Assembly: GCA_001567485.1 (NCBI GenBank)
Contig: JZRA01000009.1
Span: 1-64,000, forward strand
Direction: 5' to 3'
DNA length: 64,000 nucleotides
Source of the DNA: Chloroflexi bacterium OLB13
GTDB taxonomy: Bacteria > Chloroflexota > Anaerolineae > Aggregatilineales > Phototrophicaceae
The notes beneath the pieces are model-generated. The model ran no database searches, was not told where the DNA came from, and was given only the letters and a program-made list of their open reading frames with translations. Of this stretch, positions 1 through 64,000 are shown piece after piece (positions within the stretch are counted from its first letter, which is position 1; each line of letters begins with the position of its first letter). A program made the position numbers and the translations under genes.

Positions 1-2127
1 CGGGCCGGCCGCGTCGCCCAGCAAGATACAGCATATCGCCTTGCCCAGCAGCGTCTCTGCGCCGCCGGTGTCGAGGATCACGCGGCTGTCGACGCCGGAC
101 GCCACCGCGAACGCGATGCGCGATGGGAAGTTGGCCTTGATCAGGCCGGTGAGTACGTCGACGCTGGGCCGCTGCGTGGCGATCACAAGGTGCATGCCGA
201 CCGCGCGCGCCATTTGGGCGAGGCGGGCGATGGCCGCCTCGGTCTCCTCGCCACGGCTCATCATCAAGTCGCCGACTTCGTCCACCATGATGACGATGTA
301 CGGCAGTTGATCCTTGCGGCGGCGCGGCCCCATCTTCGCGTTGAAGGCCTCGATATGGCGCGCGCCTGCCTCTTCGAGCAGCTTATAGCGGCGCTCCATC
401 TCGGTCACGCACCACTTCAGCGCGGCCACGATGCGGTCGATGTCGGTCTCGACCGGGCCGATCAGGTGCGGCAGCGTATTGAAGCGGCTGAGTTCGACCA
501 TCTTCGGATCGAGCAGCACCATGCGCAGCTGTTCCGGCGTGTTGTCGAGAGTCAGCGCCGTGATGGTCGCGGCCATGAACACCGACTTGCCGGAACCGGT
601 CGTGCCGGCGACGAGCAGATGCGGGCAGGTGGCGATGTCGATGCCGATAGGTTGACCGGTCACGTCGCGCCCCAGCGGCGTCATCAACGGGGTCTTGCGC
701 TTAGCGTATGCGTCGGCGAACGTCTTGCTCTCGTACACCGACCGCAGGGTGACGACACTCGGCACACGGTTCGGAACCTCGATGCCGAGATAGTTCTGGC
801 CGGGAACGGGGGTCTCGAGGCGCAGACGTTTAGCGGCCAGCGACAGCGAGAGGTCGTTGGTCAGCGCGGCGATTTTGCTCAGGCGCGTGCGATGCAGCGT
901 CGTTGCGCCGAGGTCGTCCTTCGCCTCGACATACGGACGCACGGCGTACTGCGTCACGGTCGGCCCGACGCGCACGTTGACGATGTCAACGTCGATATCG
1001 AACTCCAGCAGGGTGTTCTCGATCAGGACGACGTTCTTGTTGATCTCCTCGTCGTCCGGCGCCACCAATTCACCCTCGTTCAGCAGTGTGATGGAGGGCA
1101 GGGCGGCGTCCCGCCTGAGGGATCTGCGCTGTTCCTTGATGCCCTCGACGGTGAAATAGCGGCGGATGCGTCCGTCGGGCCGCTGCACCAGTGGATAGCC
1201 TTCCGCGCTGGTCTCGGCCAGCAAGGCGCCAATACTCGACGGGTCGATGCCCGCTTTCTCAGGACGGCTGAACAGGGCTTGCTCCTCGGCGGTCAGCTGC
1301 GCGATCTTCGGCTCGTCAAGCCCCAGCGGCGGCATCTGCGCATCCCGCAGCGAAGGCCGGATGTGCTCGGGGTTAGGCTTGATCCGCATCAAGCTGGATG
1401 TGGGGTTGCGCCCCTGCCCGACGATGGCTTTTACGCGGCGCTGGTTGACGGCATAGCGATAGCGTAGGTCGGTGCGGTCGTGGAAGCGATTCAAGGCACG
1501 CCCAACAAACTGGAGGCCGCGGGTGAAATGCTCGCGGCGGAAGCCAAGCGCCACCGCGACCGCCGCCCCAAGCATGATCGCGAACATGAGACTCGCCGCC
1601 GCGCTGCCGATCATGCCGGTCACGACACTGCTCAACGCGCCGCCGATCGCGCCGCCGCCCTGACCGGCACGCGCCACCGCGCGGAACTCCGCATCGCCCG
1701 CCGCCAGATGCAGCATCGCGAGCACGGCGAAGAACGCCAGTTCGATGGCGAGAATACGGTGGATTCCGAGCTTGACGTGGACTCCGACACGCGGCAGCAG
1801 GATCCACACGCCGAGCGCGAAGATGCCCAAGCAGACGAGGATCGCGCCGTAGCCGAACAGCGACGTCAGCGCGCCGCCCCACGCGCGCGCCATCGCCGCG
1901 CTGCCGGACACGTCGGCGAGCGCCATGAACGACACTAAGCCGAACATGATCAACACGACGGCGACGACTTCCGGAGTCCACGGCGGAATGTTGTCGAACA
2001 CCGTATCCCAAAACTCCGGAGAGACACGGAATTGTTCGAGCTTTTCACGCCGGCTCATCGGAGGCGGGGTGGGTTCGGAGGGGGCTGCCGGGGGTTTCCG
2101 GCCGCCGTTGGTGGGGCGCTGGGCCAC
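1..2127 (-). CDS. ftsK: DNA translocase FtsK/SpoIIIE, 3' end cut by window edge
   Basis: This membrane-anchored DNA-pumping ATPase clears chromosome ends through the closing division septum. About 709 residues are visible, reading leftward off the window. Four hydrophobic segments lie in roughly residues 45-190, followed by a basic linker and the translocase motor. The motor has Walker A (GTTGSGKS, near 583-607, about residue 507) and Walker B (VMMVDE, about residue 590). The remainder of the motor and the DNA-reading gamma domain lie outside the window. I placed the start at GTG 2127, which has a GAGG about 11 bases upstream and a stop codon in frame just above it. ATG 2058 (MSRREKL) is an alternative that would drop a Pro-rich N-terminus. 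Four rather than more membrane helices is normal for the family. The assignment is secure; only the start is uncertain. Confidence 0.95.
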   Translation of the reverse strand, partial: MAQRPTNGGRKPPAAPSEPTPPPMSRREKLEQFRVSPEFWDTVFDNIPPWTPEVVAVVLIMFGLVSFMALADVSGSAAMARAWGGALTSLFGYGAILVCLGIFALGVWILLPRVGVHVKLGIHRILAIELAFFAVLAMLHLAAGDAEFRAVARAGQGGGAIGGALSSVVTGMIGSAAASLMFAIMLGAAVAVALGFRREHFTRGLQFVGRALNRFHDRTDLRYRYAVNQRRVKAIVGQGRNPTSSLMRIKPNPEHIRPSLRDAQMPPLGLDEPKIAQLTAEEQALFSRPEKAGIDPSSIGALLAETSAEGYPLVQRPDGRIRRYFTVEGIKEQRRSLRRDAALPSITLLNEGELVAPDDEEINKNVVLIENTLLEFDIDVDIVNVRVGPTVTQYAVRPYVEAKDDLGATTLHRTRLSKIAALTNDLSLSLAAKRLRLETPVPGQNYLGIEVPNRVPSVVTLRSVYESKTFADAYAKRKTPLMTPLGRDVTGQPIGIDIATCPHLLVAGTTGSGKSVFMAATITALTLDNTPEQLRMVLLDPKMVELSRFNTLPHLIGPVETDIDRIVAALKWCVTEMERRYKLLEEAGARHIEAFNAKMGPRRRKDQLPYIVIMVDEVGDLMMSRGEETEAAIARLAQMARAVGMHLVIATQRPSVDVLTGLIKANFPSRIAFAVASGVDSRVILDTGGAETLLGKAICCILLGDAAGP

Positions 2128-2199
2128 GCGCGGTAATACCTCTACTCAGGGTGCGTAGACGTCCTATTTTAGCACGGACGGCGGCGGACACACCGTTGA

Positions 2200-2227
2200 T
2201 TGCGAGTGCGAGTTCTGTCGGTACAAT
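2200..2227 (+). promoter_or_regulatory. Candidate sigma-70-type promoter for the kinase-like gene
   Basis: TTGCGA at 2200-2205 and TACAAT at 2222-2227 are separated by 16 bases and lie 55 bases before the ATG at 2283. The same TACAAT -10 form occurs before the PP2C gene (23111) and the protease gene (8541). The -35 match is only partial, so this is a moderate call. Confidence 0.4.
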
Positions 2228-2282
2228 AGGGGACTGATGCCTGTCGGTGCGCGCCACCGGGGCAAACAGGAGAGTTTCTTGC

Positions 2283-5200
2283 ATGGCGGAAAGCCTATTT
2301 GACGGTCGATACCGGTACGACCTGATTTATCCGCGGGGGCGTAGTGGTGAGACGCTGCGGGCGGTGGACACGGCGAACGGGGATCGTCCGGTTGTGATCA
2401 AGCGCCCGGCCCCCGGTGATGCGCCCCCGATTCGCGCGGCTCAAGAAGTGAGCATCGCCAACGAACGGCGGGCGTTGACGCGTTTGGCCGGCCACCCGGT
2501 CTTGACGGAACTGGTTGCCGAGGGACAGTACATCGTCGGCGGACAGGCGCACCAATATATCGTGGTCGAACGCGCCGATGGCATCATCATCGCCGACGAG
2601 GTGCTGCGGCTGTCTCAGCAGGGCGACCGGCTCCCCGAACTGGAGATGCTGGTCATCGCCGACCGCCTGCTCGACCTGCTGTACACCGCGCACAGTAAAG
2701 ACATCGTCTACAACGACGTCGACGCCAAGCATCTGTTCTGGAACCGCGATACCTACCGCCTCAAGGTCATCGACTGGGGTAACGCGGTGTTCCTGCAAGG
2801 CGACGAAGTGACCGGGCAGGGGATCAGCAAGCAGAGCGATATTTATCAGGTCGGCGAGCTGTTGTACTTCATCGTGACCGGCGGCGGCCGGCCGGAAGTC
2901 CCGCGTGACGCGCCGGATGAATGGTCGCCCGACTTCAAAGAGGACGACCCGCGCATTCAGCCGCGCCTGAGGGCGGTCATCGGACGGGCGCTGCATCCGC
3001 GTTCTGTGCGCCGCTACCAGTACCTGATCGAAATGCAGCGCGCCCTAACTGAATACCGCCAGCCGCTGGAGCGCGAGCGCGACTCGGTGCTGGCGCGCTG
3101 CCGCGACCGGCTCAAGAGCAACCTGAGCAAGAACGACCTCATCGCGCTCAACCAGACGTTGGAGAGCGCGCTGGCGATGGATCCCGGTTTCCCGGCCGCC
3201 AAGCAAATCCGCGCGGACATCGAATCGCGCTTGCAAGCCCTCGACCTCGCGGCCGGGTTGGACGCCGCGCGCATCTACATAGAAGGCGGCAACTACCCCC
3301 GCGCCATCGAGTTGTTCAATGAGTTGGCGCAGCGTGCCAGCGGCGATTGGCTGCTGCGCGTCCATGTGCTGATCGACTCGGCGCAAATCCTGCACGATAT
3401 GACGCCCGGACGTGCGCCCGCCGCCGGTATTCTCGACGGGCTGGACTTGTTGTTCGACGGGAAATTCGCGGCCGCTGGATACCTGCTGGTCGCGGCAGAC
3501 AGCGAAGACGCCACCTCGCGCAAGGCCCAGTGGTTGATCGCCGAGCGAATCTCGGCGCATGTGCCGGAAGTTCAGCTTCTACGGCCGAACCTGTACCGGC
3601 TTGAGCTTGCGCTGTCGGCGTTGGGCAGCGCAGGCCTGAGCATCGGCGAGCCGCGGCGTGTGCTGGCCGAAGTGCGCACGACGCTCGACAGCATGGAACC
3701 CCACACGCAGGTCGCCGAACTGCGTGATCGCTTCCGCGACGTGGTGGATCGACTGACCGCGCTTCAAGCCCCGCTGACGACACTGACGGTCAAGAACAGC
3801 TTGAGCGACACCCAGCTGCCGCTTGGGGCGCTTGACCGCGCGACCAATGCGGCGATGGCGCTGGCCGACTGCATGCACGTTGTCGGCAGGCAAGCGGTGA
3901 CCAGTCCGGCCGATGCGCGCGACGCGGTGCAGTCCAGCCGCGCGATTGACCCGACCAACCCGGCATGGGACGAGATCGAACATCTGCTCGCGGGCCTGTA
4001 TCAGCGTCTGCAGACGTATCAGACCTACACGCCGACCCCCGATGGCGCAGACATCGACGGCTGGCTGACGCAAACCCAAGCCGAACTCGACCCGTACCGG
4101 CAGGTGCTGTTCGACGACACGCTCGACAGTATGTTGGCCGGGGTCAAGTCGGCACAGTCCAAGTGGAAGGATTTTGCGGCGGCGTCGATTGTCGGCAACC
4201 GGGGTGAGGCGGTCAACGCGCTGACGCAGGCCATCGACAACGTTTCGATGCTCAGCCCGACGCTGTCCGGATGGCTCAGCCATTTGCGCAGCGTAGTCGA
4301 GAACACGCGCTATGTTGAGCGCTACGCCTTGTACGGCGGGTTGGGCCGCACGTTGGCGGACGGGTGGGAGGCGTTCGACCGCGGCCGGTTGGTCGACGCC
4401 GAACGCTTGGGCGAGGACGCGCTCCAGATCGCCCATGACGAACGCGAACGCGCCGCTGCATCTAAGCTGCACAGCCTGTCGAAGCTGGCCCGCGAGTGGG
4501 TCGAGCGCGGCGGGGCGGCCAGTGCGAGCCGCAGCAAACAGGCGCTCGATCTGCTGGTGAACGAATACGAACCCGATCAGGCGAAGCTCAAGCAGGATTT
4601 CGACGCGCAGATGCCCAGCCGCGAAGCCTACCTCAAGTCGATGAGCCGGGGGCTGGTCGAAATCTTCGCGCGCCACAGCACGGCGTCGACGCGTGTGCTG
4701 GCGTTCGACTATCTGCTCAACGCGACGATTCAGGCGCACGAGGGGCAGTTCGCCAGCTATGAGTTCTACCGCGAGGCGGCGATGCGCGCATTCGGGGAAG
4801 CCGGCGCGCGCCATCCGCTGACGCGCTCGCTGGAGGAATTCGTCGACCGCAAGCGCGAGCTGATCCGCATCAGCGGCGAGGTCAACACGCTGTCCGGCGC
4901 GCAGGCGCTCGCCCACATCGAGCGCGTGCGCCGCACCATTGACGAAAGCCCGCTGAACAAGAGCCTGCTGTCGCTTACCGGCAGTCTACGGGATGTCGAG
5001 GCGGCCCTGCGCGACTGGGGCGATGGCGAGTTTCGCGTCGCTGGCGGGCGCATCGAGTCCGCGATCAAGCAGCTGCAAGAGGTGGAGACGGCGCACGGCG
5101 TTGTCGCGCCGGCGTACCGCGCATGGCTGGAGAACCTCATCCGGGGCGCGGCGGAACTCACCGTTCAGATGCGCGCCATGCGTCAGACCATCGAGAAGAT

Positions 5201-6633
5201 GCCCGACGTCCCGCCGGATACCGTACGCGACGCGCATCACAAGATCGTCGACATCAGCGTCAAGCAGGTCGGCGAACTGACAGCCGCGAAGCTTATCCAG
5301 TGGCGCGACACCTACGAGAAGTTCCTCGCCGTGTTCACCGACACACGGGTGCGTCGCAGCGCGCGCCTCGAACGCTTCAGCGAGCTGTTCCGCGCCATGT
5401 TCATCGACCGGCATCCGGCGTATTCGCTGTACCGACACTGGTACACGGTCACCGAGAACGCGCCGGAGTTCCCCGCGCCGCCGACCAGTGAGCCGGTGCC
5501 GACTCTGCGCGATGAAGAGGACTTGATCCTGACTCCGTCAGTCATGCCGCCGCTCGATGATGACGACGACCCGCAGCCTGCGCCGGCGGACGCGCGCTCG
5601 AAACGCACGGCGCGCGCGGCATCTGAGCCAGCGCCGAAGCGGTGGTGGGGCCGCTGGATCCTGCTGTTTGTGTTGATCGCGGCCATCGCGGCGGCTGCGC
5701 TCATCATCGGGCCGCGCCTGTTCAATTCGCAGCAGCAGACGGGCGGCCTCGATTCGCTCGGCGTTGCGCTGACGATCACCGTAACGCCCGAACCGTCGAT
5801 CACCCCGACCGAGACGGCGACACTTGACCGCGACCGGCGGCGCGCCCTCAAGCGATCTACTGATTACGCCCGTCGCAGCCATCGGCGATGCCACACAGCC
5901 GCCGACGCTCGAATCGACGCCAGAGCCACAAGCCCTCGCGTCCGAGCCGGCCGCGCCCACCGGGACGCCGAGTGAAACACCAAGCCCGACTCCGTCGATC
6001 ACGCCGACCGCCACCGAAACCCTGCCCCCGCAGGGCTTGCAAGGCGAACAGGACTTGCTCGCGTTGATTCAGCGGCTTGCGCCTGAATCGCTGGGCTGGA
6101 CAGCCGATCAATTCGGGCCGGGGCCGGACACCGGAGTCTGGCGGCTCGGCTCTGGGGCGGGCGGAACCGGCAGCGAGATACAGGTCATCCTTGACGGGGT
6201 GACGCTGGACGCCGCGTATGGGAACAGTGCGCCGGCGCGGATTCGCCGCGTGGAAGCGCAGGTCAGCCTATCGACGTATGATCCGCAGCTGTCGCCCGAC
6301 CAGATCTATTTCGGCTTGATGCTGGTTCCAGCCGATGGCAGCGCGCCGGTCGGGATCAAGATTCAAGCGCCGACGCTCACCCAGATCAACATTTATCAGC
6401 GCGGCCCGGAGGGCGAACAGTTGATCGCTCAGCGCGCCGTCAACGCCGTGTTGGGCCGCCTGCGCGTCATCCGCGACCCGAACACCGCCACCGCCGCCGT
6501 GTTCTTCAACGACGAACAGATCGGCCCGTCGATCCCGTTCGTACATGCCGATGTGCCGGTGCTGCCGGTGCTGTTCGTCCGTGACGGCGGGGTGGTCGTC
6601 AGCGTCAACAACTGGCGTGTGCAGCTTCGATAA
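2283..6633 (+). CDS. Giant transmembrane protein kinase-like protein (one apparent frameshift)
   Basis: The product is a predicted sensor or signalling protein of about 1,450 residues. Residues 1-270 form a protein-kinase-like domain with an ATP-site Lys (VVIKRP), a catalytic-loop Asp in YNDVDAKHLFW (about D145) and DWG in place of DFG. The catalytic-loop Asn is replaced by His. About 800 mostly helical residues follow, with TPR- or coiled-coil-like character. One membrane helix lies at about 1120-1145, then a Pro/Thr-rich linker, then an all-beta C-terminal domain predicted to be outside the cell. ATG 2283 has AGGAG about 9 bases upstream. The frame changes near 5820 (around gcgacactt): one base appears to be extra, and the downstream frame continues the same Thr/Pro linker without a gap, so I treat it as one gene. 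Kinase activity is uncertain because of the altered motifs. The N-terminal fold and membrane topology are clear. Confidence 0.8.
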
Positions 6634-6689
6634 CTGCTGCGCCACGGCCTTCTTCCCCGGTGACGAGGTGACGCGCCCGCTGGAATCGA

Positions 6690-6716
6690 AAGCCCCTCTC
6701 ACACGGAGAGGGGCTT
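6690..6716. terminator. Bidirectional hairpin terminator
   Basis: A perfect 11 bp stem (AAGCCCCTCTC with GAGAGGGGCTT) and a 5 base loop sit between the convergent kinase-like gene and the HMA gene. A clear T-run is absent, so termination is inferred from stem strength and position. Confidence 0.7.
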
Positions 6717-6825
6717 GTAGAGCAGAGTGGATTGCGTGATACGAGCGCCGTCCACCACCCAGCAGTGTCGATCTTTTGATACCGCAGAACAGGGGATGGC
6801 TACCCTCTCACTGCCGGCTTGGGGG

Positions 6826-7032
6826 CTAAGACTGCGGCGCGTAGTCGATCTCGCGCATCTTCGCTTCAATCGCCGCCCATGTCGCGGGATCCTGCCACTG
6901 CACGGTCACGGTCTTGGCGTCGACAACGCCGTCCACCTTCACCACGCCGGGGATTTCACTGACTTCCGTCTTGATTGAATTGACACATCCGTTGCAGCCG
7001 ATATTCGGTACGACGACTGTCTTGGTTTCCAT
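6826..7032 (-). CDS. Small HMA-domain metal-binding protein (copper chaperone-like)
   Basis: The product is a 68-residue single-domain protein of the heavy-metal-associated family, which binds Cu(I) or a related soft metal and hands it to partners in the cytosol. The metal motif is CNGC (Cys13 and Cys16, within PNIGCNGCV). It lacks the Met usual in GMTCxxC, having Ile-Gly before the first Cys. I chose ATG 7032 because GGAAGG lies 5 bases upstream; a longer reading from 7056 has no ribosome site. It follows the 7066-7326 gene by 33 bases on the same strand and could share its transcript. No copper ATPase or copper regulator is visible nearby, so the metal and partner are unknown. Confidence 0.85.
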   Translation of the reverse strand: METKTVVVPNIGCNGCVNSIKTEVSEIPGVVKVDGVVDAKTVTVQWQDPATWAAIEAKMREIDYAPQS

Positions 7033-7065
7033 GGTGACCTTCCATCCAAGCATCACGATATGCTG

Positions 7066-7326
7066 CTAATCCGGATTATAGTCCGCTTCGGGGCCGGGCG
7101 CTAGTGAGCGAATCATGTCGAGGATCGCTTCGAGCTGCGACATCGGGAACATTCGGCCCATCGGCGTCTCAACCGGATCGAAGCGCTGTTCCGTCTGTGC
7201 CGGGATGTACAGTGAACCCCGCTTGACGCGGCAGGGGACATGGTGTTCGCGCAGGTAGGCCTCCGCCGCGTATGCGGACAGGCATTCGCCGTGGATCGGA
7301 CTGATCCAACGCGCGGGTAAGCCCAT
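7066..7326 (-). CDS. Hypothetical protein, 86 residues
   Basis: I do not recognise this small soluble protein. It begins MGLPARWISPIHGECLSAYA. Its N-terminal half has an IHGECLSAYAAEAYLREHHVPCRV stretch resembling small alpha/beta domains that bind a ligand or act as modulators. The C-terminal tail is acidic and helical. ATG 7326 is strongly supported by GGAGG 6 bases upstream, and it lies next to the stop codon of the upstream lipoprotein gene, which suggests translational coupling. No signal peptide or membrane segment is seen. The start and its reality as a gene are well supported; function is unknown. Confidence 0.7.
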   Translation of the reverse strand: MGLPARWISPIHGECLSAYAAEAYLREHHVPCRVKRGSLYIPAQTEQRFDPVETPMGRMFPMSQLEAILDMIRSLAPGPEADYNPD

Positions 7327-7327
7327 T

Positions 7328-8503
7328 TCAGCCTCCACGCGCCTGTATATCGACGATGTAGTTGCGCGCGCCACCGCCGAGTTCCAGCACCCGCACCTCG
7401 TAATTCACCGTCTCGCCCGCGCCGATGACCGGCGTGAGCAGCGGCTGGAACCACGCGCCGATGACATCGCCGGAGCCGTCGAACACGGTGATCACCGCCA
7501 GCGGGTCGCGCACGGGTAGGTTGCCCGTGTTGGTCACCGTCCCGCTGACGATCAGGTGGCCTTCGGGCGTGAACGTCGACTCGTCCGTCCACGATAAGTC
7601 CGGCGCGCCGACGATGACGCCGCTTAGCGGACGGGTCGGATCGTCGCCCAACAGCACGCGGAAGCGCACGGTGTCAATGGGCTGGCCCTGACCGAAACGC
7701 AGGCTGAACGGCGCGAATCCGCCGGCCTTCACCGCATAGCCCATCGTGCTGTCGCTGGCTTCGGTCACGACCTCGCCGGCCGCGTTCAGCAGCGCGACGC
7801 GCACCGGAATCGGCTCAAGCGCGAGGGCGGTGTGGTTGGCGATCTCCCCGGTGACGAACAGTACGCCGGTCGGGTTCGTCCATGCCGCCGTGTTGAGGAT
7901 TTCGTAGGCAGCGGTGTTGACGAACGACAGCGCCGATAAATCGGAGGGGGTTAAGGTCGGCGCGAGACCGGGCCGCAGTGAGTTGACCGCGTATTCGTTC
8001 GATGCACGCAGCGCCTCGTCGCCTGTGACGACCGCCTCGATCAGCAGCACCTGTGCCCCATTGAGCGCAAAGAACGTATTCAGCGGGACTTGCGACCCGT
8101 CGCTGAGGGTGCGCACGCCGCTGAAGCGCCACGATCCGTCAGGCTGCTGCTCACGCGCGGTCTCGACGTACCGGCGCAGGTCGGGACGGTGAATCGTCTG
8201 GTAGTCGTTGGCAAGCTGTTGGACATCGCCGGGCTGCGCCAGCAGGATCGACGCGGCCGTGAGGACGGGGGAGTCGTAACCGGGCGGGCTGAACGACATG
8301 CTGGCGATTGCGTTCGAGTCCTGCGTGTAGACCGCCCAATCTGGCGGGACTTGCAGGGAGAACGCGCCGGACGGGTGGCTGATCGTGCGCGGTGAAAGAT
8401 CAGGCGGCAGCGGCGTTGGCGCAAACACAACCGCACCGGTCTCGCAGCTCGCGAGCACCAGTGCCAAGATCAACCCCACCAACAGTCGCACCGTCGTTTG
8501 CAT
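7328..8503 (-). CDS. Secreted lipoprotein with C-terminal FxLYM-like beta domains
   Basis: This is a 391-residue predicted lipoprotein. A hydrophobic signal sequence ends in the lipobox LASC (Cys19), so the mature protein is lipid-anchored outside the membrane. Residues 40-170 resemble a PsbP/LpqN-like fold (SGAFSLQVPPDWAVY). Residues 190-390 contain two beta-sandwich repeats with the phrase pattern of FxLYM/CARD-like domains (VTGEIANHTALALEPIPVRVAL and VSGTVTNTGNLPVRDPLAV). Such proteins are common surface lipoproteins of unknown function. It heads a three-gene leftward unit with the 86-residue and HMA genes. A TATACT -10 element ends only about 8 bases before the ATG, so the message may be leaderless. 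Confidence 0.8.
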   Translation of the reverse strand: MQTTVRLLVGLILALVLASCETGAVVFAPTPLPPDLSPRTISHPSGAFSLQVPPDWAVYTQDSNAIASMSFSPPGYDSPVLTAASILLAQPGDVQQLANDYQTIHRPDLRRYVETAREQQPDGSWRFSGVRTLSDGSQVPLNTFFALNGAQVLLIEAVVTGDEALRASNEYAVNSLRPGLAPTLTPSDLSALSFVNTAAYEILNTAAWTNPTGVLFVTGEIANHTALALEPIPVRVALLNAAGEVVTEASDSTMGYAVKAGGFAPFSLRFGQGQPIDTVRFRVLLGDDPTRPLSGVIVGAPDLSWTDESTFTPEGHLIVSGTVTNTGNLPVRDPLAVITVFDGSGDVIGAWFQPLLTPVIGAGETVNYEVRVLELGGGARNYIVDIQARGG

Positions 8504-8511
8504 CGCGGCTC

Positions 8512-8546
8512 AGTATAGCACGGCGCGCCGCGAAAAGGGTTACAAT
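8512..8546. promoter_or_regulatory. Divergent promoter region, lipoprotein versus protease
   Basis: On the minus strand TATACT (complement of 8512-8517) lies 8 bases before the lipoprotein ATG. On the plus strand TACAAT at 8541-8546 lies 27 bases before the protease ATG. No convincing -35 boxes accompany either. Confidence 0.35.
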
Positions 8547-8573
8547 ACGGGTAAAACGCGGAAAGGGGCCCGT

Positions 8574-9697
8574 ATGACCGTATTACAGCAGATGCTGCAA
8601 GTACAGGCGACATTCGAAAGCCAGATTCTGTCGAAGCCGAATGTGGTCGGCGTAGCCGTTGGCCTGAAAGAAACCGAGGGGGTATGGACGGATACGATCG
8701 CGCTGGTCGCGCTGGTCGAACGCAAGCTGCCGCTGACGGCGCTGTCGGCCGAGGCCCGCATCCCGCGCCAGATCGACAGCATCCCGACCGATGTCTACGA
8801 AGTCGGCCAGCTCAAGGCGCTGCAGCTGCTGCCACCGACGTCACGCTTTCGCCCGACGATTCCGCCCGGCGTCAGCATCGGGCATTTCGCCATCACCGCC
8901 GGTACGTTGGGCGCGGTCGTCAAGGATCGGATCACCGGCGAGAAGCTGCTGCTGAGCAATAACCATGTGTTCGCCAACAGCAACGACGCGCAGGTGGGCG
9001 ACTCGATCTTGCAGCCCGGCCCGGCCGACGGCGGCCAAACCCCGGCGACGCGGTCGCGACGCTGGAACGGTACGTCCCGCTCCGCTACATCGAAGATGCC
9101 GACAACCCGCTGCCCGACCCGGGCAACCCGACGCCGACGCCTAACCCGCAGCCCGGCGGGTGTAACGCGGCGGTGTCGGCGCTGGTGGCGCTCACGAATA
9201 CAATCGCGCGCATCGGCGGGAGCGACCGCCGCGTGGTTGAGACGGCGTCGTCGCAAGCCGCGACCGCGTCCGCAGCCGTGACCGCTAAGGCGCACGCCGC
9301 CGTCGACAACGCGCTCGACGCTGCGCTCGCCAAACCGAACGATCCGACCGCGTTTTCGACCGACATCCGGCATATCGGCACGATCACCGGCACTAAAGCG
9401 CCGCAGATCGGCATGGCGGTGCGCAAAGCCGGCCGCACCACCGATTACACGCAGTCCATGATTACCCTGCTCAACGCGACCGTGAACGTCGGCTATGTCA
9501 CCGTGCGCGGCCCACGCACCGCGCGCTTCACCGGGCAGATCATCGCCCAGCCGTTCAGTCAAGGCGGCGACTCGGGGTCGCTGGTGGTCGACGGCGCGGA
9601 GAACAAAGCCGTCGGGCTGTTGTTCGCCGGGTCGGCCATGGCGACGATCTTCACGCCTATCGATGTCGTGCTGGCGGCGCTCAACGCGACGTTTTAG
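8574..9697 (+). CDS. Trypsin-fold serine protease, NAL1-like (one apparent frameshift)
   Basis: The product is a predicted serine endopeptidase with a trypsin/NAL1-like core. Residues 1-100 form a small N-terminal domain (LSKPNVVGVAVGLK to VYEVGQLKAL). The protease domain shows the catalytic-His motif LLSNNHVFANSN (about residue 128) and the catalytic-Ser motif QGGDSGSLVV. Between them lies a long Ala-rich helical insertion of about 80 residues that follows a Pro-rich PDPGNPTPTPNPQPGG stretch. No signal peptide is seen, so it may act in the cytosol or leave by another route. The frame breaks near 9045, where GGQTP should run into GDAVATLERYVPL; restoring one G to the short G-run repairs it. 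ATG 8574 has a purine-rich GGAAAGGGG upstream. The next gene repeats its N-terminal domain. Confidence 0.8.
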
Positions 9698-9728
9698 CCG
9701 CACGCCATAATTTGCGGAGGGTACAGGG

Positions 9729-10031
9729 ATGACGGATTACGCCTACAGTGCGTCGATCGACTACGTTAAAGCCGTTCAGGAACGCTACACCGATTATCTC
9801 CTGCACAAGCCGTATGTCGTTGGCGTGTCGATCGGCACGCTGGATGCCGACGGTGACGGCACGGCTGATGTGGTGTACTACTGCATTGTCGTGTTGGTGT
9901 CGGTCAAGGTAGCGCAAGACGACTTGTCGCCCGACGAGCGCATCCCCGACGAGTTGGACGGGGTGGCCGTCAAGGTGCAGGAGGTCGGCATGTTGACCGC
10001 GCTGAGCGAGGATTTCTCTGCCGGTGGGTAA
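9729..10031 (+). CDS. Stand-alone copy of the protease N-terminal domain
   Basis: This 100-residue protein matches residues 1-100 of the preceding protease by eye. LLHKPYVVGVSIGTL aligns with LSKPNVVGVAVGLK, DERIPDELDGVAVKVQEVGMLTAL aligns with EARIPRQIDSIPTDVYEVGQLKAL, and spacing is conserved. It carries no protease core. It has its own ribosome site (GGAGG about 9 bases before ATG 9729), 31 bases after the protease stop. By analogy with detached prodomains it could fold, inhibit or regulate the protease in trans; that is inference. It contains an acidic DADGDGTAD turn that could bind calcium. Confidence 0.8.
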   Translation: MTDYAYSASIDYVKAVQERYTDYLLHKPYVVGVSIGTLDADGDGTADVVYYCIVVLVSVKVAQDDLSPDERIPDELDGVAVKVQEVGMLTALSEDFSAGG

Positions 10032-10101
10032 TCGCCACTCGCGCGTCGGGGTGTGATCAAGTAGAGTTTGAGGCACGCGCAAGCGCTGAAGGCCTTGATC
10101 T

Positions 10102-11397
10102 ATGCTTCGACTGACAACTGCAATCCTGCTCTGTGTCCTGCTCACCACAGCGGGCTGTACATTGAGTCTGCCCGGCCAGCAAACCGAGGTGATCCCACAG
10201 TTCGCGGGGGCGCCTCAGGTTCGTATCACTGCGCCGCTGGCGAACGCGACGTATCTGCAAGGCGTCTCCGTCAACGTGCAGGTGCAGGTCGTCAACGCTG
10301 GCCCGGACATCGACCGGGTGGAAGTCAGCATCGACGGCGTGCTGCTGGCGATGCTGCCCGAACCGAACCCGACCGGCGCGGCCGCGTTTGGGGTCACGCA
10401 GTCGTTCGCGCCGGAGGACGCCGGCACGTATCGCATCGAGGCGCGGGCGTTTCGTGCAGAGGGCGCGCCAAGCGATCCGGCCGTGGTGACGATCACCGTG
10501 ATCGACTCGCTGCCGACCCGCACGCCGCAAGCCACGAACACCGTTCCGGCCACGCCGACCGTGCAGGCGACGACGGCAGTCCCGTCGGTGCAGCCGTCCG
10601 CCACGCCGCGCACGCCGACACAGGCGGCCGTTGTGAGTTCGCCTACGGCGACCTCGACGCTGCCCTCCGGCCCGACCGCGGCGATCAGCGCGACCTCTGC
10701 GATCCCGATGGGCCACTTTCAGGGGATCGTCAATGTACGGCGTGGGCCAAGCACCAACTTCGAGCCGCCTTTAGGCACGTTCCAAGCCGGCCAGTCGACG
10801 GAAATCCTCGCGCTCAACACGGATGGGACGTGGCTCAAAGTGCGCTTCGCCGGCGGCGAGGGCTGGGTGTTCCGCCAGATCGTCGAGACGGACGGCCCGG
10901 TGGACTCGCTCCCGCGCGAGGCCGGCCCACCGATCCCGACGCTGCCACCTGCCACGGCGACTTCACCAGCGCCGATCGTTCAGCCGACTTCGGCCCCCGC
11001 GCAGCCGACCGCCTCAAGCGGCGATGGGCCGAATCTGATCGTCGTCAACTGGGAAATGCGGATGATCAGTGGCGGCGGGATCAACCAGATCAACACCAAC
11101 CAACCCTCGATTGCGTTCGTGCGCGTGCGCAACACCGGTAATCAACCGGCTGGCGGATTCTTCGCCGTGCTCACGATCGTGAACAGCAGCGACAGCGGGA
11201 ACAAGGTCGTCGAGGCCGGCGCGATTGGCGGGCTGGCCCCCGGCGAAGAACAAATCGTGCAGGTCGGGTTCACCGATCCTTACCCGGCAGGAACCGGCCG
11301 CACCGCGGTGATCCGGCTCGATGAGAACAACCAAATCCCGGAGACCAACGAAGGCGACAACGAGTCGACGCCGATCAGCTACACGCTCGGAGCGTGA
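10102..11397 (+). CDS. Lipoprotein with Ig-like, SH3b and CARDB domains
   Basis: This is a 431-residue surface lipoprotein. Its signal sequence ends in the lipobox LTTAGC (Cys19). Domain order is an Ig-like beta-sandwich (about 35-130), a Thr/Pro/Ala linker, a bacterial SH3b domain (about 210-260, VNVRRGPSTNFEPP, VRFAGGEGWVFRQIV), a second Pro/Thr linker, and a CARDB domain (about 310-430, FVRVRNTGNQPAGGFFAV, DENNQIPETNEGDN). SH3b domains usually bind cell-wall peptides or proteins, and CARDB is an adhesion-like module. An extracellular wall- or protein-binding role is therefore likely, but the ligand is unknown. A hairpin terminator follows within 20 bases. Confidence 0.85.
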   Translation: MLRLTTAILLCVLLTTAGCTLSLPGQQTEVIPQFAGAPQVRITAPLANATYLQGVSVNVQVQVVNAGPDIDRVEVSIDGVLLAMLPEPNPTGAAAFGVTQSFAPEDAGTYRIEARAFRAEGAPSDPAVVTITVIDSLPTRTPQATNTVPATPTVQATTAVPSVQPSATPRTPTQAAVVSSPTATSTLPSGPTAAISATSAIPMGHFQGIVNVRRGPSTNFEPPLGTFQAGQSTEILALNTDGTWLKVRFAGGEGWVFRQIVETDGPVDSLPREAGPPIPTLPPATATSPAPIVQPTSAPAQPTASSGDGPNLIVVNWEMRMISGGGINQINTNQPSIAFVRVRNTGNQPAGGFFAVLTIVNSSDSGNKVVEAGAIGGLAPGEEQIVQVGFTDPYPAGTGRTAVIRLDENNQIPETNEGDNESTPISYTLGA

Positions 11398-11412
11398 GCG
11401 AAGCCAAGCAAG

Positions 11413-11451
11413 ACGGGGCGAGGTTCCGAACGCCGCTAGACCTCGCCCCGT
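11413..11451. terminator. Hairpin terminator between convergent genes
   Basis: ACGGGGCGAGG at 11413-11423 pairs perfectly with CCTCGCCCCGT at 11441-11451 around a 17 base loop. It lies between the convergent lipoprotein and metallopeptidase genes and can serve both strands. Confidence 0.7.
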
Positions 11452-11501
11452 GTCTCGCGCGGTTCAGCAAGCGGCTCGCCGCGCTGTTCATCACGCATTA
11501 C

Positions 11502-12782
11502 TCAGAAGCCGGCGGTGTCCCGCATCGCGACGGCCAAGTCGAGCGTCGGCGCGCGGCTGATGACGACATCTCCACCGGGGCCGGCCTGAGCGATGCACGC
11601 TGCGCCATCGCTGCCGACCCAGCACCCGTCACTGGCTTCGGAGCCAAAGCGCGAGGTCATGAACATGTCGATAATCGACGCGAACTGATCGGCGTCTTTG
11701 GCGGTGTCCCACGTCAGCTTCCACACCCACGCGAACTGGCCGGTAGAATCGGTATACAGGCGGTAGCGGTCGCCGCCCCAGCCGCCCGCGGCGCGTGTCA
11801 CGGCGAAGGACAACAGCTGCGTGCTGAGGTAGCGCCGCAAGAAGAACTCGCCGCCGGTACGGTCGAATCGCTGTGACCACCCCGTGCCGAGCGCCGCGCT
11901 CATGTCTGGCAGATCGACCGCCATCGGCTCGTCGCCGCTGAGATACGCATCCGGATTGATGATCTGCTCGGTCGAACGCGGCGGGTTCCGGAAGGCGTCA
12001 TCGACCCGCGCCCACCCGCCGTCGGCCACCAGCGCCTGAACGAACTTCTGGCCGTTCAAGTACGGAAACGTCAGCTCCGCTTCGAGGATCGGCGGTGTGC
12101 CGGACGGGATATCGAACGATCCCAGCGCGCCGGTCAGTGCAGAAAAGTCTCGCAGGACTTCGGCCGGCCGTTCTTCGGTGAGCCGCTGAACGAAGACGGT
12201 CATCACCTCAGTCGCGTCACCTTCGACCAGCGCCTGCCCTGCCAGCGCCTGATCGGGGTACTGCTGCGCGAATGCCACATCGTCCTCACCGCCCAAGAGC
12301 TTCATAAGATCGAAATTCTGATCCTGCAGCGCGTGGGTGAACTCGTGCACGTATACGATCTGCTCCAGCAGCGGCAGGCGGTCGGCGAGTTCGCCGCCGG
12401 TGAGCAGCAGCGTGTTCATGGATTTGGTGTCGGTGTCGTAATAACCGCCGACCTGCGCCACCAGCAGCTCTCGCAGCGACGCGACCAGATCGAAGTCGGG
12501 CGGCAGCAGATCGAATGCCACGTATGCGACTTGCGCATCGCGGTAGAAGTCCAGCGTCTCGGGATCATCGAGCTGGCTGGCGATGAACGCCTCGACCTCG
12601 CTGCGGTTTGGAAAGCGCCGGTCGACCGGCGACAACGCGTGCAGCCCGCGAATCTCGGTTGCCCACTGTTCAAGCTCGTCAATTTGGGCGAGCAGGGTGG
12701 GCGAGGGCGTAACGTCTTGGCTTGCGGCCAGCCCAACGGCGGCGGCTAGTACGATGAGGGTGAGCAGAAGGCGGCGGATCAT
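11502..12782 (-). CDS. Secreted HExxH zinc metallopeptidase
   Basis: This 426-residue protein has an N-terminal signal sequence (MIRRLLLTLIVLAAAVGLAAS), so it is exported. The zinc site is HEFTH (His146 and His150, in IVYVHEFTHALQDQNF). A plausible third ligand, Glu187, lies in ALVEGDATEVM, which matches the gluzincin-like arrangement HExxH plus a downstream E-G-D-A. It is predicted to cleave proteins outside the cell; substrates are unknown. I chose ATG 12782, which is followed directly by the signal peptide. A longer reading from 12830 would place an unrelated 16 residues in front and overlap gatC. The gene begins 4 bases after the gatC stop, so the two are probably co-transcribed. That pairing looks accidental rather than functional. 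Confidence 0.85.
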   Translation of the reverse strand: MIRRLLLTLIVLAAAVGLAASQDVTPSPTLLAQIDELEQWATEIRGLHALSPVDRRFPNRSEVEAFIASQLDDPETLDFYRDAQVAYVAFDLLPPDFDLVASLRELLVAQVGGYYDTDTKSMNTLLLTGGELADRLPLLEQIVYVHEFTHALQDQNFDLMKLLGGEDDVAFAQQYPDQALAGQALVEGDATEVMTVFVQRLTEERPAEVLRDFSALTGALGSFDIPSGTPPILEAELTFPYLNGQKFVQALVADGGWARVDDAFRNPPRSTEQIINPDAYLSGDEPMAVDLPDMSAALGTGWSQRFDRTGGEFFLRRYLSTQLLSFAVTRAAGGWGGDRYRLYTDSTGQFAWVWKLTWDTAKDADQFASIIDMFMTSRFGSEASDGCWVGSDGAACIAQAGPGGDVVISRAPTLDLAVAMRDTAGF

Positions 12783-12786
12783 GGCG

Positions 12787-13077
12787 CTATTCCGGCAGCA
12801 CGGCGCTGACGCGGAACTGGTTGGCGTCACTGTCGGGCGCGTTGGCGATCACTTCGGACGGGTCGAGGGCCGGCTGGGCCACGTCTTTGCGCATCACGTT
12901 GGTGAACGGCAGCACCGACGCGGTCGGCTCGATCTGTGACGTGTCGAGTTCTTGCAGGTGTTCGAAGTAGGTCAGGATGTGCGCGAGCTGACCGGCGTAG
13001 GTCGCGATCTCGTCTTCGGTGAGTTCCAGCTTGGCAAGCTCGGCAATCCCGCGTACGGTCTCGAGGTCGAATTTCAT
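12787..13077 (-). CDS. gatC: Asp/Glu-tRNA amidotransferase subunit C
   Basis: GatC stabilises the GatA-GatB pair that converts Glu-tRNA(Gln) or Asp-tRNA(Asn) to the amidated forms. The 96-residue protein shows the family pattern throughout: VRGIAELAKLELTEDE at the start, the LQELDTSQIEPTASVLP middle and LDPSEVIANAPDSDANQFRVSAVLPE at the end. Length is typical. GGAGGA sits 6 bases before ATG 13077. gatA and gatB are not in the window, so the operon is split. The tRNA-Gln at 24.1 kb is unlinked. Confidence 0.95.
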   Translation of the reverse strand: MKFDLETVRGIAELAKLELTEDEIATYAGQLAHILTYFEHLQELDTSQIEPTASVLPFTNVMRKDVAQPALDPSEVIANAPDSDANQFRVSAVLPE

Positions 13078-13103
13078 GTGGTCTCCTCCAGCGATTCGCC
13101 CCC

Positions 13104-13109
13104 ATTATA
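13104..13109 (-). promoter_or_regulatory. Candidate -10 element for gatC
   Basis: The minus strand reads TATAAT 27 bases before the gatC start. A matching -35 box is weak (TAGACG-like), so only the -10 is offered. Confidence 0.4.
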
Positions 13110-13223
13110 GCCGCACGGTTCGGGGCGTCTACTGAATTGGTGACAAGGGAGGTCAAGTAGGGTATAACGTCACGTAATGGTCGCACGCCTATACTATTCG
13201 AATTCTCCCTGCGAGAGGTTCCC

Positions 13224-16200
13224 GTGAAACGTTTCGCCGTCTTTACGTTAGTGTCGCTGTTGGCCTTACCGGCGTTCTTATTTCAGCCCGACACCCCCGC
13301 AGCATCTACGTCACTTGAGATTACCGGCGTCAACGCCGCTGAAGCCCCGACAATAACCGTCACGGTCGACGTAAAAGACAGCGTCGGACAGACCGTGCGC
13401 GGCTTGACCCTCGAGGACTTCCATCTGAACGGCCGTCTTGCAGAGGTCGCGCGCATCGTCACTGTGCAGAACGTCACCGAGGAAGACCTCCCGTTCGCTA
13501 CCGTCCTTGTCATCGACACGTCGAGCAGCATGGCCGGCCCGCCCCTTGAGCGCACGATCGCCGCTGCCCGTGACTTCATCAGCCGGCTCGGCCCGAACGA
13601 TCAGGTCGCCGTGATGTCGTTCAATACCGATGTACGCGTCGATCTTGGCTTTACGACAGACAAAAACGCGGCCCTCGCGGCGGTCGATGCGCTGCAGTTC
13701 GGCGGGCAGACAGCGCTGTATGATGCGGCGGTCGATGGCATCGAACTGGCCGCACAGGCCCCTTTCCCACGGCGGACGATGATCCTCCTCAGCGACGGGG
13801 CCGAGTACGGCGGCGCGAGCGTCAATCCGCGCGAAGCCGGCCCGGACTTGTCGCCTGTGCGGGGCGTGCCGGTGTATACCATCGGCCTCGGCTTCGGCAC
13901 TGACCGCAGCTACCTCGAAGCGCTGGCCGAGTCGAGCAGCGCGCGCTTCTACGAGTCGCCGTCGCCGGATGATCTCGAAGCGATCTATACTGACCTTTCG
14001 GCGCTGTTCCGCAGCCAATACATCCTGACGCTGGAGTTCGACGCGCCGCTTGACGGCACGATCTACCCGTTCACCCTGCAAGCACAGACCGACGCCGGCG
14101 TGACCAATATCGACGCGGCGACGGTGCGCGCGCCGATTCCGACGCCGATTGTCAGTCTGTCACCGATCCCGACCGCGCCGCTTGCCGCGCCCGTCACGTT
14201 CCTCGCCAGCGTGGCCGCCGACCAAGCCCTCACCTCGGTCGACTTCTCGTTCGCCGGCCAGTCGGTGAGCTTCGCCGAGCCGCCCTTTGCGCTGCGTTCG
14301 ATCCGTTCACCGTGCCGCCCGGCGACTACATCTTCGACGTGACCGCCACCGATGTCGATGGCGATGCCGGACACCTCAGCGTCCCGGTGACGGTCGCCGC
14401 GATCCCAGCGCGTATTACGCTGAGCGCCGACCTGCAAGCCCTCGGCGCGATCCGTGAGCCGGTCAACGTACAGATCGACGTCGAAAGCCAGACCGAGGTG
14501 CAGGAGGTCGATGTGCGCGTCGACGGCGCTCAAGTCGCCGTGTTTGATGCATTCCCGGCCGATTTTGTGCTCGATCCGTTCCTGTTCGCTCCGGGCGCAC
14601 ACTCGATAGAGTTCGTCGCGCGCGACGCATCCGGCGCTGAGGGGGCCGTCAGCCAAACGATGGAGATCGCCGCCCTTCCGCCGCGCATCACGTTGTCGCC
14701 GAGTACGTTCGCCGGCCCGTTGAGCGAGCCGACGGATGTCGCTTTGACCCTCAGCAGCCAGACTGAGATCACCGAAGTGGCGGTCACGCTGGCGGGCGAG
14801 ACCACGCATCTCACGCCGCAGCCGGAACTCGTGTTTACGCTTGATCCGGCTCGCTTGACCCCCCGGCGCGCAGCGCGCTTTGATCCTTGTCACCGACTCG
14901 GCCGGTACGACCGGCTCGGCCGCGCTCGACGTCCAGATTGCGGCGCTGCCGCCGGTGGTGTCGATTGACGGCTTGGCCGATGGGCAGGTCATCTCCGGGC
15001 CATTCCCGCTTTCGGTCGATGTCTCCGGCCAGTCCGATCAAGCGGATATCCGCGTATTGGCGGATGGCCGTGAGGTGTTATCCGGCCCCGCGCCGTTGAG
15101 CTTGCTCGCTTCGCCGGACGGCTGGTTTGCACAGCCGGGCAGCGGCACGATAACGGTCGATGTCGTCAATGCCTTCGATCAACGCGTCGCCGTCGATTTT
15201 GCGGTCGAGATCGATCCACTGCTGTTCCCGACACCGACGTCGACCCCGTCGATCACGCCTGACAACACACAAACTGCCGATGCGCTCGCCATCATCGCGC
15301 AAGCGACCGCCAACGCAGTCGCTACCGCGGACGCCGGCGCGACCGCTGCGGCGCAGTCGACGGCCGAGTTCGCCGCGACCAGCGCCGCACAGGCCACGGC
15401 GGATGCCGAGGCGACCGGGTTTGCGGCGGCTACGCAAGCAGCGCAATCCACTGTCGAGGCTCAGGCGACCGCCGACGCGCAAGCCACGACCGATGCGCAG
15501 GCGACTGTCGATGCGCAGGCCGCACTGAACGCCGAAGCCTCTGCGGTCGCTGAACTGACCTTAACTGCGGCGGCGGACATCAGCATACGCGCGACGCAGG
15601 AAGCGCAGGCCACCCTCGAGACGGCCGCGAACGCGACCACGCAGGCCCGTGAATTGGCGGAAGCTGCCGCGACGAGCGCCGCCCTGACGGCGTTGGCGGT
15701 GACACGCGACGCTGAGCATGCCGAGCAGACCGCGGTGGCGCGGCAGACGGCTGAGGCGCAGATCACGCTGACGCCGCAGATCGCGCGACGGCACAGGCCG
15801 AGATGGCGCTGCTGCGTCAAGCGACCGCGGATGCGCTCGCCACGACACAGGCGGAGGATGCGGCGGCGACGGCGCAGGCCGCGACCGCGCAAGCGCAGGA
15901 TCAGGCGACGGCACAGGCCGCGGCGATGCAGACCAGCGTCGCGTTGACCGAAGCGCCCACGACGCCCGCCCCGGTCACAGCGACGCCCACCGCCGAGCCT
16001 ACGACAGCCGAGGCCGTTGATCCCACTGCGACCGACACCGAATCGCCGGCCCCAACCGACACGCCCGAACCCGTGACGGCGACCGCGACGGTCGAGGCGG
16101 TTGAGCCGACGCCGACCGTGTTCGATCCAACCTCGACGCCCGGTGAGCTGACCGATGTCATCGCGCAGGGGACGCAGGCGCCGGAGAATTCGGTCGCGCT

Positions 16201-16279
16201 TATCGCCGTGATCGCGGGGACGGCCCTGCTGCTGCTCATCCTCGTCATCGTCCTTGCAGCGCGCCGCCGCCGGCAGTAA
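13224..16279 (+). CDS. VWA-domain surface protein with C-terminal membrane anchor (three apparent frameshifts)
   Basis: The reconstructed protein is about 1,018 residues. It has a signal peptide (GTG 13224, with AGAGG 5 bases upstream) and a von Willebrand A domain at about 75-290. The VWA metal site DTSSS is followed by VAVMSFNTDV and ILLSDGAEYGG. Three or four Ig-like repeats each carry an SQTEV/ITEV phrase, then come about 200 residues of Ala/Thr/Gln/Asp-rich helix, a Thr/Pro linker and a single membrane helix before RRRRQ. This resembles a surface receptor or adhesin anchored at its C-terminus. Three single-base shifts break the frame: near 14300 (TTT to TT), at the C-run 14859-14864 (one C too many) and near 15785. 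The downstream frame continues the same repeat sense each time. Ligand unknown. Confidence 0.8.
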
Positions 16280-16372
16280 GCCTGCGCGCAGATCATGTGA
16301 GATTTAGGTCAACCGGCACACCGATGCGGTATCATCGGCGTGTCTGGTTGATGAGTGGCGGGATGATCGAAG

Positions 16373-17527
16373 ATGACCGATATCGTGATAGTTGACGCGG
16401 CGCGTACCCCCTTGGGGCGTCGCAACGGCGCCTTGCGCGAGATTCACCCGGTGCGGCTGGGATCGCATGTCGTCTGTGATGTGATCGCGCGGGCCAAACT
16501 GCCCATCGACGAGATCGACCATGTCATCATGGGGTGTGTCTCGCAGACCAACGAGCAGACGTTCAACTTGGCGCGCAACGTGGTGCTGGACGCCGGACTG
16601 CCTGATTCGATCCCCGCGACCACCATCGACTTCCAGTGTGGCAGCAGTCAGCAGGCGATTCATTTCGCCGCGGGCATGGTCGCGTCGGGGCAGGCGGAAG
16701 TGGTGATCGCCGGCGGCGTCGAGAGCATGACGCGTGTTCCGATGGGCAGCAGCCTGCACGGCGGACAGCCGTTCACCGACCGTATCATGGAAACCTACAA
16801 CATGATCCCGCAAGGCCTCGCCGCCGATGAGATCGCGCAGAAGTGGGGGATCAGCCGGGCGGCCGTGGACGAGATCGGGTACTACAGCCATCAGCGGGCC
16901 GCGCAGGCCACGCGATCCGGCGTGTTCGCCCGCGAGATCGCGCCGATTGACGGAGTGGACGATGCCGGCGCGTCGGTGGTGGTCAGCGCCGATCAGGGGA
17001 TCCGCCCGAACGCCGATCTGGCGAAGATGGCGACGCTTCAGCCGGTCTTTTCAGAAAACGGCGTCACGACCGCCGGCAACAGCAGTCAGATCACCGATGG
17101 CGCGGCAGCAGTGATCGTCACGACCTCGGCATGGGCCAAGCACCTCGGCCTCACGCCGCGCGCCCGCATCGTGTCGATGGTCACGGTCGGCAGCGACCCG
17201 CATCTGATGCTGACCGGCCCACTGGCCGCGACGCGCAAGGCGCTGGCCCGCGCTGGCATGGCGTTCGCGGATATCGACCTGTTCGAGGTCAACGAGGCGT
17301 TCGCCGCTGTGATCGCGATGTGGCAGTCGGAATTCGAGCCGGATATGGCGAAGGTCAACGTGCATGGCGGCGCGATTGCGCTCGGCCATCCGCTGGGGGC
17401 CAGCGGGGCGCGCCTGATGACGACGCTGCTCAACGCGCTGGAGACGCACGACAAGCGTTACGGCCTCCAGACGATGTGCTGCGGCGGCGGGATGGGTACC
17501 GGCACGATTGTCGAAAGACTGAGCTAG
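16373..17527 (+). CDS. Acetyl-CoA acetyltransferase / thiolase family
   Basis: Thiolases join or split acyl-CoAs by Claisen chemistry, here probably acetoacetyl-CoA or a beta-ketoacyl-CoA, in the cytosol. The 384-residue protein keeps every active-site element: nucleophile Cys89 in FQCGSS, the NEAFA motif, the His in GGAIALGHPLGASG and the second Cys in MCCGGGMGTG. Length is typical. The sirtuin gene starts 3 bases after its stop, so the two are likely co-transcribed. That is plausible because both consume or release acetyl groups, although the link is speculative. Substrate chain length cannot be read from sequence by eye. Confidence 0.93.
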   Translation: MTDIVIVDAARTPLGRRNGALREIHPVRLGSHVVCDVIARAKLPIDEIDHVIMGCVSQTNEQTFNLARNVVLDAGLPDSIPATTIDFQCGSSQQAIHFAAGMVASGQAEVVIAGGVESMTRVPMGSSLHGGQPFTDRIMETYNMIPQGLAADEIAQKWGISRAAVDEIGYYSHQRAAQATRSGVFAREIAPIDGVDDAGASVVVSADQGIRPNADLAKMATLQPVFSENGVTTAGNSSQITDGAAAVIVTTSAWAKHLGLTPRARIVSMVTVGSDPHLMLTGPLAATRKALARAGMAFADIDLFEVNEAFAAVIAMWQSEFEPDMAKVNVHGGAIALGHPLGASGARLMTTLLNALETHDKRYGLQTMCCGGGMGTGTIVERLS

Positions 17528-17530
17528 CGG

Positions 17531-18285
17531 ATGGATAACGGGCTGGAGCAGGCCGCCTCGTACCTGCGGAATGCGCGCCGCGTTGCTGTGCTGACCGGCG
17601 CGGGCGTAGTAAGGAGTCGGGTGTTCCGACCTACCGCGATGCGCTCACCGGCCTGTGGTCGAGGTATTCGTTCGAGGAGCTTGCCTCGCCAGAGGGCTTT
17701 CAGCGCAATCCCGCGGCGGTATGGACATGGTACACCGAACGCCGTGAGCAGCTCGCGCATGTTGAGCCTAACCCCGGCCATATCGCGCTTGCGCAGTTCG
17801 AGGCGCTGTTTGAGCGTTGGGACTTGATCACGCAAAACGTGGACGACCTGCATGAGCGAGCGGGCAGCGCCCGTGTATGCCACCTGCACGGCCGGCTGAT
17901 GGAGACCAAGTGCTTCGCGGACTGCCGGGGCGCGCCCACGCTGATCGCGCCGGAAGCGTTCGTCAACGGCGCGCAGCCCCCGCCGACCTGTCCGTACTGC
18001 GGCAGCTGGCTGCGGCCCAACGTGGTCTGGTTCGGCGAGATGCTGGCCTTGAACGACCTGATCATCGCTCAGGACGCGGCGGAAGAATGCGATGTCATGC
18101 TCGTCGTCGGGACATCCGGCTTGGTGTTCCCGGCGGCCAACTTGCCGAACACTGCTGCGCAGAACGGGGCGGCCGTGATTGAGATCAATCCGGAAGCCAC
18201 CGACATCTCGCGGATTGCGAACGTCAGCCTGCGCGGGCCGTCTGGCACGCTGCTGCCGATGCTGCTGGAGTGGGTGCGTGCGTAA
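17531..18285 (+). CDS. cobB: SIR2-family NAD-dependent protein deacylase (one apparent frameshift)
   Basis: Sirtuins remove acetyl or other acyl groups from lysines using NAD. The reconstructed protein is about 251 residues. It has the NAD motif TGAGV followed by SKESGVPTYRDALTG, TQNVDDLHERAG, the catalytic His in HLHGRL, a four-Cys zinc site (KCFADC and CPYC), VVWFGEML and VVGTSG. The frame breaks at about 17613: TGAGV and SKESGV are in different frames, and restoring one A (gtagt to gtaagt) repairs it. If the shift is real the gene is dead; the rest is fully conserved, which favours a sequence error. It lies 3 bases after the thiolase and overlaps the next gene by 8 bases. Confidence 0.85.
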
Positions 18286-19348
18286 GGCGATCACGGTCTT
18301 GGCGGCGCTGATCTGCGTGGCGCTGGGCAGCACGGCCCAACCTGCGCGCTCGGCGGCGGTGTTCATCGAACCCGGCGCGCGCGCCACGCTGGTATTCGTT
18401 GATTTGGCGACCGGCGAGGAACAGTCGGTGCAGACGGATGGCTCGGTGTTCGCCGTGCTGAATGATTCGGTGATGACCTATGACCCGTCAACGCGGTCGG
18501 TCGTTCTGATCGGGGCGGACGGACGCAGCAGGCCGCACCCGTTCATCACGCTCGGCGCGCAGGACGCGCGGGTCGATTGGGCGATCAGCGCCGATGGCAA
18601 GCGCATCGCGTGGACGATCACGCAGGGCGGGGCCGGCATGCTGACGACCGTGACGCGTGTGGCGGACGTTAGCGGGGAAGCACAGCGTATCGTGTTCGAG
18701 GAAACCCGCACGGACGGTCTGCGCGCCCGCCCGGTCGCGTTCAGCCCGGACGACTCGATTCTATATCTCGACTATCAGCCCGACGGCCTCGACACGCTGA
18801 TGCTGTTCCCGCAGTTCGCCGGCCTCTTCCAGCTTGATCTGAGCGCCGAACACCCCGGCGACACGTTCGCGTTCCTGCCCGGAGAACCGGGGGATTTCAC
18901 GGGCGCCGGGTTCGGCAGTGGATATTTCCTACGTCTCGCCGTCAGCCAGCAGGCCGGCGGGTTTGATGTGCGGGTGGTGCGCCTTGCGACCGGCACCGAA
19001 TGGTCGATCCCCGCCTCGAACAGCGGCGGATATTCAATCGCCGGGGATGTCTTGGTCGCGCCGGACGGCCGCTTCGCGGTGTACGCGCAGACGGCACTGT
19101 CCGGGTTAGGGTCGGGTTCGGCACAGACCTCGACCGTCATCATGCGGGTCGACTTGACGGAGATGACGCAGACGCCGCTCACTGTCCCGCAGGAAGGCGT
19201 ACTCAGGCCAGTGGCGTGGACGGAGAACGACGGCGCCGTGCTGTTGATCTCTCCGAACCGGGCCGGGACGTGGAAGGTGCGCATTTCGGATGGGCGCGTG
19301 CAGCAGGTGGCGCAGTTGACGTATTTGGGACAGATTTCAGAAACGTAA
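18278..19348 (+). CDS. Secreted beta-propeller-like protein
   Basis: This 356-residue protein begins at GTG 18278 with a signal peptide (VRKAITVLAALICVALG) and overlaps the sirtuin stop by 8 bases. GGAG lies about 7 bases upstream. The body is made of repeated beta-strand units with the look of TolB/WD40-like propellers, for example AISADGKRIAWTI, AFSPDDSILYLDY, LVAPDGRFAVYAQ and AWTENDGAVLLIS. Such proteins are binding scaffolds. It is unrelated in sequence sense to the sirtuin, so the overlap reflects compact operon packing. Exported location is well supported; the partner is unknown. Confidence 0.75.
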   Translation: MRKAITVLAALICVALGSTAQPARSAAVFIEPGARATLVFVDLATGEEQSVQTDGSVFAVLNDSVMTYDPSTRSVVLIGADGRSRPHPFITLGAQDARVDWAISADGKRIAWTITQGGAGMLTTVTRVADVSGEAQRIVFEETRTDGLRARPVAFSPDDSILYLDYQPDGLDTLMLFPQFAGLFQLDLSAEHPGDTFAFLPGEPGDFTGAGFGSGYFLRLAVSQQAGGFDVRVVRLATGTEWSIPASNSGGYSIAGDVLVAPDGRFAVYAQTALSGLGSGSAQTSTVIMRVDLTEMTQTPLTVPQEGVLRPVAWTENDGAVLLISPNRAGTWKVRISDGRVQQVAQLTYLGQISET

Positions 19349-19362
19349 GGATGGATCGACGG

Positions 19363-20103
19363 ATGGCAAGACAAACAAGTGACGAGAAGCGGCGCAAGGC
19401 GAAGGTCAAGCCCGTGTTCGAGACCCTACGCGGGGTCTATGGCGACCTCGAATGGCAGCCGGGTTCTGACCCGATGGACGTGCTGGTGAGCTGCATCCTG
19501 AGCCAGAACACCAGCGACACGAACCGGGATCGCGGGTACTACGCGATGAAGGCCAAGTATCCGACGTGGCAGGATGTGGTCGACGCGCCAACGCCGGAAT
19601 TGGCCGAGGTGCTGCGTCCAGCCGGGCTGAGCAACCAGAAAGCGCCGCGTATTCAGCGTGTACTGGAGCGCATTTACGATGAGCGTGGCGCGTACAATAT
19701 CGACCACCTCGCCGATATGCCGCTGGACGAAGCGCGCGCCTATCTGACGTCGTTCAACGGAATCGGGCCTAAGACGGCGGCCATCGTGCTGTGCTTCGGG
19801 CTGGGCCGGCCGTCGTTCCCGGTCGATACGCACGTTCACCGCGTCGGCCAGCGCATCGGCCTGCTGCCCAACGGCATCTCCGCCGATAACGCGCATCCGG
19901 TCATGGAGAGTCTGTTCCCGGTCGAGTGGCACTACGCCGGCCATATCTACCTGATCCGGCTTGGGCGCGACACATGCACGGCGCGTATCCCGCACTGCGA
20001 GCGCTGCGCCCTGACCGCCTACTGCGATTATTTCGCCGCTCTCGAACCGGCTAAGCCAAAGTCGAAACCGAAATCTGCGTCGTCCAAGCGCGGCAAATCC
20101 TGA
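19363..20103 (+). CDS. nth: Endonuclease III (DNA glycosylase/AP lyase)
   Basis: This base-excision repair enzyme removes oxidised pyrimidines and nicks the abasic site. The 246-residue protein has the helix-hairpin-helix FNGIGPKTAAIVLCFGLG with the catalytic Lys, and the essential Asp in FPVDTHVHRVGQRIG. The iron-sulfur cluster loop CTARIPHCERCALTAYC fits C-X6-C-X2-C-X5-C exactly. A Lys/Ser-rich tail (KPKSKPKSASSKRGKS) follows and is extra to the usual length. An earlier in-frame ATG at 19351 is possible, but AAGGA spacing favours 19363. It shares one base with the next gene (TGATG). Confidence 0.95.
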   Translation: MARQTSDEKRRKAKVKPVFETLRGVYGDLEWQPGSDPMDVLVSCILSQNTSDTNRDRGYYAMKAKYPTWQDVVDAPTPELAEVLRPAGLSNQKAPRIQRVLERIYDERGAYNIDHLADMPLDEARAYLTSFNGIGPKTAAIVLCFGLGRPSFPVDTHVHRVGQRIGLLPNGISADNAHPVMESLFPVEWHYAGHIYLIRLGRDTCTARIPHCERCALTAYCDYFAALEPAKPKSKPKSASSKRGKS

Positions 20104-20876
20104 TGCACGTTGTCCTCTCGCCACACTCGGACGACGCACCGCTCAGCCTCGGCGGATGGATTCACCAGTTGACCGCATCCGGGCACGATGTCTTGATCGT
20201 CACGACCATGTGCGGCGATCCGCGTCCGCCGATTCCCGATACGCCGCTGATTCGTGAGCTGCATACGCGCTGGAACGTGGGCGACGCAGTCAGCGCAGTG
20301 CGCCGGCGGGAGGATCAGGCGGCGGCGCGTGTCCTCGGCGCACGGATCGCCTTCCTTGATCTGCCGGACTGCATCTACCGTGTGGATTCGGACGGCGCGG
20401 CGCTGTATGACACGGGTGAGGCGATCTTCGGCCCGCTGAAGGCTGAGGACGCGGTCTCCGGTGGCGTTCCGGCCGATCTGCTCGATCTGATCGGCGGGGC
20501 GACCGACATCTATGCGCCGCTTGCCGTGGGCAATCACGTCGATCATCAGGCGGTGAAGCAGTGGGGGATGTCGATCACGGCCAAGCTGCACGGTGCGCGT
20601 CTGTGGTTATACGAGGATTACCCGTACAGCGAGACGGCCGGGGCGGTTGATGCGACGCTGGCGGTGACTACCGGCGCGCTGTCGCTCCTGCCGCTTCAAC
20701 TCTCCACACAGGATATGCGTGCTAAGATGGATGCGATCGCGTGTTACGCCTCGCAGATCAGCACATTTTGGGTGTCGCTGGACGACATGGAAGCGCGCAT
20801 CACCGCCTATTTTACGCAGGGGGGCACGCGGCCACCGCACGAGCGATGCTGGGCACACGAAGGATTTTGGGGATGA
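20103..20876 (+). CDS. PIG-L/LmbE family deacetylase
   Basis: PIG-L enzymes are zinc-dependent N-deacetylases that act on N-acetylglucosamine-type or thiol-conjugate substrates. The 257-residue protein has the metal motif PHSDDAPLSLGG at its N-terminus (the family usually has PHxDD) and the third-ligand motif GNHVDHQAV. Overlaps on both sides (1 base with nth, 4 bases with the histidine kinase) show tight operon packing. It could serve mycothiol- or bacillithiol-type metabolism or an amino-sugar pathway; the sequence does not say which. Confidence 0.88.
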   Translation: MHVVLSPHSDDAPLSLGGWIHQLTASGHDVLIVTTMCGDPRPPIPDTPLIRELHTRWNVGDAVSAVRRREDQAAARVLGARIAFLDLPDCIYRVDSDGAALYDTGEAIFGPLKAEDAVSGGVPADLLDLIGGATDIYAPLAVGNHVDHQAVKQWGMSITAKLHGARLWLYEDYPYSETAGAVDATLAVTTGALSLLPLQLSTQDMRAKMDAIACYASQISTFWVSLDDMEARITAYFTQGGTRPPHERCWAHEGFWG

Positions 20877-21742
20877 GTGTCGATCTCAAGAAAGCGCGCG
20901 ACCATCTGACGGCTATCATGCAGTCGGCCCGTTCCGGCGGAACGGTCGATGTCGGTCAGCTTGAGGTGCTGGGACGGATGTTGGACGCGGTCGAGGCGGA
21001 GCGCACACGCGCGGCGATCGGGACGGACTTGCGTTCGATGATGACCGAAAATGCCGATTTCTGGAAGACGGCCATTCATGAGCTGCGCACGCCGATGACC
21101 AGTATTCGCGGCTATTCGGACATGCTCGCCAAGCCCGAAATGGGCGGCGCGCTGAGCGAGATGCAGCTCAAGCTGCTAGGGGTCGTCCGCGCTAACTCAC
21201 GGCGGATGGAACTGCTGCTGGCCGACTTCAGCGTGCTGAACAAGCTGCGCAGCGGGATACTTCCGATCAAGCCCAAGCTCGATACCGTCAAGAACGTCGC
21301 CATGATGGTCGAGAAGCGAGTTGAGCCGACGATTGAGGACTTGGGCCGGTCGTTCAAGGCCGAGGTTCCTAACGGACTGCCGATGCTGCAAACCGATGGC
21401 GAACATCTGTCGATGGCGCTGGCTAAGCTGGTTGAGAACGGCCTGCGTTATTCGCCGGCGCAGGGCGGCAAGGTCGAATTGACCGCCACCACCGAAAATG
21501 CCGCAATTCACATCATCGTCAGCGACAACGGCATCGGCATGAGCGAGGCGGAGGTGGCGCAGTTAGGCACGCCCTACTTCCGCGCCGATAACGAAGTCGT
21601 GCGATCGTACAAAGGCAGCGGACTTGGGGTGGCAATCGCCTACAGCCTGCTGGCGGCGCTCGGCGGCTCTATCCGTGTGACGAGCGCGCCGGGCAAAGGC
21701 ACACGCTGGACGGTGCAGATGCCGGCGATGGGCGTGCGCTAA
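20873..21742 (+). CDS. Soluble sensor histidine kinase
   Basis: This 289-residue two-component kinase has no membrane segment and no recognisable sensor domain. About 60 N-terminal helical residues precede the H-box AIHELRTPMTSIRGYSDML (phospho-acceptor His69). The ATP-binding domain follows with N-box LAKLVENGLRYS, G1 VSDNGIGMS and G2 GSGLGVAIAYS. The start overlaps the PIG-L stop (ATGA). No response regulator is encoded in the window, so its partner is elsewhere. It could take input from the neighbouring proteins or act as a cytosolic regulator kinase. Confidence 0.92.
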   Translation: MSVDLKKARDHLTAIMQSARSGGTVDVGQLEVLGRMLDAVEAERTRAAIGTDLRSMMTENADFWKTAIHELRTPMTSIRGYSDMLAKPEMGGALSEMQLKLLGVVRANSRRMELLLADFSVLNKLRSGILPIKPKLDTVKNVAMMVEKRVEPTIEDLGRSFKAEVPNGLPMLQTDGEHLSMALAKLVENGLRYSPAQGGKVELTATTENAAIHIIVSDNGIGMSEAEVAQLGTPYFRADNEVVRSYKGSGLGVAIAYSLLAALGGSIRVTSAPGKGTRWTVQMPAMGVR

Positions 21743-21779
21743 GCGCGAAGTTGAAAGTGTTGAGTGATGAGAAAGCGCC
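21740..21779 (-). repeat. Fragment of the dispersed repeat also found at 42.2 and 57.5 kb
   Basis: The 40 bases starting at the histidine kinase stop codon read as the reverse complement of the right end of the larger copies (the GAAGTTGAAAGTGTTGAGTG part, then GATGAGAAAGCGCC). Similarity stops after that, so only one end of the unit is present here. Confidence 0.65.
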
Positions 21780-21839
21780 AACCTTTTTTACTCGGCTGGT
21801 GTCGTGATTCGGACAGTCTTACCCACCGACTTTAGACGG

Positions 21840-22967
21840 CTAGGGGATCACCCGCGCGTTCAGCATCGCGTTGACGGCCAGCAGCACCCGACGCAGTTCG
21901 TCCTCGATGTCGGGCGTGATGTCGTCGATGATCAGGGCGTCACGCAGTATATCGCGTGCCTCGCGGATTGACTCCTGCCCCTGCCGCAGCTTTTTCAGCC
22001 CCTGCCGCACTTGATCGCGCGCGGCACGGCATGCCGGCGTGTTTTCGCCGTGCGGCGTGTCCCAGCCATGCAGCGAGGCGGTCTTGTTCAGCTCGGCGAT
22101 CAGGTCGTCAGCGGTGTCGTATTCCATGGCTGCGCCACGCTGGATCATCTGCTGAACAGCCGGGCTGAGGCTGGGTTCGACGCCGAAGTCGAGCACGAGG
22201 ATGTCTTTGTAGCGCGCTTCGACCTCCGCCATGCTGCTCGGCGTGGCGCGCAGGCCGCCGGTGATCGCGGAGATGCCGGTGAACACGGGGTATAAGATGC
22301 CCACGCAGAAGTTGTGGATATCCGCCTTGAACTGCTGCGCATCGGCCGCCGCGCCGTTGAGCGCACGTGAACTGTTGAGGTCGATAACGTGTAGGCGCGC
22401 GCCGTCCCAATATACATGTTCGAGCTTGTGATCGAGATAGACCACCCCGTTCTGATGCGCCACCTGCAAGAACTGCGCGAACTGCATCGCCAGCGCGATG
22501 CCTTCCTCGGTCGGCAGACGCCAGCGCGTCCCCGGCTGATTGGGCTTCATCACGTACAGCAGGTTGTTGTGGCGCGGCAGGATATCCAGCGCCAAGTACG
22601 GGCGCCAACCCTGCGCGGCAAAGCGCGCGGCGGCGTCCGTGAACTCGTCCACATCCGTTCCGAACGAGGCAATCTGGCCGTTGACAGGCAGTTCGGTCGA
22701 GGACTCGATGTAGCCGCAGTCGTGCATGCGAACCAGTGAGGGGCTGGCGGCGAGCCGCTGCAAGAGCGCCGCCTCGTTGTAAAACGCCTTGAACTCCCAC
22801 TTCATGTCGCCGTCATGAGTCACGTGCTCGGAGCGCATGACCTTGAACGCGACCGTCTTGTTGGCGCGGCGGTCACCAGCGGCGACGACGCGCGCATAGT
22901 GGCCGAGCGCGTAGGTGTCTATGGTGTCTTCAAGCCGGTACAAGTCGGTCAGGGGCGCAGTAGTCAT
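21840..22967 (-). CDS. Protein kinase-like protein with altered catalytic loop
   Basis: This 375-residue cytosolic protein has a kinase-like fold: an ATP-site Lys in TVAFKVMRSEH, a catalytic loop reading VVYLDHKLEHVYW, and VIDLNSS in place of the DFG motif. As in the giant kinase at 2.3 kb, the metal-binding Asn of the loop is replaced by His. That pattern also recalls WaaP/Kdo-kinase-like families. About 90 helical residues follow. The start is ambiguous: ATG 22967 (MTTAPLTDLYR) begins just before the conserved part, while ATG 23003 would add 12 residues; neither has a clear ribosome site. It is divergent from the PP2C gene, forming a likely kinase-phosphatase pair. Confidence 0.75.
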   Translation of the reverse strand: MTTAPLTDLYRLEDTIDTYALGHYARVVAAGDRRANKTVAFKVMRSEHVTHDGDMKWEFKAFYNEAALLQRLAASPSLVRMHDCGYIESSTELPVNGQIASFGTDVDEFTDAAARFAAQGWRPYLALDILPRHNNLLYVMKPNQPGTRWRLPTEEGIALAMQFAQFLQVAHQNGVVYLDHKLEHVYWDGARLHVIDLNSSRALNGAAADAQQFKADIHNFCVGILYPVFTGISAITGGLRATPSSMAEVEARYKDILVLDFGVEPSLSPAVQQMIQRGAAMEYDTADDLIAELNKTASLHGWDTPHGENTPACRAARDQVRQGLKKLRQGQESIREARDILRDALIIDDITPDIEDELRRVLLAVNAMLNARVIP

Positions 22968-23088
22968 CGTCTGTCGACCGGTTTGGGATAAATGTGGGTT
23001 CATGCGAGAAGGGTAGCACGTTTGACCACGACCGGACAGGGTACCCTGAGTTTCAGCCAACGTGCGACAGCTGCACAGACTATCAACG

Positions 23089-23116
23089 TTGCCGCACTAA
23101 ACAACTGGTATACAAT
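23089..23116 (+). promoter_or_regulatory. Candidate promoter of the PP2C gene
   Basis: TTGCCG at 23089-23094 and TACAAT at 23111-23116 have a 16 base spacer and end 31 bases before ATG 23148. Confidence 0.5.
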
Positions 23117-23147
23117 TAGGTGCAGTCGCTCAGTGAAGGATCGCTCC

Positions 23148-24074
23148 ATGACGGATCTGCAGCCGCACGTTGTTCTGGCGTGTGATGCCCAGTCGAATAC
23201 GGGTCGCGTACGTGAGAACAACGAGGATTCGGTTCTGTTGTGGACGCGGCACGACATCGCCCTTGCCGTCGTCGCGGATGGCATGGGCGGGGCAGTGGCA
23301 GGCGAAGAGGCGAGCCGGATCGCCATACAGACGATCTATCAAGCACTGCTGCCGGCCGAACTTCAACCGTCTGCGCCGGCGCACGTCGTCGATCCGGTCG
23401 TCGTCGGCGATAAGTTGAAGGACGTCATCGCGCAGGCTAACCGCGCCATCGTGCGTCAATCCGACCTGAACCCCCATCTGCGCGGGATGGGGACGACGGT
23501 GACGTCGGCGTTCGTGCATGGCACGCGAGCGGTTATCGGCCATGTCGGAGACAGCCGCGCCTATCTGGTGCAGGGAGACACAGGTCACATCGAGCAGATC
23601 ACCGTCGATCACAGTTTTGTCGAAGCGATGGTGCTGGCCGGTCACATCACGCGAGCCGAGGCGGAAGATCATCCGATGCGCAATATCCTGTATCGCGCCC
23701 TCGGACAGTCGTTGGATATGGATGTCGACCTGTATGAGGTCGCGCTGGACGTCGGAGATCGGCTGATCCTGTGCTCCGACGGGCTGACGCTGCACGTCCA
23801 TCCTGAGGAAATCGCCGACGTGGCGCTCGAAGCGAACAGTCCTGAATCGATTGCGAAGCGCTTGATCGAGCTGGCAAATGAACGCGGGGGGCAGGACAAC
23901 GTCAGCGTGGTAGTGATTATCGTCTTGGCCGCTGAGGACAACACGGGCGAACAGAACTCTAGGGTGGTGATGCGCGGGCGGCAGCATACCGACTCGTGGA
24001 GCAGTGGTTCCGCCTCGCTTGCTGGACTAGACCCCGAACAATACTCCGGTGACGGCCGTGACCCGCTGTCCTGA
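23148..24074 (+). CDS. PP2C-family Ser/Thr protein phosphatase
   Basis: This metal-dependent phosphatase removes phosphate from Ser/Thr and typically opposes eukaryote-like kinases. The 308-residue protein has all core motifs: RVRENNEDS, VVADGMGG (metal Asp), GMGTTVTSAFV, GHVGDSRAYL, LCSDGLT and GGQDNVSVVV. A roughly 50-residue Ser-rich, disordered tail follows the catalytic domain. ATG 23148 has GAAGGA 8 bases upstream; longer readings upstream run through the promoter. The divergent kinase-like gene next door is the natural candidate partner, and the giant kinase at 2.3 kb is another. Confidence 0.95.
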   Translation: MTDLQPHVVLACDAQSNTGRVRENNEDSVLLWTRHDIALAVVADGMGGAVAGEEASRIAIQTIYQALLPAELQPSAPAHVVDPVVVGDKLKDVIAQANRAIVRQSDLNPHLRGMGTTVTSAFVHGTRAVIGHVGDSRAYLVQGDTGHIEQITVDHSFVEAMVLAGHITRAEAEDHPMRNILYRALGQSLDMDVDLYEVALDVGDRLILCSDGLTLHVHPEEIADVALEANSPESIAKRLIELANERGGQDNVSVVVIIVLAAEDNTGEQNSRVVMRGRQHTDSWSSGSASLAGLDPEQYSGDGRDPLS

Positions 24075-24083
24075 CCGACAGGG

Positions 24084-24112
24084 TTCCACCCGTTGCGGAC
24101 GTATGCTATACT
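24084..24112 (+). promoter_or_regulatory. Candidate promoter of tRNA-Gln
   Basis: TATACT at 24107-24112 lies 12 bases before the tRNA, with a weak TTCCAC -35 at 24084-24089 and a 17 base spacer. Confidence 0.45.
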
Positions 24113-24124
24113 GAACAGCATCAT

Positions 24125-24196
24125 TGGGGAGTCGCCAAGTGGTAAGGCAGCGGACTTTGGATCCGCCATTCGTTGGTTCGAATCCAGCCTCCCCAG
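24125..24196 (+). tRNA. trnQ: tRNA-Gln (anticodon TTG)
   Basis: The acceptor stem TGGGGAG (24125-24131) pairs with CTCCCCA (24189-24195). The D-arm contains CCAAGTGGTAAGGC. The anticodon stem GCGGA/TCCGC encloses CTTTGGA, giving anticodon TTG. The T-arm shows GGTTCGAATCC. CCA is not fully encoded. It reads CAA/CAG codons. Confidence 0.95.
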
Positions 24197-24319
24197 CACG
24201 AAATCACACAAAAGCTGCTCTCGCCTAAAACGCCTGAAAATTCGGTCTTCTCGTGGCAAGTAGATAAAACGATGCCGCCGGTGTGTTTGGCGTTCGCCAC
24301 CAGCGCGGGGCGGCCGCGA

Positions 24320-24668
24320 TCACAAGCCGTGTTTGGCCCAAATCTGAGATAGAAGTGCCGTACAGCCGTCGCGCACCACCGCGTAGGTGGAGTCAAAGTC
24401 ACCGTCCGGATACGGATCTTCGACCTCGACATGATCGACCAGATTGAGGTTATGGGCGTCGTGGCAGCAGCCGTACCTCGGCTCCAGCGCTGGCCGCATG
24501 ACGCAGCAGGAACGCGAGGTTCCGGCGATCCATCGCCAAGACATCATCGAACGTGTGTAAAGCCTCGAACAAGATTTGGCGCTCCGCGCTGTCGATGCCG
24601 TCTGAGTTGACGTATATGTGTCGTCCCCACGCACATGGGAGGAACCGTTTTGCGTCGTACATGCGCAA
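24320..24668 (-). pseudogene. Decayed low-molecular-weight protein tyrosine phosphatase
   Basis: Two reading frames together resemble the C-terminal two-thirds of LMW-PTP. One gives GIDSAERQI then FDDVLAMDRRNLAFLLRHA, matching the family AMDxxNL motif. After a frame change near 24480 the other gives VEVEDPYPDGDFDSTYAVVRDGCTALL, matching the DPY acid loop and C-terminal helix. The catalytic N-terminus (CxxxxxCRSP loop) cannot be found upstream, where 24670-24780 shows no coding sense. The gene is therefore truncated and shifted. The rest of the 580 bases between tRNA-Gln and the MFS gene holds nothing I can support. Confidence 0.6.
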
Positions 24669-24780
24669 ACGATACGCCGTCGCACCCGGTAGATCGGTGT
24701 GGCGGTCGTATCTGTATCGCTGGCTCGATCAGGGCCGCGACGTGGAAGCGGCTGACACGACGATACCGGTCGCCGTCGCC

Positions 24781-25976
24781 CTAATCGGCAGCGCCGGCCA
24801 CCGCCAGCCGTTTCGCATGGGCCAGATGCGCGAGTTCATGTGCCACGAACGTGAGCACCGCCAGCGCGGCAAAGGCGACCGTCATCGACTCGAGGCCGAA
24901 GGTTCGGCCGATCGTCCCGATGAGTCCGGGGAAGATCGCCGACCCGATGCCAACGGATACCATCTGCAGGCTGACCCCGTTCTCGGCGTGTTCTAGGCCG
25001 AACCGCTGCGGCGTGGTCATCATCAGCATGGCGAAGATCGGCGCGGAGGTGAAGCCGACGACGATCAGGCCAATCTCACCGATAATCGGCAGCGGATTCC
25101 ACGCCAACAGCAGTGTGCCGACGATCATGCCGAACAAGCACCAGCGCAGCAGCTGGGTAGGACGGAAGCGGTTTGCGATAAACCCGAAGAGGATACGTCC
25201 GCCGGTGAAGACTCCCCAATAGACGCTGACCCACGGGCCGGCGGCTTCCTCGGCGACCCCGCGTGACTGTGTGAGCAGTGTAAAGGCCCACTGACCGATG
25301 CCGATCTCCACGCTCACGTAAGCGAGAAAGGCGATCATACTGAACCACAGTACCGGGAGCCGCAGCGTTTCGCCGAGGCTGGCACGCCGTACCGGCGTGT
25401 TTTCGCGCTTTGGAACCCCTCGTTGCGCCAGTGCCGGCGCGACGCGAAGAGCAGCGCGAGGATCGCCAACATAATGACGCCGGCGATGACGTAACCCACC
25501 TGCCACTTCAGATGGAGCGCGCAGTACGTCATCAGCAGCGGGCCGAGCGTGATCCCGACGCCGAAGCTGGCGTGCAGCCAGTTCATGTCGCGTGCGGAGT
25601 GATAGGTGGTGACATAGAGGTTCAGGCCCGCGTCGGTGATGCCGCTGCCGAACCCGGCGACGAACCCAACGACGATAACGACCATCCACGTTGGCGCGAC
25701 GGCGATCCCAAACATCCCCAACGTGACGATCAGCATGCCGCCCACTAAACTCATGCCGCTGCCGAATCGCGCCATGATGCGGCCGATGATGAAGCTCGCC
25801 AGCGTATACGTAATCGTTTGCAGCAGCAGCAGGACGTTGACCGCATCGAGTGCAAGATCGAACTCGGCCTGCATATACGGCCACGCCACGCCCAGCAGAC
25901 CGGCCGATAACCCCAACCCGATGAACGTCAGGAACGCGATAAGAATGGTGCCGTTTCGCGCGCGACTCGATGCCAT
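24781..25976 (-). CDS. MFS transporter (one apparent frameshift)
   Basis: This is a major facilitator superfamily permease of about 398 residues with twelve predicted membrane helices. The N-terminal half reads MASSRARNGTILIAFLTFIG and includes IIGRIMARFGSG, the usual loop-2/3 region. The C-terminal half carries GRILFGFIANRFRPTQLLRW. The halves are in different frames, joined near 25413 at a G-run: adding one G makes RHWRNEG lead into GVPKRENTPVRR. The family is proton- or solute-coupled and the substrate cannot be read. It ends the leftward sulfatase-GH3 run, about 90 bases after the GH3 gene, so a sugar or sugar acid is a reasonable guess. Confidence 0.85.
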
Positions 25977-26066
25977 GATATCTCACTCACCTTTGACAGC
26001 CGCTTGAAAGCATTGGAGAGGGCGAAACGACGTTCGCCCTCTCCTGACTCACCGTATAGAACGTGC

Positions 26067-28301
26067 TTAGGATTCGACCCTGAACTCGGCGTGAAGCGTC
26101 GCTAACGAGTCGGAACCCACCCAAATATCGAATTCTGCTGCATCCTGTACCCACGCGCCGCGGCTCGTGCTCCAGTAACGCAGCGCGGACGGCCCCAGTT
26201 GGAACGTGACGGTGCGCGTCTCGCCGGGCTGAAGCGTCACCCGTTCGAAGCCTTTCAGCTCGCGCATCGGACGTGTGTCGCTGCCCGCGCGCTGATGGAT
26301 GTAGAGCTGTACGACCTCATCGCCTGCCACGCGGCCGGTGTTGGTGACGTCGGCCGTAACCGTGAGCGTTTCACCGACCTTCATCCGCGCCGTCGAAACG
26401 CTGACGTTAGCGATCTCGAACGTCGTGTAGCTCAGGCCGAAGCCGAACGGATACAGCGGGGTCGGCAGGCCGTCCCAATAGCGCGGATTATACGCGCGGC
26501 TGCCCTCGGGTGAATGGGTGAGGTTGCGCGCATAGTAAAGCGGCGCGTGACTGCCTTTACGGGGGAAGGTCACCGGCAGCTTGCCGCCCGGATTGACGTC
26601 CCCGAACAGGATGTCGGCCACCGCGTGACCGCCTTCAGTGCCCGGTTCCCACGCTTCGACGATCGCAGGGACGTTCTCTGCCGCCCAAGTGATGCTGAGC
26701 GGCCGGCCGTTGAGCAAGACGAGCACAACCGGCTTGCCGAGGGCGACCACCGCCTTGAGCAGTTCTTCCTGCCGTCCCGGCAAATCGAGCGATGCGCGCG
26801 AGGCGGCCTCGCCGGACATATTGGCGTGCTCGCCGAGCACCATCACGACGAGATCGGCGCCGCGCGCGGTGTCTACCGCCTGCTGGAACGCGACCTCTGC
26901 CTGTTCAGGGGTCTGCGGAGCGGGCTTGTTTGGATCGGGCATCAAGATGTCGAACATCGACGGGAATTCACGCTCGATTTCCGGCCCCGGCGCGTACGTG
27001 ATGGTGGCGTCCGGCAGCTTGGCACGAATGCCTTCGAGGACGGTGACCGCCGCGGGGATGTGCCCGAACACCATCCATGAGCCTTCGGTCGCGCTTTTTG
27101 AGTTCGCCAGCGTGCCGATAACGGCGAGGTTCTTGATGCCTTTGTCCAGCGGAAGCAGCGCGCCTTCGTTGCGCAGCAGCACCATGGAACGCTGAGCTGC
27201 GAGTCGTGCTGCGGTGCGGTGTTCAGGCGAGGCGACAACCTGCTCCAACAACCCTTCGTCGGCATACGGCTGCTCGAACAGCCCCATGCGCACCTTGACC
27301 GCAAGGATGGCGCGCACGGCGTCATCGATCAGCTCGACGGACAGCGCGCCGCTGTCAACCAGCTCCTCGAGGTGTTCGGGATAGGTGTTGCTTGCCATGT
27401 CCATGTCGAGGCCAGCGCTGAGTGCGCGGAAGGCGGCGTCCCGCCTATCGCGGGCGAAGCCCTGTGTCACGAGATTCCCGACGGCGAGGGCATCGCTGAC
27501 GACAAAGCCCTTGAAGCCCCACTCACCGCGCAGCACATCGCGCAGAAGCCAGCGATTGCCAGACGCCGGCACGTCGTTGAGATCCATGTAGGCGCTCATG
27601 AACGTCCCCACGCCTGCCTCGACAGCGGCATGGAACGGCGGGAAATACACGTTGCGCAGCAGTCCTTCCGGCAGATAGACCGGATCGTAGTCCCGCCCGC
27701 CGTCCGATGCGCCGTAGCCGGCGAAGTGCTTCGCGCAGGCCACGACCCGATCCGGCGCGCCGAGGCGATCCCCCTGAAAGCCGCGCACCTGCGCTGCTGC
27801 CATCGCCGCGCCCAAATGTGGATCCTCGCCAGCCCCTTCAACGATGCGCCCCCAACGAGCGTCACGGGCGATATCGAGCATCGGGCCGAACGTCCAGTGC
27901 AAGCCGGCGGCACGGGCCTCTTTTGCCGCGACAGCCTGCGCCCGTTCGGGAACGGTGGGATCCCACGACGCGGCCATCGCCAGCGGCACCGGAAAAATGG
28001 TACGGTAGCCGTGGATCACGTCGAGCGCGAACAGCAGCGGGATTCCGGACGGGCTTTCCTCGACCGCAATCCTCTGCAGGGCGTTGAACTTCTGCGTGTC
28101 GTTGAGCCACAGGACTGACCCCGCCCCGCCACGGCGAATAACGTCTTCCGGCTTCGGCCCTTCGATGAAGGTCGTGCCGCCGACTTGTGTGAGCTGTCCG
28201 ACTTTCTCCGAGAGGCTCAAGCCAGCTAGGATGACTTCTACGCGCGCTTCGACCTCCGCATTCGTGAGGACTTTCGCGCCTGTTCCGTTTGGGTTCTCCA
28301 T
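26067..28301 (-). CDS. Glycoside hydrolase family 3 (BglX-like exo-beta-glycosidase)
   Basis: GH3 enzymes release single sugars from the non-reducing end of beta-linked oligosaccharides. The 744-residue protein has a TIM-barrel (KHFAGYG substrate loop and nucleophile Asp in GFVVSDALAVGNL, about residue 270). An alpha/beta sandwich follows (about 370-620, ending PFGFGLSYTTF), then a C-terminal fibronectin-III-like domain. No signal peptide is present, so it likely acts inside the cell on imported oligosaccharides, fitting the ABC importer encoded upstream. AGAGGTGA lies just before ATG 28301. Sugar specificity (glucose, xylose, N-acetylhexosamine) is not determined here. Confidence 0.94.
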   Translation of the reverse strand: MENPNGTGAKVLTNAEVEARVEVILAGLSLSEKVGQLTQVGGTTFIEGPKPEDVIRRGGAGSVLWLNDTQKFNALQRIAVEESPSGIPLLFALDVIHGYRTIFPVPLAMAASWDPTVPERAQAVAAKEARAAGLHWTFGPMLDIARDARWGRIVEGAGEDPHLGAAMAAAQVRGFQGDRLGAPDRVVACAKHFAGYGASDGGRDYDPVYLPEGLLRNVYFPPFHAAVEAGVGTFMSAYMDLNDVPASGNRWLLRDVLRGEWGFKGFVVSDALAVGNLVTQGFARDRRDAAFRALSAGLDMDMASNTYPEHLEELVDSGALSVELIDDAVRAILAVKVRMGLFEQPYADEGLLEQVVASPEHRTAARLAAQRSMVLLRNEGALLPLDKGIKNLAVIGTLANSKSATEGSWMVFGHIPAAVTVLEGIRAKLPDATITYAPGPEIEREFPSMFDILMPDPNKPAPQTPEQAEVAFQQAVDTARGADLVVMVLGEHANMSGEAASRASLDLPGRQEELLKAVVALGKPVVLVLLNGRPLSITWAAENVPAIVEAWEPGTEGGHAVADILFGDVNPGGKLPVTFPRKGSHAPLYYARNLTHSPEGSRAYNPRYWDGLPTPLYPFGFGLSYTTFEIANVSVSTARMKVGETLTVTADVTNTGRVAGDEVVQLYIHQRAGSDTRPMRELKGFERVTLQPGETRTVTFQLGPSALRYWSTSRGAWVQDAAEFDIWVGSDSLATLHAEFRVES

Positions 28302-28324
28302 GTCTTCACCTCTGTGTTTCTAAT

Positions 28325-28341
28325 ACGGCGGCGTCCGCCGT
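28325..28341. other. Small intercistronic hairpin
   Basis: ACGGCGG and CCGCCGT form a 7 bp stem with a 3 base loop between the sulfatase stop and the GH3 start. It may tune expression or stabilise message; no T-run follows. Confidence 0.35.
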
Positions 28342-28392
28342 CAGGCAAGCAGGGTAGATACAGCTGCGATCCGGCCATCTCAGCGCGGGACG

Positions 28393-30183
28393 TCAGCGGC
28401 CGATAAGGTCGATCTCGTCCAATTCGTGGGCGACCACCTGCATCTTCTCCGGTGACATCAGCCGTGGAATAAACAAGCGCATCAGCCCCAACGTCAACTG
28501 CTTCAGCTGCGAGTAGTTCGGCATTTCGCGCAAGTTGGGAAAATGCCGATCCAGAACGGCCCCGATGCGATGATCGCCATAGAGCCTTTCAAGCGCCGTA
28601 TGCAGCAGATGGGGGTTATTCTGCATCACCGGAAAGCGAACCGCCATGAACTCTGGCTCCATCGCTGACAGGGCTTGGACGTGCTGCCTGTTCAGCAGCA
28701 GATGCGCGTCCTCCACCGGCCCATCCTGTGGAAGCCCGAGTCGTTCGTACTGCTCCGGCGGCGCGTCATTAGCCCGCATCGCCTCGATAAGATGCGCGAT
28801 CCACTGCCGTTCGAGGGCGTCGTCGACCAGCGGATTCTGCTGGCCGGGGTCTGCTTGTAGGTCGAACAGCAGCGTGCCAAACTGGTGCGCCTGATTGCCC
28901 CGTCCCGCGATCTTCATCAATCGGCATCCCTGCGTGAACGTGAAGGGTTCCGCAAGCTCGATGTGCTGAAGTTCCTGCACGCTGAACATCTCGCGCATGT
29001 GCGTGGGCATGAGCGTGTATTCGTACAGCGGCGCGTTAGCTTCCGTGGCGGGGGCGCGCATGTAGACGAAGCGGCCGTCGGTGATGCTGACGTGTCCCCC
29101 GTAGATACCGAACAGCGCCGTTTCGCGGATGGGCGAATCGTCTTCGATGACCGGCCGCAGCGGACGCCCCTGCATCGACGGCGGAAGCTCCTGCCCGAAG
29201 AATTCCAGCAGGGTCGCCGGAAGGTCGATGGTCTGAACTAAGCTCTCGCGCCTTTCGCCCTGTTTTCGACTGCGCGGATCCCAGATGAACAGCGGCGTGT
29301 GAATCAATTCCTCGTACCACGGCTGAACGGTCTTCGCCCACCAGTCGTGTTCACCGAGCATGAAGCCGTGATCGGTGTTGACGATAAGCAGCGTGTCGTC
29401 CCAGAGATTGTACTCGTCCATGGCGTCCAGCACGCGGCCCAAGTAGGCGTCGCACATGCTGACCAGCGCCGCGTACTCGTAACGCACATGCGCGACCTGC
29501 TCCGGTGTCTCGGTGACGCGTGTGTAATCGGGCCAGTCGAAATCCGGCCCGTCGTATGCGTGTGGATACAGGTCTTTGTAAACCTGATGCGTGAAGAATG
29601 GCTCGTGCGGGTCGAAGGTCTCAATTTGTAAGAACCAGTTGTCTTCGGCGTGGTTGGTCTCGATGAACTCCAGCCCGGCCTTGAACGTCAGCGCCTGCGG
29701 CTGATCGGCCTCCGTAGGTTGATGCTGCCGGTTGATGATGTCCTGACGGAACATGCCGATCTGCATCTTCTTGAGGTTCTCGTGATAGGCCGGATCGGCG
29801 AGCTGACCCTTCCACGGGTCACCTTCCTGACCGCGCGCGAACTCCCATGAACTGTAGCGGGTATGATAGGTGCTGCCCCCGTCCTCGAAGTAATGCTGAT
29901 GGTCGGTGGCGAGGTGGGTGTAGACCCCGTTCTGCTTGAGGATTTCCGGCATGGAGACGTCGAACGGCTCCATCGGCCCCCAACTGCGATGGAGGAAGTT
30001 GTATCGGCCGGTGTGCAGCTCGCGCCGCGCAGGCATGCACGGCATACTGCCCGCGTAACTGCGTTCGAACGTGACGGTTCGCTCCGCCAAACGCTGGAAG
30101 TTAGGGGCATGTATCCACTCGCTGCCATACGCCGGAAGCATGTGGCGATTGAGCGAGTCGAACATCACCATAATGGCTTTCAT
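28393..30183 (-). CDS. Formylglycine-dependent sulfatase
   Basis: Type I sulfatases hydrolyse sulfate esters using a formylglycine made from Cys or Ser. The 596-residue protein has the modification motif SMPCMPARRELHTGR, so the target is Cys49 in C-x-P-x-R. Metal ligands are visible at MFDS (N-terminal Asp) and in the late NTDHGFMLGEHD motif. No signal peptide is seen, pointing to cytosolic action on imported sulfated sugars. It lies between the ABC binding protein and the GH3 gene, and its Cys-type motif matches the maturase encoded at 36.8 kb. A C-terminal tail of about 100 residues after the sulfatase fold is extra helical sequence. The sulfated substrate is unknown. Confidence 0.93.
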   Translation of the reverse strand: MKAIMVMFDSLNRHMLPAYGSEWIHAPNFQRLAERTVTFERSYAGSMPCMPARRELHTGRYNFLHRSWGPMEPFDVSMPEILKQNGVYTHLATDHQHYFEDGGSTYHTRYSSWEFARGQEGDPWKGQLADPAYHENLKKMQIGMFRQDIINRQHQPTEADQPQALTFKAGLEFIETNHAEDNWFLQIETFDPHEPFFTHQVYKDLYPHAYDGPDFDWPDYTRVTETPEQVAHVRYEYAALVSMCDAYLGRVLDAMDEYNLWDDTLLIVNTDHGFMLGEHDWWAKTVQPWYEELIHTPLFIWDPRSRKQGERRESLVQTIDLPATLLEFFGQELPPSMQGRPLRPVIEDDSPIRETALFGIYGGHVSITDGRFVYMRAPATEANAPLYEYTLMPTHMREMFSVQELQHIELAEPFTFTQGCRLMKIAGRGNQAHQFGTLLFDLQADPGQQNPLVDDALERQWIAHLIEAMRANDAPPEQYERLGLPQDGPVEDAHLLLNRQHVQALSAMEPEFMAVRFPVMQNNPHLLHTALERLYGDHRIGAVLDRHFPNLREMPNYSQLKQLTLGLMRLFIPRLMSPEKMQVVAHELDEIDLIGR

Positions 30184-30226
30184 GGAGACCCTCTGTTTGG
30201 GATAGAGAGCGTCACCTCAAGACGTG

Positions 30227-30259
30227 TTGGGGAGGCCGCGCACGAAGCGGCCTCCCCAA
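30227..30259. terminator. Strong hairpin after the binding-protein gene
   Basis: A 13 bp perfect stem (TTGGGGAGGCCGC with GCGGCCTCCCCAA) and a 7 base loop lie between the binding-protein stop and the sulfatase start. It has no T-run, so it may protect or partly terminate the message and keep binding protein in excess. Confidence 0.6.
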
Positions 30260-30272
30260 TGCGTCGCTCAAG

Positions 30273-31946
30273 CTACTTGAGGTGAAGCTCATTGAGTACG
30301 ATCAAGCGCGTCTGCATGGTATTGGAACGGGTCACCGCGCCAGTCGCGTAGTAGTTGTCTTCCGTCGGGAAACCGGTGATGTTGGTATCGTTCCAGTTGT
30401 ACCATACCGGCCCGTCCCACATCGGGATCGCGACGGCGTTCTCGACGTAGATCGACTGAAGTTCGTCGATAATGGCGGCCTGCGCCTCCGCATCGGTGGT
30501 CTGCGTGAACTGCTCGATAAGTTCGTCGCTGCGCTCGCTCGTCCAGCGCGGCCATGCGGAACTGGTCACGCCGTCGGCGTCGATCAACGCGCTGTACATC
30601 ATGTCGCGGTAGAACGTCCACGGCGTAACGCCTGTCGTACCGAACCACATGGCGAGGTCGAAGTCGCCGGTGCGCATCGCAGTCACCGCTGCGCCGAAGT
30701 CCAGCGTGGTCTGGGTGATGTTGAGGCCCGCATCTTGGAAGGCCTGCGCCATGATCTGCGTGCTGGCGACCCACGCCGTGAAGCCGTTCACCGCCTGCAA
30801 GTTGAGATGGAGCGGCGAGCCATCGGGATAGTCGCGGAAGCCATCCCCGTCGGCATCCACATAACCCAGTTCGTCGAGCAGGGCCGTGCCGCGGTCGAAG
30901 TCGTAGCTGTTGAAGCCGGTCTCGGCGGCGAGCGCAAGCGCATCTTGGCTGATGACGTCACCCTGCGTATACGAGAATCCGGTCGGGCTGCTGCGCTGCG
31001 TCGCGCCTTCCATGCCGACGTCCACGACGAAGTCATAGTCGATCAACATGCTAACCGCGATGCGGAACTGCGCGTCATCAAGCGGTGCTCTGGTCGTGTT
31101 CAGGACGAGGTACTGTGTCGCGCTGCCCGTCCAGTAGTAGTAGTGATGGTGTTCGGGGTTCGCGTTGACGAAACTGGCCTCATCGGGGAAGTTGACGCCG
31201 GCCCACTCGACGCTGCCGTCCAGCAGCGCCAGCGCGATGGCCTGATTGCCGTTCAACGCCGGGAAGTTGATGCAGTCCAGATACGGGCGGCCTTCCTGCC
31301 AGTAGTTCGGGTTGCGGCACAGCGTGAACTCCTGATCTTGGAAGTTGGTGACCTCCGTGAACGGGCCGGTGCCGACCGGGTTCTCGACGACGTATTCCGC
31401 CGGCTTTTCGACGGACGACCAAATATGCTCCGGCACGGTATTCATGACGCTCAACAGCGTGTGCGCCAGCGTATTCACGCCTTTCAGGTGGAACGTGACG
31501 GTGTAGTCATCGACCTTCTCAACGCTTTCAGCGACGGTGCCGATGTTGAAGGACACGGCATCCATCTGCGGGTTATCCAGCAGCATTTGCGCCGTGAATA
31601 TCACGTCGTCGGCGTTGAACGCCTCGCCGTCGCTCCACAGCACGCCCTCGCGCAGCGTGAAGGTCAGCGACTTCAGATCGTCGGAGTATGTGTAGCCCGT
31701 GGCGAGCCAGTAGTTCGGGGTGCTGTAATCGACCGGGTTCCAAACGATCAGCGGTTCGTAAATCAAGTCGCGTGAATCAAATTCACCGGCCTTGAACGGG
31801 CTGAAGTTACGTGTCCAGACATTACTGCCAGCCTGTAACCCAATCGTGATCGAGCCGCCTTGAGCCGGTGCGTCTTGGGCGACCACGCTCAAGCTGGTGA
31901 ACAGCAGCATTATCACAATCACACTTGCCAATAACTTACGGGACAT
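30273..31946 (-). CDS. ABC transporter solute-binding protein, family 5
   Basis: Family-5 binding proteins capture peptides or oligosaccharides outside the membrane and deliver them to Dpp/Opp-type permeases. The 557-residue protein has a signal peptide ending LSVVAQ with no lipobox Cys, then the typical fold: LTFTLREGVLWSDGEAFNADDV, VGTGPFTEV, YWQEGRPYLD and ELGYVDADGDGFRDYPDG. AAGGAGAA lies 6 bases before ATG 31946. It sits after the ATPase gene in the leftward operon and before sulfatase and GH3, so a sulfated oligosaccharide is more likely than a peptide; that is context only. Confidence 0.92.
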   Translation of the reverse strand: MSRKLLASVIVIMLLFTSLSVVAQDAPAQGGSITIGLQAGSNVWTRNFSPFKAGEFDSRDLIYEPLIVWNPVDYSTPNYWLATGYTYSDDLKSLTFTLREGVLWSDGEAFNADDVIFTAQMLLDNPQMDAVSFNIGTVAESVEKVDDYTVTFHLKGVNTLAHTLLSVMNTVPEHIWSSVEKPAEYVVENPVGTGPFTEVTNFQDQEFTLCRNPNYWQEGRPYLDCINFPALNGNQAIALALLDGSVEWAGVNFPDEASFVNANPEHHHYYYWTGSATQYLVLNTTRAPLDDAQFRIAVSMLIDYDFVVDVGMEGATQRSSPTGFSYTQGDVISQDALALAAETGFNSYDFDRGTALLDELGYVDADGDGFRDYPDGSPLHLNLQAVNGFTAWVASTQIMAQAFQDAGLNITQTTLDFGAAVTAMRTGDFDLAMWFGTTGVTPWTFYRDMMYSALIDADGVTSSAWPRWTSERSDELIEQFTQTTDAEAQAAIIDELQSIYVENAVAIPMWDGPVWYNWNDTNITGFPTEDNYYATGAVTRSNTMQTRLIVLNELHLK

Positions 31947-32031
31947 CGTATTTCTCCTTATGTTGCCTCAACCTATCGCTCAACACGGGCTGCGCTCATG
32001 TGTTGCAAGCACGGCCCGAATCAGCCAGTTT

Positions 32032-32841
32032 CTAAAACACCCGCGACGGATCGGCGATCGACGACAGCAGCAGACGGGTATAGTCGTCCTGCGGGTTCTC
32101 GATCACCTCTGCGCTGACGCCGCGCTCGACAATTTTCCCCTTGTGCATAATCAGGATTTCATCCGAGAAATAGCGGGCGCTGGAAAGATCATGGGTGACG
32201 AACAGAAAAGCGATGTTCTCTTCGTCGCGCAGCTTGATGAGCAGGTTGAGGATGCTGATGCGGATAGAGACGTCCAGCATCGACACCGGCTCGTCAGCGA
32301 GGATCACGCGCGGCTCGATGGCGAGCGCCCGCGCGATAGCGACGCGCTGACGCTGCCCGCCGCTTAACTGATGCGGATACTTCTTGGCGAACTCGTCGAC
32401 CGGCGTCAGCGAGACGCGCTCCAACAGCTCGCCGATCCGCAGTCTTTCGTCCCGCGCGTTCTTGACCTTGCCGTGCAGCCGCAGCGGACGCCGCAGGTGA
32501 TAGTCGATCTTCTGTGTGGAATTTAACGAGCCGAACGGATCCTGAAAGATCATCTGGACTTTGCTGCGGTAATCGAAGATGTCGCGGCGTTTGCGCTTGG
32601 TCGTGACATCCTCGCCCTCGTAAAGGATCGCGCCGGCGGTCGGGTCATAGAGCTTCGCCAGCATACGGATCACGGTGCTTTTCCCGCTGCCGCTTTGGCC
32701 GACCAGCGCGACGGCGTGACGCGGACGCAGCGCCAGCGAGACGTCGTCGGCCGCGATCACTTCCTTGCGGCTGAACACGCCGCCGGTGTGGAACACTTTC
32801 CGCAGGCTGACGGCTTCGAGAATAGCTTCGCTGCGGGTCAT
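32032..32841 (-). CDS. Dipeptide/oligopeptide-type ABC ATPase (DppF-like)
   Basis: This 269-residue ATPase powers the importer. It has Walker A GQSGSGKST, the Q-loop FQDPFGSLN, signature LSGGQRQRVAIARAL, Walker B VILADEP and the switch His in FVTHDL. ATG 32841 overlaps the stop of the fused permease-ATPase gene by four bases, which indicates coupled translation. The second ATPase of the usual pair is fused to the permease upstream. Confidence 0.93.
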   Translation of the reverse strand: MTRSEAILEAVSLRKVFHTGGVFSRKEVIAADDVSLALRPRHAVALVGQSGSGKSTVIRMLAKLYDPTAGAILYEGEDVTTKRKRRDIFDYRSKVQMIFQDPFGSLNSTQKIDYHLRRPLRLHGKVKNARDERLRIGELLERVSLTPVDEFAKKYPHQLSGGQRQRVAIARALAIEPRVILADEPVSMLDVSIRISILNLLIKLRDEENIAFLFVTHDLSSARYFSDEILIMHKGKIVERGVSAEVIENPQDDYTRLLLSSIADPSRVF

Positions 32842-34775
32842 TTCACGGCTCTTTCAGCATACTCTTCGCTGAGCAGGTGACACCGGGCGAGACGGTCGCC
32901 GGTCGAGACAACGGGCGGCACGACGACCTCGCACAAGCCGGCGATGGCGACGTCACAGCGGGGATGAAAGCGGCAGCCAGTCGGGGGCGTCCGCAAATCG
33001 GGCGGCGTTCCTTCGATACCGTACCGTCCCGTGCGGTCGTCGTGAATCGATGGGAAGGCGTTCATCAACAGGCGCGTGTACGGATGCTGCGGGTCGGTAT
33101 ACAGCGCCTTCGCCGGCGCGACTTCCACCAATTCCCCGGCGTACATGATGCCGATGCGGTCGGAGAACTCGATCAGCAGCGATAGATCGTGCGTGATGAA
33201 CAGGATCGAGAAGCCGAATTCCCGCTGCAATACCTTCACCCGCTGCAAAATCTGCCGTTCGACGACGACGTCCAGCGCGGTCGTAGGCTCATCCATAATC
33301 AAGAGCTTCGGGTTCAGCGCAAGCGCAATCGCGATCACCACGCGCTGGCGCATGCCCCCGCTCAACTGATGCGGATAGCTGTCGATCAGGTCGGGATCAA
33401 GCTCTACCATTTCGAGAAGCTCGCGGCCGCGTTCGAGCGCCGCCTTGCGATCCATATCCCGGTGCGCTTGGATGACGTCGACGAACTGTTCGCCGATCGT
33501 GATGACAGGGTTCAACGAGTTCATCGCGCTCTGGAACACCATCGAGACGGCGTCCCAGCGGAACTTGTTCAACTGCTTGTCCGGGATCGCCAGCACATCT
33601 TGGCCGTCGACGAAAATCCGGCCGCCGGAGATGATGGCGGGTGGAAAGTGCAGGCGGGAGATCGCGTAGGCGACTGTCGACTTGCCGCACCCGCTTTCGC
33701 CGGCGAGGCCGAACACCTCGTTGGGACGGATGTCGAACGAGACGTTGTCCGCGGCGCGAACCGGGCCGGTGGCTGTCCAGTAGTCCACGTTCAGGCCGCG
33801 GATTTGAACCAAACCACCCTGTTCCGAAGGTTCCTCGCGTGGGCGCGATTCGGGCTTCCGCATCGCGTCTTTGGGGATACGGATCCGCCGTAGGCGCGGG
33901 TTTGTGATCTCGTCAATCGAGTAGTTGATGAGCGTGAGCGCGAGGCCGACGGTCGCAATCGCCAAGCCGGGCGGCACGAACGTCCACCATCGACCGGAGA
34001 TCAACGCGGTGTTGTTCTGCGCCCAGTACAGGATCGTGCCCCAACTGACCACCGCCGGGTCGCCCAAGCCGATGAACTCGAGCGCCGCTTGCGACAGGAT
34101 CGCGAAGATCACCGCGCCGATCCATGCGGCCGCGACCAGCGAGATCATGCTCGGCAGCATCTCGAAAAAGACGATGCGCCAGATCGGTTCGCCGATCAGC
34201 CGGGCGGAGGTGATATGCTCACTGTTGCGAAGCGCCAGCGCCTGCGCCCTTAGAACACGCGCGCCGAACGCCCAACCGGTCGCCGCCAATACCAGGATGA
34301 TCGTGATCGGGCCGGTGTTGCGCGCCCAACTCGCAATCACGATGATGAGCGGAAGCTGCGGGATGACCAGCACCACGTTGACGATCATCGAGACGACGTT
34401 GTCGACCCGCCCGCCAACCAGACCGCTGGTGATGCCGATGGTCATCGCGATCAAGACCACCAGCGTGCCGGTGGCAAACCCGACCGCCAGCGAAATGCGC
34501 GTCCCGAAGACCATCTGCGAGAAGACATCCTGTCCGAGTGATGTGGTGCCGAGCACATGCTCGCTGCTCGGCGGCAGGTCGCGTCGAGCCACGATCCGGT
34601 CGGGTTGATAGGGGGCGATCTGCGGCGCAAAGACCGCGACGAGCACCAACGCGAGCAGGATCAACAGCCCGGCCATCGCGCGCGGGTTGCTCAGCAGCGT
34701 AGCGACCCAGTCCGGCAGGGATGCCCACAATCCGGGCGAGCGTTTTGGAGGTGCAGCAGGTTGAGATACAGTCAT
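32838..34775 (-). CDS. Fused ABC permease (DppC-like) and ATPase (DppD-like)
   Basis: This 645-residue protein joins two normally separate subunits. Residues 1-300 are a DppC-type permease with about six helices (first at about 34-55, VLGTTSLGQDVFSQ in the loop, and the coupling EAA-like region SARLIGEPIWRIVFFEMLP). After a polar linker (KPESRPREEPSEQGG), residues 320-645 are a DppD-type ATPase: [38 protein letters not shown]. The C-terminal oligopeptide-type Cys motif follows (CRFHPRCDVAIAGLCEV). The fusion fixes a 1:1 ratio. Similar fusions are known in some phyla, so it is unusual but not unique. Confidence 0.93.
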   Translation of the reverse strand: MTVSQPAAPPKRSPGLWASLPDWVATLLSNPRAMAGLLILLALVLVAVFAPQIAPYQPDRIVARRDLPPSSEHVLGTTSLGQDVFSQMVFGTRISLAVGFATGTLVVLIAMTIGITSGLVGGRVDNVVSMIVNVVLVIPQLPLIIVIASWARNTGPITIILVLAATGWAFGARVLRAQALALRNSEHITSARLIGEPIWRIVFFEMLPSMISLVAAAWIGAVIFAILSQAALEFIGLGDPAVVSWGTILYWAQNNTALISGRWWTFVPPGLAIATVGLALTLINYSIDEITNPRLRRIRIPKDAMRKPESRPREEPSEQGGLVQIRGLNVDYWTATGPVRAADNVSFDIRPNEVFGLAGESGCGKSTVAYAISRLHFPPAIISGGRIFVDGQDVLAIPDKQLNKFRWDAVSMVFQSAMNSLNPVITIGEQFVDVIQAHRDMDRKAALERGRELLEMVELDPDLIDSYPHQLSGGMRQRVVIAIALALNPKLLIMDEPTTALDVVVERQILQRVKVLQREFGFSILFITHDLSLLIEFSDRIGIMYAGELVEVAPAKALYTDPQHPYTRLLMNAFPSIHDDRTGRYGIEGTPPDLRTPPTGCRFHPRCDVAIAGLCEVVVPPVVSTGDRLARCHLLSEEYAERAVK

Positions 34776-34810
34776 ATCAGCTCGGAACCGTCCCTGATGA
34801 TTACCATTCG

Positions 34811-35791
34811 CTATGATCGCGTGCGCGGGTCGAGCAAGATGTACAGCGAATCAGCGATGAAGTTCGCGAGCAGCACCATGAGGGTCAGGATCAGGAAGAT
34901 GCCCTGCATGACCGGATAATCGCGCGTGTTGACCGCGTTGAGCAGCGTCAGCCCGACGCCGGGGTAGGAGAAGACGACCTCCGTCAACAGCGACCCACCC
35001 AACAGAAAGCCGAGCGCCAGCGCGAAACCTGTCAAACTCGGCAAGATCGCGTTGCGCGCCGCGTACTGGTATTTGATGCGACGGTCGGGCAGCCCTTTGG
35101 CGATTGCCATGGTAATGTAATCCTGCGCGATGACCGCCACCATGTTATTGCGCATGCCCATCATCCAACTGCGGAATCCGGCGATCAGCAGCGTCAAGAC
35201 CGGGAGCGCGAGGTGATACACGACCCCCATCACGTAGTTCGGGTTCGTCCAATCGGCGGGGATTCCGCTGGCCTCCGCCCGTCCGAGCGGGAACCAACCG
35301 AGCTGCAATGCAAACACGTACAGCGCGATCAGGGCGACCCAGAAGTACGGGATCGCGCCCATGATGGCGCCGAAAGGCAGCACATAGGTATCTACGAATC
35401 CGCCGCGTTTCCATGCGGCTTGGATGCCGAGCAGCACGCCGACGCTGAAGGTCAAGATGAGCGCCGTTCCGGTCATCAAGAGCGTCCAGCGCAGCGCGAC
35501 CCCGAGGATGTCGACGACCTTCGTGGGATAACGTGCGACCGAAACGCCGAAGTTGCCTTTCAGCAGATTGGAGACGTAGGTCGCGAATTGTTCGGGGAGT
35601 GGAGCGTCGATGAAGCCGAACGCTTCACGCAGTTGGTCGATGGCTTCCGGTGTGAGCGAGGAAGTGTCGAACCCGGCGAGCATCACGTCAACCGGGTCGC
35701 CGGCCATCATTCGGGGCAGAAAGAAATTGATGACAATGGCAAGCAGCGCCGCGATCAAGTAAAACCCAAGACGCCGCAGAAGATAGTTCAT
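34811..35791 (-). CDS. ABC permease (DppB-like)
   Basis: This 326-residue integral membrane subunit has six predicted helices. It has the N-terminal YLLRRLGFYLIAALLAIVINFFLPRMMAGDPVDV signature of DppB proteins and the coupling-helix region MAIAKGLPDRRIKYQYAARNAILPS. It is the first gene of the leftward transport operon, downstream of the TTGACA/TATGAT promoter, and is followed after 35 bases by the fused permease-ATPase. Confidence 0.93.
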   Translation of the reverse strand: MNYLLRRLGFYLIAALLAIVINFFLPRMMAGDPVDVMLAGFDTSSLTPEAIDQLREAFGFIDAPLPEQFATYVSNLLKGNFGVSVARYPTKVVDILGVALRWTLLMTGTALILTFSVGVLLGIQAAWKRGGFVDTYVLPFGAIMGAIPYFWVALIALYVFALQLGWFPLGRAEASGIPADWTNPNYVMGVVYHLALPVLTLLIAGFRSWMMGMRNNMVAVIAQDYITMAIAKGLPDRRIKYQYAARNAILPSLTGFALALGFLLGGSLLTEVVFSYPGVGLTLLNAVNTRDYPVMQGIFLILTLMVLLANFIADSLYILLDPRTRS

Positions 35792-35835
35792 TTGATGTAA
35801 ACCGGGCTAAAATATTCTTCAAGATAGGTATATAG

Positions 35836-35865
35836 ATCATACAAATCCGCTCGGCCGGTTGTCAA
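35836..35865 (-). promoter_or_regulatory. Promoter of the leftward ABC-sulfatase operon
   Basis: On the minus strand TTGACA (complement of 35860-35865) is followed after 18 bases by TATGAT (complement of 35836-35841), 45 bases before the permease start. The -10 lies inside an ATCATACAAAT motif, so a regulator bound there would block it. Confidence 0.6.
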
Positions 35866-35973
35866 GCAGTTGCCTGCTCAATGACGATTCGCCGCGAACC
35901 CAGAGTGTCGTGTATGATAATCGCGCGAGGAAGTGCTCTGTTGGGATGGAAGATCGGTAAAAATCATACAAAT
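35836..35973. promoter_or_regulatory. Repeated ATCATACA motifs, candidate GntR operators
   Basis: ATCATACAAAT occurs identically at 35836-35846 and 35963-35973, and TGTATGAT (its reverse complement core) at 35911-35918. The three lie between the leftward operon and the GntR gene. The first overlaps a -10 box and the third lies just before the GntR ribosome site. FadR-type GntR proteins commonly bind such short inverted sites, but two copies could simply be TATGAT -10 boxes. Confidence 0.4.
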
Positions 35974-35984
35974 GGAGTTTTGCG

Positions 35985-36755
35985 ATGCCTGACCATTTGA
36001 ACTTGCGCCAGCGTATCCTGTACGATCTGGGCGAGAAGATCGTGTTGGGCCACTATCCGCCGGGGAGCGTGCTGCCGCGAGAGAACGACTTGGCCGATCA
36101 CTTTGACGTAAGCCGGACGGTCGTTCGCGAGGCGATCAAAGGCTTGGCCGCCCGTGGATTATTGGTATCCCGTCCGAACGTCGGCGCGACCGTGAACCCG
36201 CGCAGTGAGTGGCAGTGGATCGACAGCGACGTGATCGCGTGGGCTTTGGTGAACCGCCAGAATCGCGCCGATATCCTGCTTCAGGTGTATGAGTCCTTCG
36301 CGGTCATCCACCCGGCGGTCATCGAGAACGTTGCCATGCACGCGACGGCTGAAGATCAGCAAGCCATCTGGAAAGCCTACCGCCAGCTTGAAAAAAGCCG
36401 GGACGAGATTGATGCTTGGGATCAGGCGATTGACGGATGGTATGATGCGCTGCATCACGCCTGCCGTACTCCGATCTTACAGAGTGTCGCAATGCGTTTA
36501 AGCGAGATTTTCGCGTCGAACCTTCGCCACCTCACCGCGACGCGGCTGGCGCTGGAGTCCCCGCACATCAATCTCCGATGGATACCCACCTCGGCGGAGG
36601 CGCTCAAGCACCACCGGCAAATTTACCAGTGCATCGAACTGCACGACAGCGATATGGCGTTCCTGATCGCGCGTAGGCTGCTTCGGGCGGTGCTGGACAA
36701 TATGCGTATACTCTGCGCCGATCCGCGGGTTCGCCACCTGATCGAGACGGCATAA
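35985..36755 (+). CDS. FadR-type GntR transcriptional regulator
   Basis: This 256-residue regulator has an N-terminal winged helix (residues 5-75: ILYDLGEKIVLGHYPPGSVLPRE, DVSRTVVREAIKGLAARGLL) and an all-helical FCD/FadR-C ligand domain (about 95-240). The ligand domain has Asp/His residues (DALHHA, LKHHRQIYQCIELHD) that usually bind a metal and a sugar-acid or carboxylate effector. It is divergent from the ABC-sulfatase operon and probably represses it and itself. GGAG lies 7 bases before ATG 35985. Confidence 0.93.
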   Translation: MPDHLNLRQRILYDLGEKIVLGHYPPGSVLPRENDLADHFDVSRTVVREAIKGLAARGLLVSRPNVGATVNPRSEWQWIDSDVIAWALVNRQNRADILLQVYESFAVIHPAVIENVAMHATAEDQQAIWKAYRQLEKSRDEIDAWDQAIDGWYDALHHACRTPILQSVAMRLSEIFASNLRHLTATRLALESPHINLRWIPTSAEALKHHRQIYQCIELHDSDMAFLIARRLLRAVLDNMRILCADPRVRHLIETA

Positions 36756-36831
36756 CGCGAGTCCACTGCGGTTGTTCGCCCTGCGCGTAAGCCTGACAGC
36801 GCACAGGTAGGTTGATCGTGACAGAAGCCCG

Positions 36832-38148
36832 ATGACGATTTCCCCGTCTGCTCTCCCTGCGTTCCACGTGATGACCAAGCCGCGTGGGGCGATCTGCAAT
36901 CTTGACTGTAAATACTGCTACTTCCTGAGCAAAGAACGCCTGTATCCCAACAGCGACTTCCGTATGAGCGAGACGCTGCTTGAGGAATACATTCGCCAGA
37001 TGATCGAGGCGCACACGGCTCCGGAGGTGACGTTCGCGTGGCAAGGCGGCGAGCCGACGCTGATGGGACTGGACTTCTACCGGCAGGCGGTGGCCTATCA
37101 GCAGAAACACAAGCGGCCCGGTTTGCGCATCTACAACGCGCTGCAAACCAACGCCGTGACACTCGACGACGACTGGTGCCGCTTCTTCGCCGCGAATGAT
37201 TTTCTGATCGGCGTCAGCCTTGACGGGCCGCAGGCCCTGCACGATGCCTACCGCGTGGACAAGGGGGGCGCGCCGACCTTCGAACGCGTGATGCGCGGGA
37301 TCCGCCTGCTTCAGAAACATAGCGTCGAGTTCAATATCCTCACCACCGTGCATGCGGCCAACGCGGATCATCCGCTTGAGATCTATCGCTTTCTCCGCGA
37401 TGACGTCGGGACGTCGTTCATGCAGTTCATCCCGATCGTGGAGCGCGATAACGATACCGGCTTTCAGGAAGGCGATCAGGTCACCGAGCGCTCGGTCGGG
37501 GCGGAGCAGTACGGCCGGTTCCTGATCCGCATCTTCGACGAATGGGTGCGGCGGGATGTCGGGCGTGTGTTCGTTCAAATCTTCGACGTGGCGCTGGCGG
37601 TGTGGTCGGGCCATAAAGCCGGCCTATGTGTGTTTGAGGAGACGTGCGGGGCGGCGCTCGCGATGGAGCACAACGGGGACGTGTACTCGTGTGATCACTT
37701 TGTCGAGCCGAAACATTGGGTCGGCAACATCGTCGATGTTCCGCTGCGCGAGATCGTCAACAGCGACAAGCAGCGCGCGTTCGGCCTCGCCAAACGCACG
37801 AGGCTGCCGCAGTACTGTCGTTCGTGCGAGGTGCGGTTCATCTGCAACGGGGGATGCCCGAAAGACCGGTTCATCAAAACGCCGGATGGTGAGGACGGAC
37901 TGAATTATCTCTGCGCAGGGTTCAAAGCGTTCTTCACGCATATCGGCCCTGCGATGCGTTTCATGGCGAACGAACTGGCGCATCACCGTCCGCCGGCGAA
38001 TATCATGTATCACATGCGCCAGCAGGACGAGCTGCTTCAGGCTGCCTTCGCGCGCGCCGGACGCAACGATCCGTGTCCGTGCGGAAGCGGGCTGAAGTTC
38101 AAGAAGTGCCACGGCCGCGCTGACCCGAATCGACAGGCCGCGCGCTGA
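36832..38148 (+). CDS. Anaerobic sulfatase-maturating radical SAM enzyme (anSME) with SEC-C tail
   Basis: anSME enzymes oxidise the sulfatase active-site Cys or Ser to formylglycine using S-adenosylmethionine. The 438-residue protein has the radical SAM cluster motif CNLDCKYC (Cys22, 26, 29) and WQGGEPTLMG. The SPASM domain has Cys residues around CGAALAMEHNGDVYSCDHFV and CRSCEVRFICNGGCPKDRF. A SEC-C zinc motif ends the protein (GRNDPCPCGSGLKFKKCHG). It pairs functionally with the C-x-P-x-R sulfatase at 28.4-30.2 kb, on the other side of the regulator. The ribosome site is weak; the start fits the family. Confidence 0.93.
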   Translation: MTISPSALPAFHVMTKPRGAICNLDCKYCYFLSKERLYPNSDFRMSETLLEEYIRQMIEAHTAPEVTFAWQGGEPTLMGLDFYRQAVAYQQKHKRPGLRIYNALQTNAVTLDDDWCRFFAANDFLIGVSLDGPQALHDAYRVDKGGAPTFERVMRGIRLLQKHSVEFNILTTVHAANADHPLEIYRFLRDDVGTSFMQFIPIVERDNDTGFQEGDQVTERSVGAEQYGRFLIRIFDEWVRRDVGRVFVQIFDVALAVWSGHKAGLCVFEETCGAALAMEHNGDVYSCDHFVEPKHWVGNIVDVPLREIVNSDKQRAFGLAKRTRLPQYCRSCEVRFICNGGCPKDRFIKTPDGEDGLNYLCAGFKAFFTHIGPAMRFMANELAHHRPPANIMYHMRQQDELLQAAFARAGRNDPCPCGSGLKFKKCHGRADPNRQAAR

Positions 38149-38151
38149 ACC

Positions 38152-38577
38152 TCACCGCCAGAGTTGATCGGTGAGTTCCCGAATCATGGCGCGATGTCTG
38201 GCGCTTAGCGGAGTCGTTGGCGAATTCGCAGCCTGCGTGTCCCGGTTCTCGACAATCAGGACAGTCGCGTCGCGGGACAGCGTATGTGTGTGCCATGCGC
38301 CGCGTTTGACGTTGTAAGCGAGTTTTGGCTGCATGTCTTCCGCGCTAACGGTCGTGACTTCTTCGGTTCCTTCACCGATGAACAGGATGCAGTGCCCTTC
38401 GAGGAGGATGAACACCTCGTCGGTCTCATCGTGGCGCTGCATCGTGCTAATGACATTAGGCTCAAGGTCAGGGTGATAGCGCAAAATCGCCACGCGCCAC
38501 GCTCCAAAATCGATAATCGGCCGATACCCGTCTCCCGTGTATTGCTGTACGTCTAGCAGACTGCTGGGAATGGACAT
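38152..38577 (-). CDS. Cupin-fold protein, 141 residues
   Basis: This is a small single-domain cupin. It has MQRHDETDEVFILLEGHCILFIGEG and later RGAWHTHTLSRDATVLIVEN, which supply His/Glu metal-type ligands typical of the fold. It could be a sugar-binding, isomerase or enzyme-accessory protein; I do not recognise a subfamily. ATG 38577 is chosen because GAAAGG lies about 9 bases upstream. A longer reading from 38874 would overlap the divergent SDR gene and has no cupin-like sequence. It is convergent with the anSME gene, with only 3 bases between stops. Confidence 0.75.
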   Translation of the reverse strand: MSIPSSLLDVQQYTGDGYRPIIDFGAWRVAILRYHPDLEPNVISTMQRHDETDEVFILLEGHCILFIGEGTEEVTTVSAEDMQPKLAYNVKRGAWHTHTLSRDATVLIVENRDTQAANSPTTPLSARHRAMIRELTDQLWR

Positions 38578-38727
38578 TGCCGGAAACCTTTCTATTCGGA
38601 ACAATGACGCGAGCAGAATAGCGGCCTTAACAGGAAGTTGGTAGTGGTGAGTGACGGGGAACGGGGCTGTTGGATAGTGATGTCGACCAACGCAATCCTG
38701 AACAGTAATCGATGAAGGCGAAGTCTC

Positions 38728-39537
38728 ATGACTACTGCTGAAGTCTACCACGCGATTCGCCCTCGTTACCCCGAACTTGTGGGTAAGGTGGCGCTGGTTA
38801 CGGGATCGAGCAAGGGCATCGGAAAAGGGATCGCGCTCCGGCTGGCACGGGAAGGCATGCGCGTAATTATCCATGGTTTGGATAACGACGAGGTCGTGCA
38901 GGCTGTTGAGGAATTCCGCTTGCTTGGGGCTGATACGTTCGGTGTATGTTCAGACTTCGCCAGCCCGCACGGTGTCGATCTTCTCTTCGATGCTGTTCGT
39001 GCTCGATACACCGAGGTGACGCTGCTTGTGAATAACGCGGCCGATCTGCGTCGCACCGGGATGGATCTACTGGATGTCGAACTACTCGATCGTCAGATCG
39101 AGGTAAACATTCGCGCGCCGCTGCTGTGCAGTATACAGGCGAGGTCTATGATGCAGCCCGGACAAGCCAGTTCGATCATCAATATCAGTTCGGTGGGTGG
39201 GCAGCGCGCGCACTTGCCCGGCCTTCCGTATGACATGACCAAAGGGGCGCTCGAAGCCATGACACGGGCGATGGCGCTTGATCTTGCTAAGGACGGCATT
39301 CGTGTCAATGCCGTGGCGCCGGGCGCGACACGCGGATGGCGCACCCCACCGCCGGATGATGCGCGATTCAAGGCGATATGCGCGCGCATTCCGCTTGGCC
39401 GTTTCGGATCCGATCAAGATGTCGCCGCGATGGTGGCCTTCTTGGCGTCTGCTGATGCGGATTACGTTACGGGACAGGTGTTTGCCGTTGACGGTGGTAT
39501 CTCGGCGCAGTTAAGTCCGCCGGGGCAGCCGATATGA
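38728..39537 (+). CDS. Short-chain dehydrogenase/reductase (SDR)
   Basis: This NAD(P)-dependent oxidoreductase of 269 residues has the cofactor motif TGSSKGIG (about 26-33), LVNNAADL, the catalytic Ser in IISISS-like IINISSVGG, the YDMTK pair (Tyr and Lys of YxxxK) and a C-terminal VTGQVFAVDGG. These are classical SDR features. The neighbouring dehydratase and lactonase suggest it may oxidise a sugar to a lactone; the family also includes alcohol and acyl reductases, so this is context only. Confidence 0.9.
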   Translation: MTTAEVYHAIRPRYPELVGKVALVTGSSKGIGKGIALRLAREGMRVIIHGLDNDEVVQAVEEFRLLGADTFGVCSDFASPHGVDLLFDAVRARYTEVTLLVNNAADLRRTGMDLLDVELLDRQIEVNIRAPLLCSIQARSMMQPGQASSIINISSVGGQRAHLPGLPYDMTKGALEAMTRAMALDLAKDGIRVNAVAPGATRGWRTPPPDDARFKAICARIPLGRFGSDQDVAAMVAFLASADADYVTGQVFAVDGGISAQLSPPGQPI

Positions 39538-39672
39538 GCGAGCAGCTGAATGTGTTAGGTGACGTGTGTGGGACTGCCGCGACTGCTTTTCTTGCGCTGA
39601 ACATGACGTTCAGCCGTATGGCTGTCGTTCGTTGGCTGGTTAAACTGAATTGATCTCCTGAGGAACATGGCG

Positions 39673-40874
39673 ATGACTGTTGTCACGATAAAAGACGTTC
39701 AAGTCATACTGACCCAACCGCTCAGCGCACGGCTGATTGTCGTCAAGGTCATCACGTCGGAACCCGGCCTCTATGGCTTAGGCTGCGCAACCTTCACGCA
39801 GCGTTTTCACGCCGTGCAGACCGCGGTCGAGCAGCATCTCAAGCCGCTTCTGATCGGGCGTGACGTCAGCCGCATCGAAGACGTGTTTCAGACGATGATG
39901 GTCAACAGTTACTGGCGTAACGGCCCGGTGCTCAACAATGCGATCTCCGGCGTGGATATCGCCTTATGGGACATCAAAGGCAAGATGGCGAACATGCCGG
40001 TATACCAGCTGCTTGGCGGCAAGAGCCGTGAAGCCGCCGCAGTCTACGTCCACGCCAATGCGGATACGATCCCACAGGTGATTGAAGCCGCGCAGGAGCT
40101 AATCGCTGAGGCTATCGCCATATTCGCATGCACATGGGCGGCTACGGCGGGAAACACCGGCAGTTGCACCGTCCTGAAGGCGCGCTGGATGGCGCGTATT
40201 ACGACCCGCGTGCGTATGTCCGCAATATGCTTGCTATGCTGTCTGCCGCGCGCGCGGAACTGGGCGACGAAATCGAACTGCTGCACGACATTCACGAACG
40301 GCTGCATCCCATCGACGCGATGGCCTTCGCGAAGGCCGTGGAACCGCTCAACCTGTTCTTTCTCGAAGATGCGCTCGCGCCGGAGGATTTGGACTGGTTC
40401 GAACGAATCCGGCAGCAGACGACGACCCGGCTTGCCATGGGTGAACTGTTCGTCCACCCCACCGAGTGGCGTATGCTGGTCGAACGCCGGCTGATCGACT
40501 TCATCCGTATGCACATCAGCGCGATCGGTGGTATCACGCCGGCCCGTAATGCGGCGATTCTGGCCGGCGCCTTCGGGATACGAACCGCGTGGCATGGCCC
40601 GCCAGACGTCTCGCCGGTCGGTCATGCGGCTAACCTGCACCTCGACGTGTGGGCGCCAAACTTTGGTATTCAGGAGTGGTGTCGCTTCCCTGAGCTGGTT
40701 TATGAGATCTTCCCCGGCACGCCCGAAGTACGAAACGGCTTCATGTATCCCAATGATAAGCCCGGCCTCGGAATCGATATCGACGAAAAGCTGGCCGCGA
40801 AATATCCGTGTACCGATGAGATTATCCTGTGGACTCAAACGCGCTTGCCGGATGGCACGGCAGTCCGACCATGA
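39673..40874 (+). CDS. Enolase-superfamily dehydratase, ManD/RspA type (one apparent frameshift)
   Basis: ManD/RspA enzymes dehydrate sugar acids such as mannonate or gluconate to a 2-keto-3-deoxy product. The reconstructed protein is about 400 residues. It has the N-terminal capping domain ([30 protein letters not shown]-type [25 protein letters not shown]). The barrel carries metal Asp/Glu in [21 protein letters not shown] and [12 protein letters not shown], and the late His in [13 protein letters not shown]. The C-terminus [19 protein letters not shown] is typical of the family. The frame breaks near 40114: restoring one G (gaggc to gagggc) makes [16 protein letters not shown], a family-typical phrase. 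ATG 39673 has GAGGA 8 bases upstream. Confidence 0.87.
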
Positions 40875-40968
40875 TCTGGCGGCTAGATCGTCTATCCCAA
40901 GACTGTCCGCTAGACGGTGGGCACAGAGGTGTTCACATCGACCGCCCGCGTTCTAGCGAAAGGACAAA

Positions 40969-42042
40969 GTGACGATGGGGGATATCCGACGGATGTTCGT
41001 TGCATGCAACGATGCGAGCGCACGTGCAGGGATCCTCTGCTTCGATCTCGACGTTGAGACAGGCGCGCTGCGGCCAGTCGGTGAGACACGCGACATCGAC
41101 TCATGCTTGTACCTTAACCGGCATCCCACGCTGGCGGTGCTCTATGCAACCGGCGTCCGCGAGTCCGTGTCCGTGATTCAAGCGTTTCGTATCGAACAAG
41201 ACGGTGGATTGACATGGCTCGGGCAGCAGCCGACGAACGGGTGGGAACCGTGCTATGTGTCGATCACGCCAGATGGACGACACGCGCTCGTGGTGAACTA
41301 TACCGGCCCAGAGAAAGCGGGCAGTATTGTGGTGTTTCCGCTGGATAGAGACGGTATCCCTCAGCCAGCCACTACGTGGATTCAGCTCGAAGGCAACGGG
41401 GTTCATCAGCGGCAGGACGCGTCTCACCCGCACATGATTACGCTCATGCCGGACGGCAAGTTTGTACTCGTGACCGACCTTGGTACGGATCGGTTGATGA
41501 TCTACCGCATGATCCCGCAGACCGGCCAGCTTGAACCGCATACACCGCCATATCTCGAAATTCAGACGGGTTCTGGCCCACGCCATCTTGATTTTCATCC
41601 CGACCGACGAGTGTTGTTTGTGATGAGCGAACTGGAGCCGGTGATAACAGTCATTTCGTATGACGGTGAGGGACGCTTTGAGGTTGTGGATACCGTCCCG
41701 GCACTGCCACCAGAGGCGCAGACCCCGGTTAATCTGGGAGCAGATATTCATGTCGCGCCGTCGGGCCGCTTCGTATATGTGTCGAATCGAGGACACAACA
41801 GTCTATGTGTGTTCGCGATAGACCCAGTGACCAACGCGCTCAGCTACGCAGGTCATCACACCACATTGGGCGATTGGCCGCGCGGTTTCGCGCTGGATCC
41901 GAGTGGGCAGGTGCTCGTCGTCGCCAATCAGCGCACGGATGATCTGTATAGTTTCATTGTCGATCTCGCGGCTGGACGATTGATGGCGACACATCACCGT
42001 ATCGCAGCTGCGACGCCGGTATGCGTGATGTTTGTGGCGTAA
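40969..42042 (+). CDS. YbhE-type lactonase (6-phosphogluconolactonase-like beta-propeller)
   Basis: This seven-bladed-propeller lactonase family hydrolyses sugar lactones such as 6-phosphogluconolactone. The 357-residue protein shows repeated blades: CYVSITPDGRHALVVNY, HMITLMPDGKFVLVTDLGTD, RHLDFHPDRRVLFVMSEL, DIHVAPSGRFVYVSNRGHNS, GFALDPSGQVLVVANQRTD. GTG 40969 is 4 bases after AAAGGA and ATG 40975 is 10 bases after it; either could be used. Lying after the SDR and ManD-type genes, it could open the lactone made by the dehydrogenase. Confidence 0.9.
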   Translation: MTMGDIRRMFVACNDASARAGILCFDLDVETGALRPVGETRDIDSCLYLNRHPTLAVLYATGVRESVSVIQAFRIEQDGGLTWLGQQPTNGWEPCYVSITPDGRHALVVNYTGPEKAGSIVVFPLDRDGIPQPATTWIQLEGNGVHQRQDASHPHMITLMPDGKFVLVTDLGTDRLMIYRMIPQTGQLEPHTPPYLEIQTGSGPRHLDFHPDRRVLFVMSELEPVITVISYDGEGRFEVVDTVPALPPEAQTPVNLGADIHVAPSGRFVYVSNRGHNSLCVFAIDPVTNALSYAGHHTTLGDWPRGFALDPSGQVLVVANQRTDDLYSFIVDLAAGRLMATHHRIAAATPVCVMFVA

Positions 42043-42083
42043 TTTCCAACGCCGGCCTATGTGGGCTGAAGCCGCTTATGTAA

Positions 42084-42317
42084 GAAGTTGAAAGTGATGA
42101 GTGACTACCAGCCTTCACCGCTCGTGGAACCCTCTTAGGCGGAAGATTGGGTTTGCTGACTTTCGATAACCTGCTTTAATGCGGGCAGGATAGCCAGTGA
42201 CGATAAGGCGTCTCTGTAAGCCGGTGTTCGTAAGTCGAGAGATTCGGTCTCCCATCTTGTAGCATTAGTCGAGCTGTACGGCGCGGTGTTTCCTCATCAC
42301 TCATCACTTTCAACTTC
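42084..42317. repeat. MITE-like element with 21 bp terminal inverted repeats
   Basis: A 21 bp sequence beginning GAAGTTGAAAGTGATGAG at 42084-42104 recurs as a perfect inverted copy at 42297-42317. The right part (42217-42325) recurs at 57493-57608 with about six substitutions and one 7 base gap; the first 43 bases are identical. No transposase is inside. The 346 bases between the lactonase and amidase genes are almost entirely this element. Short frames within it are not credible genes. No clear target duplication is visible. Confidence 0.65.
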
Positions 42318-42388
42318 GTGCTTAGAGCCGTGCTACACTCGCACGTAACGACTCGGCTTAGCGACACACAGTACGGGCGGAGGTAATG

Positions 42389-43846
42389 ATGACAGTGTCA
42401 AATCCAGTCTTCACGACGGCCAGCGATCTGATACATCAGCTTGCATCAGGACAAACGAGCGCGACGGCTGTGCTGACGATGCTGCTCGACCACATTGACC
42501 GGCACAACCCGCGGATCAACGCGGTGATCACGCTTGATCGCGACAACGCCCTTGCGCAGGCGAGACGGCTCGACGCGCTGGGGCCGCAAACCGAACAGCC
42601 GCTGTGGGGGCTGCCAGTTACGATGAAAGAAGCGTGGTCGATGAAGGGAATCCGCACGACGGGCGGATACCCGCCGATGGCCGATTACGTGCCTGATCGA
42701 GATGCGACAGTCGTTACGCGGATGCGCGACGCTGGCGCGATCCTGTTCGGCAAGACCAACGTGCCGCTGCTGTCGGCCGACTCGCAGACGTACAACGACA
42801 TCTTCGGCCGGACGGATAACCCGTGGAACACCGACCGCACGCCGGGCGGATCAAGCGGGGGCAGCGCTGCGGCGGTCGCCAGCGGGATGTCTCCCCTCGA
42901 CATTGGCAGCGATATCGCCGGCTCGGTGCGAATCCCGGCTCACTACTGCGGCATCTACAGCCTCAAGCCGACCGAACGCCGGGTGCCGACCGCCGGGCAT
43001 GTCCCGCCGCTGCCCGGATCGCCGCGCGGCGTGCGCCGGTTCAGCGTGGCCGGGCCGCTTGCGCGCTCGGTTGACGACCTCGAACTGGCGCTGCGGGTCA
43101 TCGCGGGGCCGGATGCGCGCGATGTCGATATCCCGCCTGTCCCGCTGCCCGGCCGGGTCGAATCGCCGGCACTGAACCGCATGCGAGTCGCCTATTCCGA
43201 TCAATTCGGGCATGTGCCGGTAACCGCGGATACCACTCGCGTGATTCATGACGCGGTTGATCGCTTGGCGCACGGCGGCGCGCACGTCGTGAAGGCGGCC
43301 CCGGACGGCTGGACGTTCATGGAAGTGTGGGAACTGTTCGGGTTCCTGTACTGGGCCGTGGTCGGCTCGGCGCTGTCGCCGGAGATCGATGCGGCGGAGG
43401 CTGAGTACGCGGGCTTCACACCCACCTCGCCCGATGCCTTCTCGCGCGGGGCCGCACGGGGTATCAACGTCTCCCTGCGCGACTATGGACAGGGGATGTT
43501 GCAGCGCGACCGGCTCGTAAACGCGCTCGATTCCTTCCTTGAGGACTATGACGTGTGGATTTGCCCGGTCACCGCGACTCCGGCCATTCCCCACATCCCG
43601 CACATGTCGGACGTGCAGGTCGGCTCGCAGACGATCAACTATTTCGAGATGGGGACGTACTACTGCATGCCATTCAACCTGAGCGGCCATCCAGTCGTCG
43701 TGATCCCGGCGGGATTCTCGGACGACGGCCTGCCGATCGGGCTGCAGCTCGTGGGCCGGCGGTGGGATGAGATCCGTTTGCTGGCCTATGCGCGGAGCAT
43801 CGACAAGGCGCTTGACGCCTATCGAGCGCCGCCTGATTGTCTGTGA
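42389..43846 (+). CDS. Amidase-signature hydrolase
   Basis: Amidase-signature enzymes hydrolyse amides with a Ser-cisSer-Lys triad. The 485-residue protein shows the Lys in LPVTMKEAWS, the Gly/Ser-rich signature TPGGSSGGSAAAVASGM and the nucleophile Ser in GSDIAGSVRIPAHYCG. Length is typical for the family. GGAGG lies 5 bases before ATG 42389; ATG 42386 is only 2 bases away from it and less likely. The substrate is not evident. GatA is the closest famous relative, but the lack of GatA context and the loop sequences suggest a small-amide hydrolase. Confidence 0.92.
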   Translation: MTVSNPVFTTASDLIHQLASGQTSATAVLTMLLDHIDRHNPRINAVITLDRDNALAQARRLDALGPQTEQPLWGLPVTMKEAWSMKGIRTTGGYPPMADYVPDRDATVVTRMRDAGAILFGKTNVPLLSADSQTYNDIFGRTDNPWNTDRTPGGSSGGSAAAVASGMSPLDIGSDIAGSVRIPAHYCGIYSLKPTERRVPTAGHVPPLPGSPRGVRRFSVAGPLARSVDDLELALRVIAGPDARDVDIPPVPLPGRVESPALNRMRVAYSDQFGHVPVTADTTRVIHDAVDRLAHGGAHVVKAAPDGWTFMEVWELFGFLYWAVVGSALSPEIDAAEAEYAGFTPTSPDAFSRGAARGINVSLRDYGQGMLQRDRLVNALDSFLEDYDVWICPVTATPAIPHIPHMSDVQVGSQTINYFEMGTYYCMPFNLSGHPVVVIPAGFSDDGLPIGLQLVGRRWDEIRLLAYARSIDKALDAYRAPPDCL

Positions 43847-43857
43847 GGGGGCATATC

Positions 43858-44958
43858 ATGATTCGCTGGATTGCGATTGCTCTATTGTGTACGGTGCTGG
43901 TGAGTGGGTTTCCCGCCCATCTGCAAGATGCAGCGTGCGATCTGCCGACCGACGGTTGGGACACCATCGCGCCGGAGGAGGCCGGGCTGGATGGTGAAGT
44001 GCTTGAGGCCGGTGAGGCGACGGTAGAAGACGATCTGCCGTATGTGCGGAGCGTGCTTGTGATCCGCCACGGCTGTTTGGCCTACGAGCATTACTACGGA
44101 GACGTGACGGCGGAGGACGCGGCCAACGTGTTTTCGGTGACCAAGAGTGTCACCGCGACGCTGATCGGGATCGCGATCGCGGACGGCGCGATTTCATCCG
44201 TGCATGACTCGATTGCGGACTATCTCGACCTCGATGCAGCTGATCCACGCGCGGCGATTACCGTGCGTCATCTGCTGTGGATGCTGTCCGGTTTGGGCTG
44301 GCAAGAGGGGAACCCATCTCATATCGTCGGGATGCTGCTCGGCACACGCGACGAGGTGGACTTCATCCTCAACCTGCCGCTGGATCATGTGCCCGGTACG
44401 ACGTGGAGCTACAGCACCGCGGACTCCCATCTGCTGTCCGCCGTGCTCACCGCGGCGACCGGCGAGTCGGCCGCCGACTTTGCCGCCGAAACCCTCTTTG
44501 ACCCGCTTGGCATCGTGCCGTACGATTGGAAGACCGACCCCGAAGGAATCAACTTGGGCGGCACAGAGCTGTGGCTCACCCCGCGCGATATGGCGAAGTT
44601 CGGCCTGCTCATCCTCGATGAGGGGCGCTGGGGGGAAGACGAACTGGTCTCGCCGGAGTGGATCGCGTTCATGACCCGCCCGCAGTTGGCTGATCCGAGC
44701 ATATACCGCCAGTCGTACGCGGCGCATTGGTGGCATACGCTGTTCGACGGGTATCCCCCGATGTCGTCGGCGCTCGGCTATGGCGGCCAATTCATCCTCG
44801 TCATGCCTGACTTTGATGCCGTCGTCGTCGTGACGGCCGACAGCATGCGCGGAAGTTCATACATCGACGACACGACATCGTCACGGCATATCGAGGACAT
44901 CCTCGACTATTTGGAACAGTCGGTGCTGCCTGCATTTCAACGTGAGCCGGTGCGGTAG
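43858..44958 (+). CDS. Secreted beta-lactamase-fold serine hydrolase (class C/PBP-like)
   Basis: This 366-residue protein has a signal peptide (MIRWIAIALLCTVLVSG) and the serine beta-lactamase/transpeptidase fold. The catalytic S-x-x-K is SVTK (Ser93, Lys96, in NVFSVTKSVTATL). The second motif is YSTADS in place of YxN, and LGYGGQFILVMP follows in place of the KTG-like region. Members include DD-peptidases, esterases and class C beta-lactamases. Antibiotic resistance should not be assumed. It starts 12 bases after the amidase stop with GAGGGG 7 bases upstream of ATG. Confidence 0.88.
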   Translation: MIRWIAIALLCTVLVSGFPAHLQDAACDLPTDGWDTIAPEEAGLDGEVLEAGEATVEDDLPYVRSVLVIRHGCLAYEHYYGDVTAEDAANVFSVTKSVTATLIGIAIADGAISSVHDSIADYLDLDAADPRAAITVRHLLWMLSGLGWQEGNPSHIVGMLLGTRDEVDFILNLPLDHVPGTTWSYSTADSHLLSAVLTAATGESAADFAAETLFDPLGIVPYDWKTDPEGINLGGTELWLTPRDMAKFGLLILDEGRWGEDELVSPEWIAFMTRPQLADPSIYRQSYAAHWWHTLFDGYPPMSSALGYGGQFILVMPDFDAVVVVTADSMRGSSYIDDTTSSRHIEDILDYLEQSVLPAFQREPVR

Positions 44959-45066
44959 AGTCCACGATTAGCGAATGGACTCATGGCAGGGTAGACTCGA
45001 AGTGGTCGTCGGACAGTAGATTCTCAGGCGTCCGCGGCGTTCATTCTCCCAAGAAGGAGTACGATC

Positions 45067-46752
45067 ATGTCTAGGCGTCCCCTGCTTCTTATCGTTCTTC
45101 TCCTATGTGCTCTCGCTGCTGGCAATGTCTTGGCTCAGGACGATCTGCGTGTCCTGCGACTCGGCTATACCGAAGAGCCGGACATGCTGGTCGACTACAC
45201 GAGCAATACGCTGTTGGGGTGGAGCATGTTCCGCTTGCACTCCCAGCCGCAGTGGGGCACGACCCAGCAGCAGGAGATCGTCCCGCTTTTGATTGATGAG
45301 GCGCCGAGCTACGACAATGGCGGCATCGTGATCACCGACGAGGGCACGCAGGTTATCAAGTTCACGATTGCGGACTGGGCAGTCTGGTCTGATGGCACGC
45401 CGATCACGGCGGCGGACTTCGTCTTGCCGTATGAGATCGCCAACGATGGGGTGAGCCAAGTCCTCGCCTTCCGGATGCTCGGCGGGTTGGCCGGCTCTGT
45501 TGCGCAGGGCGAAACCGAGAAGGATGTCGTCGTTACGTTTGATGCGCCCAATCCGGACTGGCAGTACGCCGCGATCGTGCCGCTTCCGAACCACATCCTG
45601 CGCGAGGGGTACGAGGCGGATCTCGCCAACGGGATCGGCTTCGAGCTGAACAGCTGGGTTCGCCAACCGACCGTGTCGAACGGCCCGTTCGTCTTTGCCG
45701 AATGGGTGACCGGCAGTTACCTGCGCTTCGTCAAGAACCAGAACTACTGGAAAGACGTGTGGTTCGATGAGGTCGTGCTGAACTTCTACTCCGACGTGAG
45801 CGTGCTTGAACAGCTTATGGTCGCGGGCGAACTGGACATGACCCGCTATATCCTGCCGGCGTCACGCGCGGCGGAACTGGTCGCGGCGAACGACTTCCTC
45901 GATGTGCGGACGTCGTTCGGTGGCGTCCGGCTTGAGCTTGAATACAATCAGGGGCCGAACGGCCACCCGGCGCTGAAGGATCAGCGTGTGCGCCACGCGA
46001 TGAGCATGGGCATCGACCGTCAATTCATGGTGGATGAGATTTACAACGGGATCGCCGAGGTCGCCAATACATGGTGGGCCGGTACGCCGTGGTACAACCC
46101 CGATGCGCTGATGCTGCCGTTTGATCCGGCGGGCGCGGTTGAGCTGCTGCGCGAAGCGGGCTGGTATGACGAGGATGGCGACGGTGTCGCCGAGGCGCAC
46201 GGCGTCGACGGTGTCGAGGATGGGCTGCCGCTTGAAATCACCGCGACGACCTACGCTGACATTCAGCACTATCAAGACTCGCTGCTGTACGTGCAGGACG
46301 TGTTGGCGGACATCGGCATCAAGATGAATATCACGCTGCACACGATCGCCGAAATCCACGGCTCGTTCACCAATAACAGTCCGCTGGCGACCGGACAGTA
46401 CGATGCGTATCTCGTGGCGTGGGTGCCGGGCGTGGCGACCGTCGCGACGTTCGGGCCGTATTACTGCACCGACATCCCAAGCGAAGCGAATCCGTTCGGC
46501 TTGAACGGCCCGCAAATCTGCAACGAACGTGTCGACGAATTGTGGACGTCGCTGTCCGTGTCGCTGGATCAGGCCGAGCGTGAAGCCGCCGCCGATGAGA
46601 TTCAGGTGTTGATGGCCGAAGACCTGTACACCCAGTATCTCGTCAACATCCTGTACGCGGCGACGTACAACAAGCGGTTGGTCTGGGAGGCCAGCGACGT
46701 GAGCGACTTCACGCCGTGGCTGAACATCGCCGACTGGCACTACGAAGAGTAA
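45067..46752 (+). CDS. ABC transporter solute-binding protein, family 5
   Basis: This 561-residue protein has a signal peptide ending GNVLAQ with no lipobox Cys and a family-5 fold: IKFTIADWAVWSDGTPITAADFVLPYE, VSNGPFVFAEWV, NYWKDVWFDEV, GWYDEDGDGVAEAHG. AAGGAG lies 8 bases before ATG. It heads an operon with two permeases and a YtcJ-type amidohydrolase but no ATPases, so it probably shares ATPases with another system, perhaps the one at 55.6-57.4 kb. The ligand could be a peptide or an oligosaccharide. Confidence 0.92.
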   Translation: MSRRPLLLIVLLLCALAAGNVLAQDDLRVLRLGYTEEPDMLVDYTSNTLLGWSMFRLHSQPQWGTTQQQEIVPLLIDEAPSYDNGGIVITDEGTQVIKFTIADWAVWSDGTPITAADFVLPYEIANDGVSQVLAFRMLGGLAGSVAQGETEKDVVVTFDAPNPDWQYAAIVPLPNHILREGYEADLANGIGFELNSWVRQPTVSNGPFVFAEWVTGSYLRFVKNQNYWKDVWFDEVVLNFYSDVSVLEQLMVAGELDMTRYILPASRAAELVAANDFLDVRTSFGGVRLELEYNQGPNGHPALKDQRVRHAMSMGIDRQFMVDEIYNGIAEVANTWWAGTPWYNPDALMLPFDPAGAVELLREAGWYDEDGDGVAEAHGVDGVEDGLPLEITATTYADIQHYQDSLLYVQDVLADIGIKMNITLHTIAEIHGSFTNNSPLATGQYDAYLVAWVPGVATVATFGPYYCTDIPSEANPFGLNGPQICNERVDELWTSLSVSLDQAEREAAADEIQVLMAEDLYTQYLVNILYAATYNKRLVWEASDVSDFTPWLNIADWHYEE

Positions 46753-46797
46753 GAGGCCGTTGAGCAGGGGCCTCATTCCCGCCTCGCTGCGTTCAAC

Positions 46798-46849
46798 TCC
46801 CCTCTCCATGACCACGGCCGCAGGGAGCGCCAAAGGTCTGGAGAGGGGA
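46798..46849. other. Intercistronic hairpin after binding-protein gene
   Basis: TCCCCTCTCCA (46798-46808) pairs with TGGAGAGGGGA (46839-46849), extended inward by GACC with GGTC. An outer CCTCA/TGAGG pairing is also possible. It sits in the 180 bases between binding protein and permease, as in two other transporter operons here, and may keep binding protein in excess. Confidence 0.5.
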
Positions 46850-46932
46850 CGGGGGTGAGGCGCGTGATGAAGTTGCTCCTGCTCGGACATTCAACCCATG
46901 TGAGTTCCGTACGGCCCGCGTAAGGATCGGAC

Positions 46933-47973
46933 ATGCGTACCTATCTGACCCGGCGGGTGCTTCAACTCATCCCGCTGTTGTTCGTCATCAGCGTGATCCT
47001 GTTCGCGCTCATGTATTCCATCGGCGACCCGCTGGCAATTGTGATGAACGTGCCGCGGCGGCCCAGCGGCGCGCAGATCGAACAGGCCAGCCGTCGCCTC
47101 GGTTTTGATCAGCCGATCTACGTGCAGTACATCTACTGGCTGGTCGGGAACGATTGGACTTTCATCGACTTCGACGGGGACGGCGATACCGATGAGGAGA
47201 TGCACGGCACCCGGCGCGGCATCTTGCGCGGGGATCTCGGCACCTCGTTGATCACCCGGCAGGCCGTCGCCACGCGCATCGGCGAGCGGCTGGGCAACAC
47301 GATGCTGTTGATGCTGCCAGCCTATGCGCTGATTTTGTTGATCTCGTTCACGCTGGGGGTGATCTCCGCGCTGCGTCAGTACTCGCTGCTCGATGGCATC
47401 TTGACGACCGCCGCGTTTGTTTTCTACTCGATGCCGATTTTCTTGGTGGCGTTAGGGATGATTCTGCTGTTTGCCGTCGCCTTCCGTAACTGGGGCCTGC
47501 CGCACCTGCCTATCGCAGGTATGGGCCGCCCCGGCGAGGAGCGCACGTTGTCCACACTGCTTCCGTACATGATTATGCCGGTGTTAAGCATCGCGCTGGT
47601 CAGCTCGGCGGCTTATATGCGCTATGTGCGCGCCAGTGTGCTTGAAGTGATCAACCACGATTATGTGCGGACGGCGCGGTCGAAGGGGATTGGCGAACGC
47701 CGCGTGCTGTTCGTTCATGTGCTGCGCAACGCCGCCCTACCGCTGATCACAATTATCGGGCTGGACGTGCCGTTCTTGCTCGGCGGGGCCATCGTCACCG
47801 AGTCGATCTTCGCATGGCCGGGGATGGGGATGCTGTTTATCGAAAGCCTTGAGCGTTCCGACTATCCGGTGTTGATGGCGATGCTGATGTTCGTCGCCCT
47901 GTTCGTCATCGTGTCACAGTTGATCACCGATCTGCTGTACTCGCTGCTCGATCCCCGTATCCGGCTCAGTTAA
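46933..47973 (+). CDS. ABC permease (DppB-like) with acidic extracellular loop insertion
   Basis: This 346-residue membrane subunit of the family-5 importer has six predicted helices. It has the N-terminal YLTRRVLQLIPLLFVISVILFALMYSIGDPL signature and the coupling region RTARSKGIGERRVLFVHVLRNAALPL. The loop after the first helix contains DFDGDGDTDEE (about residues 79-88), a calcium-loop-like acidic insertion on the outer face where the binding protein docks. AAGGA lies 6 bases before ATG 46933. Confidence 0.92.
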   Translation: MRTYLTRRVLQLIPLLFVISVILFALMYSIGDPLAIVMNVPRRPSGAQIEQASRRLGFDQPIYVQYIYWLVGNDWTFIDFDGDGDTDEEMHGTRRGILRGDLGTSLITRQAVATRIGERLGNTMLLMLPAYALILLISFTLGVISALRQYSLLDGILTTAAFVFYSMPIFLVALGMILLFAVAFRNWGLPHLPIAGMGRPGEERTLSTLLPYMIMPVLSIALVSSAAYMRYVRASVLEVINHDYVRTARSKGIGERRVLFVHVLRNAALPLITIIGLDVPFLLGGAIVTESIFAWPGMGMLFIESLERSDYPVLMAMLMFVALFVIVSQLITDLLYSLLDPRIRLS

Positions 47974-47986
47974 GGAGAGGACGGCG

Positions 47987-48928
47987 ATGGAACGCGGGAC
48001 AGTGAACGGAACCATTAGCCTTGATGATGCGAATCGCAAGCACGAGTCGCTGCTGCAGCTGGTTTTCGCGCGCTTCCGCCGGCATCGTATGGCGATGATC
48101 GGCGTGGCGGTGATGACCTTGATTACGCTGTACGTGATCGGCGGATCGTTCTTCATCACCGAGCGCAGCAGCAACAGCACCGACTTTCAGAACAAGTGGG
48201 GCGCGCCGTCTGCCGAGCATCCCTTCGGGACGGATGCGCTCGGCCGCGACGTGTTAGCGCGCACGATCTACGGCGGGCAGGTCACGCTGCTGATCAGCCT
48301 GCTGGCGATGGTCGTGACGGCGATCGTCGGCACGACGCTTGGCCTAATCTCCGGCTTCTACGGTGGATGGATCGACAGCATCGTTATGCGCGTGTCCGAG
48401 GCGCTGCTCACGATACCGCTGCTGTTCCTGCTGCTGGTGATCACCAAGTTCATCGGCAGCCAAGTGCCGGCGGTGAAGGTGTTCGGGCGCGAGTTCAGCG
48501 GCAGCGTCATCGTCGTGATTTTCGTGCTCGGGTTCACGGGCTGGATGGGGCTGGCGCGCATCGTCCGCGCGCAGGTGCTGTCGCTGCGCGAGCAGGAATT
48601 CGTGACGGCGGCGCGGGCGCTCGGTGCGCGCAATCTGCACATCATCTTCCGCCACATCATGCCCAACGCGCTGGCCCCGGTGATCGTGTACACCACGCTT
48701 GGCATCTCCAACGTAATCCTGCTTGAAGCCTATATCGGCTTTCTCGGCATGGGTGTCCAGCCGCCGACCGCCAGTTGGGGCAACATGATCCAGCGCGCGA
48801 CCGAGAAGATCGACTCCGCGTGGTGGATGTGGTTGTATCCCGGCGGCTTGATCCTGCTGACAGTCATCAGCATCAATTACATCGGGGACGGACTGCGCGA
48901 CGCGCTTGACCCGTACAGCAAAAAGTAG
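47987..48928 (+). CDS. ABC permease (DppC-like)
   Basis: This 313-residue membrane subunit pairs with the preceding DppB-like protein. The first helix is at about 38-60, followed by HPFGTDALGRDVLARTIYG, helices, and the coupling region ARALGARNLHIIFRHIMPNALAP. It ends YIGDGLRDALDPYSKK, typical of DppC. Start at ATG 47987 follows GAGAGGA. No ATPase gene follows; the next gene is an amidohydrolase. Confidence 0.92.
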   Translation: MERGTVNGTISLDDANRKHESLLQLVFARFRRHRMAMIGVAVMTLITLYVIGGSFFITERSSNSTDFQNKWGAPSAEHPFGTDALGRDVLARTIYGGQVTLLISLLAMVVTAIVGTTLGLISGFYGGWIDSIVMRVSEALLTIPLLFLLLVITKFIGSQVPAVKVFGREFSGSVIVVIFVLGFTGWMGLARIVRAQVLSLREQEFVTAARALGARNLHIIFRHIMPNALAPVIVYTTLGISNVILLEAYIGFLGMGVQPPTASWGNMIQRATEKIDSAWWMWLYPGGLILLTVISINYIGDGLRDALDPYSKK

Positions 48929-48955
48929 CCTGTTCGACGGCAAGGAGGAACTCTC

Positions 48956-50551
48956 ATGCTCGTGTTTTACAACGGTACGATTCGGACGATGGATCCGGCC
49001 AATCCGGTTGTCGATGCGGTTCTGGTGGGGAATGACGGACGGATTCGTGCTGTCGGCTCGCGCGCGGAGATCGAGACGTCTGCGGGCGACGCCGAACGGA
49101 TCGACTTGCAGGGGCATACGCTGATCCCCGGTTTTAACGACGCGCATACGCATGTCCAGTGGTTGGGCTTGATGCTGACGCGCTTGGTGGACGCGACTAT
49201 CGTCAAGGCGCCGACGATTGATACGATCATCGCGCTGTATCGCCAACGGGCCGCCGAACGTGAGCCGGGCGAGTGGGTGACGGGTGGCGGCTACAACGAG
49301 AACTTCCTGCCGGAGAAGCGCCACGTCACCCGCTATGACCTTGACCAAGCGAGCACGCAGCACCCGATGCAGTTGGTGCATACCAGCGGTCATGTCAGCG
49401 TCGCCAACAGCCTCGCGCTCAAGATCGCCGGCATCACGCGTGACACGCCCGACCCGCAGGGCGGCCACATCGTGCGCGATGAAAACGGCGAACCGACCGG
49501 CGTGCTAGAAGAAAACGCCATGACGCTGGTTATGCAGCACATCCCGGAGATCACCGAGGAACAGATGGCGGATGCGATTCGCGCGGCGATGGCGCATCAA
49601 CTGACGCTCGGAATCACCAGCGCCACCGACCCGGCCGTCGATCCGTTTCACATCAAGGTGTACCGTCAGTTGGAGGCGGCGGGCCGGCTTACGGTTCGCA
49701 TCAATCTGCTGGCCGAACGGCGCAACGGCGATGTGATCTTCCCGCTTCCAGAGAAGTATGTCAGCGATACGCTGCGTCTGGATGGGGTGAAGTTCTTCGC
49801 GGACGGCGGCATGACCACCGCCACGGCGGCGATCCGCGAGGCGTTCAAAGATGTCGGCGGACACGGCATCATGATCTACGAGACCGAGCAGTTGGCCGAC
49901 TTGATGTGGGAATCGCACGACGCCGGATTCCATATCGCCACCCACGCCAACGGAGAAACCGCGCTTGAGCAGGTCATCAGCGTGTATGAGATGATTACCG
50001 AACGCAAGCCGCGACCTGTGCTGCGGCACCGCATCGAACACTTCGCCCTGCCAGACCCCGAACATCTGGAGCGCCTTGCGCGGATCGGCGGGATGGTGGC
50101 GACGCAAACGGTCTTTCTGCCTGCGATGGGGCCAGCCTACCGGCGTTACCTACCGGATGTGTGTATCCCGCGCGCGTATGGTGTGCGCGACATGCTGGAC
50201 GCGGGGATCGAGGTGGCGCTCAGCACTGATGCGCCGGTCGTGCCGGACGACAACCCTCTGCTCGGGTTGAAGTCGGCCGTCGACCGTAAAGATCATGCAG
50301 GAGTGCCGCTGGCGCCCAATCAGGCGATCACGATGGAAGAAGCGCTGTACGCCTACACGATGGGCGGCGCGATCCTCAGCGGCGATCAAGACAATCGCGG
50401 CAGCATCACCGCGGGCAAATGGGCCGATCTAGTGATCCTGAGCGGTGATCCGGTTACGACGCCGGTGGATGATCTGCTCAGCCTGTATGTCGAAGCGACG
50501 TACGTCGCCGGACAGTGCGTCTACCGACTCAGCACGAATCCGGGCGGATAA
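48956..50551 (+). CDS. YtcJ-family metal-dependent amidohydrolase
   Basis: YtcJ-like enzymes are amidohydrolases of mostly unknown substrate. The 531-residue protein starts with the family MLVFYNGTIRTMD pattern. It has the metal HxH in FNDAHTHVQWLG, GVKFFADGGMTT, IATHANGE, RHRIEHFALPD, LSTDAPVVPDDNPL and the C-terminal TAGKWADLVILSGDP. Length is typical. It follows the ATPase-less importer after 27 bases with AAGGAGG 7 bases before ATG, so it probably acts on what that importer brings in. Confidence 0.9.
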   Translation: MLVFYNGTIRTMDPANPVVDAVLVGNDGRIRAVGSRAEIETSAGDAERIDLQGHTLIPGFNDAHTHVQWLGLMLTRLVDATIVKAPTIDTIIALYRQRAAEREPGEWVTGGGYNENFLPEKRHVTRYDLDQASTQHPMQLVHTSGHVSVANSLALKIAGITRDTPDPQGGHIVRDENGEPTGVLEENAMTLVMQHIPEITEEQMADAIRAAMAHQLTLGITSATDPAVDPFHIKVYRQLEAAGRLTVRINLLAERRNGDVIFPLPEKYVSDTLRLDGVKFFADGGMTTATAAIREAFKDVGGHGIMIYETEQLADLMWESHDAGFHIATHANGETALEQVISVYEMITERKPRPVLRHRIEHFALPDPEHLERLARIGGMVATQTVFLPAMGPAYRRYLPDVCIPRAYGVRDMLDAGIEVALSTDAPVVPDDNPLLGLKSAVDRKDHAGVPLAPNQAITMEEALYAYTMGGAILSGDQDNRGSITAGKWADLVILSGDPVTTPVDDLLSLYVEATYVAGQCVYRLSTNPGG

Positions 50552-50801
50552 GTCGGGTCGCGACGTGCTGCTGCCTCAGCGCAAAGGGGAACTGTGGAGC
50601 CTCACGCAGCGCATGCAGCGCATGCAGCGCCCACGGACAGGGGGCCATCACGGTAGTTGAGGTGAGCACGCCCCCCGACATGGCTCGCGTGATCGCTGCA
50701 TTGGTCGCGTGGGCCATCCCCAAATCGTCGGCGTTGACGATCAACAAGCGCGTATCGTCGGGGTATCCCACTCGGTTATTGGCTGTTGTTGGTGCGTTCA
50801 T
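50529..50801 (-). pseudogene. N-terminal fragment of a ChbG/YdjC-type carbohydrate deacetylase
   Basis: The first 75 residues match the start of YdjC/ChbG proteins, which deacetylate chito-oligosaccharides: LLIVNADDLGMAHATNAAITRA with the metal Asp pair, then GGVLTSTTVMAPCPWALHA and FPFAL. After that, near 50575, the sequence stops matching and runs into the end of the amidohydrolase gene. About two-thirds of the protein, including the metal-binding His residues, is missing. A deletion or rearrangement with a breakpoint at about 50570-50580 explains it. A ribosome-like AGGCGG lies 6 bases before its ATG. Confidence 0.65.
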
Positions 50802-50968
50802 CGTCTGCCGCCTGCGCCACCGTTCATCCGCAGCCTATCATACGCGATGCGCGCTTATGCTCGCTGCCTGCGCCGGTGGCGCGGCACGCCCAACGTTCGC
50901 CGGCGTATATCGCTGATCGAGTTTGCGCCATGACATAAAGCACCGATTTCATCAGAAAATATCATGAG

Positions 50969-50986
50969 TGTGAGAACGCTCCCACA
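50969..50986. promoter_or_regulatory. LacI-family operator, CelR-like
   Basis: TGTGAGAACGCTCCCACA is an 18 bp imperfect palindrome centred on CG with 7 of 9 pairs. Its core TGAGAACGCTCCCA differs at two positions from the known CelR box TGGGAGCGCTCCCA. It lies 5 bases upstream of the -35 of the next promoter. No LacI-type regulator gene is in the window. Confidence 0.55.
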
Positions 50987-50991
50987 AGTTC

Positions 50992-51020
50992 TTGACGCAG
51001 GATATGCGATTGGTTATCCT
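50992..51020 (+). promoter_or_regulatory. Promoter of the complete family-5 importer operon
   Basis: TTGACG (50992-50997) and TATCCT (51015-51020) are 17 bases apart. The first gene starts at 51404, giving a leader of about 375 bases. Confidence 0.55.
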
Positions 51021-51403
51021 CACGCCAAATGGTAGCTAAATTACGTTACAACTATGGATACTCGACTAGAAAACCCTCATGTCACACCGGCTCGTAACAC
51101 GCTCGAGTCCAGTTCTCCCTCTGCGGATCAACACCCCGGCCCACGCACTGCGAGACGGGACGGCCGCCGTCCTGAAGCATTTCTCCCGCAGCGCAGTTTT
51201 CCTGAATACGACATGCAAATGCATGACGTAGGTGTCGTGCTCGGTGTGAGCCGAGCGTGTTCGCGTGCGCGCTGAGAAAGGAGTGCGGTCTACCGGTTGA
51301 AGGCAAGTGTGCCGCGAATTTTGCGGCGTACCACTGCACCATACGTCTGCGGCGTTTTGGCATCTATTCGATGGTGTGAACTACTGAATCAGGAGAAAGT
51401 GCA
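51021..51403 (+). other. Long untranslated leader before the 51.4 kb operon
   Basis: These 380 bases hold no credible gene. A short hairpin (CTCGG with CCGAG, about 51239-51254) is visible and the last bases are the ribosome site AGGAGA before ATG 51404. No recognised riboswitch is apparent. The stretch 50802-50968 upstream is also non-coding and I see nothing further in it. Confidence 0.35.
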
Positions 51404-53209
51404 ATGAAATTCTCGCGTTTAGCAGTCATCGGTTTGCTGCTCGGCTTGTTGATGGCGATCTCGGTCGCTCCCGCAGCTGCTCAGGAACTCCCCCGCAACG
51501 AGACGCTGTACTTCAACGGACAGCAGTGGGGTTCCGTCGTAGGCTGGAATCCGTATTCCAGCAACAACAACAACGCGATGGCGATCACTCAAGCAGACAG
51601 CGCCCGTGTCATCATGTTTGAGACGCCGTACCTGTACAATATGCTGGACGGGCAGGTCTATCCGCTCCTCGCGGACGGCCCGTATACGTGGAACGACGCC
51701 CACACCGAAATCACCTTCAAGATCAAGGCGGCCGCGCACTGGAGCGACGACACACCGGTGACGGCGCACGATGTGGCGTATACGTGGGCCACGCATGTCA
51801 AGTACATGACGCCGACCGGCGCCGGCAACGTCGACTACATCGAGGACATCGTCGCCGCTGACGACTCCACCGTCGTCATCAAGGCGAAGCTGAGCGACGA
51901 TGGCACGGCCGTCAACCCACTGATCGTTCAGGCTTACGTCAGCACCAATTACGTCATCCAGAAGGCGTGGACTGAGACGTTGGAAGCGCGCGCGAACTTC
52001 GATGCGACTGCGCTGCTGGCCGACACCGCTGAAGACGTCGTGTACTCCGGCCCGTATCACGGTTACTTCTGGGACGAGTCGAAGGTTATCTACATCCGTG
52101 ACGACAATTACTGGGGTCAGGATGCCAGCATGTGGGGCAAGCTGCCCGTTCCCAAGTACCTTGCCCACAACATCTTCGCGGACAACGCGGCCGGCACTAC
52201 AGCGTTGAAGGCCGGCGAGGTGGACGTCAGCCAGCAGTTCAACTCCAACGTGCAGGATCTGTGGCTCGTCGATGGCCTGCCCATCTCGACGTATCTGCCG
52301 GAAGCCCCATACGGCATCGGCGCCAGCCTGCCGACGGCGTTCTACAACCTGAACTCGCACGGTCTGGACAACGTGGCGGTGCGTAAGGCGATCGCGATTG
52401 CGGTCGATTATCCCACCATTATCGCCAACGCGATGACCAACCAGTCCGCGACCTTTGAACAGGTTCCGCGCTCGTTGATGAACCCGACCGCCGGCGAACA
52501 GGCGATGTATGACCACGCTGCTGTCGCCGACTTGCAGTGGGCCGGCAACGACATCGAAGGCGCTAAGGCGCTGCTCGATGAAGCAGGTATTGTGGACACC
52601 GATGGCGACGGCTGGCGCGAGCTTGATGGTCAGCCCCTGCGCTACGTTGCGACCTGCCCGAACGGCTGGTCGGACTGGCAGGCAGCGATTGAGGTCGTCG
52701 CGGCCGCCGGCGCGCAGATCGGTATCGACATCACCACCAACTACCCGGAATGGTCGGTCTATCAGACGGTCGTGACCAAGTCCGACGCCCCGCTGCCCGA
52801 AGGTTACGACATCTTCATGATGTGGAGCGACGGCGCTGGCCCGACACAGCCGTGGAGCCGCATCCGCAAGCTGCTCAGCTCGGAATTCATCGGCATGACG
52901 AGCAACTGGAACGGCAACTGGGGCGGCTACTCTAATCCTGAGGCCGACGCGCTGATTCAGGCGATCCCGACGGTCACGGACGAGGCGCAGCTCAAGGAGA
53001 TGTACACCGAGCTGGTTCGTATCTATCTGACCGATGTGCCGTCGTTCACGCTGATGTACCGTCCGCAGTCGTTCCATACGGTGAACGAGAGCGTTTGGAC
53101 GAACTTCCCGTACGACGGCGATGGCACCAACCCGCCGGTTCCGCCGCTCGACATGACGGATGGCTGGGGCATCGCTGGTCTGTACAATCTGGAGCTGGTG
53201 AACCCGTAA
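51404..53209 (+). CDS. ABC transporter solute-binding protein, family 5, probably oligosaccharide-binding
   Basis: This 601-residue protein has a signal peptide ending PAAAQ with no lipobox Cys. Its fold shows [49 protein letters not shown] and [15 protein letters not shown]. The N-terminal phrase [23 protein letters not shown] resembles family-5 proteins that bind cello-oligosaccharides in Thermotoga, from memory only. The CelR-like operator upstream supports a beta-glucan or cellobiose ligand. AGGAGA lies 8 bases before ATG. It heads a full operon with two permeases and two ATPases. Confidence 0.92.
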
Positions 53210-53227
53210 CCTAATCCCGACTCCTCA

Positions 53228-53308
53228 GGTGGCAGCCACTTCGTCACATCGGCCATCATCACGAGCATATCGTTTTATGGCCGGATCAACCGGGGTGACT
53301 GCCACCTC
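53228..53308. other. Branched hairpin after binding-protein gene
   Basis: AGGTGGCAG (53228-53236) pairs with CTGCCACCT (53300-53308), and CGGCCAT (53251-53257) with ATGGCCG (53278-53284). The structure lies 19 bases after the binding-protein stop; TTTGATTTG follows. It could partly terminate or protect the upstream message. Confidence 0.6.
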
Positions 53309-53342
53309 TTTGATTTGTAATTGATGTCCTCAGGAGCTGGGT

Positions 53343-54346
53343 GTGCGCGGGTATAGAACTACTTTCTCAAGAAGATCGTTTGGTTCATAGTCACGCTGAC
53401 GGTCGCGTTTACGTTGAATTTCATCTTGCCGCGCCTCATGCCGGGCGACCCTGTCGCCGCGATTGCCGCCCGCATGGCACAGGGCATGTCCAACGCCACC
53501 GGGGTGCAGGCGGTCTACGAGCAGTACACCGAGCTGTTCGGCACCGACAAGCCGATCCCGGAACAATTCGTGATCTATCTGCGGAACGTGCTGCGCGGCG
53601 ACTTCGGCTATTCGATCAGTCAGTACCCGCGCACGGTCGGCGATGTGATTTCATCCTCTATCGGATGGACGCTGATGCTGCAGCTGCCAGCGATCCTTGT
53701 CGGATGGATATTAGGGAACTTGCTGGGCGCGTTAGCTGCCTATATCCGAAAAGGCTTCGATCGGGTGCTGATGCCGGCCAGTCTGTTCTTGAGCAACCTG
53801 CCGGCCTTCGGCATGGCGGTCATCCTGCTGGTGATCTTTGCCGTCAATTTGAAATGGTTCCCCACCTCCGGCGGGTACGACTACGCGATGGTGCCGAGCG
53901 CAAGCTGGGAGTTCATGTGGTCGGTGATCGTCCACTATCAACTGCCGTTCTGGTCGATCGTGCTGATCACCATCGGCGGGCAGGCCATCGGCATGCGGTC
54001 GATGGCGATCTATGAACTGAACGCCGACTACGTGAAATACGCCCGTTTTCTCGGCGTCAAAGACAGCAAGATCATCCGCTACGTGTTCCGCAACGCGATG
54101 CTGCCGCAGATCACCGGGCTGGCCCTCTCGATCGGAACGATGGTCAGCGGCGCGCTGGTGGCGGAGATCATCTTCAGCTATCCGGGCCTCGGCAACACGA
54201 TCCTGACTGCCGTGCGCGGGGGCGATTATCCGCTGATTTCCGCGACAACCCTCATCATCACGTGGATGGTGCTGCTGGCGTTCTTCAGCCTTGAAATCCT
54301 CTACGGCCTGATTGACCCGCGCATCAAAGCAGCGCAGTCGGAATAG
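53343..54346 (+). CDS. ABC permease (DppB-like), start region disturbed
   Basis: This membrane subunit of about 334 residues pairs with the 51.4 kb binding protein. The reading frame clearly includes [33 protein letters not shown], the normal DppB N-terminus, but a TAG lies just before NYF with no ATG after it. Restoring one A near 53356 (agaac to agaaac) joins it to GTG 53343 (VRGYRNYFLKK), which has AGGAG 6 bases upstream. The coupling region is [25 protein letters not shown]. The internal TTG 53414 would lose most of the first helix. The gene is otherwise intact. Confidence 0.87.
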
Positions 54347-54356
54347 AGATACGACC

Positions 54357-55610
54357 ATGCGATACATGCTCGGGCAAATCTTCTCATCGGTGCGATTTCG
54401 TATCGGCTTCTCTATCTTTGCGTTTATCCTGCTGACGGTACTCATCTACCCGCTTATCATCACCGAGCCGCCGCTGAAGACGATCAGCCGTGGAACGTTC
54501 CTTTCGCCCGGAATTTACGTCAATGTATACGACAGCATCGGATTTTCTCCCCAGTACACGCTGCTGCTTGACGGGGCGGCCGAGCGGCGCATCGCAGCGA
54601 AGTTGAACGCTGACGACCGCGCATCCATGAAGGAATGGCTGGTCAAGGCGGGGCTGCCTGAAGAGTCCATCGACACACAGGACACCGCGGCGCTGCTGGA
54701 GGTGTGGCACGCCAACTTCGACCCCACCATCCGGCTTCCGGGGATGACCAACGCCGACCGCAATTACTACATCCGCCTCAACACGGCGCTTGATGGGCTG
54801 TTGGCGACCGAAGGCGCGACGATCGCTGTGCCTGATGCGACCACCGGGGCGCTGAAAGAACAAGCGGTGGTCGATCAAACCAGCTACGTCAACATCTACG
54901 AGGTGCCGAACTCACGTGTGTTTCCACTGGGGACAGACAACTTCGGGCGTGATGTCTTGACTGAGTTGGTGGCAGCGACCGGGGTCTCGTTGATTATCGG
55001 CTTCGTGGCTGGAACAGTAGCGACGGTCATCGGGCTGCTGCTGGGCCTGATTTCGGGGTTCTTGGGTGGTTTCGTGGACGACGCGATCATCTTCGTCACG
55101 AATCTGTTCACGGTGATCCCCAGCTTCATCATCTTGATCCTGATTACGTTTAGCATCGGTCAGGACAAGCGCGGGGCGATCACTATCGCGGTAGTGATCG
55201 GTTTGACGTCATGGGTCTGGACGACGCGGGCCGTCCGCGCGCAGGTGATTTCACTGCGCAATCGCGACCACGTCAACCTCTCGCGACTGTCCGGGCATTC
55301 GACCGCCTACATCTTAATGGCCGACATCTTCCCGTATATTGCTTCCTACGTCGTGATGGCGTTCATCCTTCAGGTCTCGTCGGGCATTCTGGCCGAGGCC
55401 GGCTTGTCCATTCTGGGGCTGGGGCCGCGGACGACAGAAGTGCCGACGCTCGGGCTGATGATGAACTGGGGCATGATCTATCAGGCGCATATTCTAGGCA
55501 AGTGGTGGGCCTACTTCCCCGTGATTCTCGTGATCGCGCTGATTACCTTCTCGCTGAACTTGATGCAAACCGGTCTCGACCGGGTCTTCAACCCAACCCT
55601 GAGAGAATGA
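54357..55610 (+). CDS. ABC permease (DppC-like) with large extracellular loop
   Basis: This 417-residue membrane subunit is over 100 residues longer than usual DppC proteins. The first helix (about 16-36) is followed by about 165 extracytoplasmic residues (36-205) before [14 protein letters not shown], where typical members have 50-70. The insertion is polar and helical ([37 protein letters not shown]). The rest is normal, including [22 protein letters not shown] and [12 protein letters not shown]. The loop faces the binding protein and may form a docking platform. Start at ATG 54357, 10 bases after the upstream stop. Confidence 0.9.
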
Positions 55611-56632
55611 CGACGCCAATGACAAGAGCCATGCTAGAAGTCAACGAGCTGACGACACGCTACATCACGCGGTTTCGTGAGAGCATCTATGCCGTCGATC
55701 ATGTGTCGCTCTCGGTCGGGGATGGGAAATCGCTGGGGATCGCGGGGGAATCGGGCTGTGGCAAGTCTACGCTCGCGCTGAGCTTGATCGGCTATTACTT
55801 CCCGCCGCTGCACTACACCAGCGGGGAGATCATCATCGATGGGCGCACGATCACGGGCATGGATCCGGACGAAGTGCGCAAGACCATCTTGGGGCGCGAG
55901 ATTTCGTATATCCCGCAGGCAGCGATGAACGCGCTCAACCCGACGCAGCGCATCATCCACTTCATCGAGGACGTCGTCTTAGCGCACCATCCGGGGACGC
56001 CCAAGAAAGAGATCTACGAGCGCGCACGGGAGCGTTTCGAGCTGTTGGGGCTGCCGGCTTCGGTGCTGCAAAAGTACCCGGTCGAGCTGTCGGGCGGGAT
56101 GAAGCAGCGTACCGTGATCGCGACCTCGGTTATCCTGTCGCCGAAAGTTCTGATCGCCGATGAGCCGTCGTCGGCGTTGGACGTCACCTCGCAAAAGATG
56201 GTCATCAAGATGATCCTCGATCTGATGGACAAAGGTATCATCAAATCACTGGTGTTCATCACGCATGAGCTGCCGCTGCTGTACAACGTCACCGACGACA
56301 TCATGGTGATGTATGCGGGGCAGGTGGTGGAAATCGGCTCGGCCGACGAGATCGTGTTCGACTCGGTTCACCCGTATACGCGGGCACTGATGGGGTCGAT
56401 TATCGTGCCGGAAAAGGGCCTGCGTGATGTCAAGCTGACGGCTATTCCGGGCACGCCGCCCAACCTGAAGAACCCGCCGTCGGGGTGCCGGTTTGCCGAT
56501 CGCTGTAAGTATGTCCGGCCGGAATGCCGTGTCGCGCCCGTTGACCTGCACGAAACCGCCAGCGGCCGGGTTTACCGCTGCATTATTCCCGAACAAGAGT
56601 TGAGGACGCTGTATGAACATGAAAAGCGATGA
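55607..56632 (+). CDS. Dipeptide/oligopeptide-type ABC ATPase (DppD-like)
   Basis: This 341-residue ATPase has Walker [11 protein letters not shown]-loop [11 protein letters not shown], signature [16 protein letters not shown], Walker B VLIADEP and FITHEL. The C-terminal motif [16 protein letters not shown] is the DppD/OppD type that can hold an iron-sulfur cluster. ATG 55607 overlaps the preceding stop (ATGA). It may also power the ATPase-less importer at 45.1-48.9 kb. Confidence 0.93.
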
Positions 56633-57428
56633 CATTATCCTGAGCGGAAAAGGCGTCACCAAAATCTACGGATTCGGGCCTAATCGCACGGTCGCCGTCG
56701 ATCATGTCGACTTCAGCTTCAAGCGAGGGGAAGTCATCTCGATCGTCGGTGAGTCGGGCAGTGGCAAAACCACGCTGGCGAAGATGCTGCTCGGCCTGAC
56801 GTCGCTTTCCGACGGCCAGATCTACTTCGAGGGGAAACTGCGCGATATCCGCACGCATCGTCAGAAGCGAGAATACTGGAAGAACTGCCAAGCGATCTTT
56901 CAGGATCCGTTCGCCTCGTTCAACATCTTTCGCAAGATCGACGCGGTGCTGCTGGACTGTATCCGCCTGCGTCACGGCCGCCGGCTTCCCGACGAACAGA
57001 AGGTCGAGATGATGCGGGAGGCGTGCCGGTTCGTCAACCTCAAGTGGGAGGAGCTGACGAATAAGTACCCGTTCGAGCTGTCAGGCGGGCAGCAGCAGCG
57101 TCTGATGATCGCGCGCATCTTCTTGCTCAGGCCCAAGATTCTGCTGGCGGACGAGCCGACGTCGATGATCGATGCGTGTTCACGCGCGACCATCCTCGAC
57201 ATGCTGATGGACTTGCGCAGCGAAATCGGCATGACGCCGATCTTCATCACCCACGATATCGGGCTGGCGTATTACGTGTCCGATACCGTCTACATCATGG
57301 AACACGGCCGCTTCGTCGAAAGCGGCTCGGCCGACGACGTGATCCTACGGCCGAAAGAGGCGTACACCCGGCGGCTGCTCGATGACGTGCCCAAACTCCA
57401 TGAGGAGTGGGATCTGTCGACGGTGTGA
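56613..57428 (+). CDS. Dipeptide/oligopeptide-type ABC ATPase (DppF-like)
   Basis: This 271-residue ATPase completes the importer. It has Walker [11 protein letters not shown]-loop FQDPFASFN, signature [16 protein letters not shown], Walker B ILLADEP and FITHDI. It overlaps the upstream ATPase gene by 20 bases, indicating coupled translation. Confidence 0.93.
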
Positions 57429-57492
57429 CCGCGATGCGCTGATGCGAGTGTGCGATCTGCTGACATTTGCCGTTCATTCGTGGCGTTGTATC

Positions 57493-57608
57493 TAAGCCGG
57501 TGTTCGTAAGTCGAGAGATTCGGTCTCCCATCTTGCACCGTTAGTCGAGCTATACGGCGCGGCGTTTTCTCATCACTCATCACTCAACACTTTCAACTTC
57601 GTGCTTAG
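57493..57608. repeat. Second copy of the dispersed repeat
   Basis: This 116 base unit matches 42217-42325 (about 94 % by eye, plus a 7 base gap). It ends in the same inverted-repeat sequence but lacks the left arm found at 42.1 kb. It lies in the 390 base gap between two transporter operons and may be a decayed or solo element. Confidence 0.7.
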
Positions 57609-57652
57609 GGCATCCAGCGCGCTTGAGCATGAAATCGACGCGGAGATTGGCA

Positions 57653-57732
57653 CAAGTTCTCCCGTGACTTATAGAACTTGGTTATAAGGTGTCACTGTAC
57701 TTAAAGCAGAATTCGCTCCGACTGAATATAAT
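57653..57732 (+). promoter_or_regulatory. Candidate operator and -10 before the sugar ABC operon
   Basis: CAAGTTCT (57653-57660) and AGAACTTG (57673-57680) form a perfect 8 bp inverted repeat with a 12 base gap. CTTATA at 57668-57673 and TATAAG at 57683-57688 overlap it as a second inverted pair. TATAAT at 57727-57732 could be a -10, with no good -35. The first gene starts at 57819. Confidence 0.35.
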
Positions 57733-57818
57733 GTCCGTACGTTCCGGGTCGCCATCACATGCCTGTTTGGCGTCGCTTGGCTCCGAGGACGAAGTGGCAA
57801 TATAAGGAGGGATTAGAA

Positions 57819-59153
57819 ATGGTCAAGGTCTTTCGTTTGTTGCTGGTGGTCGGCTTGATGCTCTCTGGCATTGCAACAGCCGCCCAAGAAGAAGTCACCA
57901 TTACTGCACGTTGTCAAGCTAACATCGCCGGTGGCGAAGGTTGGCGGTGTGACAACTTCGCCGCTGTCGAGGAGCAGGTTGAGCAGGAGCTTGGCATCAA
58001 CCTCACGCTTAACATCATTCAGGACAGCAAAGGATGGGCCGATTACAAAACGGAGTTTGTGCTGGCCGCCGAGGCCGGTGAAGCGCCGGACATCATCTTG
58101 TCGGGCCACGAAGATATCGGCGCGTGGGCTGCGGCGGGCTTAATCATCCCGCTGGACGACCTGATCGCGCAGCACGAGGAATTCGCCGATGTCGTGCCCA
58201 ATCTGTGGGTGTCGCAGACGTACGACGGCAAGATTTGGGGCATTCCGCAGGATGCTGAGGCGCGCCCGATCTTCTACAGCAAGCTGCTGCTGTCCGACTT
58301 GGGCTGGAGCGACGAGGAGATCGCGTCCCTGCCTGAACGTGTCCGGACGGGCGAGTTCACGTTCGAGGATATGCTCGCCACCGCGGAACAGGCCGTTGCA
58401 GAAGGCGTCGTGGAACCCGGTAAGGGCTACTATCACCGTTGGGGCAACGGGTTTGATTGGCTGCCATACTACCTCGGCAACGGCGGCGAGATCATGACTG
58501 AAGACGGTCAACTGGTCTTCGATCGGGATGCAGCGCTGGCCGCTTACGAACTGATCGGGAGCTTCGTCAAGCGCGGTGTCACGCCAGAGACGATGATCGG
58601 CACCGAGTCGTCGGCGATCTATGCCGAGTTCGCGCCGGCCGAAAACGTGCTGTTCTATCAGGGCGGCACGTGGCAGTGGGCCGATTGGGCGCGCAATTAC
58701 GTCGCCGACCTCGGCGGTAACGACTTCCTGCTTGAAAACGTCGGCCTGATGCTGTTCCCAGCGATGAATGACGGCGTGCCCCTCTCGCTGACACATCCGC
58801 TGTCTTACATGATCAGCAGCGGCAGCGAACATCCCGACGTGGCGATGGCGCTGCTGGCGGCGGTCACTACGCCGGAAGCCAACAACCGCCACGCCATCGA
58901 CAGCTTCCACCTCGGTATCCTGACCACGCAGGTCGAGTCCGAGGCGTACGCGGCCAACCCGGTGCTGAGCGGGGCGCACTACATGCTGGACTACACCCGC
59001 TTCGCGCCGAATACGCCGTTCTACAGCGCGTGGTCGAATGCGTACTGGGCAGGCATTCAGGCGGCGCATACCGGCACACCGGCCGAAGAAGCGGTGGAAC
59101 TGGCGGTGACTCAGCTTCAGAATGAACTGGGCGATCAGATCGTTATCCGCTAG
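57819..59153 (+). CDS. ABC transporter solute-binding protein, family 1 (sugar type)
   Basis: Family-1 binding proteins deliver sugars or glycerophospho-compounds to MalFG-type permeases. The 444-residue protein has a signal peptide ending IATAAQ without a lipobox Cys, then DYKTEFVLAAEAGEAPDIILSGHEDIGAWAAAGLIIPLDDLIAQ, typical of this family, and VLFYQGGTWQWADW. The C-terminus ends ELGDQIVIR. AAGGAGG lies 8 bases before ATG 57819. Gene order (binding protein, two permeases, MalK-type ATPase, glycerophosphodiesterase-domain protein) recalls ugp, so glycerophosphodiesters are one possible ligand; an oligosaccharide is another. Confidence 0.92.
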   Translation: MVKVFRLLLVVGLMLSGIATAAQEEVTITARCQANIAGGEGWRCDNFAAVEEQVEQELGINLTLNIIQDSKGWADYKTEFVLAAEAGEAPDIILSGHEDIGAWAAAGLIIPLDDLIAQHEEFADVVPNLWVSQTYDGKIWGIPQDAEARPIFYSKLLLSDLGWSDEEIASLPERVRTGEFTFEDMLATAEQAVAEGVVEPGKGYYHRWGNGFDWLPYYLGNGGEIMTEDGQLVFDRDAALAAYELIGSFVKRGVTPETMIGTESSAIYAEFAPAENVLFYQGGTWQWADWARNYVADLGGNDFLLENVGLMLFPAMNDGVPLSLTHPLSYMISSGSEHPDVAMALLAAVTTPEANNRHAIDSFHLGILTTQVESEAYAANPVLSGAHYMLDYTRFAPNTPFYSAWSNAYWAGIQAAHTGTPAEEAVELAVTQLQNELGDQIVIR

Positions 59154-59285
59154 TCCATTCGTATCAGCCAACACCGATGGGCGCGTATACCGTGCCCATC
59201 GGTGTCAACCCACGCGCGCGCACTCCGGCTTCACACAGCCGTGGCCGCGCATCATGGACTGCTGGTTCGAACAGGTCGACTTCGT

Positions 59286-60245
59286 ATGAATATGAACACC
59301 TCCGCCCGCGCCCGAACTGCGCCGACGCGGCCGAACCTTACGGCATACGCATTTCTCGCGCCGGTTGCGATCCTCGTGGTGCTGTTCTTCATCATCCCCG
59401 CTTTGCTGGTGATCTATATCAGCATGACCGATCTGGCGACGGCCAACTTTACGTCCGATGTCGGTCAGATGACCTTCATTGGCCTCAAGAATTACGAGAC
59501 GCTGTTCTCGGATCCGTACGCGCGCAAGATCTTCTTCAACACGGTGTTCTATGTGTTGGTGACGTTGTCTTTGTTCAACGTGGGTGGCGCGCTGGTGGTT
59601 GCGCTGTTGACCGCGCATATCAACCGCCGCGCCGGGTTCTTCTTTCGCGCGTTGTGGCTGCTTCCGCGCCTGATGACCTCCACGGTTTATATCCTGATGT
59701 GGGAGCGCATGGTCGCGGATCCTCCGTACGGTATCCTCAATCAGTTGTTCGGTGTGGCGGGCTATGGCACGGTAGCGTTCAACACCAACCACATTTGGAC
59801 ATTCGTGATCCTCGTGAACGGGATCATCGGCATCTCGTTTGGCATGATTATCTTTACGTCGGCCATCGAGTCGATCTCCAAGGACATCATGAACGCCTCG
59901 CTGGTGGATGGATCAACCGCCATGCAGCGCATTCGATATGTCATCTTGCCGCTGATGCGTTGGCCTCTGCTGTTCGTCTTGAGCTATCAGACGTTGTCGC
60001 TGTTGACATCTTATGAAGAGATCTTGTTGTTTACCAACGGTGGCCCGGGCGTCTATCAGACCGAGGTATGGGCGCTGACCGCGTTCCATCGCGCGCTGTC
60101 GAACTACTTCGGCAATGCGCAGTGGGGCTATGGCTCGGCGTTCGCTGTGGTGCTGGTCATCGTCGGTATCGTCCTTGCGATCCTCTATCTGCGTATCTTC
60201 CGGTTCCGCGAGCTGGTCTCAGAGCCGAAGATCGAGAACTTGTAA
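59286..60245 (+). CDS. Sugar-type ABC permease (MalF/UgpA-like)
   Basis: This 319-residue membrane subunit has six predicted helices, the first at about 20-42 (AYAFLAPVAILVVLFFIIPALLVIYISMTDL). The outer loop has FIGLKNYETLFSD and the cytosolic EAA-like coupling loop is MNASLVDGSTAMQRIRYVILPLM. ATG 59286 precedes a short polar N-terminus; an earlier reading adds unrelated residues. It pairs with the PDZ-containing permease downstream. Confidence 0.92.
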   Translation: MNMNTSARARTAPTRPNLTAYAFLAPVAILVVLFFIIPALLVIYISMTDLATANFTSDVGQMTFIGLKNYETLFSDPYARKIFFNTVFYVLVTLSLFNVGGALVVALLTAHINRRAGFFFRALWLLPRLMTSTVYILMWERMVADPPYGILNQLFGVAGYGTVAFNTNHIWTFVILVNGIIGISFGMIIFTSAIESISKDIMNASLVDGSTAMQRIRYVILPLMRWPLLFVLSYQTLSLLTSYEEILLFTNGGPGVYQTEVWALTAFHRALSNYFGNAQWGYGSAFAVVLVIVGIVLAILYLRIFRFRELVSEPKIENL

Positions 60246-60258
60246 CGGGAGGCACGAG

Positions 60259-61848
60259 ATGAGTCACGCACAACGTGCGCCCCAATCCCCCCAAACGCCG
60301 CAGATGGCTGAACCGCTGAGTACCGTAGCAGATACCGTGATTCGAGCCGTGCGCGGCGCGCTGATTACGGCGGCAGTGTTGATCGTGCTGGCGCTGTTCT
60401 TCGGACGGCTGTTCGGCCCACTGTGGAAGTCGCTGAACGTCGACGAGTCCTTTAGTCAGACACTCGCCGGGCTTGCGTCACTGCTGCTGCCGTTGGCGGT
60501 TTACCTCGCGCTTGGGATGGGCGCACGGGCGCATCGTAAGCGGAGCACGACGCAGGCAGCGGTCATCACGATTGCGCTGGCGACGGTCGCGGTGGCAATC
60601 TTCTATATCCTCAATACCAGTCAAGGCGCAGGGGCCGCGGCGGAACAGTCCTCGCTGCAATTTGCGGCCACACAGACCGCCGATGGGATCGTGGTCGACG
60701 CGATCGAGCCGGGCGGCGCGGCTGAGCTGGCGGGACTGCTGCCCGGCGATGTCATCACGGCGCTGCGGCGTGACCCGATCACGCTGGCGCAGCTCGAAAG
60801 CGCGGTCGCGGAATCCGAACCCGATACGCCGTTTCGGCTGAGGCTGCTGCGCGCAGGCGAGGAGATGCAGCTCACGGTGCGCACGGTGGCGGTCGCGGTC
60901 GAATCCGCCGGCCTCAAGCTAGGCCCCATCGCGGCAGCGTGGATCGGCGGCGCTGCGGTGGCGCTGATCGGCCTGTTCGGCCCGCCGGGGTGGGCGCCGT
61001 ATATTCTGCTCACCGTGTCGCTGTCGCCGCTGATCCTCGGCTTCGCTTGGCTGGCCGTTGCCACCGTGTCGTATCGCACGCAGGGGCTGCTGCCGATAGA
61101 CGCGCAGGGCAACGTGGGCGGGTTGACGCTGGAGAACTGGAGCTTTCTGGGTATCGGCGGCGAAGCGCCAGCGACCCCGATTTGGAGCTACGCGGCGAAT
61201 TCGCTGTTCATCGCCATGCTGATGACGGGCGTCACGCTCGTGCTGAGTTCGATGGCGGGTTATGCGCTGTCGCGTATGGAGTTCTCCGGGCGGCGTTTCT
61301 TCTTGTCGCTGACCTTGATCCTGCACAGCTTCCCGGCGGTGACGCTGCTTATCCCGGTGTATCTGGTGCTGCTCAACCTCGGAAAAATCCCGCTCATCGG
61401 CCCGCATATCGGGTTTAATTCGATCGGCGGGATCGCGCTCGTGATGATCGCGTTCGGGCTGCCGTTCGGCGTGTGGCTGATGAAGGGGTTCTTCGACAAC
61501 ATCTCGTGGGATATGGAACGTTCCGCGTTGATCGACGGTGCAAGCCGCTGGCGCACGTTCTGGGAGATCATCCTGCCGCAGATTCGGCCCGGCCTGCTGG
61601 CGTTGGGCATCTTCTCGTTCATCGGCGGGTGGAATGCGTACCTGATCCCGGCGATTTTCAGCATCGGAACGAAGGCCGCGAACCTGCCCGTATATATTCG
61701 CACACTGACGGGTGATACCAATGCGGTCAACTGGAATCAGGTTGTGGCCGTCGGCGTATTTCAGATGATCCCGATCCTTGTGATCTTCGTATTTGCGCAG
61801 GAATACCTGCTCAACATCTATTCGGGGGGCAGTAAGGGCAGTTCCTAG
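60259..61848 (+). CDS. Sugar-type ABC permease (MalG/UgpE-like) with extracytoplasmic PDZ domain
   Basis: This 529-residue protein is nearly twice the usual MalG length. The C-terminal half (about 245-529) is a normal MalG-type permease with GLTLENWSFLG in its outer loop, TMs, and the EAA loop MERSALIDGASRWRTFWEIILPQ. The N-terminal half adds helices at about 34-52, 69-87 and 100-118, a PDZ domain at 132-215 (DGIVVDAIEPGGAAELAG then LLPGDVITALRRDP), and a further helix at 222-241. Positive residues (AHRKR at 91-95, GRR at 344-346) place the PDZ domain outside the membrane, beside the binding-protein docking face. GGGAGG lies 6 bases before ATG 60259. No frame break or second start separates the halves. 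Confidence 0.93.
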   Translation: MSHAQRAPQSPQTPQMAEPLSTVADTVIRAVRGALITAAVLIVLALFFGRLFGPLWKSLNVDESFSQTLAGLASLLLPLAVYLALGMGARAHRKRSTTQAAVITIALATVAVAIFYILNTSQGAGAAAEQSSLQFAATQTADGIVVDAIEPGGAAELAGLLPGDVITALRRDPITLAQLESAVAESEPDTPFRLRLLRAGEEMQLTVRTVAVAVESAGLKLGPIAAAWIGGAAVALIGLFGPPGWAPYILLTVSLSPLILGFAWLAVATVSYRTQGLLPIDAQGNVGGLTLENWSFLGIGGEAPATPIWSYAANSLFIAMLMTGVTLVLSSMAGYALSRMEFSGRRFFLSLTLILHSFPAVTLLIPVYLVLLNLGKIPLIGPHIGFNSIGGIALVMIAFGLPFGVWLMKGFFDNISWDMERSALIDGASRWRTFWEIILPQIRPGLLALGIFSFIGGWNAYLIPAIFSIGTKAANLPVYIRTLTGDTNAVNWNQVVAVGVFQMIPILVIFVFAQEYLLNIYSGGSKGSS

Positions 61849-61879
61849 CCTGCTGCTGCGAAAGAAGGCGAGACATCTC

Positions 61880-62959
61880 ATGCAGGTCGATATTCAGAAC
61901 CTGACCAAGAAGTTCGGCGACGTCACAGCAGTGGCGGACGTGTCGCTGGACATCCGCGACGGCGAATTCGTGGCATTCCTCGGGCCATCCGGGTGTGGCA
62001 AAACGACCACGCTGCTGATGCTGGCGGGCATCTACAAGCCCACCGATGGCACGATCACCTTCGGCGAGCGGATCGTTAACCTTGTGCCGCCGCGCGAACG
62101 CAATATCGGCATGGTGTTTCAGAGCTATGCGCTGTACCCGCACATGACGGTGTTCGGTAATATCGCGTACCCACTTAAGCTCAAGAACGTGTCGCGCGCC
62201 GACCAGCAGGAGCGTGTCAAGCGCGTTGCCGACGTGATGGGGATTGGTGAGCTGCTCGACCGCAAGCCGGCACAGCTTTCCGGCGGTCAGCAGCAGCGCG
62301 TCGCGCTGGGCCGCGCACTGGTCAAAGAGCCGGACATCCTGCTGTTTGACGAACCGTTGTCCAACCTCGATGCGCGCCTGCGCTTGACGATGCGCGCGGA
62401 GATCAAGGCGCTGCAAAAACGACTTGGCATCACGTCGGTGTACGTCACGCACGATCAGGTTGAGGCGCTGACGATGGCCGACCGTATCGCGGTGATGAAC
62501 AAGGGGCGGCTTGAGGCGTATGCCACGCCGGAGGATCTGTACGATCATCCGCGCACGACGTTCATCGCCAACTTCGTCGGGAATCCGCCGATCAATATGG
62601 TCGATGTCGAACTGGCGCAGGAGAACGGGCAGGTCGTGGCGCGCTGCGCGGCATTCACGGTGCCGCTAGACAGCGAGCGTGTTCGCAAGGCGGTGGCGCA
62701 TGGGCGTAAACTAACGATGGGAATCCGCGCTGAAGACATCACGCTCGGCGACGATGCTGCGCTGACCGGCGAGGTATACGCGGTCGAGCCGTTGGGACGA
62801 GAGGATATGCTGGATGTGCGTATCGGGGCAGAGAGCTTTTTCGCGCTGGCGACGCCCCAACAGCGGATGCGCGCCGGCGACCGGATCGGCCTTCATATCG
62901 ACGCGGAACGCCTCCAATTTTTTGACCCTGCGACCGGCAAATCCGTCCTCTGGGAGTAA
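61880..62959 (+). CDS. MalK/UgpC-type ABC ATPase
   Basis: This 359-residue ATPase drives the sugar-type importer. It has Walker A GPSGCGKTT, Q-loop VFQSYALYPHMTVF, signature [16 protein letters not shown], Walker B ILLFDEPLSNLDA, switch His in VTHDQVEALTMAD and a C-terminal OB-type regulatory domain (about 240-359, MGIRAEDITLG). Such ATPases often serve several importers. It starts 31 bases after the PDZ permease stop. Confidence 0.94.
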   Translation: MQVDIQNLTKKFGDVTAVADVSLDIRDGEFVAFLGPSGCGKTTTLLMLAGIYKPTDGTITFGERIVNLVPPRERNIGMVFQSYALYPHMTVFGNIAYPLKLKNVSRADQQERVKRVADVMGIGELLDRKPAQLSGGQQQRVALGRALVKEPDILLFDEPLSNLDARLRLTMRAEIKALQKRLGITSVYVTHDQVEALTMADRIAVMNKGRLEAYATPEDLYDHPRTTFIANFVGNPPINMVDVELAQENGQVVARCAAFTVPLDSERVRKAVAHGRKLTMGIRAEDITLGDDAALTGEVYAVEPLGREDMLDVRIGAESFFALATPQQRMRAGDRIGLHIDAERLQFFDPATGKSVLWE

Positions 62960-62965
62960 CACGCA

Positions 62966-64000
62966 GTGACATCTTTGACCGATCAGGTTGCGCATCTGCG
63001 TTTCGTGTCGACCGATACGCCCGACCGAGCGTTGGCGCTCGCTCATGCGCCGGTCATCCGCTTTGACGTGCGTGAGCCGTTCCAGCCGCTGGCGGTTGGC
63101 TATACAGTGTTTCGGGCCAACGGAACGTCGCCGTCGTTCCCGCGTGACATCGTGCTAGACGGCCGCGGCGCGGTGTGCATCGAGTACGCGATCTGGTGGG
63201 ACTGGGACATTCAACATCTGTACGAGCTTGAGCATATCTGGGTGTTTCTCGACGCCGACGGACGGCTTGCCGACGCCGATGCGAGCTGGCATGGCGGCTA
63301 CAGCCGCATGATCGACGAGCACGGCGCGCTGCCCGCCGAAGATGGCCGGTTGGTCGTCTGTTCCGAACCGGGTAAGCACGCGTTCGCGCCGTCGCCGGCG
63401 TGGTTGATCGAACGCAAGCCGCACACCGTCCGGAGCTGTACGTCGCGCAGCGGGGCGGGAGGGGTGTGGGTGACTCCGCTGTTCGAGGGTGTGATCCACG
63501 ACCGCAATCCGAACACTAATCAGCTGGTTCGGACGTATCTTGAGCGCCACGCGTTCGAGCCGACACATCAGTTCGACCTTCGATTCGCGCTGGAGAAGGC
63601 GATATGCGTGCCGTGGGACACACTCAACGCGTGGATTCCCCCGCGTGTGACGGCGTGGCTCGATGAACTCGAACGCACGATTCCCCCACACGAACGGCGT
63701 GTGCTGCGCATCGCCCACCGTGGCGCGAGCGCGCATGCGCAGGAGAACTCCGCCGACGCCATTCGTATCGCCGCAGAGCTTGGATCGGATTTGGTCGAGG
63801 TCGATGTGCGCGTGACCGCCGACGGCGTGCCGGTGATCTCTCACGACGACAGCCTGAATCGAGTCTACGGCGTGCCGGGGCGTATCCCCGAGCTGACACT
63901 GGAGCAGCTTCAGGCCGCGGCGCCGGTGATGACGTTCGATCAACTGCTTGAGCAATCGCGCGAGGTGGGTATCGGCCTGTACCTCGACATCAAGGCGCTG
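62966..64000 (+). CDS. Glycerophosphodiester phosphodiesterase with novel N-terminal domain, cut by window edge
   Basis: The frame is open from GTG 62966 (GGGAG about 9 bases upstream) to the window end, 345 codons. Residues about 250-345 are the start of a GDPD barrel: IAHRGASAHAQENSADAI, LVEVDVRVTADGVPVISHDDSL, which hold the catalytic His pair and metal Glu/Asp. GDPD enzymes split glycerophosphodiesters to glycerol-3-phosphate and an alcohol. The first 240 residues are not GDPD. They carry WWDWDIQHLYELEHIWVFLDADG and ASWHGGYSRM, a conserved-looking His/Glu/Asp pattern I cannot assign. The gene follows the ATPase by 6 bases and is probably part of the importer operon. Confidence 0.85.
   Translation, partial: MTSLTDQVAHLRFVSTDTPDRALALAHAPVIRFDVREPFQPLAVGYTVFRANGTSPSFPRDIVLDGRGAVCIEYAIWWDWDIQHLYELEHIWVFLDADGRLADADASWHGGYSRMIDEHGALPAEDGRLVVCSEPGKHAFAPSPAWLIERKPHTVRSCTSRSGAGGVWVTPLFEGVIHDRNPNTNQLVRTYLERHAFEPTHQFDLRFALEKAICVPWDTLNAWIPPRVTAWLDELERTIPPHERRVLRIAHRGASAHAQENSADAIRIAAELGSDLVEVDVRVTADGVPVISHDDSLNRVYGVPGRIPELTLEQLQAAAPVMTFDQLLEQSREVGIGLYLDIKAL

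Follow-up and report, generated by a model that had tools for sequence, protein, structure and literature searches.

A single open reading frame in the window (the whole stretch of 64,000 nucleotides analysed here) encodes an ABC permease of the MalG/UgpE type with a PDZ domain built in ahead of its core, and we regard this PDZ-plus-MalG-type permease architecture as near certain to be real. The frame of this protein, hereafter PDZ-permease, starts 13 bases behind the stop of the upstream permease and has the following parts.

60247..60252, + strand: ribosome-binding site GGGAGG, 6 bases before the ATG (sequence)
60259..61848, + strand: PDZ-MalG/UgpE-type ABC permease, 529 aa, complete open reading frame from the ATG at 60259 to the stop at 61848
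60325..60432, + strand: extra helix TM1, residues 23-58 (AlphaFold module model)
60445..60522, + strand: extra helix TM2, residues 63-88 (AlphaFold module model)
60547..60621, + strand: extra helix TM3, residues 97-121 (AlphaFold module model)
60643..60894, + strand: PDZ domain, residues 129-212 (Pfam, AlphaFold model, structural Z ~14 against HtrA PDZ)
60652..60663, + strand: carboxylate-loop equivalent S-L-Q-F, residues 132-135 (alignment columns, alignment with PDZ domains of the same genome)
60919..60978, + strand: extra helix TM4, residues 221-240 (AlphaFold module model)
61000..61845, + strand: MalG-type core, residues 248-529 (BPD_transp_1, and homology to PDZ-less sisters from ~247)

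Architecture and location of the PDZ domain

The modules follow one another as three extra TM helices, the PDZ domain, one more helix and the six-helix core, and the open frame, the Pfam matches and the AlphaFold model of the module bear out the proposal of the first-pass annotation that extra helices and a complete MalG-type permease share one frame. In Pfam, both PDZ families score above their cut-offs (PDZ_2 at residues 138-208, 29.1 bits, E=1.2e-6, cut-off 27; PDZ at residues 137-186, 25.2 bits, cut-off 23.2), as does BPD_transp_1 (residues 329-517, 56.1 bits, E=5e-15, cut-off 26.4), and among NCBIfam models the PDZ part is matched best by DegP/HtrA and the C-terminal part by MalG. The EAA region (residues 408-432) is highly conserved, as expected of a MalG-type CUT1 permease. 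The four helices and the PDZ domain were modeled by AlphaFold from 38 homologues with a mean pLDDT of 90.2, and the region folds as a PDZ domain; in the full-length model the permease core is poor, with pLDDT mostly below 60. HtrA-family PDZ structures match residues 127-217 in Foldseek and VIA-align (Z ~13-14.5 over 76-91 residues, rmsd 1.1-3.4), and the profile scores together with the modeled fold place the domain in the PDZ fold family. The domain had thus been recognized correctly from the letters, but its limits had been set at residues 132-215, and these are replaced by 129-212.

Prediction supports an extracytoplasmic PDZ domain, because it comes to lie outside the cell when the helices are counted from the EAA loop on the cytoplasmic side towards the N-terminus, and the charges agree: loop 54-66 has KR 0.2/DE 2.2, loop 87-98 has KR 2.6/DE 0.8, and the PDZ domain with its linkers has KR 10.2/DE 15.1. 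The outer placement first read from the charge distribution is therefore upheld by the helix count.

The gene lies in a Ugp-like operon

PDZ-permease is surrounded by the genes of a type I importer.

57813..59153, + strand: solute-binding protein (SBP; SBP_bac_1 by Pfam), with an SPase-I-like signal peptide without lipobox
59280..60245, + strand: partner permease, MalF/UgpA type (Pfam, NCBIfam)
61874..62959, + strand: UgpC/MalK-type ATPase (Pfam, NCBIfam)
62966..64000, + strand: glycerophosphodiester phosphodiesterase (GDPD), running past the window end

All the partners expected around a MalG-type permease are present (an SBP, another permease and an ATPase of the MalK type), and a GDPD homologue stands directly behind the ATPase in ~24 of 40 fusion loci. 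The gene order of the E. coli operon is ugpBAECQ (PMC7866108), and the window has the same order of binding protein, permease, permease, ATPase and GDPD. The ATPase is nearest UgpC, with 421 bits just below the cut-off of 432, and for the partner permease the nearest NCBIfam model is UgpA. In contrast, E. coli UgpE is an ordinary MalG-type permease without the module, and PDZ-permease scores far below the cut-offs of both the UgpE model (66 bits against 297) and the MalG model (109 bits against 261). The UgpB model does not appear among the NCBIfam matches of the binding protein. A GDPD gene behind the ATPase in the ugpBAECQ order suggests glycerophosphodiesters or glycerol-3-phosphate as the substrate, which we infer rather than assign, because the permeases and the ATPase score below the equivalog-level NCBIfam cut-offs. 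The GDPD protein carries ~250 N-terminal aa without a Pfam family before its GDPD domain.

The fusions form one clade

A search of a collection of 85,000 species recovered the fusion in 40 further loci, with 48-61% identity to PDZ-permease, and fusion homologues are found in 12 other genomes among 60 relatives, one of them running into a contig end. In a tree of permease cores, the 40 fusions and the window protein form one group (SH-aLRT 92), and the PDZ label changes once across the tree compared with a mean of 27 changes after shuffling; judged from these sequences, the clade of 41 fits a single gain. Closest to it among the outsiders is L120, an Ardenticatenia permease without the PDZ domain. 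The ordinary PDZ-less permeases (L089-L128) mostly start matching at about residue 247, and the module is therefore an N-terminal addition.

The window genome is a draft of 148 contigs, a state in which two genes could be joined in one MAG by an assembly or annotation artefact. We consider this scarcely conceivable in view of the 40 further loci in one clade, the one-contig genome G029, which carries the fusion too, and the strong ribosome-binding site. The first-pass annotation had named a false join as what would undo its reading and had called for a search for PDZ plus BPD_transp_1 elsewhere in Chloroflexota; the homologues with the same fusion exclude the former, and the 40 loci of one clade answer the latter.

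Within the order, the module occurs in 49 of 154 genomes, once each and always in an open frame of 470-643 aa. In the order and phylum searches, scoring was confined to the top candidates from a permissive initial pass; among these, no stand-alone copy of the module was found in the 154 order genomes at E<=1e-20, and an even draw of 301 phylum genomes returned only the window's own module at E<=1e-25. A stand-alone module as source or partner was accordingly rejected, every match in the order sitting in a permease-sized frame. With one copy per genome, the PDZ module is dedicated to one importer system. The same-genus relatives G001 (71% complete) and G002 (89% complete) are without it. Two sets of apparent further fusions were also discarded: the 492 aa of L116 result from an extension into a different frame, and those of the 656-657-aa frames that were read are MalF-MalG fusions. 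One fusion nested in the Chloroflexota clade, L079, lies on a contig binned as Bacteroidetes, reflecting mis-binning or transfer.

Several permeases met along the way carry extra sequence of other kinds. L120 (= L043, 1415-2524) carries, inserted in the first outer loop of its core, ~80 aa that include hydrophobic stretches, and the MalG-like permease of L047 (frame from 1483, G056:C284; 967 aa) has a very large insertion in its first outer loop. In the operon next door to PDZ-permease, a DppC-like dipeptide-type permease (window 54360-55607, 416 aa) matches BPD_transp_1 at residues 225-408 only and has ~110-130 extra aa between its first helix and the core, another enlarged outer loop.

The carboxylate loop departs from the PDZ motif

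PDZ and PDZ-like domains hold the ligand's carboxylate on an X-phi-G-phi loop that precedes the binding strand and whose Gly is highly conserved (PMC2891790). The GLLPGDVI segment, which had been taken for the carboxylate-loop region, corresponds to the conserved turn that follows helix A, and the actual loop is S-L-Q/E-M/F in the family and S132-L133-Q134-F135 in PDZ-permease. Among the 38 homologues, residue 134 is Q in 24, E in 13 and G in one, so that the canonical Gly is missing in 37, while the hydrophobic positions are kept (L133 in 37 of 38, M/F135 in all 38). The only homologue with the Gly is L079 (SLGF). Other PDZ domains of the window genome keep phi-G-phi (FFGI and ILGV in a secreted tandem-PDZ protein, FIGV in HtrA), and the second PDZ domain of DegP aligns to the profile through GAEM, a similar departure from the motif. 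G163, D164, R171 and R198 are invariant in the fusion family. The domain thus lacks the Gly-containing loop of a canonical peptide-binding PDZ, which makes canonical C-terminal capture doubtful. Internal hairpins, which PDZ domains can also bind (PMC2891790), or another surface could be bound instead.

The obvious C-termini fare no better as ligands. In 38 PDZ systems, the last residue of the SBP is R in 33, Q in three and K in two, and the PDZ-less sisters have similar SBP endings; because of both, the SBP tail is not a canonical or PDZ-specific ligand and was rejected as a candidate. With the loop Gly missing in 37 of 38 homologues and R, K or Q ending all 38 SBPs, the suggestion that the domain captures the binding protein in the canonical C-terminal manner is not supported. 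The C-terminus of the MalF-type partner (EPKIEVL and similar) is hydrophobic, but it is cytoplasmic by homology and occurs in PDZ-less sisters too, and it was also set aside.

The matches of the module elsewhere in the window genome at E<=0.001 include the secreted tandem-PDZ protein and an HtrA-type protease. The former (L190, 7089-8153) has no protease domain, and its first PDZ together with its signal peptide is the genome's closest non-permease match to the module (E=7.6e-16); it is conceivable as the source of the TM3-PDZ unit.

Lipid anchors of the binding proteins

At PDZ loci, the SBPs with a readable N-terminus have no lipobox, whereas most sister-locus SBPs of Chloroflexota and Actinomycetota have one, a striking pattern across loci that would fit a PDZ domain tethering an SBP that has lost its lipid anchor and standing in for that anchor. 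Genome-wide controls undo it, however. The lipobox is missing in 53 of 54 sugar SBPs of the window genome and three other PDZ-bearing genomes (the one match looks spurious, and two start sites are unreadable) and in 10 of 10 SBPs of G040, a sister genome without the PDZ module. In G364, a Caldilineaceae genome, 10 of 10 SBPs carry one; lgt is present in 61 of 61 genomes and lspA in 58 of 61. Because of these controls, the missing lipobox is a trait of the lineages and not of the PDZ system, and as the SBPs moreover end in R, K or Q, we rejected the replacement of a lipid anchor as very unlikely. Almost all sugar SBPs of the Anaerolineae-related genomes G000 (L129-L153), those of L077, L069 and L088, and G040 have SPase-I-like signal peptides ending in ...AQ(D/E). 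In the genome of L101, the SBPs L192, L215 and L218 carry a LysM-like repeat at the N-terminus (YTVQANDWLSKLADKFYGD...) that might anchor them in the cell wall.

Possible roles of the outer PDZ domain

By analogy with MalF P2, which reportedly contacts MalE throughout the cycle (Daus 2007 and 2009, as cited in PMC3150292), we propose with somewhat less than even confidence that the PDZ domain serves as an outer docking or cap domain, its role, its partner and the substrate being inferred. The UgpE/MalG half of a Ugp-like importer would have gained the module once, as three helices, an outer PDZ and one further helix; the PDZ domain would sit on the outer face beside the pore and contact the partner permease, the soluble SBP or both, in a manner resembling the hold of P2 on MalE, and it would not grip a free C-terminus in its groove. 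To see which subunits the domain diverges with, we calculated partial distance correlations with the other subunits controlled; with only 29 loci, eight tests and uncorrected p values, PDZ divergence follows that of the SBP (r=0.23, p=0.025) and the MalF-type partner (r=0.26, p=0.012) but not that of the ATPase (r=-0.09, p=0.81). The extra helices show no co-divergence with the SBP in the same 29 loci. Weak as it is, this co-divergence with the two subunits and not with the ATPase is as expected for outer-face contacts and speaks for a docking or cap domain outside the cytoplasm. Against it, PDZ-less sister systems with similar binding proteins exist, and the domain is therefore unneeded for basic docking; the same-genus genomes G001 and G002 do without the module, and the correlations are weak.

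Alternatively, the domain might recruit some other extracytoplasmic protein, such as a protease, a phospholipase/diesterase or an envelope factor, through that protein's C-terminus or an internal beta-hairpin and couple it to import, which we think unlikely. The HtrA-type fold, the retained hydrophobic positions of X-phi-G-phi (L133, M/F135) and the ability of PDZ domains to bind internal hairpins (PMC2891790) speak for recruitment; the absence of the loop Gly in 37 of 38 homologues, though other PDZ domains of the window genome retain the motif, speaks against it, and the annotated part of the gene clusters that recur next to the fusion revealed no gene for a secreted partner. Less likely again is a degenerate structural spacer that binds no partner and steadies the permease or the extra helices. 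The non-canonical groove motif would suit such a spacer, as would the flanking helices, whose mean distance of 1.1, compared with 0.25 for the core, shows a much faster divergence. The PDZ domain itself, however, is under purifying selection (dN/dS ~0.05-0.3 in close pairs, with synonymous sites saturated), is better conserved than the flanking helices and keeps G163, D164, R171 and R198 invariant.

A bolder possibility, which we hold to be rather doubtful, is a PDZ-regulated ABC importer, in which the outer PDZ domain, by sensing or capturing an extracytoplasmic protein, would gate the delivery of substrate or channel it; with similar reserve, the captured protein might be a hairpin of the SBP, a phospholipid-degrading enzyme or an envelope protein. 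If true, this would be a previously undescribed mode of ABC import.

Comparison with known systems

Bacterial PDZ domains are known mainly from proteases. No PDZ-bearing ABC importer is described in the literature searched, as the first-pass annotation had supposed, although subscription papers lay mostly outside that literature and an earlier mention is possible. A survey of 7,852 microbial PDZ proteins, 93% of which were classified into 12 families, makes no mention of transport, permeases or ABC in its main text (PMC6411480). Importer class and domain are thus both known, and what is apparently undescribed is their combination. A PDZ domain built into a nutrient importer shows that the outside of a type I importer can be fitted out in a new way, and the module, which roughly one in three sampled genomes of one Chloroflexota order carries, is confined to one Ugp-like system. 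PDZ-permease also provides a defined case for asking how bacteria with anchor-less sugar SBPs keep them at the transporter.

MalF P2 likewise forms part of a permease, lies outside the cytoplasm and faces the binding protein, a likeness drawn by analogy from the literature with no homology shown; it belongs to the other subunit, has another fold and lies between core helices. The solved CUT1 permeases MalG and SugB align with residues ~303-527 of PDZ-permease (E down to 4e-27), and they lack the four extra helices and the PDZ domain that precede its core. With the PDZ domains of HtrA, DegP, DegQ and DegS, the PDZ domain of PDZ-permease shares the fold (Z ~14) at 18-33% identity; unlike these proteins, PDZ-permease has no protease domain, SL(Q/E)(M/F) replaces phi-G-phi, and an RRD turn is present whose R171 is invariant throughout the fusion family.
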